A stretch of DNA of 36,884 nucleotides from an uncultured Candidatus Melainabacteria bacterium (GTDB lineage: Bacteria > Cyanobacteriota > Vampirovibrionia > Gastranaerophilales > Gastranaerophilaceae), in NCBI GenBank assembly GCA_945910425.1, contig CAMDYM010000011.1, positions 1-36,884 on the forward strand, in the 5' to 3' direction. The notes under the pieces were generated by a model. That model worked only from the letters and a program-made list of their open reading frames with translations. It was not told where the DNA came from and ran no database searches. Positions 1 through 36,884 of this stretch are shown one piece after another (positions within the stretch are counted from its first letter, which is position 1; each line of letters starts with the position of its first letter). The translations under genes were made by a program, and so were the position numbers.

Positions 1-176
1 GAAACATAAGCTCTGCCAAGCTCTTGCATCTTTCCGCTCATAAATTCACCGATTTCACTCTGCGGAGTAATAGGATACCCAAAATAGCACTCACAACCCG
101 CATTAACAGCAGCCTGAGCTATTGCATAATTTCCTTTCATTAAAACTTTTTTACCGGTTAAACATTCTACTGCCAT
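1..176 (-). CDS. 2-oxoacid:ferredoxin oxidoreductase alpha subunit, VorB/KorA type (5' part only)
   Basis: Only the first 58 or so residues are in the window; the gene runs off the left edge. The N-terminus contains LMKGNYAIAQAAVNAGC followed by YFGYPITPQSEIGEFM. This is the start typical of the alpha subunit of 2-oxoisovalerate or 2-oxoglutarate ferredoxin oxidoreductases, with the conserved GYPITPQ segment. These cytoplasmic enzymes oxidatively decarboxylate 2-oxoacids to acyl-CoA and reduce ferredoxin. The ATG at 176 has GAGG about a dozen bases upstream and lies 8 bases after the stop of the ferredoxin gene, so the two form one operon, with beta and gamma subunits expected beyond the edge. 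The opening looks slightly more VorB-like than KorA-like to me, but the substrate cannot be decided from this fragment. Confidence 0.85.
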   Translation of the reverse strand, partial: MAVECLTGKKVLMKGNYAIAQAAVNAGCECYFGYPITPQSEIGEFMSGKMQELGRAYV

Positions 177-184
177 AATATTAC

Positions 185-397
185 TTATCCTCTATAAACT
201 TCCGTAATAGCTAAATCAGGACATCTTGTCGCACACATAGCACAGCCCAAACACTCACCCTTTGGATCACAAAATTCAACGACATTATTTCCGAGTTTAT
301 TTGTACGCTCGCTTACTTTTATTAACTTTTTAGGGCATTCCTTAATACATAAATAGCAAGCCTTGCACTTTGTTTCGTCTATAACAATCTTACTCAT
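185..397 (-). CDS. 2x[4Fe-4S] ferredoxin, delta subunit of the adjacent oxidoreductase
   Basis: This 70-residue protein has two ferredoxin cluster motifs. The first is C11-x2-C14-x2-C17-x3-C21-P and the second is C49-x2-C52-x2-C55-x3-C59-P. An additional Cys43 lies between them. Such small dicluster ferredoxins are the electron-accepting subunit (VorD/KorD/PorD type) of 2-oxoacid:ferredoxin oxidoreductases, which fits the alpha-subunit gene that follows 8 bases downstream. I chose the ATG at 397 over an in-frame GTG at 409, because GAGGG ends 5 bases before the ATG and would overlap the GTG. It is the first gene of a minus-strand operon that diverges from the coiled-coil gene at 559. Confidence 0.88.
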   Translation of the reverse strand: MSKIVIDETKCKACYLCIKECPKKLIKVSERTNKLGNNVVEFCDPKGECLGCAMCATRCPDLAITEVYRG

Positions 398-496
398 ACT
401 ATCCCTCACTCAAAATACAATATAATATCATTCTATCACCAATAACAAATTTTAAGCAGTTAATCTTAACATTTGTAATAAATCTGCTTAATTAAA

Positions 497-525
497 TTTA
501 CTAATAATTTTAAGCCTGCTAAAAT
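497..525 (+). promoter_or_regulatory. Sigma-70-type promoter of the giant coiled-coil gene
   Basis: TTTACT (497-502) is separated by 17 bases from TAAAAT (520-525). The -10 is preceded by TGC, making it an extended -10. Predicted transcription starts near 532, leaving a leader of about 27 bases that contains AAGGA 7 bases before the ATG at 559. The same TGCTAAAAT block recurs in front of gatB. Confidence 0.6.
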
Positions 526-558
526 TAAAATATAGGGATAGATTTTAAGGATAATAAA

Positions 559-3500
559 ATGGCTCAGGAATTAGAATTAATTGTTGAATTACTAAGGGAG
601 ATGAAAAACGCTAACAACACAAACTCACAGAGTTTTGACAATTTGTTGGCGGGAATAAATAATAAAATAGATGTTATGGGAAGAAACTCCGCATCAGCAG
701 AGCTTTTAAAGGCTTACATTGGAGAACTTGCAAAAAACCTTGAGGATAAATATTCAACAACCCAATCAAGATTTACTGAAATAGAAAAAGCTTTAAGCGC
801 AATGTTTAAAGTACAAGATGAGCATGTCAAAAATAAAGAAATTAAAGAATTATTCGAAATTTTCACTACAAACCTTAATAATTTCTACTCTGAATCCCGC
901 CAGCAAAAAGCTATTCTTAACGGCATTGAAACAAGATTAGCTGATATCAGTACCGATAAATCAGACAAAGAAGATATCTTAAGAACAATTACGCTTTTGA
1001 GAAATGATTTCGAAAACCTTAATCACAGCTACAAAAGCGCCATTGATAGCGTTAACACGGACTTAAAAGCAATTATTTCTAACATGATAAAACTTGACCA
1101 AACAGACGCTAACACAAAAATTTCAGAACAAGTTGAAATCATGTACAAAGCAACAAACGACATTGTTAATTATTTAACATCAATAGACAAGCGCGATGAG
1201 AACCTTGAAAAAATTCTTTCTAACGTTGCAACAAACGAAAGTTTAAAACTTACTCAAGGTGTAATTGATTCTATTATAAAAAAATCCGAAGAAATCTCCG
1301 AAAAACTTACAACTTTAGCAGACAAAACCGACATTAACGGGCTTGAAATTGCGGCAAGCATTATGAATAACAAACTTGATGAAGTTGTAACAAAAGAATT
1401 ATTTACCAAAATCGCAACAAAAACAGATGCGCTTATTTCTCAAACTGATGAAATAAAACAATCACTGGCTGACGTAACAAAAAATATTGACGCTCAGCCT
1501 GATACCAGAATGTTTGAAGACGCGCTTCAAAATCTGTTCAAACAATTTGAAAGTCTTTCTCAAGATATTAATAAACTTGATTATGCTGAAAATATTACAG
1601 AAATCGATACCCGCATTAATACTATTACACAAGAGTTGTCTGTCATAAAAAATATTGCATCAGACATAAATGAAGCGGTTATGTCAAAAGTTTTAACAGC
1701 TATTGAAGATATTTCTTTTGAAAACCAAAGTTATGATATAAAAAACCACATTTCAAAAATACTGTCTGAACTTCCGCAAAAAGAAGATATCGACAGAATT
1801 TTGGAAAACAATCTACTTAATAAAAGTGCCGTGGAAACTTTGATTGAAAAAACAGATATTTTAGCAGACAAACTCGATAACCTGCCAACTCATCAGGATA
1901 TGGCAACTATTAACAACAATCAGTTAAGCCTTGTTGAAAACCTGCAAGAAGTTGCCCAAAAATCAGATATTGAAGAACTTGAAGCTAAAGCTGATGAAAT
2001 CGAAGAAATGATCGATAAATTAAACTTTGATAATGAATTTGAACAAATTTATGATAAAACTTCAAACATTGAAAGCTGGCTTGTTGACTCAAAACTGAAA
2101 GAAAAATCAGACGAAATACTTTCCCAGTTACCTACAAAAGCAAACCAAAAAGACCTTATAGAAATTCTTTCAACATCTAAAAAAATCGCAACCGATTTGG
2201 AAGAACTTTCTAAAAATACTGATGCAAAAAAAGTAAACAGAACCGTTTCTGAAGTTTACTCAATGATTGAAGACTTAAAAAACGATTTCATTAACACCAC
2301 AGAAATGCACAATGATTCAATAATCGTTGCGCTTTCAGAACTTCAACAATCAGCATCAAATATTGTAACAGTAGAAGATTTTGACCGTTTTAGCGAAGAT
2401 TTAAAAACATTTATTGAAAATCTTACCTTAAATCTTGAAGCGCTAAAAACCGGTACCGCAACTATTGATACCTCAATTACCGAAATCAAAGAACTGCTTG
2501 AAACAAAAAAATCTCAGGCTCAAGAATTGGATTCGGCAAACAACAAATTATTATCACAATTTGAATCATATGTTTTGGAATTAAAAACAGCACTTGATAA
2601 TACGGATTCTAACGCCCAAATCTCATCAAAATTAACAAACCTGGAAGAATCTCTTTCAAACTTGAAATCAACAAATGAAAGTACGTTATCTGAAATAATT
2701 TCAAGGCTTGAAAATCTGCCAAGTGCCATACCTTCAGATAATTTAGAAGATTCAACGTCAGAACTTTCCGAAATAAAGAATCAAATAAAAACTCTTGGAA
2801 CTTCGTTTAATTCGTTAAACTTCAACAAAGATTCAAACGAAAACAATATCTCTGAATTTATCTCAGAAAAACTTGAAGAATTAAGCTGCGATATTGAAAC
2901 ACAAATAAACAGCGGATTTGTTTATAATACTGAACTTATTGAAGAAAAAACAGCGCTAATGCTTGATTTAATTAAAGAATTACGTCATTCAAACAGCGGA
3001 AACATCGACATGTATGAACGATTAACCGTTGCAGACAACAAATTAATTGATTTCAAGCAGGAATTAGAACTTGTAAACACCGATATTGTTAATAACATTA
3101 ATGAAAGAAATGAAATTCTTATAAAAGAACTTACACCAATAAAAGAATTATTATCAAATATGTTATCTAATATGGTTCAATCAAGTTTTGGTGAAATCTT
3201 CGAACCGCTTGAAGTTGTCAGAAAATCCGTAAATGAAAACGTATTAGATCCTGATACAACCGAAAAGTTAGAAGAAATTTATACAAAAATATCTAATGAA
3301 ATCAGTGCAAATGAAAATAACTTAAGAGATTTTATGTTATCAGATATTGATGCGGTTTTAATTAAAATTGACTCGTTAAAATCTGAACTTGAAAGTACAA
3401 TATCTGCAATAACTCCTGCTGATGTATCAGAGATTAAAGAATTTAGAGAATTTGCAGCACAAATAAACGATTTTAGAAAAGAACAGCAGGAACTTTTTGA

Positions 3501-5415
3501 AAAAATTTCTAACGATATTCAAACTTCTATATCCGAACAATTTGTAAACCAAAGAGAAGATATTAAATCATTATTGGCGGTTTACGATAACAGCGGAGCA
3601 ATTCTTGAGGCTATCGAAAACTTAAAACTAAAACTAAACAATTCAACAACAGATGATGATTTTGAAACTAACGAATATGAAAAAGAGTTTGAAACTTCAA
3701 AATTAGTTGAAATAAAAGAAGATTTTGAGAAATTTTCAATACTTTTAAGCGATTTGTCAGATAAAAACCCTGAACTTGAAGAAGTTCTAAACACTATAAA
3801 AACAAAACTTGACTCAGTACCTGAGGAAGATAACGGAGAAGAGATTGATATTATAGACGAAGAATCTGACAATTTTGATGTAGTTAAAGCTCTTGAACTC
3901 ATGCAGGAAGATATCAAAAATCTTCAAAATGACATTAAAACTACAGGTTCTGTTGATAAAACATGGCTTGAAGAAGTCAAAAACTATATAGCAGGTGACG
4001 ACATTCGTTCTATGCTTGCTCAAATCAACAGCAAAATCGATGTTTTAGCGCTTTCTGATAATACAGATTGGGTTGAAGATATAAAACAGGTAATATCTGA
4101 TTTAGGACAAACTGATGTTAGCGGTTTCATTGAATCAAATAACGAGATTCAATCAATGCTTAACCTTATCAACGAAAAAATTGATATTCTTGCCTCAACC
4201 GATAATTCTGCCGATTTTGAAGATATCAGATTTACTCTTGATTCTATTGAGTCAAAGTTAAGTGCGCAAGAAAACGGAAACGAAGGTAAAAAATTATCTG
4301 ACTCGGATGCTAAAATCACATCAATGCTTGAGGTTTTGAACCACAAAATAGATGTTCTTGCAAGTTATGATGACACAGAAACCCAGGATGCTTTAGATGA
4401 TGTTAAGGCTCTAATTTTAGAACAAAAAGACAATCTTGATAAGCTTGATAACAACAACAATACAAACGCGTTTAAAAAATGTCTTGATGAACTGACCGTT
4501 GAAGTTAATAATATTAATTCAAACAACTCTCAGGAAATTCAAAAATCTCTGAAAGATATGAAAGAATCAATTATGGCTGCCGTTGTAACCATTTTTGAAC
4601 AAGTATCTTTCATTGAAGAAACAGAAGACATTAAAGATTTTGTTGAAGAAAAAACCGACGAAATCAATAAAAACCTTGTCGAAGTAACCGAACAGTTAAA
4701 GCAAATAACCAACACTGATACGGATTATTCATATTCAATGCAGGATATTGAATCTGATTTGGCAAAATTAAGACTTGCACTAAAAGAACTTCAAGACTCC
4801 GAACAAGATACAAACTCAGAACAACTAACATTTATTATTGACAATATTAATCGTATAGGATCAACTGTAGAAGACCTTCAAAGTACAATTTCTCAAGAAG
4901 AAAATGTTTCAGATTCAATAGGGAAAATAATTAATGACCAACTGTCAACAAAAGTTGACAAAGTTACAAAGCTTATTGAACGCTCTAATAACTCCGATAA
5001 AGTTATGCGTCAGGCATTAATTTATATAGGAGAATGGATTGACTCAACAAGTGAAAGAATAGATAAAATTTCAACAAACTCAGATGAGATTGTTGATGTT
5101 AAATCTTCAATAGAAAGCTTAAAGACAGTAATTCCGCAGCACACAAATATACTTAACTCTATTGAAGAAAAATTTGATGAACAACAGGAACGATTAGCTT
5201 TCTTTGAAAAACAAATAAACAAACTTTGTAATATGGAAGACAGATTTGAGCAGCAGCAGGAAAGAATTGACAGACTTGAAATGTCTTTAGAAAAAATTCT
5301 TTCAGCGGTTGAAGAAATTGATGATTCAAAAGTTACAAGAAAAATTGACAAAATCGATAAACAACTTTTGAAATTAAGCACAAATATAGAGAAATTAGCA
5401 TCATATGTTGACTAG
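559..5415 (+). CDS. Giant coiled-coil protein of unknown function (1618 aa)
   Basis: I do not recognise a family. The whole protein is rich in Lys, Glu, Asp, Asn, Ser, Leu and Ile with heptad-like spacing, which points to long, interrupted coiled coils. There is no signal peptide and no membrane segment, so it is probably cytoplasmic. A short motif, LL/ML-x2-3-[IL]N-x-KID[VI][ML], occurs four times: near residues 29-40 and again starting at residues 1151, 1199 and 1255. The C-terminal 100 residues keep strict Leu/Ile spacing, ending in KLSTNIEKLASYVD. Cys is almost absent. The start ATG has AAGGA 7 bases upstream and a good promoter. The stop overlaps the start of the GlcD-type gene by 11 bases, so the two are probably cotranscribed. 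SMC, kinesin-like and tape-measure proteins were considered, but no ATPase or hydrophobic tape-measure segments are visible. A structural or scaffold role is inference. Confidence 0.8.
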   Translation: MAQELELIVELLREMKNANNTNSQSFDNLLAGINNKIDVMGRNSASAELLKAYIGELAKNLEDKYSTTQSRFTEIEKALSAMFKVQDEHVKNKEIKELFEIFTTNLNNFYSESRQQKAILNGIETRLADISTDKSDKEDILRTITLLRNDFENLNHSYKSAIDSVNTDLKAIISNMIKLDQTDANTKISEQVEIMYKATNDIVNYLTSIDKRDENLEKILSNVATNESLKLTQGVIDSIIKKSEEISEKLTTLADKTDINGLEIAASIMNNKLDEVVTKELFTKIATKTDALISQTDEIKQSLADVTKNIDAQPDTRMFEDALQNLFKQFESLSQDINKLDYAENITEIDTRINTITQELSVIKNIASDINEAVMSKVLTAIEDISFENQSYDIKNHISKILSELPQKEDIDRILENNLLNKSAVETLIEKTDILADKLDNLPTHQDMATINNNQLSLVENLQEVAQKSDIEELEAKADEIEEMIDKLNFDNEFEQIYDKTSNIESWLVDSKLKEKSDEILSQLPTKANQKDLIEILSTSKKIATDLEELSKNTDAKKVNRTVSEVYSMIEDLKNDFINTTEMHNDSIIVALSELQQSASNIVTVEDFDRFSEDLKTFIENLTLNLEALKTGTATIDTSITEIKELLETKKSQAQELDSANNKLLSQFESYVLELKTALDNTDSNAQISSKLTNLEESLSNLKSTNESTLSEIISRLENLPSAIPSDNLEDSTSELSEIKNQIKTLGTSFNSLNFNKDSNENNISEFISEKLEELSCDIETQINSGFVYNTELIEEKTALMLDLIKELRHSNSGNIDMYERLTVADNKLIDFKQELELVNTDIVNNINERNEILIKELTPIKELLSNMLSNMVQSSFGEIFEPLEVVRKSVNENVLDPDTTEKLEEIYTKISNEISANENNLRDFMLSDIDAVLIKIDSLKSELESTISAITPADVSEIKEFREFAAQINDFRKEQQELFEKISNDIQTSISEQFVNQREDIKSLLAVYDNSGAILEAIENLKLKLNNSTTDDDFETNEYEKEFETSKLVEIKEDFEKFSILLSDLSDKNPELEEVLNTIKTKLDSVPEEDNGEEIDIIDEESDNFDVVKALELMQEDIKNLQNDIKTTGSVDKTWLEEVKNYIAGDDIRSMLAQINSKIDVLALSDNTDWVEDIKQVISDLGQTDVSGFIESNNEIQSMLNLINEKIDILASTDNSADFEDIRFTLDSIESKLSAQENGNEGKKLSDSDAKITSMLEVLNHKIDVLASYDDTETQDALDDVKALILEQKDNLDKLDNNNNTNAFKKCLDELTVEVNNINSNNSQEIQKSLKDMKESIMAAVVTIFEQVSFIEETEDIKDFVEEKTDEINKNLVEVTEQLKQITNTDTDYSYSMQDIESDLAKLRLALKELQDSEQDTNSEQLTFIIDNINRIGSTVEDLQSTISQEENVSDSIGKIINDQLSTKVDKVTKLIERSNNSDKVMRQALIYIGEWIDSTSERIDKISTNSDEIVDVKSSIESLKTVIPQHTNILNSIEEKFDEQQERLAFFEKQINKLCNMEDRFEQQQERIDRLEMSLEKILSAVEEIDDSKVTRKIDKIDKQLLKLSTNIEKLASYVD

Positions 5416-6790
5416 TAATTTAATAAAAGAACTTAATAAAACTTTCCCCAAAGAAAATATCCTCACAGAAACCGAAGAGCGATATGTATATTCTGTTGAT
5501 GCTTCAAATAATATTTTTGCAAAAACAGAGCTTCCTGACGCGGTTATTTTTGTAGAAACAATAGAGCAGGTTCAACAGATTGTCAAAATTGCAAATAAAT
5601 ATATGACACCGATAATTTGCAGAGGCGCAGGCACAAACACGGTAGGAGCATGCGTTCCTGTTCATGGCGGAATAATCTTGAATTTTTCAAAAATGAATAA
5701 AATTCTTGAAATTAATCCTGAAAATATGACAGCAAGAGTTCAACCTGGAGTAATTGTAGGAGATTTGCAGCAGAAAGTTGAAAAAATCGGACTTTTTTAC
5801 CCTCCAGACCCGTCAAATTTAAAAGTTTCCACAATCGGCGGTAGTATTGCACAAAACTCAGCAGGTGCAAGATGTTTTAAATACGGTGCAACAAAAGATT
5901 ATGTAATTGACATGCTTGTTGTAACAGCTGACGGAAAACTTATCAGAACAGGTTCAAATACAATTAAAAACGCCGCAGGATATAATCTTGGAAGTCTTTT
6001 TATAGGTTCAGAAGGAACACTTGGAATTGTCGTTGAAGCTACATTAAAACTTATTACAAAACCTCAAGCATCACAAGTGATTATGGCTTATTTTGATTCG
6101 GTTGAGGATTCTGTTGTAGCCGTAAATAAAATCATAGAAAAACAAGTTTGTCCGACTACAATTGATTTTATGGATAAAAATGCAATTCAAACAGTTGAAA
6201 AATATTATCCTACAGGGCTTTTAACAGATAAAGAATCGGCTTTAATTATTGAAATAGACGGTTATAAACAAGCACTTGAAATTCAGCGCAGTACAATTTG
6301 CGAAACTTTAAAAGAAAATAACGCATCAAAAATACAATTTTCATCAAATACAAAAGAAGCCGATAAAATATGGTCAGCCAGAAGACTTTCAATGGCAGCC
6401 TGCACCAAGCTTCGTCCAAACGTAACAACAGATGATGTTATTGTCCCGCGAGAAAACCTTGCAAAACTTGTTAAAGGGATTCAAGAAATCTGTACCCGCC
6501 ACAAGCTTAATATCTGCATGGTAGGGCATGTGGGGGACGGTAGTATTCACCCTCAAATCCCGATTGATTATAACGACAAAGACGAATATAAGCATTACAA
6601 AATCGCAAAATCCGAGATTTACCACCTGACCGTAACCTTAGGCGGAACAATTTCAGGCGAACACGGAATCGGTTTAGAAAAAAAAGCCTACCTTCCGCAC
6701 GTTGTCGAAGGGGGCGCATTAGATTATATGCGCCAAATCAAGAAAATCTTTGACCCGAATAATATCCTTAACCCTTATAAAATATTTTAG
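5405..6790 (+). CDS. glcD: FAD-linked oxidase, GlcD / D-lactate dehydrogenase family
   Basis: This 461-residue protein has the two domains of the vanillyl-alcohol-oxidase-type flavoproteins. An N-terminal FAD-binding half contains CRGAGTN (residues 72-78) and a PPDPSN...IGGSIAQNSAG segment (about 133-154). A C-terminal FAD-oxidase half contains GHVGDGSIHP, the metal-binding HxGDGxxH, and ends with GEHGIGLEKK. The family oxidises 2-hydroxyacids such as glycolate or D-lactate, usually passing electrons to an Fe-S partner (GlcF) or an Etf. No glcE or glcF is next to it; etfBA lie 12 kb away on the other strand, and a functional link to them is only a guess. Length is normal. The ATG lies inside the end of the preceding gene with no clear Shine-Dalgarno sequence, so translational coupling is likely. 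Substrate is unresolved. Confidence 0.85.
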   Translation: MLTSNLIKELNKTFPKENILTETEERYVYSVDASNNIFAKTELPDAVIFVETIEQVQQIVKIANKYMTPIICRGAGTNTVGACVPVHGGIILNFSKMNKILEINPENMTARVQPGVIVGDLQQKVEKIGLFYPPDPSNLKVSTIGGSIAQNSAGARCFKYGATKDYVIDMLVVTADGKLIRTGSNTIKNAAGYNLGSLFIGSEGTLGIVVEATLKLITKPQASQVIMAYFDSVEDSVVAVNKIIEKQVCPTTIDFMDKNAIQTVEKYYPTGLLTDKESALIIEIDGYKQALEIQRSTICETLKENNASKIQFSSNTKEADKIWSARRLSMAACTKLRPNVTTDDVIVPRENLAKLVKGIQEICTRHKLNICMVGHVGDGSIHPQIPIDYNDKDEYKHYKIAKSEIYHLTVTLGGTISGEHGIGLEKKAYLPHVVEGGALDYMRQIKKIFDPNNILNPYKIF

Positions 6791-6792
6791 TG

Positions 6793-6900
6793 GCAAGGGG
6801 TAAATATAAAGGTGCCGATAGGATTTGTCAAGCTTAACGTCATTCCGATGGATGTGACATTTACCCCAAAGCTGCCGAGCTGCTTTCAGGGTGACAAGAC
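6793..6900 (+). repeat. Repeat-like sequence downstream of the pilin gene
   Basis: This non-coding stretch separates the convergent GlcD and pilin genes. GGGGTAAAT at 6797-6805 is matched by ATTTACCCC at 6859-6867. Between them lies ACGTCATTCCGATGG, which resembles the widespread interspersed repeats that carry CGTCATTCCG. A further small inverted sequence, AAAGC...GCTTT, follows near 6868-6886. The stretch is richer in G and C than its surroundings. Whether it also terminates the pilin transcript is unclear, because no T-run follows. Family membership of the repeat is inference and needs a genome-wide search. Confidence 0.45.
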
Positions 6901-6908
6901 TTGCTGAC

Positions 6909-7604
6909 TTACTTATTATCCAAATCTATATCATAAGTATTACCACCATTGCCAAACAAACGACTGGTATTAGGACAATTACCCGACGGACACCAACGCT
7001 GTTTGACCGTAACATCTTTCCAAGGATAAATCACATTGATATCGTCAGTATACATCTTTTTATTCATACTATTAGTAAAATACATTACATACCTATCCTT
7101 GCCAAGCACATTCGGCCCCGAAAATCCGTTTACATCAACCAAAATCGGCCACTCATCATTACTGTAAAGATAATAACTCATCCCTGAAGCATCTATAAAG
7201 GCATAACTACCGTTAATACAACCTTTACCATTACTTGTTACAACTGAGCCTTGACCTGATTCTCCGTTACATTCCCAGCATTTTTTTGCATTATTCTCAA
7301 AACAAGTTGTTACACCCGCAAAATAAGCAGATAACGCTCTGAAATTCTTTCCAATCAAACCTTTACCTGTATTCGCTCCTGTTGAAACAAAACCGCCATC
7401 TGCTGTACTCACAATAGCACCGTCCTCAAGTGCTGATTTTAAAGCCTGGTTTAAGGTGCTGTAAGCCTTTCTATAAGATGCCTGATAACGTTTTTCACTA
7501 ATTTTTGCCATTAGATTTGGGATGGTAAGTGCAGCAACAACACCGATTATACCAAGGGTAATTAAAGTTTCTGCCAGTGTAAAAGCTGCTTTTTTAACCC
7601 TCAC
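6909..7604 (-). CDS. Type IV pilin-like / pseudopilin protein with prepilin cleavage motif
   Basis: The N-terminus reads VKKAA then FTLAETLITLGIIGVVAAL. This is a class III prepilin signal: basic leader, cleavage before Phe, Glu at +5 and a hydrophobic helix that spans the membrane and builds the filament core. The body has four Cys in CFENNAKKCWEC and GKGC and a C-terminal region with DVNGFSGPNVLGKD. Such proteins are processed by prepilin peptidase and assembled by a type IV pilus or type II secretion apparatus, none of which is encoded in this window. The frame stays open upstream to an ATG at 7784, but those codons lie in palindromic repeat DNA and read like translated repeats. I therefore favour the GTG at 7604, six codons before the cleavage site. 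AAGGA sits almost on top of this GTG, so the start is uncertain. The mature part would be about 225 residues. Confidence 0.75.
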   Translation of the reverse strand: MRVKKAAFTLAETLITLGIIGVVAALTIPNLMAKISEKRYQASYRKAYSTLNQALKSALEDGAIVSTADGGFVSTGANTGKGLIGKNFRALSAYFAGVTTCFENNAKKCWECNGESGQGSVVTSNGKGCINGSYAFIDASGMSYYLYSNDEWPILVDVNGFSGPNVLGKDRYVMYFTNSMNKKMYTDDINVIYPWKDVTVKQRWCPSGNCPNTSRLFGNGGNTYDIDLDNK

Positions 7605-7850
7605 ATCCTTTTCTGTCCTTCGGACACCCTCTCCCGCACACGGGCAAGGGTAAACATTACAGTCATTCTTACGACAGCTCTTCTTGTAGGCGAAGAATGA
7701 GCCGTACAAGGGAGGGTACCCCTTGAGGGTAAAGTCAGAATCTGTCAATGTTGATCCTTCCCGTAGGGAGTATTTCATCAGCATGGATAGATTCCGGATC
7801 CGGTCCGGAATAACGTTACATTTGTCGAAAGGAGAAAAACCTAAAAAGTT
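7605..7850. repeat. Mosaic of short palindromic elements upstream of the pilin gene
   Basis: About 250 bases are packed with GC-rich inverted repeats in an AT-rich genome. From left to right these are: GTCC-TTC-GGAC (about 7615-7624); CTCCCGCACACGGG; TCATTCTT...AAGAATGA (about 7663-7701); CAAGGG-n7-CCCTTG (about 7707-7725); CTTCCC-GTA-GGGAG (about 7757-7771); and ATTCCGGA-n5-TCCGGAAT (7791-7811). A run of eight C follows at about 7852-7859. Several pieces resemble interspersed palindromic repeats common in bacterial genomes. All of it to 7784 is open in the pilin frame. No other gene is visible here. Confidence 0.6.
7791..7811. repeat. Perfect 8-bp-arm palindrome ATTCCGGA-n5-TCCGGAAT
   Basis: The arms at 7791-7798 and 7804-7811 are perfectly complementary around TCCGG. 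The surrounding GATAG...AACG context matches the general look of intergenic repeats that carry ATTCCGGATC...TCCGGAAT. It marks the upstream end of the repeat mosaic next to the pilin gene. Confidence 0.6.
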
Positions 7851-7940
7851 ACCCCCCCCGATTTTTGAAGCCCTGATTGAATTTTAGGCATTTTAGTATC
7901 TTTTTTCATATTTTTGCTCCTTTTTATTCATTATATCAAA

Positions 7941-7958
7941 TTTGTAAACATTTGTAAA
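7941..7958 (+). promoter_or_regulatory. Tandem TTTGTAAA half-sites upstream of the small gene at 8037
   Basis: TTTGTAAA occurs at 7941-7948 and again at 7951-7958, ten bases apart or one helical turn. A possible -10, TATAAA, lies at 8001-8006, with no convincing -35. The same half-site builds a perfect palindrome at 34972-34988 in front of another small unknown gene. A shared regulator is inference. Nothing else is recognisable between 7860 and 8036. Confidence 0.35.
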
Positions 7959-8036
7959 TATATTATTTAAATTACTAAAGTTTTTCATTAATTGTTCCGA
8001 TATAAAAGTTACGGTTACAAATAATGAGGTTTAAAT

Positions 8037-8258
8037 ATGGAATTTAAATTTGATGAAACTAGATTACTTGAACACAAAGATAATCCTTTTAACGAAAGTA
8101 ACAGCTATTTAATTCTTTCCACAAATCGGGATGTGCAAGAAAATGAAATGAATAATATTATTCAAATCATTGATGAAACGGGAACCGAAGTAAATTGTAC
8201 GTACGATAAATTTGTTGAGATATTTGATGAGGAGGGCTTCGCAGGCTTTATAATGTAA
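8037..8258 (+). CDS. Small acidic protein of unknown function (73 aa)
   Basis: I do not recognise a family. The protein is strongly acidic (many Asp and Glu, few Lys), has a single Cys in EVNCTYDKF, and shows no signal peptide or membrane segment, so it is probably a cytoplasmic globular protein. The ATG is preceded by GAGG with 6-7 bases spacing. It is a single-gene unit: the repeat-flanked pilin gene diverges upstream, and a strong terminator follows at 8287. The predicted body FDETRLLEHKDNPFNESNSYLIL suggests mixed alpha/beta structure. The tandem TTTGTAAA sites upstream may control it. Confidence 0.65.
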   Translation: MEFKFDETRLLEHKDNPFNESNSYLILSTNRDVQENEMNNIIQIIDETGTEVNCTYDKFVEIFDEEGFAGFIM

Positions 8259-8286
8259 AAAAATTTAATATGTATGAAAAAGATTT

Positions 8287-8319
8287 AACAGGTACTTAAA
8301 AAATTTTTAAGTACCTGTT
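8287..8319 (+). terminator. Terminator after the 73-aa protein gene
   Basis: AACAGGTACTTAAAA and TTTTAAGTACCTGTT form a long hairpin of about 15 base pairs, followed by TTGTC. The T-rich side sits in the stem rather than as a clean trailing run, so efficiency is uncertain. It separates the gene ending at 8258 from rsmH. Confidence 0.65.
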
Positions 8320-8330
8320 TTGTCGATTTA

Positions 8331-8339
8331 TGATAATAT
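8331..8339 (+). promoter_or_regulatory. Extended -10 promoter of rsmH, predicting a leaderless mRNA
   Basis: TGATAATAT is an extended -10 (TG-n-TAATAT). The hexamer ends 6 bases before the ATG at 8346, so transcription should start at or within a base or two of the A of the start codon. No Shine-Dalgarno sequence is present in front of that ATG, which agrees. Confidence 0.5.
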
Positions 8340-8345
8340 AGATTT

Positions 8346-9281
8346 ATGAGCGATTTTAAACATTACACGGTTATGAAAAACGAAGCTGTTGACGCGCTTG
8401 AATGCCAAAACGGACTTATCTATGTTGATTGTACTTTAGGCGGCGGAGGGCACAGCGAGCTTATTTTAAAAAGAATTTCACCTGATGGTAAACTTCTAGC
8501 TTTTGATATCGACCAAGACGCAATTGACGCAGCTTCTGAAAGATTAAACAACTATAAAAACCTTACTATTGTAAAAAATTCTTACACCAATATAAAAGAA
8601 GTTATGAAAAATCTTGGTATAGAAAAAATCACAGGCGGGGTTTTATTTGATTTAGGCGCTTCCTATCACCAATTGACAAAACAAGAACGCGGATTTTCGT
8701 TTATGAAAGAAGCACCGTTAGATATGCGATTTAACATGGAGTCTGACTTTTCGGCGTATGATGTTGTAAACAAGTACTCAGAAGACGAACTTGTAAAAAT
8801 CTTTTCAGAATACGGAGAAGAACGTTTTTCTAAAAGAATTGCCAAGGCTATAATTAACTATCGTAGAAATAAAATAATAAATACGACAACAGAATTAGCC
8901 CAAATTATTATCGACTCCACACCTAAAGTAAAATCATCCATACACCCCGCTACAAGGGTGTTTCAGGCTATCAGAATAGAGGTAAATCAAGAGTTACAAA
9001 ATGTAAAAAATACATTAAATGAAGTGTTGGATTTATTAGACTTTGGTGCTATAATTAGTGTAATAAGTTTTCATTCACTTGAAGACAGAGTAGTAAAACA
9101 GGTTTTTAAATACCATTCTACCCGTTGCCATTGTGAAAAAAACCAAATGATATGTACTTGTCCTCCACCTATTTTGGAGCTTGTAAATAAAAAACCGATA
9201 ATGGCAACAGAGCAGGAGATAAGAGAAAACCCGCCTTCACGAAGCGCAAAGTTAAGAATTGCAAGATGCATTCGAAGGTAA
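8346..9281 (+). CDS. rsmH: 16S rRNA (cytosine(1402)-N4)-methyltransferase
   Basis: RsmH (MraW) methylates N4 of C1402 in the decoding centre of 16S rRNA, using S-adenosylmethionine. The 311-residue protein has normal length. Diagnostic segments are the SAM-binding VDCTLGGGGHSE near residue 29, then FDLGASYHQL...RGFSF and PLDMRF near 100-125, and the C-terminal ISFHSLEDRVVK. A Cys/His-rich segment, HSTRCHCEKNQMICTCPPP, is a familiar feature of the family. Unlike the usual dcw cluster there is no mraZ upstream. An FtsL-like gene follows after 41 bases, preserving only that part of the order. The start has no Shine-Dalgarno sequence and is probably leaderless. Confidence 0.96.
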   Translation: MSDFKHYTVMKNEAVDALECQNGLIYVDCTLGGGGHSELILKRISPDGKLLAFDIDQDAIDAASERLNNYKNLTIVKNSYTNIKEVMKNLGIEKITGGVLFDLGASYHQLTKQERGFSFMKEAPLDMRFNMESDFSAYDVVNKYSEDELVKIFSEYGEERFSKRIAKAIINYRRNKIINTTTELAQIIIDSTPKVKSSIHPATRVFQAIRIEVNQELQNVKNTLNEVLDLLDFGAIISVISFHSLEDRVVKQVFKYHSTRCHCEKNQMICTCPPPILELVNKKPIMATEQEIRENPPSRSAKLRIARCIRR

Positions 9282-9322
9282 GAGAGTTACAACAGTAAGT
9301 TTATTGGCAGGTAGTTTAGGGA

Positions 9323-9802
9323 ATGAATTTAAATTCAGCAAGAGTTACAATCGAAGAACAAGAATCACTTTATCGTCAAAGCAATTACGCCCAGAACCCG
9401 ATAAAAAGTGATAATTCCGTTATTGAAGGAGCATTCTATCAAGTCAAACCAATGACAGTAAGAGAAATGGTTACAAGAAAAATTAACAAATCCCTTTGTT
9501 TCTGTCTTGGAATTGCAATTGCAGTAACTTTTGTAAGCTATTACATAGCTATGAATTACGAAGCTAAACTTAATAACCTTGATAACGAAATTGTAAGACT
9601 TAATGCCGAAAATCAGGATTTACAAGCCGAACTTGACAGATTTAAGTCATTCAACAACGTTGATACCAAAATCGGTGAATATAAATTACTCCAAAAAGCC
9701 GAAAAAGTTATTGAAGTTACAGCGCTAAATACCGCTCAAAAGGAAATAGAACACCCTATTAAAACAGCATCCGATAGCTTTAATTGGGCTATAGGCTATT
9801 AA
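9323..9802 (+). CDS. FtsL-like single-pass division protein
   Basis: This 159-residue protein has a cytoplasmic N-terminal half, one membrane helix (about residues 57-77, SLCFCLGIAIAVTFVSYYIAM) and then a leucine-zipper-like coiled coil (about 78-112, LNNLDNEIVRLNAENQDLQAEL). That architecture plus its position directly after rsmH is the hallmark of FtsL, a divisome subunit that pairs with FtsB and activates septal peptidoglycan synthesis. FtsL sequences diverge strongly, so the assignment rests on topology and synteny. The cytoplasmic part (about 56 residues) is longer than in E. coli FtsL. No ftsI follows; instead a convergent glycosyltransferase gene overlaps its stop by 3-4 bases. A weak AGGGA lies just before the ATG. 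Confidence 0.65.
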   Translation: MNLNSARVTIEEQESLYRQSNYAQNPIKSDNSVIEGAFYQVKPMTVREMVTRKINKSLCFCLGIAIAVTFVSYYIAMNYEAKLNNLDNEIVRLNAENQDLQAELDRFKSFNNVDTKIGEYKLLQKAEKVIEVTALNTAQKEIEHPIKTASDSFNWAIGY

Positions 9803-10671
9803 GCATAAGAAAGTGTTTCAAATATAGGAAAAACCCCGAATAAATAATAAACTGTTTTTGAATCCCATTCGTAAGATTTTAAAATAGTAATTCCTAAAAA
9901 CTTCATGCAAGTTTTCCTTCTTATAAGGTTTTTCGGTCGCGATGTTAAATTATGTTCTCTAAAAAAGTCTAAAACCATTGCTTTTGAACGTAAAGAATCA
10001 GAACGTTTTTTATCCGATTTTCTCATTGTTTTAACCGTAGAGTTCCCATTTGTCCAATAATTGTAATAAGTCCCCGGAACCGTCACTATTTTATTTGAAA
10101 AATATACAGCCCTTGTTACAAAATCAACATCCTCAAAAAACATTCCTTCAACAAATCTTAAATTTAAACGCTCAAACAAAGATCTTCTGTAAACTTTGTT
10201 CCAAACATAACACATATCCGGAACCCGAGCTGCATCAACTTTTTCCTGAGGTTTTGTATAAACTTTTTCTTCTTTATAATTAATTCTAAACTTTTTATAT
10301 TCTTTTCTAACCCTTAATATTGACCCACAGGCAATATCAGCATCATTACGAACCGCAGCATCTATAAGTTTTTCATAATAATCAATATCAACCCAATCAT
10401 CTGAATCCATAAATGTTATAAATTCACCGTTTGCAGCGTCCATACCAACATTTCTGGCTTTACCCTGTCCTGAATTTTCCTGCGAAAAGACCTTCACCCT
10501 TGAATCTTTTTTTGCAAATTCATTACAAATTTCAAGACTGTTATCCTTGGAACCATCATTAACTAAGATTACTTCAATATCCTTAACGTTTTGCCCCAAC
10601 AAACTATTTACACATTTTACTAAAAACTTTTCGGCATTATATACCGGAACAACTATACTTAATTTAACCAT
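9799..10671 (-). CDS. Family 2 glycosyltransferase (GT-A fold)
   Basis: The protein opens with LSIVVPVYNAEKFLVKCVNSLL, then VILVNDGSKDNS, then GQGKARNVGMDAANGEFITF, and the metal-binding MDSDDWVD near residue 92. These are the standard landmarks of GT2 enzymes that transfer sugars from nucleotide sugars during surface polysaccharide or cell-wall glycan synthesis. The length of 290 residues covers one GT-A domain plus a short C-terminal part, with no membrane helices. No other glycan genes are adjacent, so acceptor and sugar are unknown. The ATG at 10671 has no Shine-Dalgarno sequence; a weak -10-like GATTAT ends 6 bases upstream. Confidence 0.88.
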   Translation of the reverse strand: MVKLSIVVPVYNAEKFLVKCVNSLLGQNVKDIEVILVNDGSKDNSLEICNEFAKKDSRVKVFSQENSGQGKARNVGMDAANGEFITFMDSDDWVDIDYYEKLIDAAVRNDADIACGSILRVRKEYKKFRINYKEEKVYTKPQEKVDAARVPDMCYVWNKVYRRSLFERLNLRFVEGMFFEDVDFVTRAVYFSNKIVTVPGTYYNYWTNGNSTVKTMRKSDKKRSDSLRSKAMVLDFFREHNLTSRPKNLIRRKTCMKFLGITILKSYEWDSKTVYYLFGVFPIFETLSYA

Positions 10672-10718
10672 TTAATAATAATCATCCAAATAGAAAACGT
10701 AAACAATTGTCCATTTGT

Positions 10719-10745
10719 CTGACTTTGACTATAAGTAAAAGTCAG
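10719..10745. promoter_or_regulatory. Inverted repeat in the divergent glycosyltransferase/HD-GYP intergenic region
   Basis: CTGACTTT (10719-10726) and AAAGTCAG (10738-10745) are perfect 8-base arms around an 11-base centre. They lie between two divergent genes. A TATAAT at 10763-10768 is a possible -10 for the HD-GYP gene, but TTGACC at 10746-10751 is only 11 bases away, too close for a standard promoter. The repeat could be an operator; this is inference. Confidence 0.3.
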
Positions 10746-10844
10746 TTGACCTAATACTTTAGTATAATATTTTTAAAATTTGTTAAAGTTTTTTTTAAAC
10801 ATGCCGTCTAAAAGAAAAGAAGGTATATATTTAAAGGAAAATTT

Positions 10845-12083
10845 ATGGATAAAGAAGAGAAAAAACAGTCAGGAGTATCCTTATTTGGTCAGTCTGAGTA
10901 TTTAACAGGAGCAGATCCTATTGAAGAAATGTTTGCGCTTAACCTTGGCGACTTTATATCTGAGGCACTTATATCTGAAGACTTAGCAAAAAAAATAAGT
11001 ACGTCTGTTAATAAAAAAGAACGACTGCAAAATCAGCTTAAAGAACTTACAGATATTTACTCTTCAAAAAATACGCTTTGTGTCCTTAATTTTTCAACAG
11101 GCGAAGAATCTGTAATTTATACATCTATCGCCAATTCAATTGTTCAAATGCTTGAAGTTGAAGAATGCCGAATTTATCTTGTTAAAGATTCAGGAATAGT
11201 TCTTGTCGGAAACTCTTCTCAAAACAATAACGAAAATAATATTACAATTAGCGATTTACTATATGAAGATATAATTAATAGAGATAATTCAACATATATC
11301 TCAATGAAAAGTTCAACAATGCCTGTTGGTATGATAGAGGTAAAACACCACTCTCAACTTAGTGATAATTATCTTGAACTGATAATAAGTATAGCAAACC
11401 TTTTAGGTACAACAATAACGCTGCAAAACAATATAGAGTTAACAAATAAACTTATTTCTAATTCAGAAACTTCAGAAGCAGAATTAAAACAGGAAAGAGC
11501 TGAGTTAACGGCATTAATCGGAGATTTATGCGATTATCAGCAAAACTTTGTAGAAGCTTTAGCAGACGCTGTTGATAAAAAAGGTCAATACACTGTTTCT
11601 CATTCAAGAAATACCGCAAAACTTGCAAGAAGCATTTGTAAAGAGTTGGGCTTAAACGAAAAAACTACAGACCTTATTTATTATGCAGGATTATTACAAA
11701 ATATAGGAAAAATAACATTGCCTGAAAAAATCTTTGCAAATAACGGTAAGCTCTCAACCGAAGAATTACAGAAAGTTCAAAACCATACAAATATCGGGGT
11801 AAACTTACTTATGAATATTAACTTCTTATCAGAAGTTGTACCGTATATAACATACCACACGGAAAGAGTTGACGGTTCAGGTTCTCCTGAAGGATTAAAA
11901 GGTCAATCAATCCCGCTTGGTTCAAGAATTATAGCAGCAGCAGATGCATACTCTGCTATGACATCCGATAGACCATACCGAAAAGCAATGGAACCTGAAA
12001 AAGCACTGGAAATCCTGCGCTCAGAAACAGATAAAAAGTGGGACAAAGATGTTGTAAACGCGTTATCAAACATTGTAAAATAA
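10845..12083 (+). CDS. Degenerate HD-GYP domain protein with N-terminal GAF-like domain
   Basis: Residues about 75-200 look like a GAF sensory domain. Residues about 235-410 align with HD-GYP domains, which hydrolyse cyclic di-GMP using metals held by His and Asp. Seen here are HSRN (H253), NHTNIG (H314), YHTERVDGSGSP (H338) and AAADAYSAMTSDRPYR. The central HD of the usual LLHDIGK is replaced: the sequence reads GLLQNIGK with Gln285 and Asn286. The second His of HHE is Thr339, and Tyr of GYP is Ser347. With this many ligands lost, the domain is unlikely to be an active phosphodiesterase and may only bind a nucleotide or a partner protein. AAAGGA precedes the ATG by about 7 bases. It is a stand-alone gene closed by a shared terminator. 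Confidence 0.85.
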   Translation: MDKEEKKQSGVSLFGQSEYLTGADPIEEMFALNLGDFISEALISEDLAKKISTSVNKKERLQNQLKELTDIYSSKNTLCVLNFSTGEESVIYTSIANSIVQMLEVEECRIYLVKDSGIVLVGNSSQNNNENNITISDLLYEDIINRDNSTYISMKSSTMPVGMIEVKHHSQLSDNYLELIISIANLLGTTITLQNNIELTNKLISNSETSEAELKQERAELTALIGDLCDYQQNFVEALADAVDKKGQYTVSHSRNTAKLARSICKELGLNEKTTDLIYYAGLLQNIGKITLPEKIFANNGKLSTEELQKVQNHTNIGVNLLMNINFLSEVVPYITYHTERVDGSGSPEGLKGQSIPLGSRIIAAADAYSAMTSDRPYRKAMEPEKALEILRSETDKKWDKDVVNALSNIVK

Positions 12084-12101
12084 TAAAAACCCTGAAAATA
12101 T

Positions 12102-12127
12102 CGGGCGAAGCTTAAAAGCTTCGCCCG
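12102..12127. terminator. Bidirectional terminator between the HD-GYP gene and accA
   Basis: CGGGCGAAGCTT (12102-12113) pairs perfectly with AAGCTTCGCCCG (12116-12127). TTTAG follows on the plus strand and TATTTTC on the minus strand. It serves the two convergent genes. Confidence 0.85.
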
Positions 12128-12153
12128 TTTAGTAATTAAAAAATCGTAAACAC

Positions 12154-13107
12154 TTAACTTAAATATTCACCCATTTTACGAAACTTATCATATCGTTGAT
12201 TTCTTAAATCTTCTCTTGACATTCCTGACAACTCATCCAGTGCACTTAGAATAGTTTTCTTAACTTCTGCTGCCATAGCATCATAATCGGTATGAGCACC
12301 GCGAGTCGGTTCCTTAATATCCCCGTCAATAATACCATGCGCCATCAAATGCGGAGCTGTAATTTTTAATGCTGTAGCGGCTTCCAAATTTTTAGACGCA
12401 TCACGCCACAAAATAGAAGCACAACCCTCAGGTGAAATAACCGTATAGTAAGCATGTTCAAGCATATAAACCTTATTAGCAACAGCCAAACCTAAAGCTC
12501 CGCCGGAGCAGCCTTCACCTGAAATTATTGCAATAACGGGAACGCCTAATTTTTGCATCTCTCTTAAATTAGTCGCAATAGCAGCCCCTTGCGCATGTTC
12601 TTCTGCGCTAATGCCGGGGTATGCTCCCGGTGTATCAATAATAGTTACAATCGGAATATTAAATTTATCAGCATGCTTGAATAATCTCAAAGCCTTACGA
12701 TAACCCTCAGGCTGCGGCATCCCAAAATTATATTCAAGGTTTTCTTTTGTAGACTTACCCTTCATTGTACCGATAATCATAATCGGTCGTCCGTCAAGTT
12801 TTGCCAAACCGCCAACGATAGCTCTATCGTCAGTTCCGACCCTATCTCCGTGCATTTCTACAAAATCAGTACAAATATTATTAACATAATCCATAAAATT
12901 TGGACGTTCAGGATGTCTTGCAATTTGCATTTTCTGTGTCGGGTCAAGGTTAGAGAATAACTCTTTTTTGTAATCCTCTGCTTCTTGTTCCAAAACTTCT
13001 ATATCTTTATTTAAATCCATGCCGGACTCCAAACTCATTTTTTTCAATTCCTCAATTTTTTCTTGAATTTCCAATATAGGTTTTTCAAAATCCAAAACCG
13101 TTGCCAT
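12154..13107 (-). CDS. accA: Acetyl-CoA carboxylase carboxyltransferase subunit alpha
   Basis: AccA forms with AccD the carboxyltransferase that moves CO2 from biotin to acetyl-CoA, the committed step of fatty acid synthesis. The 317-residue protein has the expected length and the segments GAYPGISAEEHAQGAAIATN, GEGCSGGALGLAVAN and SPEGCASILWRD. The ATG at 13107 is chosen over an in-frame GTG at 13116, because AGGAG at 13116-13120 sits 8 bases before the ATG and would overlap the GTG. It lies 12 bases downstream of accD in the same operon, and a hairpin terminator follows. Confidence 0.97.
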   Translation of the reverse strand: MATVLDFEKPILEIQEKIEELKKMSLESGMDLNKDIEVLEQEAEDYKKELFSNLDPTQKMQIARHPERPNFMDYVNNICTDFVEMHGDRVGTDDRAIVGGLAKLDGRPIMIIGTMKGKSTKENLEYNFGMPQPEGYRKALRLFKHADKFNIPIVTIIDTPGAYPGISAEEHAQGAAIATNLREMQKLGVPVIAIISGEGCSGGALGLAVANKVYMLEHAYYTVISPEGCASILWRDASKNLEAATALKITAPHLMAHGIIDGDIKEPTRGAHTDYDAMAAEVKKTILSALDELSGMSREDLRNQRYDKFRKMGEYLS

Positions 13108-13119
13108 ATTAAACACTCC

Positions 13120-13983
13120 TTATTCATGCATTGCCAGAATATTAGACAATGTTTCTCTAAGATTTTTACGTGAAGACACAACATCAACCTGCCCGTACTT
13201 CATAAGGTACTCGGCAGTTTGAAAGTCAGACGGTAATTTTTGTCTGATAGTTTGTTCAATAACCCTTCTTCCCGCAAAGCCGACTCTTGCACCTTGTTCA
13301 GCGACAATAATATCACCTAAAGTCCCAAAACTTGCAGTAACTCCACCAAATGTTGGATCGGTAATAAGGTTAATATATAACAACCCCGCTTCATCAAGTC
13401 TTGCACAAGCACAAGAAGTTTTTGCCATCTGCATTAAACTTAAAGCACTTTCCTGCATTCTGGCTCCGCCTGATGACGTAATAACAAGAACTGGTAAACG
13501 TAACTCAATAGCTTTTTCCATAATTCTTGTAACTTTTTCACCAACAACGCTTCCCATAGAGCCGCCCATAAAATCAAAATCCATAACGGCAGTTGCAAGC
13601 CTGTGCCCCTCTATAGAAGCAATACCCGTAATAACAGCATCATCCATGCCTGTTTTTTCCTGAGCAGCTTTTAATCTGTCTTTATAAGATTCTGTATCAA
13701 CAAACTCCAGCGGATCAGTAGGCTTAATTTCTGAAAATAACTCTTCAAAAGAACCTTCATCAAACAACTGCTTAATTCTTGTTCTGGCGTTAACCCTGAA
13801 ATGATAATCACATACAGGACAAACCATATCATTTTCTTCTATATCTTTTTTAAGCAACTGCGCATCACAATGTACACATTTTGTCCACAAATCCGGATTT
13901 GCTTCAATTTCGACTCTTGCTTCAAGAGCTCTTCTTTGGATTTGAGCTTCTTTACGCTTTTCAAACCAATCTTGAACTGTCAT
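13120..13983 (-). CDS. accD: Acetyl-CoA carboxylase carboxyltransferase subunit beta
   Basis: AccD is the zinc-containing beta subunit of the carboxyltransferase. The N-terminal zinc ribbon is visible as C36-x2-C39 and C55-x2-C58. The crotonase-like core follows, with FDFMGGSMGSVVGEK, ITSSGGARMQES and TDPTFGGVTASFGTLGD. Length (287) is normal. AAAAGG precedes the ATG by about 8 bases, and a plausible promoter lies at 14038-14065. It is first in the accD-accA operon, which is a common arrangement. The biotin carrier and biotin carboxylase genes are not in the window. Confidence 0.97.
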   Translation of the reverse strand: MTVQDWFEKRKEAQIQRRALEARVEIEANPDLWTKCVHCDAQLLKKDIEENDMVCPVCDYHFRVNARTRIKQLFDEGSFEELFSEIKPTDPLEFVDTESYKDRLKAAQEKTGMDDAVITGIASIEGHRLATAVMDFDFMGGSMGSVVGEKVTRIMEKAIELRLPVLVITSSGGARMQESALSLMQMAKTSCACARLDEAGLLYINLITDPTFGGVTASFGTLGDIIVAEQGARVGFAGRRVIEQTIRQKLPSDFQTAEYLMKYGQVDVVSSRKNLRETLSNILAMHE

Positions 13984-14037
13984 ATAATATACCTTTTTAA
14001 ATCCCTAATTAGTAAAATCTTATTTACTTACAAATAT

Positions 14038-14065
14038 ATTATACATAAAAACAAATTAATAGCAA
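14038..14065 (-). promoter_or_regulatory. Promoter of accD-accA
   Basis: On the minus strand TTGCTA (14065-14060) is followed after 16 bases by TATAAT (14043-14038), with TG immediately before the -10. Transcription would start near 14031, giving a leader of about 48 bases. Confidence 0.55.
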
Positions 14066-14087
14066 AAAGGGTAAATTATGTTAACAA

Positions 14088-14116
14088 AAAGAGCCGAATT
14101 AAAAATTCGACTCTTT
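14088..14116 (-). terminator. Terminator of the gene ending at 14134
   Basis: On the minus strand AAAGAGTCGAATT and AATTCGGCTCTTT form a 13-pair hairpin with one G-U pair and a TTT loop, followed by TTGTTAAC. The mismatch is a G-U wobble only on the minus strand, which supports this direction. Confidence 0.8.
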
Positions 14117-14133
14117 AATACTTATTATTTATT

Positions 14134-14910
14134 CTACGGGCGTTTTTTTCGTAACCCGATACCGTAATTGTCCTGGTTTGAGTATTGAACAAGTTCAGGT
14201 GTACCGTCATCTTTCCAGACTAATGTATACTGATTAGAATCCAATTCATGACCATTCATTGATACGCAAGTGTAAATCGGTCTGCCTTTATCATCTACTC
14301 CGACTTTTTTATATTTATAAACATGGTCTTCGCCTGATGAATTATCAGTAATTGTAAACTCATCAGGATTTGTATTGAAACTTTTTGTTTCAAATTTTCC
14401 TGAAATATTTTGAGTTCTTCCGCTGTCATCTCGGCAAACCATTGTCTGTTCTTCCTGTTTTAAATATTCAACCCAACCGTTTGCGTTACCGACTTCTCCT
14501 TCATGAGGCTTTGGAAGATCATCAACATTAACTTCATTATGATCTCCGACAATAATAATAACCTGCCCGTTATTATCTCCGACATCAACGCTTTGAACCT
14601 TGACTTCTGATGCTGATTCAGGTTTATTTTCAGTCCCTTGCGGAGTTTCAGGAGTTTGAACTTCTTCTGCGGATTCAGCGTCTTTTACGCCTTGAGGTTC
14701 TTTAATCTCTTGAGTTCCATATTGGCGTTCTAAACTTAATCCCGGAAGTTTAAACGCATCATCAGATTGAATGAGTGGAGTATATCTGTTTCTATACAAC
14801 AGCTCCGGCATATACAATTTTGTTGTATCCTTTGCCCAAGAAGGCTGTTGAAAACCTAACTGCGGTTTCCACTCCATAGTCGGAGTTCTCATAGCAATCT
14901 CAAATCCCAT
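14134..14910 (-). CDS. Unknown protein sharing a C-terminal domain with its LysM neighbour
   Basis: I do not recognise a family. The C-terminal 100 residues (about 156-256) are clearly homologous to those of the next gene (15090-15860). Shared blocks are TMVCRD-x-SG, ISGKF, FTITDNSSG, KVG-x-D, SMNG, and DGTPELVQY-x2-QDNYG. A Cys pair (C159 and C215) is kept in both. The two also share SD-x2-FKL-x-GLS near residue 50. The N-terminus is different, has no LysM and no signal peptide. A Glu/Gln/Pro/Ser-rich linker (about 65-105) and a VDVGDNNGQVIIIVGDHNEV segment lie between. The ATG at 14910 has GGGGA about 8 bases upstream; a TTG at 14916 is less likely. It is probably transcribed on its own, since a terminator precedes and follows it. 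Confidence 0.75.
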   Translation of the reverse strand: MGFEIAMRTPTMEWKPQLGFQQPSWAKDTTKLYMPELLYRNRYTPLIQSDDAFKLPGLSLERQYGTQEIKEPQGVKDAESAEEVQTPETPQGTENKPESASEVKVQSVDVGDNNGQVIIIVGDHNEVNVDDLPKPHEGEVGNANGWVEYLKQEEQTMVCRDDSGRTQNISGKFETKSFNTNPDEFTITDNSSGEDHVYKYKKVGVDDKGRPIYTCVSMNGHELDSNQYTLVWKDDGTPELVQYSNQDNYGIGLRKKRP

Positions 14911-15018
14911 TATCAATTCCCCTTTCGCTTTTTCAAGCCTTAATATCCCCTACATATATAAGTTTTATATAAATAAAAAATTGCTTAATTACATGAAATA
15001 CACTTTACATTTTGTAAC

Positions 15019-15053
15019 AAAACGCCCATCCCCAAAATGAGAATGAGCGTTTT
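15019..15053 (-). terminator. Terminator of the LysM protein gene
   Basis: On the minus strand AAAACGCTCAT (15053-15043) pairs with ATGGGCGTTTT (15029-15019) with a G-U pair, and the stem extends further with another G-U pair. TTTTG follows. It lies 37 bases after the stop at 15090. Confidence 0.7.
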
Positions 15054-15089
15054 TATATTAACTTTATTAATCTATTTGTTTTCATTTAT

Positions 15090-15860
15090 TTAGTTAGCAG
15101 TCTGTAACGGTTGGCTAGTGGGTTTAGATTTCTTAACCTTTAATCCTGAACCGTAATTGTCTTGATGTTCGTATTGAACAAGTTCTGGAGTTCCATCTTT
15201 TTTCCATTCCAATGTATATTGGTTATCCGTTGAGATTTCATCACCGTTCATTGAAATACATTTATAAAGAAGCTTACCATCATCAGTAATTCCAACTTTT
15301 CTATACAAATAGGCATGATTACTTCCGGAAGAATTATCTGTAATTGTAAATGCCTCAGGATTTAGTTCATACGTATCAGGAGCTACTATCTTAAATTTAC
15401 CGCTAATATCCGCTGTCTTTCCGCTTGAATCCCGGCAAACCATTGTGGTTTCTTTTCCATGGGTACTTCTCCAATAATCTAAATGTTCGTTAGTTTCACC
15501 GTTTAAAGGCTTAACTCTTTGCCCCGGCTCACGCATCTGATCTAATTCTTTGGCAACTTCTTCTTCGGTTAAACCTTGTCCTATTTGTCTATTTTCAGAA
15601 GCTAGTTTCATGCCGTTGTTTTCAGATTTCGGACTACTTTCACTTACGGACTCTGAATTATCCGGATTACTTTCAACAGACAAGCCTTTAAGTTTAAAAG
15701 ACTGATCACTCTCAACATCAGGAATCTTAAGGGTATCACCCGCAAAAATCAAATTAGCATTTTTAATATTATTCGCTTCTTGAAGTTGTTTCACAGTAAC
15801 ACCAAATTGTTTTGCAATACTAGACAAAGTATTACCCGCTTTAATTAAATAACTCGTCAT
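15090..15860 (-). CDS. LysM-domain protein with the shared unknown C-terminal domain
   Basis: Residues 3-48 form a LysM domain: YLIKAGNTLSSIAKQFGV, then LQEANNI and IFAGDTLKIP. LysM binds N-acetylglucosamine polymers such as peptidoglycan. It opens the protein directly, with no signal peptide, so export would need a non-classical route, or the LysM domain is used inside the cell. A Ser/Glu/Asn-rich linker follows. Residues about 138-243 are the domain shared with the gene at 14134-14910, including the conserved Cys pair (C142, C201) and the DGTPELVQY and QDNYGSGL blocks. AAAGGA precedes the ATG by about 8 bases. The function of the shared domain is unknown to me. Neighbouring genes on the same strand are its paralogue downstream and a matrixin-type protease upstream. 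Confidence 0.8.
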   Translation of the reverse strand: MTSYLIKAGNTLSSIAKQFGVTVKQLQEANNIKNANLIFAGDTLKIPDVESDQSFKLKGLSVESNPDNSESVSESSPKSENNGMKLASENRQIGQGLTEEEVAKELDQMREPGQRVKPLNGETNEHLDYWRSTHGKETTMVCRDSSGKTADISGKFKIVAPDTYELNPEAFTITDNSSGSNHAYLYRKVGITDDGKLLYKCISMNGDEISTDNQYTLEWKKDGTPELVQYEHQDNYGSGLKVKKSKPTSQPLQTAN

Positions 15861-15965
15861 AATAAAGTCCTTTCTTTTATACTTTCTAATAAAATTCTCT
15901 TATATAAAAATAAAAACGACATTAAAATTAAAATTTCAAAAAAATTAAAACAACGTTACATTTAT

Positions 15966-16757
15966 TTATAAACCTGTATCTCTGTGATGCTTTCTTATTT
16001 GTTCGGTTAATTCTCCCGAAATTTTTATATTTTGAAGCGACATATGATATTTTCTAATATTTGCAATAGTTTCGGATTCTTCAAGCAAATTTCTTTCAGG
16101 TTCTTGTTTTACGGTTTCCCGAACCTTTTCAAACTCTGTTTTTGCTTCTTTTGAGATAATACGAGCAACAACTTCATCTAAATCATTTCCCGAAACTCCG
16201 TATTTTGAGGCAATTTCAGAAACTGATTTACCTTGCGGGAATGTGTAAAGCCAATTAACAGACAATCTGTCACCCTCGCCGACATGTAAAACTCCTTTTT
16301 GATGAGGTGTGTACATAATATCTTTTTTAAACGGGCTATGCCCTAAACCGACAGCATGACCGATTTCATGCAAAATAGTATGATAAACTTCCCCCTCATC
16401 CATATAATCAGCATGAACCAACCCGTCAGTTAAACCGATAGAAACTTCCGCGCTATATAACCTGTTTGCTCGGTCATACTGAAAATAGCAATGTCCTAAA
16501 GCCTGACGTTCAACCCTTTTCCAATCAATGTTTACATTAGATTGTAATAAAGTATCAACAATAACAAACGACACTTTTCCGTTAGAAACTCTGTGCCATT
16601 CATCCAAAGCTTTTTTTACAAAACCGCGGTATTTAATATCCTGCCCCTGTTTTGAATAAAACTTCATCGGAGCAATATAAACCTTTAATGGCATCATATT
16701 CCAACGAATTAATCTACCGTTTTTTACGGATTCTTGTAAATAGGTTTTCTTCTCCAT
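15966..16757 (-). CDS. Matrixin-type zinc metalloprotease domain protein
   Basis: The protein contains HEIGHAVGLGH (H130, E131, H134, H140), the metzincin zinc-binding and catalytic motif, followed by DIMYT with the Met-turn at M148. The upstream part (YIAPMKFY...FVKKALDEWHRVSNGKVSFVIVD) matches the start of matrixin catalytic domains, where an early segment gives the first strand and helix. Family members are usually secreted, but no signal peptide is visible here. After the protease domain, GKSVSEIASKYGVSGNDLDEVV resembles half of a LysM motif, and the remaining 60 residues are helical and charged. The ATG has no Shine-Dalgarno sequence; TACAAT ends 6 bases upstream, suggesting a leaderless mRNA. 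It diverges from the EbfC gene. Its neighbours suggest a shared role at the cell envelope, which is inference. Confidence 0.8.
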   Translation of the reverse strand: MEKKTYLQESVKNGRLIRWNMMPLKVYIAPMKFYSKQGQDIKYRGFVKKALDEWHRVSNGKVSFVIVDTLLQSNVNIDWKRVERQALGHCYFQYDRANRLYSAEVSIGLTDGLVHADYMDEGEVYHTILHEIGHAVGLGHSPFKKDIMYTPHQKGVLHVGEGDRLSVNWLYTFPQGKSVSEIASKYGVSGNDLDEVVARIISKEAKTEFEKVRETVKQEPERNLLEESETIANIRKYHMSLQNIKISGELTEQIRKHHRDTGL

Positions 16758-16763
16758 ATTTTT

Positions 16764-16769
16764 ATTGTA
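16764..16769 (-). promoter_or_regulatory. -10 element of the matrixin gene
   Basis: TACAAT on the minus strand ends 6 bases before the ATG at 16757. It overlaps a plus-strand TATAAT at 16768-16773, so the divergent promoters of this gene and of the EbfC gene share DNA. No clear -35 is seen. Confidence 0.4.
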
Positions 16770-16833
16770 TAATAAAATGTGCTATAAGAAAAGTAAGAGT
16801 ATAATATATAAACACAGACTAAGGAGAAAAATT

Positions 16834-17151
16834 ATGGGAATGAATTTAATGAACATTATGAAACAAGTTCAAAACGCTCAAAAAAGAGCAGAAGCTGTAC
16901 AAAAAGAACTTGCTGACATGGAGATAACAGGTGAAGCTGCTAACGGTTCAGTAAAAGTAATTTGCGACGGACAAGGAAAATTTAAATCAATTAAATTAGC
17001 ACCTGAAGTTATTACACCTGAAGATCCTGAAATGTTAGAAGATATTATTGCAACAGCAATGAAACAAGCTAACGAAAAAGCTTCTAAACAAATGGGTGAA
17101 AAAATGAAACAAATCACAGGCGGTATAAGCATTCCGGGATTAAATTTCTAA
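16834..17151 (+). CDS. YbaB/EbfC family nucleoid-associated protein
   Basis: The 105-residue protein has the family layout: a Met/Gln-rich first helix (MNLMNIMKQVQNAQKRAEAVQKEL), a small sheet with ITGEAANGSVKVICDGQGKFKSIKL shared across YbaB proteins, and a final helix ending in GGISIPGLNF. YbaB dimers bind DNA as clamps. The gene directly precedes recR, the classical ybaB-recR pair, with stop and start sharing one base (TAATG). The frame is open upstream, but AAGGAG at 16821-16826, 7 bases before the ATG at 16834, decides the start. A TATAAT at 16800-16805 is the likely -10. Confidence 0.95.
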   Translation: MGMNLMNIMKQVQNAQKRAEAVQKELADMEITGEAANGSVKVICDGQGKFKSIKLAPEVITPEDPEMLEDIIATAMKQANEKASKQMGEKMKQITGGISIPGLNF

Positions 17152-17747
17152 TGATTTACCCGAAAGCAATAGCGGCTCTGATTGAGCAGTTTCAAAAATT
17201 TCCGTCCGTAGGACCAAAATCAGCCCAGAGAATGGCATTTCACCTGTTGAGAATGCCTATGGCTGATGTTGAAAATTTTGCAAAAGCAGTAATTGAAGCA
17301 AAAGAAAACACTCATTCGTGTGAAATTTGCTTCAATTTATCTGCGACAAGTCCTTGTGAAATTTGCTCATCTCCAAACCGTGACCGCTCTGTTATTTGTG
17401 TGGTTTCAGATACAAAAGACCTTATTGCTATTGAAAAAACAAACGAATTTAAAGGTTTATATCATGTTCTGCAAGGTTTAATATCGCCAATTGACGGAAT
17501 AGGAGCGGATGATATAAGAATAAAAGAACTTTTAACCAGATTAACAAATGATGAAGTAAAAGAAATAATTTTAGCCCTAAGCCCGTCAGTTGAAGGGGAG
17601 GCAACAAGTCTTTATCTTACTAAACTTATTAAACCTTTTGGAATAAAAGTTTCCCGTATCGCGTTCGGTCTGCCAGTAGGCGCAGATTTAGAGTACGCTG
17701 ACGAAATGACAATTGCAAAAGCTATTGAAGGCAGAAGAGAAATTTAA
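17151..17747 (+). CDS. recR: Recombination mediator RecR
   Basis: RecR works with RecO and RecF to load RecA at gaps in single-stranded DNA. The 198-residue protein has normal length. Seen are the N-terminal helix-hairpin-helix (FPSVGPKSAQRMAFHLL), the C4 zinc finger (C57, C60, C69, C72), and a Toprim domain from about residue 80 with VVSDTKDL and ALSPSVEGEATSLYL. The C-terminal GLPVGADLEYAD is also typical. The ATG overlaps the stop of the YbaB/EbfC gene by one base, so translation is coupled. Confidence 0.97.
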   Translation: MIYPKAIAALIEQFQKFPSVGPKSAQRMAFHLLRMPMADVENFAKAVIEAKENTHSCEICFNLSATSPCEICSSPNRDRSVICVVSDTKDLIAIEKTNEFKGLYHVLQGLISPIDGIGADDIRIKELLTRLTNDEVKEIILALSPSVEGEATSLYLTKLIKPFGIKVSRIAFGLPVGADLEYADEMTIAKAIEGRREI

Positions 17748-17804
17748 TTAATATAACTTAATAAGCACGCAATTTAAATTTTCAGGGTATTTATATTATT
17801 TGTA

Positions 17805-18440
17805 ATGCAAATTCAAAACTACAAACAAAATTTTACCCCTCAGTTTAAAGCCTTGCATATCGCTGATGCAGGAGATTTAAGCTTGTATAAAATTACCGAT
17901 TTATCCGATAAAAAATACATCAAAAACTTAAGTGAAAGAATAAAAATAAAAGAATTAATGCCAAACCTGGGCAAAGATGAAAGCGACAGGTGGCAGGAAA
18001 TGCTTGAATACGCAGTAGATAATGCGCAATACCCTGAAAATATTACATACCTGGAAACTCACAATAATAAACCGTGCGGAATAATAACATTTAGAACCGA
18101 AAATAAAACTACGTTCCTTGACTGTATTTGTACTTTCCCGACAGAAATCGGTAAAAAAGTATCACTTGCAGGAAAAACGTTATTTTATCAAATGTTTAAA
18201 GATATTCAAAATATAAGAAATTCGCGGCTTGAACTGGAAGCCATAACCAACGGACCAATTGATGTTGTAAGCAAATATGAAGACTTAGGCTTTAAAAAGA
18301 CATCAAGAGTTTTCCCGACAAAAGTTGTTATGGAAATAAACAGTTCAAAGATTAAAGAAACATTGCGCAAGCTAACAGAGCTTGTTGATTACAAACCCGT
18401 TACGCCTGAAAAAATTAACTTAAATAATACCTTGGACTAA
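17805..18440 (+). CDS. GNAT-like N-acetyltransferase domain protein
   Basis: Evidence for the fold is limited to the second half. GIITFRTENKTTFLDCICTFP could be the central strands. SRLELEAITNGP followed by VVSKYEDLGFKKTSRVFP matches the GNAT pattern of a late strand, Asn, and the closing Y-x2-LGF helix. The substrate is unknown. The N-terminus (MQIQNYKQNFTPQFKALHI) carries a short Phe-rich opening that I associate with lineage-specific proteins of Gastranaerophilales. There is no Shine-Dalgarno sequence; TATATT (17792-17797) ends 7 bases before the ATG, so the message may be leaderless. Its stop overlaps the convergent etfA stop by 3-4 bases. Confidence 0.65.
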   Translation: MQIQNYKQNFTPQFKALHIADAGDLSLYKITDLSDKKYIKNLSERIKIKELMPNLGKDESDRWQEMLEYAVDNAQYPENITYLETHNNKPCGIITFRTENKTTFLDCICTFPTEIGKKVSLAGKTLFYQMFKDIQNIRNSRLELEAITNGPIDVVSKYEDLGFKKTSRVFPTKVVMEINSSKIKETLRKLTELVDYKPVTPEKINLNNTLD

Positions 18441-19438
18441 ATTTTACGTTTAATATATTCAGGCAAAATTTCAAACACATCACCAACTATTCCGCAATCT
18501 GCGATATCAAAGATTTCAGCATTTTCATCATTATTTATAGCAATAATGTAATCAGAACCGCTCATCCCGACAGTGTGCTGAATAGCACCCGAAAGTGCGC
18601 AGGCAATATAAAGTTTTGGGTGAACAGTTTTTCCAGTCTGCCCGACCTGAATTGAAACAGGAGCCAGCCCCATTTCAACAGCACCGCGTGTTGCTGCAAC
18701 AGTTCCGCCGATAGTTTTTGCAAATTGTTCCAACAATTCAAAACCTTTTTTATTTTTCAAACCCTTGCCGCCTGCAACTATAATTTCAGCAGAATCAAGC
18801 TCGTTAATTACAGAGTCCAATGTCTTTTCAAAATCCAAAACCTCAACACGTTTTGGCAAATAAGCGATATTAACGGGACAAGAGACCATTTCAGTATCAA
18901 AATAATTAATATCCTGATTAATTTTAAAAACATTAGGTCTGACAGTTGCCATTTGCGGATAGTTTTTACATAAAATCGTTGCCATTAACTGACCGCCAAA
19001 TGTCGGACGGGTCGCGGCAAGCTGTCCTTTTTCGTTTATATCTAAATCTATACAATCAGCGGTTAAACCTGTACAAAGCATTGAAGACACTCTCGGAGCT
19101 AAATCACGTCCTTGATTAGTCGCACCAATCAGCAAGATTTCAGGCTTTACTACCCCGACTAAATCAACAAGAAGTTTTGAATAATAATCGGTTGAATAAT
19201 CCCTTAAATTATCGTCCTCAAAATAAAAAACTTTATTTAATCCCTTATTTTGAAAGGATTCTTTGAAAGAGTCTACAAGTCCGGGGCGGGCAAAAATTAC
19301 CGCGTTAACGTCAACCTTGCCAAGCTTTTTTGACAGTTCATGCGCTTTATCGACAAGCTCGTAAAACACCGTATGAATATATTCATCCCTCGTTAATTGA
19401 GCGTATATTAAAATTCCCGAATTTTCTTTATTTGTCAT
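18437..19438 (-). CDS. etfA: Electron transfer flavoprotein alpha subunit
   Basis: EtfA carries FAD in its C-terminal domain. The signature region is clear: VAATRGAVEMGLAP, then GQTGKTVHPKLYIACALSG, then IQHTVGMSGSDYIIAIN and a closing ADCGIVGDVFEILP. With EtfB it shuttles electrons between flavoprotein dehydrogenases and quinone or ferredoxin systems. I chose the ATG at 19438 rather than the TTG at 19444, because AGGAG at 19448-19452 is 9 bases upstream of the ATG. The start lies inside the last 11 bases of etfB. Length (333) is normal. Whether this Etf bifurcates electrons cannot be told from what I can see. Confidence 0.95.
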   Translation of the reverse strand: MTNKENSGILIYAQLTRDEYIHTVFYELVDKAHELSKKLGKVDVNAVIFARPGLVDSFKESFQNKGLNKVFYFEDDNLRDYSTDYYSKLLVDLVGVVKPEILLIGATNQGRDLAPRVSSMLCTGLTADCIDLDINEKGQLAATRPTFGGQLMATILCKNYPQMATVRPNVFKINQDINYFDTEMVSCPVNIAYLPKRVEVLDFEKTLDSVINELDSAEIIVAGGKGLKNKKGFELLEQFAKTIGGTVAATRGAVEMGLAPVSIQVGQTGKTVHPKLYIACALSGAIQHTVGMSGSDYIIAINNDENAEIFDIADCGIVGDVFEILPEYIKRKI

Positions 19439-20228
19439 TATCAAAAACTCCTAAAGAGTTAAGTTTTTCATCTAAAAGCGCAACTGAATCATCCAAATTT
19501 AACTTAAACTTTTGCGCATTATGTGTTGAAACATTACGAAAAGCCTTACTTACGTACGTAGGCGAACCTTTCAGCCCGCAATTTTCAGGAGCTAAATCAA
19601 TTTCAGCCATGGAAAGTGTTTTTATTTCTTTTTTAGACGCGGAAATAATTCCGCCAATCAACGGACGCTCCGTTTCAAAATCCTGTTTTAAAACACACAC
19701 AAGAGCAGGCAATGTCGTTTTAACTATTTCAACCCCGTCTTCAAGCTCTTTTGAAACAGTCAAAGCGCCTTTCTCAAGTCCGACAATATTTTTAACATAC
19801 GTAACCTGAGGAATATCAAGGAAATTAGCGATATTTGGACCTGTTTGCGCTGTATCTCCGTCTACTGCAAACTGCCCACATACAATTAAATCAAAATCAG
19901 GCATTACCGTCCTAATCGCACTTGCGATAGTTAGCCCTGTTGCGTAAGTATCAGCTCCCGCAAATTTCCTATCTGAAATCAAAATCGCATCATCACACCC
20001 TAAAGCTAAAGCCTTACGAAGCATATTCTCAGCCTGAGTTGGTCCCATTGTAAAAACGGTTACGGTTGAATCATCCGCCATAGCTTTTAACTTCAGCGCA
20101 AAATCCATAGCGTAAAGGTCATAAGGATTTATAACGCTTTCAACGCCCTCTCTTTGAATGGTATTATTTTCGGTCCACCTAATATCTGTTGTATCGGGAA
20201 CCTGTTTTATACATAACGCGATTTTCAT
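19428..20228 (-). CDS. etfB: Electron transfer flavoprotein beta subunit
   Basis: The protein begins MKIALCIKQVPDT and has the EtfB signatures RKALALGCDDAILISD, FAGADTYATG and CGQFAVDGDTAQTGP, the last of which binds the nucleotide. It forms the heterodimer with EtfA encoded by the overlapping downstream gene. The 266-residue length is normal. No Shine-Dalgarno sequence lies before the ATG. It is 16 bases downstream of the Cys-rich small gene in the same operon; TATAAT on the minus strand about 12 bases upstream could be an internal promoter. The operon starts with the NfnA-like gene, so the Etf probably works in NAD(P)H-linked electron transfer here. Confidence 0.95.
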   Translation of the reverse strand: MKIALCIKQVPDTTDIRWTENNTIQREGVESVINPYDLYAMDFALKLKAMADDSTVTVFTMGPTQAENMLRKALALGCDDAILISDRKFAGADTYATGLTIASAIRTVMPDFDLIVCGQFAVDGDTAQTGPNIANFLDIPQVTYVKNIVGLEKGALTVSKELEDGVEIVKTTLPALVCVLKQDFETERPLIGGIISASKKEIKTLSMAEIDLAPENCGLKGSPTYVSKAFRNVSTHNAQKFKLNLDDSVALLDEKLNSLGVFDNDK

Positions 20229-20244
20229 GGTTTAACTTATTATA

Positions 20245-20430
20245 CTATTGTTGAGTTTGTTTTGCACGCTGCTTTTGGTTAGCGTCAAGCAGGGCATTAT
20301 ATGCAATCAAGTACATAGCGCATTTTTGAACACTTGGAACATACCATGCACATTTTTGCTGACTACATACCATATCGATACCTGAACCGATACTAACTAA
20401 AGGACAAACCGGAATATCATTTTTTCCCAT
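20245..20430 (-). CDS. Cys-rich 61-aa protein, putative metal-binding
   Basis: The sequence has four Cys arranged CPLVSIGSGIDMVC (C9, C22), then KCAWYVP (C27) and KCAMYLIAY (C37). Short proteins with a CP-x(n)-C-x4-CAWY-x(n)-CA pattern occur in many bacteria, and a zinc or Fe-S site is plausible. I know no function. The C-terminal third is a helix rich in Gln and Lys. It sits between the NfnA-like gene and etfB, 8 bases after the former, and a weak AGGT precedes the ATG. It may be a small partner of the electron-transfer complex; this is inference from position alone. Confidence 0.7.
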   Translation of the reverse strand: MGKNDIPVCPLVSIGSGIDMVCSQQKCAWYVPSVQKCAMYLIAYNALLDANQKQRAKQTQQ

Positions 20431-20438
20431 ATTTTTAC

Positions 20439-21281
20439 CTATACTTTCTCTGATTGCCGCAGCAAATTACAATTTTCACTGCGTTTACGTTCTTCATCTT
20501 TATAAATTTTAGTTCTGTTAATAACTTCATCAAAATCTATTTTATGCGCGTCAAAATCAGGTCCGTCAACACAAGCAAACTTAGTTTCGCCGCCGACAGT
20601 AACCCTGCAAGCTCCGCACATTCCCGTACCGTCTACCATAATAGGATTCATACTGGCTTCGGTATAAATACCTTTATCACGGGTTAAATCTGCAACCGCT
20701 CTCATCATAGGCATAGGACCAACCGCAATTACATAGTCAACCTTTTCGCGCTCAATAATATCTTTTAAAACCGTTGTACCATAACCCTTTATACCGTAAG
20801 AACCATCATCTGTTGTCAGATATAATTCGGTACAAGCAGTTTTCATCTTGCCTTCCCAAAAAAGTAAATCTTTTGTTCTGGCACCTGATATCATATAAAC
20901 CTTATTCCCTGCATCTTTTAACGCTTTTGAGATTAAATAACAAGGAGCTGCACCGTATCCGCCCGCAACACAAACCGCTGTTCCGTAATTTTCAATATGA
21001 GTAGGCTTTCCTAACGGTCCCACTAAATCAACAAGCTCATCCCCGACTTCAAGTGTGGCGAGTTTTTTTGTTGAATACCCGACAGCCATAAATACTAACG
21101 TTAATTCGCCTTTTTCCTTATCAACATCTGCGATAGTTAAAGGAACCCTTTCGCCGTCTTCTTCCACTCTGAATATAATAAACTGTCCTGCTTGAGCGTT
21201 TCTTACAACGTAAGGCGCATCAATAGTTATCTCAAACTGATTCGGACAAATTTCTTTTTTTGATAATATTTTATAACTCAT
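20439..21281 (-). CDS. NfnA-like FAD/NAD-binding [2Fe-2S] flavoprotein (ferredoxin-NADP+ reductase alpha / SudB family)
   Basis: The protein resembles PyrK and the small subunit of NfnAB. An N-terminal FAD-binding barrel (GQFIIFRVEEDGERVPLTIAD) is followed by an NAD-binding region (VCVAGGYGAAPCYLISKAL; YVIAVGPMPMMRAV). The [2Fe-2S] region near residue 215-235 reads DGTGMCGACRVTV...FACVDGPDFDAH, which is the NfnA/SudB variant. In the family, this subunit oxidises NADH and works with a GltD-like NfnB subunit. No NfnB gene is adjacent here; the operon continues with a Cys-rich small gene and etfBA. Length (280) fits NfnA. No strong Shine-Dalgarno sequence is seen, but a good promoter lies at 21310-21338. 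Confidence 0.88.
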   Translation of the reverse strand: MSYKILSKKEICPNQFEITIDAPYVVRNAQAGQFIIFRVEEDGERVPLTIADVDKEKGELTLVFMAVGYSTKKLATLEVGDELVDLVGPLGKPTHIENYGTAVCVAGGYGAAPCYLISKALKDAGNKVYMISGARTKDLLFWEGKMKTACTELYLTTDDGSYGIKGYGTTVLKDIIEREKVDYVIAVGPMPMMRAVADLTRDKGIYTEASMNPIMVDGTGMCGACRVTVGGETKFACVDGPDFDAHKIDFDEVINRTKIYKDEERKRSENCNLLRQSEKV

Positions 21282-21309
21282 ATTTCACTCTCACTTCTAC
21301 GATACTTGA

Positions 21310-21338
21310 ATTATACAACAAATCCCGAACAATATCAA
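21310..21338 (-). promoter_or_regulatory. Promoter of the nfnA-like/etf operon
   Basis: On the minus strand TTGATA (21338-21333) is followed after exactly 17 bases by TATAAT (21315-21310), with TG immediately before the -10. It overlaps the last codon of the Mur ligase gene. Predicted transcription start is near 21303, about 20 bases before the ATG at 21281. This is the best match to the consensus in the window. Confidence 0.75.
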
Positions 21339-22717
21339 TTTTCTTTAAACTTGTCAACAAAGAATCTGACAACATTATCTAACCCAACAGAATGTGAACC
21401 TTTTACAAAAATATAATTATCACCAGATAAATAAGATGTAATCTCATTTAATAAAGCATCAACCCCGCTATAGTAAGAAACATCAAGCTTGTTTTTAAGT
21501 TCATAATAAAGAACAGTCATATACTCCCCGACAAGAATTACTTTAGACGGGGAAATATCAAGAACTGTATTGGCAAGAGATTTGTGCTGATTTATAGTTT
21601 CAACCCCGCCTTCTGACATATCACCTAAAATAAGAATTTTATTTTCCTTATGAGCATACAAAGAATTAAAACCTTCAAGCGTCATCTTCATTGATAACGG
21701 GTTAGCGTTATAACTTTCGTCCATAATTAAAACAGAACGATTTTCATCAACTTTTCCTCTTAAAATTGTTCCGCGTCCCGGTAACGGTTTAAAAGATTTA
21801 AAAACATTAACATCGACAGGTAGCCCGAGGGAAGTTAAAACACCTGCAACAGCTCCCATATCAAGCAAAATATGAACAGGCAGAGGATATTTAGATATTT
21901 CCAAAACCTTGCCACCGATAATAAGCCCGCAGGCATTCTCATTAACAAATACCTGAATATCGGCATCTTTACCTTGACCAAATGTTATAACATTAAGCAT
22001 TTTCGCTTTTGCCACAGAATGAGCAACTTCAAAATACGCCATATCCTTATTTAAAACAGCATACCCGCCTTCGTCCATATTGGTAAATATTCTTGACTTT
22101 AACTCAGCAACCGTTTCAACAGATTCATCAGCTTTTAAATGAACAGGAGCAACATTTGTAATCACCGCAACATCAGGTCTTACTAACCGCGCACTCGGGT
22201 ACATTCCTTTGTTTAAAGATACCTCATTAACCCAATACGGAACATCAATATCGTAATCCGTCATATTCCAGGATAAACCGAAAACCGTATTAGCTTTATT
22301 AATATTACCGTCAGCGCCGTAAGACTTTAAAGCATCATAACAAATTCCCGTCGTTGTTGATTTCCCCGCTGAGCCTGTTATTGCAATAACCTTACCTCGA
22401 TATGAATCTCTTACAAAACTTGCCATATCATATAAGGCTTTTGGAATATCACTAACTTCAATTATCGGCAAATTTATATGATTAAAGCTTTCATAATCCG
22501 TACACATAACAGCAGGAATATTAAATTTTTCACTAAAAGTTTTAAAGGCAGTCAAAGCCATTCCCGTAGTTTCATTATCTTTTCGCAGCGCACAAATCTT
22601 ATTATCACCGGCGTTAACAGGGGTAACAAAAACACCACCTGAGGTATAATCATCAGGCATATTATAAATTTTTGAATATGGCAGCGCTTTAAGAAGGTTT
22701 TCTTTTGTCCAATTCAT
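21335..22717 (-). CDS. Mur ligase family protein, MurF-like
   Basis: The central ATP-binding domain of Mur ligases is clear: VIAITGSAGKST (P-loop about residues 111-121), AVITNVAPVHLK, then GGYAVLNKDM. The C-terminal domain has PLPGRGTI, MDESYNANPLSMKMTLE and LILGDMSEGG, which are MurF-like (compare YNANP and GDM-x-E). MurF adds D-Ala-D-Ala to UDP-MurNAc-tripeptide. The N-terminal domain departs from standard MurF, and the usual E-x-G segment after the nucleotide site reads NEVSLNKGMYP. It may therefore be either the genome's MurF or a related ligase acting on another substrate. No other mur genes are nearby. There is no Shine-Dalgarno sequence; an extended -10 ends 6 bases before the ATG. 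Confidence 0.75.
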   Translation of the reverse strand: MNWTKENLLKALPYSKIYNMPDDYTSGGVFVTPVNAGDNKICALRKDNETTGMALTAFKTFSEKFNIPAVMCTDYESFNHINLPIIEVSDIPKALYDMASFVRDSYRGKVIAITGSAGKSTTTGICYDALKSYGADGNINKANTVFGLSWNMTDYDIDVPYWVNEVSLNKGMYPSARLVRPDVAVITNVAPVHLKADESVETVAELKSRIFTNMDEGGYAVLNKDMAYFEVAHSVAKAKMLNVITFGQGKDADIQVFVNENACGLIIGGKVLEISKYPLPVHILLDMGAVAGVLTSLGLPVDVNVFKSFKPLPGRGTILRGKVDENRSVLIMDESYNANPLSMKMTLEGFNSLYAHKENKILILGDMSEGGVETINQHKSLANTVLDISPSKVILVGEYMTVLYYELKNKLDVSYYSGVDALLNEITSYLSGDNYIFVKGSHSVGLDNVVRFFVDKFKEN

Positions 22718-22723
22718 ATAATA

Positions 22724-22732
22724 AAAATACCA
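22724..22732 (-). promoter_or_regulatory. Extended -10 of the Mur ligase gene
   Basis: On the minus strand TGGTATTTT (22732-22724) ends 6 bases before the ATG at 22717. With no Shine-Dalgarno sequence present, this predicts a leaderless transcript. The hexamer is only a moderate match. Confidence 0.35.
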
Positions 22733-22757
22733 TATTAAAATAAAAATATCAAAAACT

Positions 22758-22937
22758 TTATTTTTCCATCAAATATTTATACCCACATCCGCTTCCTGAA
22801 AGATTTTCCGCATCATGATTTGGTCTTGACGCTATTTTTTTATCGCAACCATACATTTCATACCCCGGAGCTCCACCAGCGATAAGATTATTATTACGAA
22901 TTAAAATAATAAAAATATCTCTCCCTATACTATTCAT
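22758..22937 (-). pseudogene. Remnant of a pilin-like C-terminal domain
   Basis: A 59-codon open frame reads MNSIGRDIFIIL..., continues through LIAGGAPGYEMYGC and ends GSGCGYKYLMEK. The start NSIGRDIF lines up with PNIWGKDIF of the membrane protein at 33684-34322 and with PNVLGKDRY of the pilin at 6909-7604. The DxNG-x2-G part that precedes this block in both is missing, because the frame hits a stop three codons before the ATG. No prepilin leader or transmembrane helix is present upstream, and there is no Shine-Dalgarno sequence. I take it as the 3' end of a pilin-like gene whose 5' part has been lost. It abuts a second fragment on the opposite strand. Confidence 0.55.
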
Positions 22938-23039
22938 AATATTTCAGGGGAATTAAACCGAGATACAATAAAATATAGCGAGATTAAGCTTTTATATGAT
23001 ATTTTAGGATACGAACTGGTACTCAGAAAAAAGAACTAA
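22938..23039 (+). pseudogene. C-terminal fragment of a helix-turn-helix type regulator
   Basis: On the plus strand a frame reads NISGELNRDTIKYSEIKLL then YDILGYELVLRKKN and stops at 23037-23039. The ending Y-x2-[IL]-x2-[IL]-YD-x-LGYELVLRKK strongly recalls the C-terminus of small Cro/C1-type HTH proteins (compare endings like IADALGYEI-x-KK). The first half of such a domain is absent: upstream, the frame overlaps the opposite-strand pilin remnant and there is no plausible start. It therefore looks like a truncated gene cut at about 22937. Family is inference from about 33 residues. Confidence 0.45.
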
Positions 23040-23068
23040 AAAAAGACCCCGTTGAACGAGGTCTTTTT
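23040..23068 (-). terminator. Terminator of the flotillin operon
   Basis: On the minus strand AAAAAGACCTCG and CGGGGTCTTTTT pair with one G-U, around TTCAA, and TTTAG follows. It begins 22 bases after the flotillin stop at 23091. Confidence 0.85.
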
Positions 23069-23090
23069 AAAAATCATTCAGAAAAACTTA

Positions 23091-24512
23091 CTATTTGCTT
23101 TTCTTTTCAGGTGACGAAGTAACAGTAGCAACTTCATCAGCAACCCCTGAATCAACTTTACCCAGAATTTGCGGTAATTCAATACCTGCTTGTCCTGCTA
23201 AATCGTGCATTGCAGGAAGAGCCTTAATCAAATCTTTCATAAAATTAGCCGTAGTTGAACCGTTAGCAGAACCTGTTCCGCCATCCCAAACGGTAATCTT
23301 ATCAAATTTGATATTCTTAATTGCTTCAACTTGTTTTGCTACAAGAGTTTCAAGTTTTTCAATCATTAAGAAGCTTGTTGCAATTTCAGGTCTGTTATTG
23401 GAAATTTTAACCAAATCTTCATAACCTTTTGCTTTAGCTTCTAATACAGCCTTAACACCTTCTGCTTCAGCAAAATATTTAGCTTTTATAGCATCAGCCT
23501 GACCTGCTGCGATACGTCTTAATTTTTCAGCCTCAGCATCTGCTTCAACCTGAATTTTAAGTTTTTCAACTTCCTGTCTTGCAAGTTCTTCTTTTTTAAG
23601 TTTTGCTTCTTCCTGTTCTTTTTGAGCTAACAATACATCACGTTGTGCGTTTGCTTTTGCAACTTCACCCTCTCTATAAGCATCAGCCTGTTTAACCGAT
23701 AATGTTGCATTATATTCAGCGATATTAGCTTTTGAAATGTTTTCACCTTCAACCGCTTGAGCTTCAAGCTCTGCGGTTTTAATACGTTGTTCTTTTTCAG
23801 CGTTTGTTCTACCGATTTGAGTTTGAGCCGTTTGTTCCGCTACTTGAACTTCTTTTTCTTTATTTGCGGAAGCTTCACCGACAGCACCGAGTTTTTCTTG
23901 TTGAGCTACTTCAACTTTTGCTTTATTTATAGCTTCTGCTGCCGCTTTTTTACCGATAGCGTCAATATAGCCTGATTCATCCGTAATATCTTTGATGTTT
24001 ACGTTAATGATTTCAAGCCCGATTTTATTAAGCTCGGTATTAACGTTTGCGTTAATTTGTTCCAAGAATTTTTCACGGTCCTGGTTAATTTCTTCAATTG
24101 TCAAAGTTGCAATAGCAAGACGTAATTGACCTAAAATAATATCACTTGCCTGAGTAATAACATCATTTTTAGATAAGCCTAAAAGACGTTCTGCGGCATT
24201 TATCATAATTTTTGGATCTGTTGAAATACCAAACGTAAAAGTTGACGGAACAGCAACACGAATATTACCTTTAGAAAGTGCTCCGCGCAAATCTATATCT
24301 GTTGTCATAGGTTCAAGTGATAACACGCCGTAATCCTGAATTAAAGGAATTACAAAAGTACCGCCGCCATGAACACATTTTGCGGTTCTTTCTTCTCCTG
24401 TTTTACCGTAAACTACAATAATTTTGTTTGAAGGGCATCTTTTATACTGGTTTGCAACAAACATAAATACCGCAACCAGAATTAATGCCAGTGTTAAAAT
24501 CGGTCCGAACAT
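23091..24512 (-). CDS. Flotillin family protein (SPFH domain)
   Basis: The 473-residue protein has one N-terminal membrane helix (about residues 4-22), an SPFH/PHB domain (about 25-190, with GGGTFVIPLIQ and NVNIKDITDESGYIDAIGKKAAAEA), and a long alanine- and glutamate-rich coiled coil (about 190-345, with EA repeats such as AEAEKLRRIAAGQADAIKAKY). The C-terminal tail includes GTGSANGSTTANF. Flotillins oligomerise at the membrane and organise membrane microdomains. Length and order match B. subtilis FloT (YuaG). GAAGGAG precedes the ATG by about 6 bases. The NfeD-like gene lies 25 bases upstream, as in yuaF-floT, and rel precedes that. Confidence 0.93.
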   Translation of the reverse strand: MFGPILTLALILVAVFMFVANQYKRCPSNKIIVVYGKTGEERTAKCVHGGGTFVIPLIQDYGVLSLEPMTTDIDLRGALSKGNIRVAVPSTFTFGISTDPKIMINAAERLLGLSKNDVITQASDIILGQLRLAIATLTIEEINQDREKFLEQINANVNTELNKIGLEIINVNIKDITDESGYIDAIGKKAAAEAINKAKVEVAQQEKLGAVGEASANKEKEVQVAEQTAQTQIGRTNAEKEQRIKTAELEAQAVEGENISKANIAEYNATLSVKQADAYREGEVAKANAQRDVLLAQKEQEEAKLKKEELARQEVEKLKIQVEADAEAEKLRRIAAGQADAIKAKYFAEAEGVKAVLEAKAKGYEDLVKISNNRPEIATSFLMIEKLETLVAKQVEAIKNIKFDKITVWDGGTGSANGSTTANFMKDLIKALPAMHDLAGQAGIELPQILGKVDSGVADEVATVTSSPEKKSK

Positions 24513-24537
24513 TTTTCTCTCCTTCTTTTTGTTCTAA

Positions 24538-25104
24538 TTATTTAACTTTCTCTATATATAACAAATCATCAACAACCTTGACCACCTTAACTTGGTCAAA
24601 TGCTTTAATTTCTTCATCTGTTGCATTCATAGCATTTTCGACAGACAATTTGCCGCAAATTTCTATTTCCACTTGCCCTGCCTCATTTGGCGCAAATGAA
24701 GTATATGCCTTACCAACATGATTTACTGCCGAATTTTTATCTCTGACAACTTTCTTTTCTAATTTCTTTACAAGAAACATTAAAAAAGCGTTCAAAAACA
24801 TAAAACCTAAACCTACGGCAAATGAAATTATAAAAGAAATTAATTGTGATTCTATCCTAAATTGACTGATACAGGTATAGCCCATCCAGCCAAAACCCAT
24901 TAAAAATGCTAAAATTGATTGAATTGATAAGAAATTAAACGAAATATCCGTATCTGTTTCAGTCGTAAAATCAGCCTGAACCTCGCTATCTCCTCCAAAT
25001 AATGAAAAAATTAACAGTTTTATCACAAACAAAATCGTTGCAAAAATTGCTATGTAAAAATAAATTTTAAAAGCATTTTCTATTGTAAATTCAGGTATTA
25101 TCAT
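24538..25104 (-). CDS. NfeD-like membrane protein (YuaF type), flotillin partner
   Basis: The 188-residue protein has about three membrane helices (about residues 14-34, 58-78 and 88-112) and a C-terminal soluble part (about 125-185) with VNHVGKAYTSFAPNEAGQVEI and DQVKVVKVVDDLLYIEKV, which fits the OB-fold of NfeD proteins. NfeD-like proteins are commonly encoded next to flotillins and act with them at the membrane. The flotillin gene follows after 25 bases, and the rel gene ends 21 bases upstream. AGGAG precedes the ATG by about 7 bases. No serine protease domain is present, so this is the short NfeD form. Confidence 0.85.
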   Translation of the reverse strand: MIIPEFTIENAFKIYFYIAIFATILFVIKLLIFSLFGGDSEVQADFTTETDTDISFNFLSIQSILAFLMGFGWMGYTCISQFRIESQLISFIISFAVGLGFMFLNAFLMFLVKKLEKKVVRDKNSAVNHVGKAYTSFAPNEAGQVEIEICGKLSVENAMNATDEEIKAFDQVKVVKVVDDLLYIEKVK

Positions 25105-25125
25105 ATAAAGCTCCTTTTTTAATTA

Positions 25126-27333
25126 TTATTTTTTATCATTCTTTTTTGGTTTAAAATTCTTTTGAGATTTTGGCGCAGAAGATTTTTTCAACATACTTGA
25201 AGATGTTTGAATCCTTTTTACGCTAAAAACATCAGGCAAAGACTGGATACATGCAATAACTTTTTTCAAAGTATCGATATTATCAAGTTCTAAGCCCATT
25301 TCAACGATACCAACATGATTTTTGGTTTTTATAGTCGCATTAACAATATTGGTATTATTATCCGAAACCGCTGAAATAATATCTTTTAACAAACCTAATT
25401 TTTCGGCAGTTTCAATTCTGATAGTTGTTGTATAGGTTTTATTTGTATTAACCCCCGCCCATTTAATATCCATTAAACGCTCATGCGGAATAGTTTCAAG
25501 AGTTTTACAATCCGCTCTGTGGACAGAAACCCCTTTTGAACGGGTTACAACACCAACAATAGGTTCCCCCGGAATTGGAGAACAACACATTGCAAATGAA
25601 TACATCAAGCCTTCCAAACCTTCAATATCTTTTTTGGAAGCCTTTCTTCCTCCCTTATGGAAATTATCTTCAATATTTTTTTCTACAGGCTTTTTAAGTT
25701 TATTTAAAACCTTATTTGTTGTAGTTTCACCATACCCGACAGCCGCAAATAAATCCTCAGCCGATTGATAATTCATTGATTTTGCGACCTTTTCAAATTC
25801 GCCTGTTTTTATGTAATCATCAAATACAGCTTTTGTTAATTCGTGTTCAAGATTAGATTTACCCAACTTAACGTGTTCTTCACGGTTATTTTTCTTAAAC
25901 CATTGTTTTATTTTTTGGGAAGCCTGCTTTGTAACAACAAAAGTTAGCCAATCTAAACGTGGGGACGGGGTTTTTGATGTTAGAATTTCAACAATATCAC
26001 CGTTATTAATCTTTGTATTTAACGGAACAATACGTCCGTTAATTAAAGCACCAACAGTTTTATGACCAACATCGGAGTGAATACGATATGAAAAATCTAC
26101 AGGAGTCGCATCTTTTGGTAAGTCCAAAACATCTCCGCCCGGAGTAAACGCAAAGACCTGATCGGAGAAAAGGTCAAGCTTAACGCTTTTTACGTAATCC
26201 TCTGCGTTTTTCATATCTTTTTCGTATTCTACAAGCTTATGCATCCAGGAAAACTTCAAATCAGAAGCATTATCAGCTTTTTGCGAGCCTTTTTCTTTAT
26301 ATCTCCAGTGAGCGGCAACACCGTACTCTGCAACATGATGCATTTCCCAGGTTCTAATCTGAACTTCCAGAGGTTTTGACCTCGGACCGATAACAGATGT
26401 GTGCAAAGATTGATACATATTACCTTTTGGCATTGCAATATAATCTTTAAAACGTCCGGGAATAGGCTTAAACTGAGAGTGAATCAGACCTAAAACCTCA
26501 TAACATTCCCTCACAGAATCGACAATTACACGAACCGCCGTAATATCATATAAATCATTAAAATTAATATTCTGACGTTTCATTTTAGCATAAATACTGT
26601 AATAATGTTTTGCTCGTCCTGTTATTTGAGCATTAATGCCGCTTTTAGCAACATCCTTTGAAATTTTATCTATTAACAGATTAACGGTTTCTTCTCTGTC
26701 TGCTTTTGTTTGAGCCACAAGCTGAGCAATCTCGTAATATTTTTCAGGATCTAAATAGCGAAGCGATAAATCTTCTAACTCGGCCTTCATTTTATAAATA
26801 CCAAGGCGGTTTGCCAACGGCGCAAAAATATCCAAGGTTTCCTGCGCAATTTTTTTCTGCTTGGACTCTTCCATAAAATTAAGCGTGCGCATATTATGCA
26901 ATCTATCAGCAAGTTTTAGAAAAATCACCCTGATATCGTTTGCCATTGCAATAAATAAACGCCTGAAATTTTCTGCTTGACGCTCTTCTTTGGATTTAAA
27001 CTTTAACTTACCAAGTTTCGTAACCCCCTGAACAAGAGTCAAAACATCCGTACCAAAAAGTTCTTCTATCGTTTCAGGCTTTGTATCGGTATCTTCCAAC
27101 ACATCGTGTAAAAAAGCTGCAATTAGGGTATGTATATCAACTTCTAACCCTGCAAGAATCTTTGCGACCTCGCAAGGATGAATAATATAAGGTTCCCCCG
27201 ACACTCTAAACTGTCCGTCATGAAGCTTTTTTGCAAATTTGTAAGCCTTCTCTACAAGAGCAATATCTTCTTCCGTATGATTTTGCGATAATAAAATTTC
27301 CTTGATATCTTTAAAAATTTCTATGTCTGACAT
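25126..27333 (-). CDS. rel: Bifunctional (p)ppGpp synthetase/hydrolase Rel
   Basis: The 735-residue protein is a full-length Rel/SpoT homologue. The HD hydrolase domain has H52, HD at 76-77 and ED at 80-81 plus LADRLHNMRTL. The synthetase domain has YYSIYAKM, DLYDITAVRVIV, RFKDYIAMPKGNMYQSLHT and LEVQIRTWEMH. RFKD fits the RxKD motif of bifunctional enzymes rather than the acidic motif of synthesis-only RelA. A TGS domain (FAFTPGGDVLDLPKDATPVD), a conserved Cys region (CCSPIPGEPIVGV) and an ACT domain follow. The last 25 residues are strongly basic. It makes and degrades the stringent-response alarmone. No Shine-Dalgarno sequence is seen before the ATG; a weak CATTAT lies 6 bases upstream. 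The NfeD-like and flotillin genes follow in the same direction. Confidence 0.96.
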   Translation of the reverse strand: MSDIEIFKDIKEILLSQNHTEEDIALVEKAYKFAKKLHDGQFRVSGEPYIIHPCEVAKILAGLEVDIHTLIAAFLHDVLEDTDTKPETIEELFGTDVLTLVQGVTKLGKLKFKSKEERQAENFRRLFIAMANDIRVIFLKLADRLHNMRTLNFMEESKQKKIAQETLDIFAPLANRLGIYKMKAELEDLSLRYLDPEKYYEIAQLVAQTKADREETVNLLIDKISKDVAKSGINAQITGRAKHYYSIYAKMKRQNINFNDLYDITAVRVIVDSVRECYEVLGLIHSQFKPIPGRFKDYIAMPKGNMYQSLHTSVIGPRSKPLEVQIRTWEMHHVAEYGVAAHWRYKEKGSQKADNASDLKFSWMHKLVEYEKDMKNAEDYVKSVKLDLFSDQVFAFTPGGDVLDLPKDATPVDFSYRIHSDVGHKTVGALINGRIVPLNTKINNGDIVEILTSKTPSPRLDWLTFVVTKQASQKIKQWFKKNNREEHVKLGKSNLEHELTKAVFDDYIKTGEFEKVAKSMNYQSAEDLFAAVGYGETTTNKVLNKLKKPVEKNIEDNFHKGGRKASKKDIEGLEGLMYSFAMCCSPIPGEPIVGVVTRSKGVSVHRADCKTLETIPHERLMDIKWAGVNTNKTYTTTIRIETAEKLGLLKDIISAVSDNNTNIVNATIKTKNHVGIVEMGLELDNIDTLKKVIACIQSLPDVFSVKRIQTSSSMLKKSSAPKSQKNFKPKKNDKK

Positions 27334-27435
27334 AATAGAATAATGATATAAGTTATATTAATGATTTTCAAGAAAATCAAAAAAATTTCATCTAAAGAGA
27401 TTAGATTTTACATAAATTATTTTATATTTATTTAT

Positions 27436-27501
27436 TGGGTTTTGCACCCAAACCCGCACCAAATATTCTTTTTCTTTGTTGCGATGCAAAGAAAAAGAAT
27501 A
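27436..27501. repeat. Two inverted repeats in the rel/YggU intergenic region
   Basis: TGGGT-TTTGC-ACCCA (27436-27450) is followed by a perfect 15-base pair of arms, TATTCTTTTTCTTTG (27464-27478) and CAAAGAAAAAGAATA (27487-27501), around TTGCGATG. No T-run follows on either side, so terminator function is doubtful. The pattern resembles interspersed intergenic repeats with TTTTTCTTTG/CAAAGAAAAA arms. The 245 bases between rel and the YggU gene hold nothing else recognisable except the promoter at 27562. Confidence 0.55.
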
Positions 27502-27561
27502 CAGGACAAGAAAAAGAAACACGCATTTATATACCAATAAAATAATTTATGTACGATTTTA

Positions 27562-27570
27562 TGTTATACT
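27562..27570 (+). promoter_or_regulatory. Extended -10 of the YggU-family gene
   Basis: TGTTATACT is TG-n followed by a five-of-six match to TATAAT. It ends 7 bases before the ATG at 27578, so the transcript should start at the A of the start codon. No Shine-Dalgarno sequence is present. Confidence 0.5.
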
Positions 27571-27577
27571 CTTATCT

Positions 27578-27865
27578 ATGATTAAACAAACTTCTGACGG
27601 GATAGTTATTAATATAAGAATTTCGCCAAATGCAAAGAAAAACGAAATCATTCGCGACGGTGAAATTATAAAAATAAAAATTGCAACCCAACCAATCGAC
27701 GGGAAAGCTAACAAAGCTTTAATAGAATTTTTATCAAAAAATTTTAAAATCCCGAAAACTTCAATAAAAATTTTAAAAGGCGAAACTTCAAAAGAAAAAA
27801 CCATTCTTTTTATGACTCAGGACCCTGAAAAGTTAAATTTACTTAACAAAATTTTTGGCAACTAG
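27578..27865 (+). CDS. DUF167/YggU family protein
   Basis: The 95-residue protein shows the family layout: GIVINIRISPNAKKNEI, then IKIKIATQPIDGKANKALIEFLSKNF and a closing IKILKGETSKEKTILF. The block QPIDGKANKAL-x-EFLSK is diagnostic. Function is unknown. The frame is open upstream to 27476, but that DNA belongs to the palindrome at 27464-27501, and the extended -10 at 27562-27570 places the true start at the ATG at 27578. Downstream genes follow after 49 bases behind their own Shine-Dalgarno sequence. Confidence 0.88.
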   Translation: MIKQTSDGIVINIRISPNAKKNEIIRDGEIIKIKIATQPIDGKANKALIEFLSKNFKIPKTSIKILKGETSKEKTILFMTQDPEKLNLLNKIFGN

Positions 27866-27914
27866 CAAAATACAAACTTTTCATGTTTATAATACTAACA
27901 AAGGAGAAATAAGA

Positions 27915-28241
27915 ATGCATATAAATAAAATTTCCGCAACAAATTTTGGAAATCTGGCAAAAGGAAGGGCTTACCCTACTCCGGAAAAAAGAGAAAGAAC
28001 ATATAGCTATAATAATGACCTTTCAAAACCAACATCAAAAGAAGAAATGTATATTGACAAAAGGTTAAAAGAGCAAGATGCAAACTTTAAAAAAGCTATA
28101 GAAAAACAAAATGCTCTTATCGGTTCATCTTTGATTGCAATGGTTAACTACCTGAACGGAAATTCTGACGCTAATACAACCAGAGAACTTATTCAAAACA
28201 AACTTATAAAAAAACCAGAACAAGGGAGAATTGAAATCTAA
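27915..28241 (+). CDS. Unknown lineage-type protein (108 aa)
   Basis: I do not recognise a family. The protein starts MHINKISATNFGNLAKGRAYP, an opening with a short N-F-G element that I associate with Gastranaerophilales proteins of unknown role. It is hydrophilic and helical in the middle (YIDKRLKEQDANFKKAIEKQ) and has no membrane segment or signal peptide. AAGGAG at 27901-27906 lies 8 bases before the ATG, which decides the start over the longer frame from 27855. A TATAAT at 27888-27893 could be a -10. The stop overlaps the next start as TAATG, so the two are translated as a pair. Confidence 0.7.
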   Translation: MHINKISATNFGNLAKGRAYPTPEKRERTYSYNNDLSKPTSKEEMYIDKRLKEQDANFKKAIEKQNALIGSSLIAMVNYLNGNSDANTTRELIQNKLIKKPEQGRIEI

Positions 28242-28612
28242 TGAACGTAGCAAAACTAAACCCTATCGGATACGAAGCAAAAACCGAAAAAGGAAACACT
28301 TATAAAAAATCAAATTTATATAAAACTTTAGGAGCCTTATCTTTAGGAACTACATCCGTACTTGCATACACATCCAAAAACCAAATTGTAAAATCACTTA
28401 CTACAGCGTCAATTCTTGACACAATAGAAAGCCTTGCAAAGACTAAAGTATCACCTAAATTAAAACCTTTTGTCTTAGGATTATGTACAGTTGTAGATAT
28501 AGCCGGCGGTGCTTGGTTAGGTTCAACCCTAGACAATTATCTAAGTAAAAATCGTGCAAAAAAAGCTGATGCAGCAGCCGAAGAAGCTTCAAAAGTACAA
28601 ACTCAGGCTTAA
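28241..28612 (+). CDS. Unknown small membrane-associated protein (123 aa)
   Basis: I do not recognise a family. Two moderately hydrophobic stretches are present (about residues 28-45, LYKTLGALSLGTTSVLAY, and 76-97, PFVLGLCTVVDIAGGAWLGS), which may be membrane helices or amphipathic hairpins. The C-terminus is charged and alanine-rich (SKNRAKKADAAAEEASK). The start shares a base with the stop of the preceding gene (TAATG). A larger membrane protein with a similar look follows at 28853, so the three may act together; this is inference from position. Confidence 0.68.
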   Translation: MNVAKLNPIGYEAKTEKGNTYKKSNLYKTLGALSLGTTSVLAYTSKNQIVKSLTTASILDTIESLAKTKVSPKLKPFVLGLCTVVDIAGGAWLGSTLDNYLSKNRAKKADAAAEEASKVQTQA

Positions 28613-28665
28613 GGGTATTTACAAAAAAAATTTTTATACTATACTATTAGTAGAGGGAAATATAA

Positions 28666-28728
28666 ATGACACAAAACTTTTTACAAAAACATCATAAACA
28701 CAATCATATCGACCTGAAGGGGTTGTAG
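28666..28728 (+). CDS. Possible 20-residue His-rich leader peptide
   Basis: ATG at 28666 is preceded by AGAGGG with 8 bases spacing, a better Shine-Dalgarno sequence than many genes here. The peptide is MTQNFLQKHHKHNHIDLKGL, with four His in six residues. It ends at TAG 28726-28728, some 30 bases before a nested hairpin. Its position between two genes and in front of a terminator-like structure is that of a leader peptide or a small-RNA-encoded peptide. A TATACT at 28635-28640 could supply a promoter. No His biosynthesis gene follows, so classical attenuation of a his operon does not explain it. Coding status is uncertain. Confidence 0.35.
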   Translation: MTQNFLQKHHKHNHIDLKGL

Positions 28729-28761
28729 GATTGATGATGCGCTTGTAAAAATAATAAAAAT

Positions 28762-28837
28762 TCAATTCTTTATAAACACAACTTCTTCAGGATATTTAAC
28801 AAAAGCGAAGAAGTTGTTTTATTAGTAAAAGAATTGA
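28762..28837 (+). terminator. Nested hairpin with internal terminator in the 28853 gene leader
   Basis: The outer arms TCAATTCTTT (28762-28771) and AAAGAATTGA (28828-28837) are perfect complements. Inside them ACAACTTCTTC (28778-28788) pairs with GAAGAAGTTGT (28807-28817), followed by TTTATTAG. The inner hairpin plus T-rich tail looks like a Rho-independent terminator. The outer stem ends on GA of GAGG (28836-28839), the only Shine-Dalgarno-like sequence of the gene at 28853, so folding could also hide it. Confidence 0.55.
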
Positions 28838-28852
28838 GGTTAAAAGAAAATA

Positions 28853-30145
28853 ATGACAATTACAAGTATAATATCCGCTATCGGAAATAACAGTACAATT
28901 TACCCGCTATTAGTGCGTGACTGCTTTATAGAAGCCCCGTCAAAGATTTTGATTGCCCGTAAAGAAAACATGAAAGAATCCCGCGAGATTGCAAACGACG
29001 CAACCCGCGAAAGATTTATTGACGAATACTTCACCTCCGCAATCTGGCTTGGCGGAATTCCTGTCACAGAAAAAATTGTTGATAAATTTATTATTAAAAA
29101 AGGCTTTAATCCTGCTGTTAACCTAAATCTGTTTAAAGCAGACAAAACACGCGGTAAAAAATATCAAGGAATTGAATATAATATTAAAAAATTCGGTTCA
29201 ATGGCACAAGAAGATGTACAAAAAGCCGTTGCAGATTTAGTAAAAATAAAAAATAACAAAAGAGGATTTGAAAAACTTCTTACCAAAAAATTTGCAGCTG
29301 CAACAATTATTCCAACCGTGATTATGGGATTCATACTTCCTCCTTTAAATTTTGCATTGACAAGAAAATTACGTAAACAAAAAGAAGCAAACAAACCGCA
29401 AACTAACCAATTCACAAAACCTCGTCCGACATTCAGTGAATTTACGGGAAAAGACATCACATTTACAGGCGGAGCAAATATTATATCAACAATCGCAAAC
29501 TTAAGAACAGTTGATAAAATGGCAATATCAGACGGCGGACTAACAGTCGGAAGAGTTTCAACATCCCGTAACAAAGACGAAGCTTATATGAACGCATTTA
29601 GAATGACTGGTTCAATAATTCTGAACTTTGTAACCCCGGCTTATATTGCAAAAGGTTTAGATAAACTTGCAAAGAAACTGTTTAAAGTTAACGTAGACCT
29701 TGACCCGCTAATTTTAGGAAACAAAGAATTAATTGAAGCAATAAAAGCAGGTACCGTTGAATGCCCGAAAAACGGCAAAGCCCAAACCCTGTTTAATTTT
29801 ATAGATTCTAAACCAACAAGTTTATTCTCTCAATCAGCTCAAAAAATGGGTAAATTAACTTATCTTGACTCAGGAATAAGAGATCCGAGAAGATTTGTAG
29901 ATTTAAAAGACTTACGCAAATTCAGAAGAGAATTTGAGACGTTTATAAACAATGCAGCAGACTCAGGCAACATTGAAAGATTTGCAAGAAAAGCAAAAGC
30001 CGTAAAATGCTTTAATATTCTTGCAAACATAGGTATTTCAAGTTTCTTACTGGCGGTTGCACTGCCAAAAGCTCAGTATTTATTCAATAAAGCCGTAACA
30101 GGTTCTTACCTTGACCCGGGACTTGCAAAAAATAACACAAAATAA
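28853..30145 (+). CDS. Unknown multi-pass membrane protein (430 aa)
   Basis: I do not recognise a family beyond its lineage-type look. Probable membrane segments are at about residues 147-169 (FAAATIIPTVIMGFILPPLN), 251-267 (MTGSIILNFVTPAYIA) and 385-408 (CFNILANIGISSFLLAVALP). A motif ITFTGGANI lies at 202-210, next to LRTVDKMAISDGGLTVGRVSTSRNKDE. The rest is basic. The GAGG before the ATG has a long spacing of 13 bases and is partly in the upstream hairpin stem, so expression may be conditional. It follows two smaller unknown proteins and the leader ORF. Confidence 0.72.
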   Translation: MTITSIISAIGNNSTIYPLLVRDCFIEAPSKILIARKENMKESREIANDATRERFIDEYFTSAIWLGGIPVTEKIVDKFIIKKGFNPAVNLNLFKADKTRGKKYQGIEYNIKKFGSMAQEDVQKAVADLVKIKNNKRGFEKLLTKKFAAATIIPTVIMGFILPPLNFALTRKLRKQKEANKPQTNQFTKPRPTFSEFTGKDITFTGGANIISTIANLRTVDKMAISDGGLTVGRVSTSRNKDEAYMNAFRMTGSIILNFVTPAYIAKGLDKLAKKLFKVNVDLDPLILGNKELIEAIKAGTVECPKNGKAQTLFNFIDSKPTSLFSQSAQKMGKLTYLDSGIRDPRRFVDLKDLRKFRREFETFINNAADSGNIERFARKAKAVKCFNILANIGISSFLLAVALPKAQYLFNKAVTGSYLDPGLAKNNTK

Positions 30146-30182
30146 AGAATTTAAAATTTGATAAAATCCATCATTCCCCCCC

Positions 30183-30211
30183 TATACAAAAATCATTTTA
30201 CATGTTATTAT
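30183..30211 (+). promoter_or_regulatory. Promoter of rny
   Basis: TATACA (30183-30188) and TATTAT (30206-30211) are 17 bases apart, and TGT precedes the -10, making it extended. Transcription would start near 30218, leaving an untranslated leader of about 142 bases before rny. Confidence 0.6.
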
Positions 30212-30217
30212 ATAAAC

Positions 30218-30359
30218 AGATGTAGTAGGAAATATTTTTTGAATATATATGCAATGAGGATTATTTAAACTAAAAACTAAATAAGCGTACGGGTAGGATA
30301 CATGTACCCGGGCATTGCGTGTATTATAAAAAATAGAAAAGGATAAGGTAAATAACTTT
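30218..30359 (+). promoter_or_regulatory. Long 5' leader of rny
   Basis: The leader is AT-rich apart from a GC-rich patch at about 30287-30320. There CGGGTA and TACCCG form a hairpin around GGATACATG, next to GCATTGCG. AAGGT (30345-30349) lies about 10 bases before the rny ATG. No open frame longer than a few codons is present. The leader could be a site for autoregulation by RNase Y cleavage, which is inference. It does not match a riboswitch I recognise. Confidence 0.4.
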
Positions 30360-31889
30360 ATGGAAGCAAAAACCTTGTTATTAGCTATTGCGGCTATTAC
30401 GGTAATAGTCTTGGTTGCAATGCTGATTATTCAAAAAAACAAAGTTAAAAACGCTCTTGAGTCTATTGAAAAAGACAAAAAAGCGCTTCAAGACAAAGAA
30501 AAAATTCTCTACAAAGAAGCAAAAATTAAAGCAGTAGAAGAATTACAGGAAGACAGAGAACAATTAAATGAAGAAGAAAGAGAACGCAGACAAGAACTAA
30601 CAAGACAAGAACAAAAATTGGCAAAAAGAGAGGATATGCTTGAAGATAAAATTCAGGAATATACCGAAAAAGAAATCCAGACCCAAAAGAAATTAGACCA
30701 TTTGTTAGAAAAAGAAGATTACCTGGCAGAACTTGTTCAAAAGCAAACCGAAGAACTTGAAAGAATTTCAGGTATGTCAACAGAAGATGCGAAAAGAACT
30801 CTTTTAGAACAATTAAAAAATGACTTAGCTCAGGAGCAAATGCAATTAATCAGAGAAAACGAAGCTAAAATAAAAGAAATTTCACTTGAAAAGTCAAAAG
30901 AAATCTTATCATCAACAATGCAACGCTGTATGATAGAACAAGTAGTTGAAACAACTGTTTCAGTTGTAGGCTTGCCAAATGATGAAATGAAAGGACGTAT
31001 CATAGGACGTGAAGGACGTAATATCAGAGCATTAGAAACACTTACAGGCGTTGACTTAATCATTGATGATACTCCTGAAGCTGTTGTATTATCAAGCTTT
31101 GACCCTGTAAGACGTGAAATTGCAAAATTAACATTAGAAAAACTAATCGTCGACGGTAGAATCCACCCTGTAAGAATTGAAGAAATGGTTGAAAAAGCCA
31201 GAGAAGAAATTGATAAAAAGATTTGGACAGAAGGTGAAAACGCAGCATTAGAAATGGGTGTTATGGGCTTACATAAAGAGCTTATCAAAACACTTGGCAG
31301 ACTTTATTACAGAACAAGTTACGGTCAAAATGTTTTAAAACACTCACTTGAAGTCGGACATATCGCAGGAATGTTAGCGGCAGAACTCGGGGCAAACGAA
31401 AAAATCGCAAAACGTGCAGGTCTGCTACACGATATCGGAAAAGCCGTTGACCAAACTCAAGAAGGTACTCATATCCAATTAGGTGTAGAACTTGCTTCAA
31501 GATTTGGTGAAAAACCGGAAGTAATCCACGCAATCGAAGCTCACCATGATGATGTTGTAGCAAATACTATAGAAGCCGTACTTGTAAAAGTTGCCGATGC
31601 AATTTCAGCAGGCAGACCAGGTGCAAGACGCGATACTTTGGAAATTTATATTAAACGTCTTCAAAAAATCGAAGAAATCGTTAACAGCTACAAGGGTATC
31701 AAACAATCATTTGCAGTACAGGCTGGACGTGAAGTCAGAATCATTGTTCAAGCCGAAATGTTTGACGATTTGGCATCAGGCAAGCTTGCAAGAGATGTTG
31801 CAAAGCGTATTGAAGATGAACTGGATTACCCTGGCCAAATCAGAGTAACAGTTGTTAGAGAATTTAGAACAACAGAAATTGCAAAATAA
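30360..31889 (+). CDS. rny: Ribonuclease Y
   Basis: RNase Y is the membrane-anchored endoribonuclease that starts mRNA decay in many bacteria. The 509-residue protein has one N-terminal membrane helix (about residues 4-26), a long charged coiled coil (about 30-190), a KH domain ([20 protein letters not shown]), and an HD domain with [20 protein letters not shown] and AHHDDV. All expected catalytic residues are visible. It has its own promoter and a long leader. The metallophosphoesterase gene ymdB follows 62 bases after the stop, the same order as in Bacillus. Confidence 0.97.
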
Positions 31890-31900
31890 AAATAAAGAAC

Positions 31901-31926
31901 GGCGCACCGAGCAAGCTCGGTGCGCC
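31901..31926 (+). terminator. Strong GC-rich hairpin between rny and ymdB
   Basis: GGCGCACCGAGC (31901-31912) pairs perfectly with GCTCGGTGCGCC (31915-31926), with only AA between. ACTTATAATATTTT follows, so the T-run is imperfect. It could be a leaky terminator or a processing and stability hairpin. The TATAAT at 31930-31935 may be a -10 for ymdB, but its start point would fall inside the Shine-Dalgarno sequence. Confidence 0.65.
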
Positions 31927-31951
31927 ACTTATAATATTTTAGGATAAGAAA

Positions 31952-32779
31952 ATGAAAAAAAACATAATAAAAATTATATTTTTCGGAGATATTGTAGGAA
32001 AACCCGGCAGGCAGGCTGTCAGGGATTTTTTGGCACAAACTTCCGAAAAATATGATTTTGTTATTGCAAACATTGAAAATGCATCCCACGGTTTTGGTTT
32101 AACTGAAAAAAACTACAATGAATTTATTGAATACGGCGTTAACGCAATGACTTGCGGCAACCATATTTGGGATAAAAAAGATATCTATAACTACATCGAT
32201 AATGCTGACCGACTAATAAGACCTATTAATTATCCGAAAGGAACAAAAGGGGTCGGTAGTAGAATTTTTGATATGGGAGAGTTTAAAATAGGGGTTATAA
32301 ACGTACTTGGCAGAGTATTTATGAACCTTGTTGACTCTCAATGGGAGATTGTTACAGAGGAAATTAAAAAGATAAAAGAAATTACCCCTATTATCGCACT
32401 TGATTTTCACGCAGAAGCAACAGCAGAAAAGATTTGTTTTGGCAGGTTTTGTTCAGAGTTGGGTTTAAGCGCATTTTTTGGGACACACACCCACGTACAA
32501 ACCGCCGATGAAAGTATTATGAACGGGATGGCATACATAACGGATGCAGGATTTTGCGGAGCATCCGACGGGGTTATCGGAATGGAGTATAAAACTTCAT
32601 TATCCAGATTTTTAACGGCTATACCTGAACGTTACGATGTTGCAGAAGGCACAAACAGGCAAATTAATGCCGTAGAAGTTGAAATTGAAACTTCAACAGG
32701 AAAAGCCTGCTCAATAAAAAGGATTTTTAATAGTAGTAATAATATAGAAGAGGAAAGTAACAGTGAGGAAAAAGTCTGA
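31952..32779 (+). CDS. ymdB: YmdB-family metallophosphoesterase (TIGR00282)
   Basis: The 275-residue protein has the family segments FFGDIVGKPGR at the start, NIENASHGFGLT, MTCGNHIWDKKDI, then LDFHAEATAEK and GTHTHVQTADE, which carry the metal-binding Asp, Asn and His residues. Family members cleave 2',3'- and 3',5'-cyclic nucleotides, and in Bacillus YmdB is encoded with RNase Y and affects biofilm genes. AGGAT precedes the ATG by about 7 bases. The C-terminal tail (SSNNIEEESNSEEK) is a short acidic extension. The stop overlaps the next start by 17 bases, so a translation unit with the PHP gene is likely. Confidence 0.92.
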   Translation: MKKNIIKIIFFGDIVGKPGRQAVRDFLAQTSEKYDFVIANIENASHGFGLTEKNYNEFIEYGVNAMTCGNHIWDKKDIYNYIDNADRLIRPINYPKGTKGVGSRIFDMGEFKIGVINVLGRVFMNLVDSQWEIVTEEIKKIKEITPIIALDFHAEATAEKICFGRFCSELGLSAFFGTHTHVQTADESIMNGMAYITDAGFCGASDGVIGMEYKTSLSRFLTAIPERYDVAEGTNRQINAVEVEIETSTGKACSIKRIFNSSNNIEEESNSEEKV

Positions 32780-33623
32780 TTTACATATCCACACGCATTT
32801 TTCTGACGGAGTATTTTCGCCTGAAAAAATCGTGGATACCGCACTTGATGTGGGATTAGAAGTTATCGCTATCACAGACCACGATAACATTCTTGCTTAT
32901 GATGCGGCTCAAAAGTACATTCAAAGTAAACAACTTCAGGATAAAATCGAGATAATAAGAGGAATTGAAGTAAACACACTTCATAAAAACTATGAAGTCC
33001 ACATTTTAGGATATTTCACCGACCCGAAAAACAGTGATTTTCTTGAACTTATAAAAAATCAGCAGCAGGCAAGAGTTAAACAAACCAAAGAAATTATTAC
33101 TCTTTTAGCAAAAAAAGAAGGTATAAAAATCAAGTTTGAAGATATTAAAAAACTTGTCGCAGAAGGCGGAAGTATAGGTCGTCCGCATATTGCAAGAGCA
33201 ATAACAAATGCTGGCGGCACAAATAATATTATGGATGCTTACGCAAAATATATCCATGATGATTCGCCTGTTTACGTACAAAGAAAAACCGTAACTCCGT
33301 TTGATGCGGTAGAAATTATTTATGACGCGGGCGGAATCCCTGTTATCGCCCACCCGCACGATTTAGATATCGCAGAATCCTTAATAAAAGAACTTATGAC
33401 ATACGGACTTCGCGGAATCGAAGCTTACCACAGAAAACATTCACCAGCTTGTGTTGAATACTTTTCATCAATGGCAGAAGAGTTAGGACTGATTGTAACA
33501 GGCGGGTCTGATTTTCATACACCAAACATTATGAACGGACAAATAATTCTGGGTAAAAACTTCATCCCTGAATGGGTTTATGAGAAATTACTTGAAGAAA
33601 AGAAACGCATTGACATGGCATAA
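32763..33623 (+). CDS. PHP domain phosphoesterase
   Basis: The start DLHIHTHFSDG is PHP motif I. AITDHDN, GIEVNT, VIAHPHD and GGSDFHTPN follow in order, giving the His/Asp metal ligands. The 286-residue size matches the YciV/RNase AM type (5'-3' exonuclease or 3',5'-nucleoside bisphosphate phosphatase). It starts with GTG, preceded by GAGGAAAG, and overlaps the end of ymdB by 17 bases. Its position in an rny-ymdB operon suggests a role in turnover of nucleotides released by RNA decay; that is inference. Confidence 0.9.
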   Translation: MRKKSDLHIHTHFSDGVFSPEKIVDTALDVGLEVIAITDHDNILAYDAAQKYIQSKQLQDKIEIIRGIEVNTLHKNYEVHILGYFTDPKNSDFLELIKNQQQARVKQTKEIITLLAKKEGIKIKFEDIKKLVAEGGSIGRPHIARAITNAGGTNNIMDAYAKYIHDDSPVYVQRKTVTPFDAVEIIYDAGGIPVIAHPHDLDIAESLIKELMTYGLRGIEAYHRKHSPACVEYFSSMAEELGLIVTGGSDFHTPNIMNGQIILGKNFIPEWVYEKLLEEKKRIDMA

Positions 33624-33634
33624 TATATTATAAT

Positions 33635-33672
33635 GTCCTCCCCTTGAGGGAGGACCGAAATCTTTGATTTCG
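33635..33672. repeat. Tandem hairpin repeat upstream of the pilin-tail gene
   Basis: GTCCTCCC (33635-33642) pairs with GGGAGGAC (33648-33655), and CGAAATC (33656-33662) pairs with GATTTCG (33666-33672). They are directly adjacent and followed by AGGTGGGG. The CCCCTTGAGGG core is also present in the repeat mosaic near 7718-7728. GAGGT at its end acts as the probable Shine-Dalgarno sequence of the next gene. Confidence 0.6.
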
Positions 33673-33683
33673 AGGTGGGGACT

Positions 33684-34322
33684 TTGAGAAAACGATTTTG
33701 GAAAATTGAATATTCAATCACAATATTTGTAATTTTTGGCGTAATCCTACTTTTGCTGCCAAGTTCATTTATAGCGTCAAAAGAAGCGGCTTACATCTCA
33801 CGCTGGAACGAAACTTATCACAAAATGGATTATATATTTACGGCAATGAATGCCCAAGCGGACGCTGATATTTTAAAACGGTTCAAAAGAGTTAAATCCG
33901 TTGATGATAGAGAACAGTTGATGATAAATCTCGTAAAGCCATATATGAGAATATCCGAACAGGATAAACTTCAACAAAAATACTCTCCAAGCTATCTTGA
34001 CGGGAAAAAAGTTAATAAAAATGACAGATATTATTTTGAAAACTTATACGTTAGTGAAAATAACATAATTGTAGGGATAAAAGATATTATTGATGATAAC
34101 ATTTTACACCCGGGCTTTATAATGATGTTTGATATGAACGGACTAAAAGGACCTAATATCTGGGGAAAAGATATTTTCGGAATAAATATTTATATCGACG
34201 GGAAAATAACACCGCTGGGGTATGATTGGAAACTTGAAGAGTTAAAACTAGATTGTTCCGGAAAAGGAAGCGGGGTGTCATGCTCTCATTACTACAGAAT
34301 CGGCGGAGATTTCAATGAATAA
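33684..34322 (+). CDS. Membrane-anchored protein with pilin-like C-terminal region
   Basis: The protein has one N-terminal membrane helix (SITIFVIFGVILLLLPSSFIA), followed by a helical domain and a C-terminal region reading MMFDMNGLKGPNIWGKDIF. That block matches DVNGFSGPNVLGKDRY in the pilin at 6909-7604. Unlike the pilin there is no FTLxE cleavage motif at the start of the helix; the segment is RKRFWKIEYSITIF, with the Glu of IEYS in roughly the expected position. Two Cys near the end (DCSGKGSGVSC) are also pilin-like. I prefer a TTG start at 33684, with GAGGT 7 bases upstream, over GTG at 33675, which sits in the repeat. Its stop overlaps the LOG-family start by 8 bases. Function is unknown; a diverged minor pilin is the best guess. 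Confidence 0.65.
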   Translation: MRKRFWKIEYSITIFVIFGVILLLLPSSFIASKEAAYISRWNETYHKMDYIFTAMNAQADADILKRFKRVKSVDDREQLMINLVKPYMRISEQDKLQQKYSPSYLDGKKVNKNDRYYFENLYVSENNIIVGIKDIIDDNILHPGFIMMFDMNGLKGPNIWGKDIFGINIYIDGKITPLGYDWKLEELKLDCSGKGSGVSCSHYYRIGGDFNE

Positions 34323-34914
34323 TAATAAAATAAAAAACATATGCGTATTCGCATCTTCAAGTAATTATTTAGATGAAAAGTACTATCAAGACGCTCAAGA
34401 ACTGGGCAGACTTATCGGACAAAACGGATACAATATAGTTTATGGCGGAAGCAATTTAGGCTTAATGTGGGCATGCGCATCTCAAGTAAAAGCTAATGGC
34501 GGAAAAGTAACAGGCGTTATGCCTGAAAAACTTCACAATATGGGAGTATTTACTGACGGATGTGATGAGTTTATCCTAACCCCGGGTATGAGGGAAAGAA
34601 AAGCAAAAATTGATAATATCTCTGATGCTGTTATAGCACTTCCCGGTGGATTCGGAACACTTGAGGAAGTTTCTGAAATGATTGTTCAAAAACAACTTGG
34701 CTATAACAAAAAAGCAATCGTATTTTTAAATACAAACGGATTTTACGATAAACTTATTGAGTTTTTTGAAGTAATGATTGAGCAAAAATACGCAAACAAA
34801 AACATGCGCCAATACTATTACATAGCAAAAACACCACAAGATGCGATAGATTATATAAATAATTACACCCCATCAGTACTTGATGTTGACAAAAATGCAA
34901 TCTATGCAAGATGA
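34315..34914 (+). CDS. LOG family protein (TIGR00730, Rossmann fold)
   Basis: The protein has YGGSNLGLMW, PGMRERKAKI and LPGGFGTLEEVSE, the nucleotide-binding PGG-x-GT-x2-E motif of LOG proteins. Family members release a free base from nucleoside 5'-monophosphates (cytokinin-activating phosphoribohydrolase), and many bacterial ones are of unknown role. The 199-residue length is typical. GGAG lies about 6 bases before the ATG, inside the end of the pilin-tail gene, so translation is coupled. No other nucleotide-metabolism gene is adjacent apart from the PHP gene upstream. Confidence 0.9.
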   Translation: MNNNKIKNICVFASSSNYLDEKYYQDAQELGRLIGQNGYNIVYGGSNLGLMWACASQVKANGGKVTGVMPEKLHNMGVFTDGCDEFILTPGMRERKAKIDNISDAVIALPGGFGTLEEVSEMIVQKQLGYNKKAIVFLNTNGFYDKLIEFFEVMIEQKYANKNMRQYYYIAKTPQDAIDYINNYTPSVLDVDKNAIYAR

Positions 34915-34971
34915 TAAAAGCCAAGGGCTAATTGTATAAGAGCTAATATTATTTGATAGACTCATCATAAA

Positions 34972-34988
34972 TTTTACAATTTGTAAAA
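34972..34988. promoter_or_regulatory. Perfect 17-bp palindrome, putative operator
   Basis: TTTTACAA-T-TTGTAAAA is an exact palindrome with a single central base. It is centred about 53 bases before the predicted transcription start of the gene at 35060, a position usual for an activator site. It has the same half-site as the tandem pair at 7941-7958. The rest of the stretch from 34915 to 35059 holds only the promoter. Confidence 0.45.
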
Positions 34989-34997
34989 ATAACGCAA

Positions 34998-35026
34998 TTT
35001 CCAATAAAATAAATACTTAATATAAT
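34998..35026 (+). promoter_or_regulatory. Promoter of the small basic protein gene
   Basis: TTTCCA (34998-35003) and TATAAT (35021-35026) are 17 bases apart. The -10 is perfect and the -35 matches at four of six positions. Transcription would start near 35033, about 27 bases before the ATG at 35060. Confidence 0.6.
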
Positions 35027-35059
35027 AGTAGGTAAAATTGTAGAAAGGAAAATTTTGTT

Positions 35060-35341
35060 ATGTTCAGCAAAATACCCCCACATTTAGAAGTTGACCCGAA
35101 AACCGGTTATACGTTCAGCAAATTTGCAAAATTCCCGTATAATCAACCTCTACCCCGTGAAATACAAAATAATATAGCAAAGTGTATACGTAGTACAGCA
35201 AAAGATGGACCATTTACCAGAGCTTTAAAAAGGAAATCTCAGCTCAGAGAAATGACAACAGCTATAGCTGAAAGAGCCGCAATTATTGCTAAAAAAGCAG
35301 CTCTATTACCAAAAGAATTACTGAAAAAGATAAAACTATAA
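35060..35341 (+). CDS. Small basic protein of unknown function (93 aa)
   Basis: I do not recognise a family. The N-terminal 45 residues are Pro- and Phe-rich (KIPPHLEVDPKTGYTFSKFAK). The second half is a strongly basic amphipathic helix (RALKRKSQLREMTTAIAERAAIIAKKAALLPKELLKK). There is no signal peptide. AAAGGA lies about 10 bases before the ATG. It is a single-gene unit with its own promoter and a good terminator, and an upstream palindrome suggests regulation. DNA or membrane binding is possible given the charge, but this is inference. Confidence 0.62.
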   Translation: MFSKIPPHLEVDPKTGYTFSKFAKFPYNQPLPREIQNNIAKCIRSTAKDGPFTRALKRKSQLREMTTAIAERAAIIAKKAALLPKELLKKIKL

Positions 35342-35387
35342 AAACACTTTCCGTTCCAAAACGCAAGCTTGAAAAAACTATTTAAAT

Positions 35388-35425
35388 AAAAAGAATTGTT
35401 ATGAATATATATAACAATTCTTTTT
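35388..35425 (+). terminator. Terminator after the small basic protein gene
   Basis: AAAAAGAATTGTTAT (35388-35402) pairs perfectly with ATAACAATTCTTTTT (35411-35425) around an 8-base loop, and the T-run continues. It stands just before the gatB promoter. Confidence 0.85.
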
Positions 35426-35427
35426 TA

Positions 35428-35436
35428 TGCTAAAAT
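35428..35436 (+). promoter_or_regulatory. Extended -10 of gatB
   Basis: TGCTAAAAT is a TG-n-TAAAAT extended -10, identical to that of the coiled-coil gene at 517-525. The start would be near 35443, giving a leader of about 20 bases with AAGGAG (35447-35452) before the ATG at 35463. No clear -35 is seen, as the expected place is in the terminator. Confidence 0.5.
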
Positions 35437-35462
35437 AGTTTCAAATAAGGAGAAAATAAACA

Positions 35463-36884
35463 ATGGATCAAGAATTAAGAGACAAATACGAGGTTGTTAT
35501 TGGGCTGGAAGTCCACGCACAATTGAAAACAAAATCAAAAATTTTCGCACCTGATAAAAACGAATTCGGACAAGAACCTAATACACTAACAAGTCCGATT
35601 ACACTAGGTATGCCGGGGGTTTTACCTGTATTAAATAAAGAAGTCGTAAATATGGGTATATTAACAGGTTTGGCACTAAACTGCGAAATTCCTGAAAGAT
35701 GTAAATTTGACAGAAAACAATATTTTTATCCTGATTTACCAAAAGGTTACCAAATCTCACAATACGACGAACCGATTTGCGTAAACGGATATCTGGATAT
35801 TAAAGGTAAAAGAATCGGTATTACCCGTGCTCACTTAGAAGAAGACGCAGGAAAACTGGTTCACGCAGGCGCTGACGGGCTTGCAGGTTCAAGCTATTCT
35901 TTAGTTGACTTAAATCGTGCAGGAACTCCATTATTAGAAATCGTTTCAGAACCTGATATGAGAAGTTCTGAAGAAGCCCGCAATTATATGGAAGAATTAA
36001 GAAACATTGTTCGCTATATCGGAGTTTGCGACGGAAACTTAGAAGAAGGTTCAATGAGATGTGATGCGAATATTTCAATCATGCCAAAAGGTTCTAAAGA
36101 ATTTGGAACACGCGCAGAAATCAAAAACGTAAATTCATTCTCAGCATTACAACGCGCAATTGAATACGAAATCGACAGACAAATCGATATCGTAGAAGAA
36201 GGCGGACAAGTTGTTCAAGAAACAAGATTATGGGATGATAACTCTCGCGAAACCCGTTCAATGAGAGGAAAAGAAGACGCACATGACTACAGATACTTCC
36301 CTGAACCTGATTTGATGCCGTTAAAAATTTCAAGAGAATGGGTTCAAAGTATTAAAGACAAAATGCCTGAATTACCTTCTCAAAAACGTGCAAGATACCA
36401 GGAATTAGGCTTAAGCGAATATGATGCAAGTGTAATTGTTGAACAAATGGGCTTAGCACTGTTTTTTGACAAAGTTCTTGAACTCGGAGCTAATCCAAAA
36501 ACCGCTGTAAACTTTATTATGGGTGAAATTGCAGCATACTTAAAAGAAGACCATATTGAAATTACCGACACAAAACTTACGCCTGAAAACCTTGCTGAAC
36601 TTATCAGCCTGATTGAAAAAGGTACAATTTCAAACAACATCGGTAAACAAATTATCATCGAAATGTTAAAAGACGGCACAAAAGCTTCTGTTATCGTTGA
36701 GAAAAAAGGTCTAAGCCAAATAACAGATGAAGGCGCAATCAAAGAACTTGTACAAAAAGTTGTTGACGCTCATCCAAACGAAGTTGAAGCTTACAGAAAC
36801 GGTAAAACTAACTTGTTAGGTTTCTTTGTTGGTCAAATTATGAAAGAAACAAAAGGCAGAGCTAACCCGAAAACCGTTAACGAA
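35463..36884 (+). CDS. gatB: Asp-tRNA(Asn)/Glu-tRNA(Gln) amidotransferase subunit B (3' end cut by the window)
   Basis: GatB is the kinase/transferase subunit of GatCAB, which converts Glu-tRNA(Gln) and Asp-tRNA(Asn) to Gln-tRNA and Asn-tRNA. Seen are YEVVIGLEVHAQLKT at the start, YFYPDLPKGYQISQYD, HLEEDAGKL, DLNRAGTPLLEIVSEPD, EEGSMRCDANIS, TRAEIKNVNSF and DYRYFPEPDL. The C-terminal YqeY-like tail begins near residue 330. The 474 codons in the window cover nearly all of the usual length of about 476-480, so only a few residues are missing. AAGGAG lies 10 bases before the ATG. gatA and gatC are not nearby. Confidence 0.97.
   Translation, partial: MDQELRDKYEVVIGLEVHAQLKTKSKIFAPDKNEFGQEPNTLTSPITLGMPGVLPVLNKEVVNMGILTGLALNCEIPERCKFDRKQYFYPDLPKGYQISQYDEPICVNGYLDIKGKRIGITRAHLEEDAGKLVHAGADGLAGSSYSLVDLNRAGTPLLEIVSEPDMRSSEEARNYMEELRNIVRYIGVCDGNLEEGSMRCDANISIMPKGSKEFGTRAEIKNVNSFSALQRAIEYEIDRQIDIVEEGGQVVQETRLWDDNSRETRSMRGKEDAHDYRYFPEPDLMPLKISREWVQSIKDKMPELPSQKRARYQELGLSEYDASVIVEQMGLALFFDKVLELGANPKTAVNFIMGEIAAYLKEDHIEITDTKLTPENLAELISLIEKGTISNNIGKQIIIEMLKDGTKASVIVEKKGLSQITDEGAIKELVQKVVDAHPNEVEAYRNGKTNLLGFFVGQIMKETKGRANPKTVNE

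Follow-up and report, generated by a model that had tools for sequence, protein, structure and literature searches.

A putative histidine attenuator precedes the gene of a histidine-free protein in gut Gastranaerophilales

Introduction

The regulation of his operons by histidine attenuators is textbook knowledge. In the locus studied here, such a leader appears to precede a gene that is not a his gene. The locus lies in a window (the whole stretch of DNA analyzed) of 36,884 nucleotides from contig CAMDYM010000011.1 of an uncultured Candidatus Melainabacteria bacterium of the family Gastranaerophilaceae. A sequence-only reading of this window had described a His-rich leader with nested hairpins and had proposed either an attenuator controlling the downstream membrane protein or a small RNA with its own peptide; as the gene is not a his gene, it had expected the signal to be something other than histidine.

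Results

The leader and its gene are encoded on the plus strand, and the leader occupies positions 28618 to 28852. It begins with a sigma-70-type promoter-like sequence, TTTACA-16-TATACT (28618 to 28645; 10/12 in a consensus scan), an assignment that is only suggestive, given that scores were modestly above those of shuffled sequences (over 80 loci, the top-scoring site before the leader ATG averaged approximately 9.6/12, versus 8.47 in shuffles). The Shine-Dalgarno sequence AGAGGG (28652 to 28657) is located 8 nt upstream of an ATG (28666) that opens a His-rich ORF of 20 codons plus stop (28666 to 28728; MTQNFLQKHHKHNHIDLKGL*) whose translation is predicted. The four His codons (28690 to 28695, 28699 to 28701, and 28705 to 28707) are located in one arm of hairpin A:C (28678 to 28751), and strand C (28727 to 28751) forms the other. 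In the minimum free energy (MFE) fold, 28678 to 28686 pair with 28743 to 28751 and 28690 to 28695 pair with 28734 to 28739; changes on both sides were observed in helices 1, 2, 3, and 5. Strand B (CCTGAAGGGGTTGT, 28713 to 28726), the 5' half of a predicted antiterminator, is situated inside the 3' end of the leader ORF, and the stop codon (28726 to 28728) falls at its end, which is the placement seen in attenuators, where a terminating ribosome would cover strand B. Farther downstream, strand D (TCAATTCTTT, 28762 to 28771) is the perfect complement of the arm at 28828 to 28837 in strand G (AAAGAATTGA, 28828 to 28839); both were assigned from D:G pair counts and duplex energies. Strand G runs into the Shine-Dalgarno sequence of the gene, GAGG (28836 to 28839), on which helix D:G ends. 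Enclosed between D and G is a predicted intrinsic terminator, E:F (28778 to 28825), an 11-bp MFE hairpin of ACAACTTCTTC (28778 to 28788) with strand F, GAAGAAGTTGT (28807 to 28817), followed by the U tract TTTATTAG; nine of its 11 pairs (helices 7 and 8) show changes on both sides. Strand E (ACAACTTCTTCAGG, 28778 to 28791) is both the 5' half of this terminator and the 3' half of the antiterminator, as judged, like strand B, from the RNAalifold consensus, pair counts, and duplexes (for B, within versus across loci). Two folds, antiterminator B:E (14 pairs) and terminator E:F (11 pairs), thus rival for strand E and share 28778 to 28788, the shared strand characteristic of an attenuator.

The features named in the sequence-only reading, i.e., a well-spaced AGAGGG before a 20-codon His-rich ORF, perfect outer arms around an 11-bp hairpin with a T-rich tail, and a downstream GAGG overlapping the outer arm, were all found in the sequence. 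It had overlooked strand B, which can pair with the 5' arm of the terminator and the beginning of its loop (28778 to 28791), and the hairpin of the His-codon region with 28730 to 28751. The folding that it had suggested as a check gave -53.4 kcal/mol for the RNA from 28600 to 28870, compared with a mean of -34.1 for dinucleotide shuffles (z -5.1), and none of 200 shuffles was as low.

Searches for known elements and further copies gave the following results. (i) A generic terminator scan of the window did not pick up E:F, because its loop limit is 8 nt. (ii) Rfam covariance models run over the whole window at gathering score returned nothing relevant and no match to a T-box or to His_leader (the enteric his operon leader, which we take to be accession RF00514); a permissive search of 28600 to 30400, up to an E value of 5, likewise gave no match to either. 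(iii) No second copy of the element was found in its own genome, where other matches were short. (iv) A search of the same genome for other His-run leaders by pattern and reading frames yielded 32 matches, of which 30 were analyzed; the pattern misses the leader of the window itself. Many of these His runs were not in the frame of a short ORF or were located within longer reading frames, and a candidate at locus L195 was discarded, as its full reading shows no clear leader. Elsewhere in the window, the region from 30210 to 30360 (plus strand), before the RNase Y gene (30360 to 31889), is structured (-28.2 kcal/mol; z -3.4; none of 200 shuffles reached this value) and is possibly a regulatory leader; it had no Rfam match in the whole-window search.

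Both folds are conserved among relatives. RNAalifold, applied to 43 sequences, predicted B:E alone and unaided, with changes on both sides in five of nine pairs. On the same alignment, 91.7% of the cells were paired in the structure A:C plus E:F plus D:G, with both-side changes in 21 of 36 pairs (6.6 in shuffles), and 90.5% in B:E plus C:D, with such changes in 10 of 22 pairs (3.9 in shuffles); the covariation that the sequence-only reading had proposed to look for is therefore seen in terminator and antiterminator structures alike. Slid controls had 38 to 60% of the cells paired, a comparison in which the counted structures have an advantage since they were drawn from the window sequence, and the shuffles leave relatedness in place. 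Helix D:G was paired in 97.5% of the cells, with both-side changes in three of 10 pairs.

An alignment-free duplex check was carried out on 52 nonredundant loci out of 81. The mean B:E duplex energy was -22.8 kcal/mol within loci, -15.3 across loci, and -10.4 with B shuffled, and B:E was better than at least 95% of the cross-locus pairings in 24 of the 52 loci. The corresponding D:G values were -11.9, -9.6, and -7.3 kcal/mol, with 11 of 52 loci beating 95%; the C:D pairing inside the antiterminator was weak (-9.0 within, -8.1 across, -6.0 shuffled). A terminator overlapping strand E was present in 39 of the 52 loci. Only picks that overlap strand E were counted here, and picks other than E:F (e.g., L129, L133, L134, L135, and L148, and further L153, L161, L164, L171, and L172) were left out unless they did so. 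By our criteria, a terminator was absent in some loci, such as L130, L136, L137, L160, L162, and L170. In L130 and L160, CTCC before strand E can pair with GGAG before the gene, which suggests that these are translational versions of the attenuator; attenuators that sequester the ribosome binding site are mentioned in PMC9413887. Two other variations were noted. Loci L033, L036 to L040, and L043 carry insertions between the terminator and strand G of up to approximately 85 bases (L036), with the D/G complementarity kept. Loci L166, L177, and L178 (and L079) form a divergent leader class in which the ORF ends right after the His run (...HHCH*) and the usual B:E gives way to another long pairing (in L166, GGTTATAATGTG with CACATTATAACC).

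These features suggest the following mechanism. When charged His-tRNA is available, the ribosome would reach the leader stop codon and cover strand B, so that E:F folds into the terminator; in addition, the Shine-Dalgarno sequence of the gene may be bound up in helix D:G. When charged His-tRNA is scarce, the ribosome would stall at the His codons and leave strand B free to pair with E once E is made, the terminator would be blocked, and the gene would be transcribed. Without leader translation, the His-codon hairpin would form instead. Mask folding placed a ribosome on the second His codon of an RNA extending as far as strand E; 51 of the 52 loci then formed B:E (probability of at least 0.5), and 44 of the 52 did so without any ribosome. 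The absence of B:E with a ribosome at the stop codon follows from the construction of the mask. Over the 39 loci whose terminator overlaps strand E, the terminator had a mean equilibrium probability of 0.90 for a ribosome at the stop codon and 0.78 for ribosome-free RNA; in the stalled state, the value was 0.55, and the terminator thus still competes well at equilibrium. Opening of the Shine-Dalgarno sequence on stalling increased in only 24 of 52 loci, so the folding test does not support a translational layer. The element is very probably a ribosome-mediated histidine attenuator, and the attenuator itself, with its conserved and covarying ORF, exclusive folds, and terminator, is strongly supported computationally, in line with the first of the two earlier proposals. 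The response to histidine itself and the second, translational layer are steps that we infer.

Leader and gene are conserved together. In 37 of the 46 genomes of the genus, the leader-region DNA is kept upstream of the same gene; of the remaining nine, eight have no orthologue and one (G042) has a fragment cut at the contig end. An ATG-started ORF with three to seven His codons was found in 43 of 44 orthologous upstream regions. In the remaining locus, L034 (G026:C23), His codons lie in frame just past the stop codon of the upstream gene without an ATG of their own, so that either the leader was lost or another start is used. The analysis was extended to 80 named Gastranaerophilales orthologues, the best 80 of 201 relatives, most of them titled Candidatus Gastranaerophilales, Melainabacteria, or "uncultured bacterium"; among the nearest 27, many appear to share their assembly with a genus genome. 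A leader ORF with three to seven His codons precedes all 80, and the same rule was satisfied by eight of 312 regions upstream of other long ORFs in these loci. The loss of ORF and stems beside an intact gene, by which the attenuator proposal was to be judged, was thus seen neither in those 37 genus genomes nor in the 80 orthologues. His accounts for 21% of the leader peptides, while the remaining residues, the length, and the stop position vary between genera. The leader His codons are CAT in 338 and CAC in 12 cases, versus 80 and 51 in 23 other ORFs of the window. Among 20 further loci of this His type, hand-picked from the list and fetched after the hypothesis had been formed, all 20 had a leader with at least three His codons, and 14 of the 20 proteins were free of His (seven His in total). 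In the loci examined, the element directly adjoins this gene on its upstream side. Preceding the attenuator in the window (27915 to 28612, plus strand) are two small ORFs of 108 and 123 aa, neither with a Pfam or NCBIfam family above the cutoff; relatives of the second, 123-aa ORF occur upstream in only some loci.

The controlled gene (28853 to 30145) encodes a protein of 430 aa, which we analyzed by composition, hydropathy, and AlphaFold2 modeling. It contains no His, and the 80 orthologues contain six among 33,884 residues, with 75 of the 80 having none. Neighboring ORFs of at least 200 aa contain 1.86% His, and none of 104 neighboring ORFs of at least 400 aa is His-free. In the variable columns of an alignment of 28 orthologues, His occupied four of 4,056 cells, compared with 1.1% in 12 other alignment rows. 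Since the protein lacks His, it could be synthesized in full while histidine is missing. A 291-aa ORF elsewhere in the window (6909 to 7784, minus strand) is also without His, as is expected by chance now and then at such a length. Profile searches with Pfam and NCBIfam found no family above the cutoff for the 430-aa protein, amino acid transporter families included, and no match to a family of His biosynthesis; the gene is no recognized gene of His biosynthesis or transport. Its PDB sequence relatives were no better than an E value of 0.23. The AlphaFold2 model is helical, with a mean pLDDT of 83; Foldseek gave no match at an E value of 0.001 or better, and the best VIA-align Z score, 6.1, is within the range given for common arrangements. 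Rows with an ABC-exporter-like fold (Z of 4 to 6) were rejected as within the noise for helical models. Hydropathy revealed two strong hydrophobic segments and one weak segment, so association with the membrane is likely and a carrier with many spans is not suggested. The neighboring genes vary between loci and point to no functional partner.

The occurrence of the gene is linked to the loss of histidine biosynthesis. No histidinol dehydrogenase (HisD, PF00815) occurs in any of the 46 genus genomes, and every one of the 23 genomes examined outside the family has one. Within the family but outside the genus, HisD was found in two of 68 genomes with a His-type gene and in nine of 20 without (Fisher test, 1.2e-5, with relatedness ignored and the threshold for "His-type present" chosen after inspection of the data). 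This split recurs within genera: in g52, HisD without a His-type gene is found in G147 and G153 and the opposite combination in G151, G156, and G168, and in g55 G162 and G166 are divided in the same way. HisG (PF01634) calls matched the HisD calls in 26 of 26 genomes. Strict exclusion has exceptions, as G050 and G056 hold both HisD and the His-type gene; neither is present in 11 of the 20 family genomes that lack the gene or in eight genus genomes. The His-type gene therefore appears to be largely exclusive with histidine biosynthesis within its family. This exclusion, the purging of His from the gene, and the retention of the leader His codons in 80 of 80 loci while flanking residues vary indicate histidine as the signal, contrary to the earlier expectation of another one.

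Because the gene occurs mostly in genomes without His biosynthesis, we consider it plausible, at slightly less than even confidence, that the protein helps His auxotrophs to obtain or conserve histidine. Alternatively, it may be an effector of starvation or arrest, a membrane-associated protein that slows growth or remodels the envelope at low histidine without acquiring it. The lack of a transporter family or fold, the few hydrophobic segments, and the lack of partner genes would agree with such a role, which we nevertheless regard as rather doubtful: near-exclusion with His biosynthesis suits supply better, and the weak or absent matches leave transport possible.

Distant relatives of the window protein, with approximately 23 to 34% identity, form a second type that is associated with arginine. 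Short ORFs with CGN-CGN dicodons, often two in tandem, precede the Arg-type genes in 30 of 32 loci, compared with 13 of 304 controls; L213 had no match and was excluded from this set. The Arg-type loci are L089 (G000:C5:300-3000), L091, L093, L096, L209 to L228, and L258 to L277, and the second tandem leader usually ends in ...MNLIWGL* or a similar sequence immediately before the gene. In the Arg-type genes, seven of 389 Arg codons are CGN and 382 are AGR, whereas CGN accounts for 1,246 of 3,467 Arg codons (36%) in neighboring ORFs and 366 of 1,074 in His-type genes. His is retained in the Arg-type proteins (182 of 13,807 residues; approximately 1.1 to 1.3%). In 20 further Arg-type loci, a CGN-CGN leader was found in 17 and CGN made up 11 of 241 Arg codons; L265, L272, and L273 had no such leader within 450 nt. 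A B:E-like pairing of the first Arg leader was less clear (-15.4 within, -13.1 across, -8.7 shuffled; 23 loci). In the phylogenetic tree, the His-type proteins form one clade (100/99), with the Arg-type proteins as a weakly supported sister group (86/46). A third paralogue family (L238 to L243, e.g., G000:C44), of approximately 500 to 530 aa, has no visible leader and no purging of His or CGN.

Argininosuccinate synthase (PF00764) is missing in the sampled family genomes except G052. In the rest of the order, it was found in one of seven genomes with an Arg-type gene and in 13 of 15 without (Fisher test, 0.002, with relatedness ignored and the threshold for "Arg-type present" chosen after the data were inspected). 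Only full-length or long matches were counted; the many short PF00764 matches in frames of approximately 355 aa are presumably other PP-loop proteins. Since the His-type genes are nearly devoid of His codons and the Arg-type genes of CGN, each gene shuns the codons that its own leader tests, a pairing which argues that these genes would be made during a shortage of the cognate charged tRNA.

Such a shortage could also arise if the leaders sensed one tRNA (tRNA-His or the CGN-reading tRNA-Arg) rather than the amino acid; the tRNA would be lost, e.g., through an anticodon nuclease or the selective loss of its charge, and the codon-avoiding genes would still yield a protective or effector protein. 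The Arg-type genes speak for this idea in that they shun CGN and keep AGR, i.e., they avoid the codons of one tRNA and not the amino acid, and a simple shortage of arginine would hit AGR too unless its isoacceptor stays charged. Selective charging (PMC1183508) explains the retention of AGR without tRNA damage, however, and a link with the loss of the pathway for that very amino acid is expected for nutrition and not for an attack on tRNA. His has no second isoacceptor family that would separate the two readings. We judge a tRNA sensor unlikely. That chemistry, such as metal avoidance, accounts for the lack of His in the protein, with the leader being a separate matter, is very improbable: the family is moderately His-poor, the Arg-type paralogues included, but the Arg-type avoidance concerns synonymous codons, which is beyond protein chemistry, and the avoidance is reciprocal, as CGN is normal in His-type genes and His is kept in Arg-type proteins. 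The least credible explanation is the free small RNA with its own peptide proposed earlier, unrelated to the downstream gene, because the leader and its gene are found side by side in the loci examined, the non-His residues of the peptide vary freely, and the antiterminator and helix D:G, which ends on the Shine-Dalgarno sequence of the gene, are sensible only for readthrough, even though termination would set free a leader transcript of approximately 170 nt with a conserved ORF, which could still exist as a short RNA.

Discussion

The anatomy of the element, its conservation and covariation, the purging of His from the gene, and the link with the loss of hisD and hisG are supported by sequence. 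We found no report of the element, the protein family, or the pairing of leader and gene in open-licence papers. Several known systems resemble it in part. (i) Like the enteric his leader and the His attenuators of Firmicutes described in PMC9413887, the element combines a His-codon ORF and a pause-type hairpin with a mutually exclusive terminator and antiterminator. Unlike known his leaders, it has no Rfam match, its target is no recognized his gene, belongs to no known family, and is His-free, its host lacks hisD and hisG, and a terminator seems to be dispensable in some relatives. (ii) His T-boxes and attenuators on transporters of auxotrophs (PMC9413887) are, as predicted for this element, His-responsive RNAs on genes of His auxotrophs, presumably for supply; in contrast to the T-box, the element of the window uses a leader peptide, and its target has no transporter homology. 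(iii) The cognate amino acid bias of biosynthetic enzymes (PMC4209129) is similar in that proteins required at a time of shortage contain little of the amino acid that is lacking. Here, however, the absence is near total and concerns a nonbiosynthetic protein, and in the Arg paralogues it operates at the level of synonymous codons. (iv) In the selective charging of isoacceptors, according to PMC1183508, leaders likewise have sensitive codons and shortage genes insensitive ones; what differs here is that, within a single paralogue family, leaders use CGN dicodons and genes use AGR in an all-or-none manner. (v) The Salmonella speF leader, as described in PMC6386406, also controls a downstream gene through arginine-dependent alternative conformations, but that gene encodes a decarboxylase, whereas the Arg-type leaders, often two in tandem, precede CGN-poor relatives of the window protein. 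The attenuator would work in the known manner of his leaders; unusual are the match between the codon tested in the leader and the codon shunned by the gene, and the existence of two paralogous versions of this match, one of them at the level of synonymous codons.

We give an even chance to the broader proposal that these proteins are a new auxotrophy-linked, membrane-associated family of the Gastranaerophilales, in which the leader of each leader-bearing paralogue tests one tRNA and the gene is purged of its codons (CAY in the His type, CGN in the Arg type), providing a starvation-proof system of acquisition or sparing that appears as the pathway disappears. At this locus, a probable His attenuator controls a His-free protein of no known family in gut bacteria that are unable to make histidine, and the protein could be completed during the absence of histidine; the paralogues show the corresponding arrangement for the CGN codons of arginine. 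The Arg-type genes offer a natural test of the ideas of cognate bias and selective charging, because they split the avoidance of codons from the avoidance of an amino acid. The features combined here, namely, a gene of no known family that is His-free, preceded by a His leader, and exclusive with hisD, may serve as a search recipe for more auxotrophy genes. The matched leader and gene would reveal, from sequence alone, which shortage the gene serves, and this pairing offers a testable function for an unannotated family in a little-studied gut lineage.
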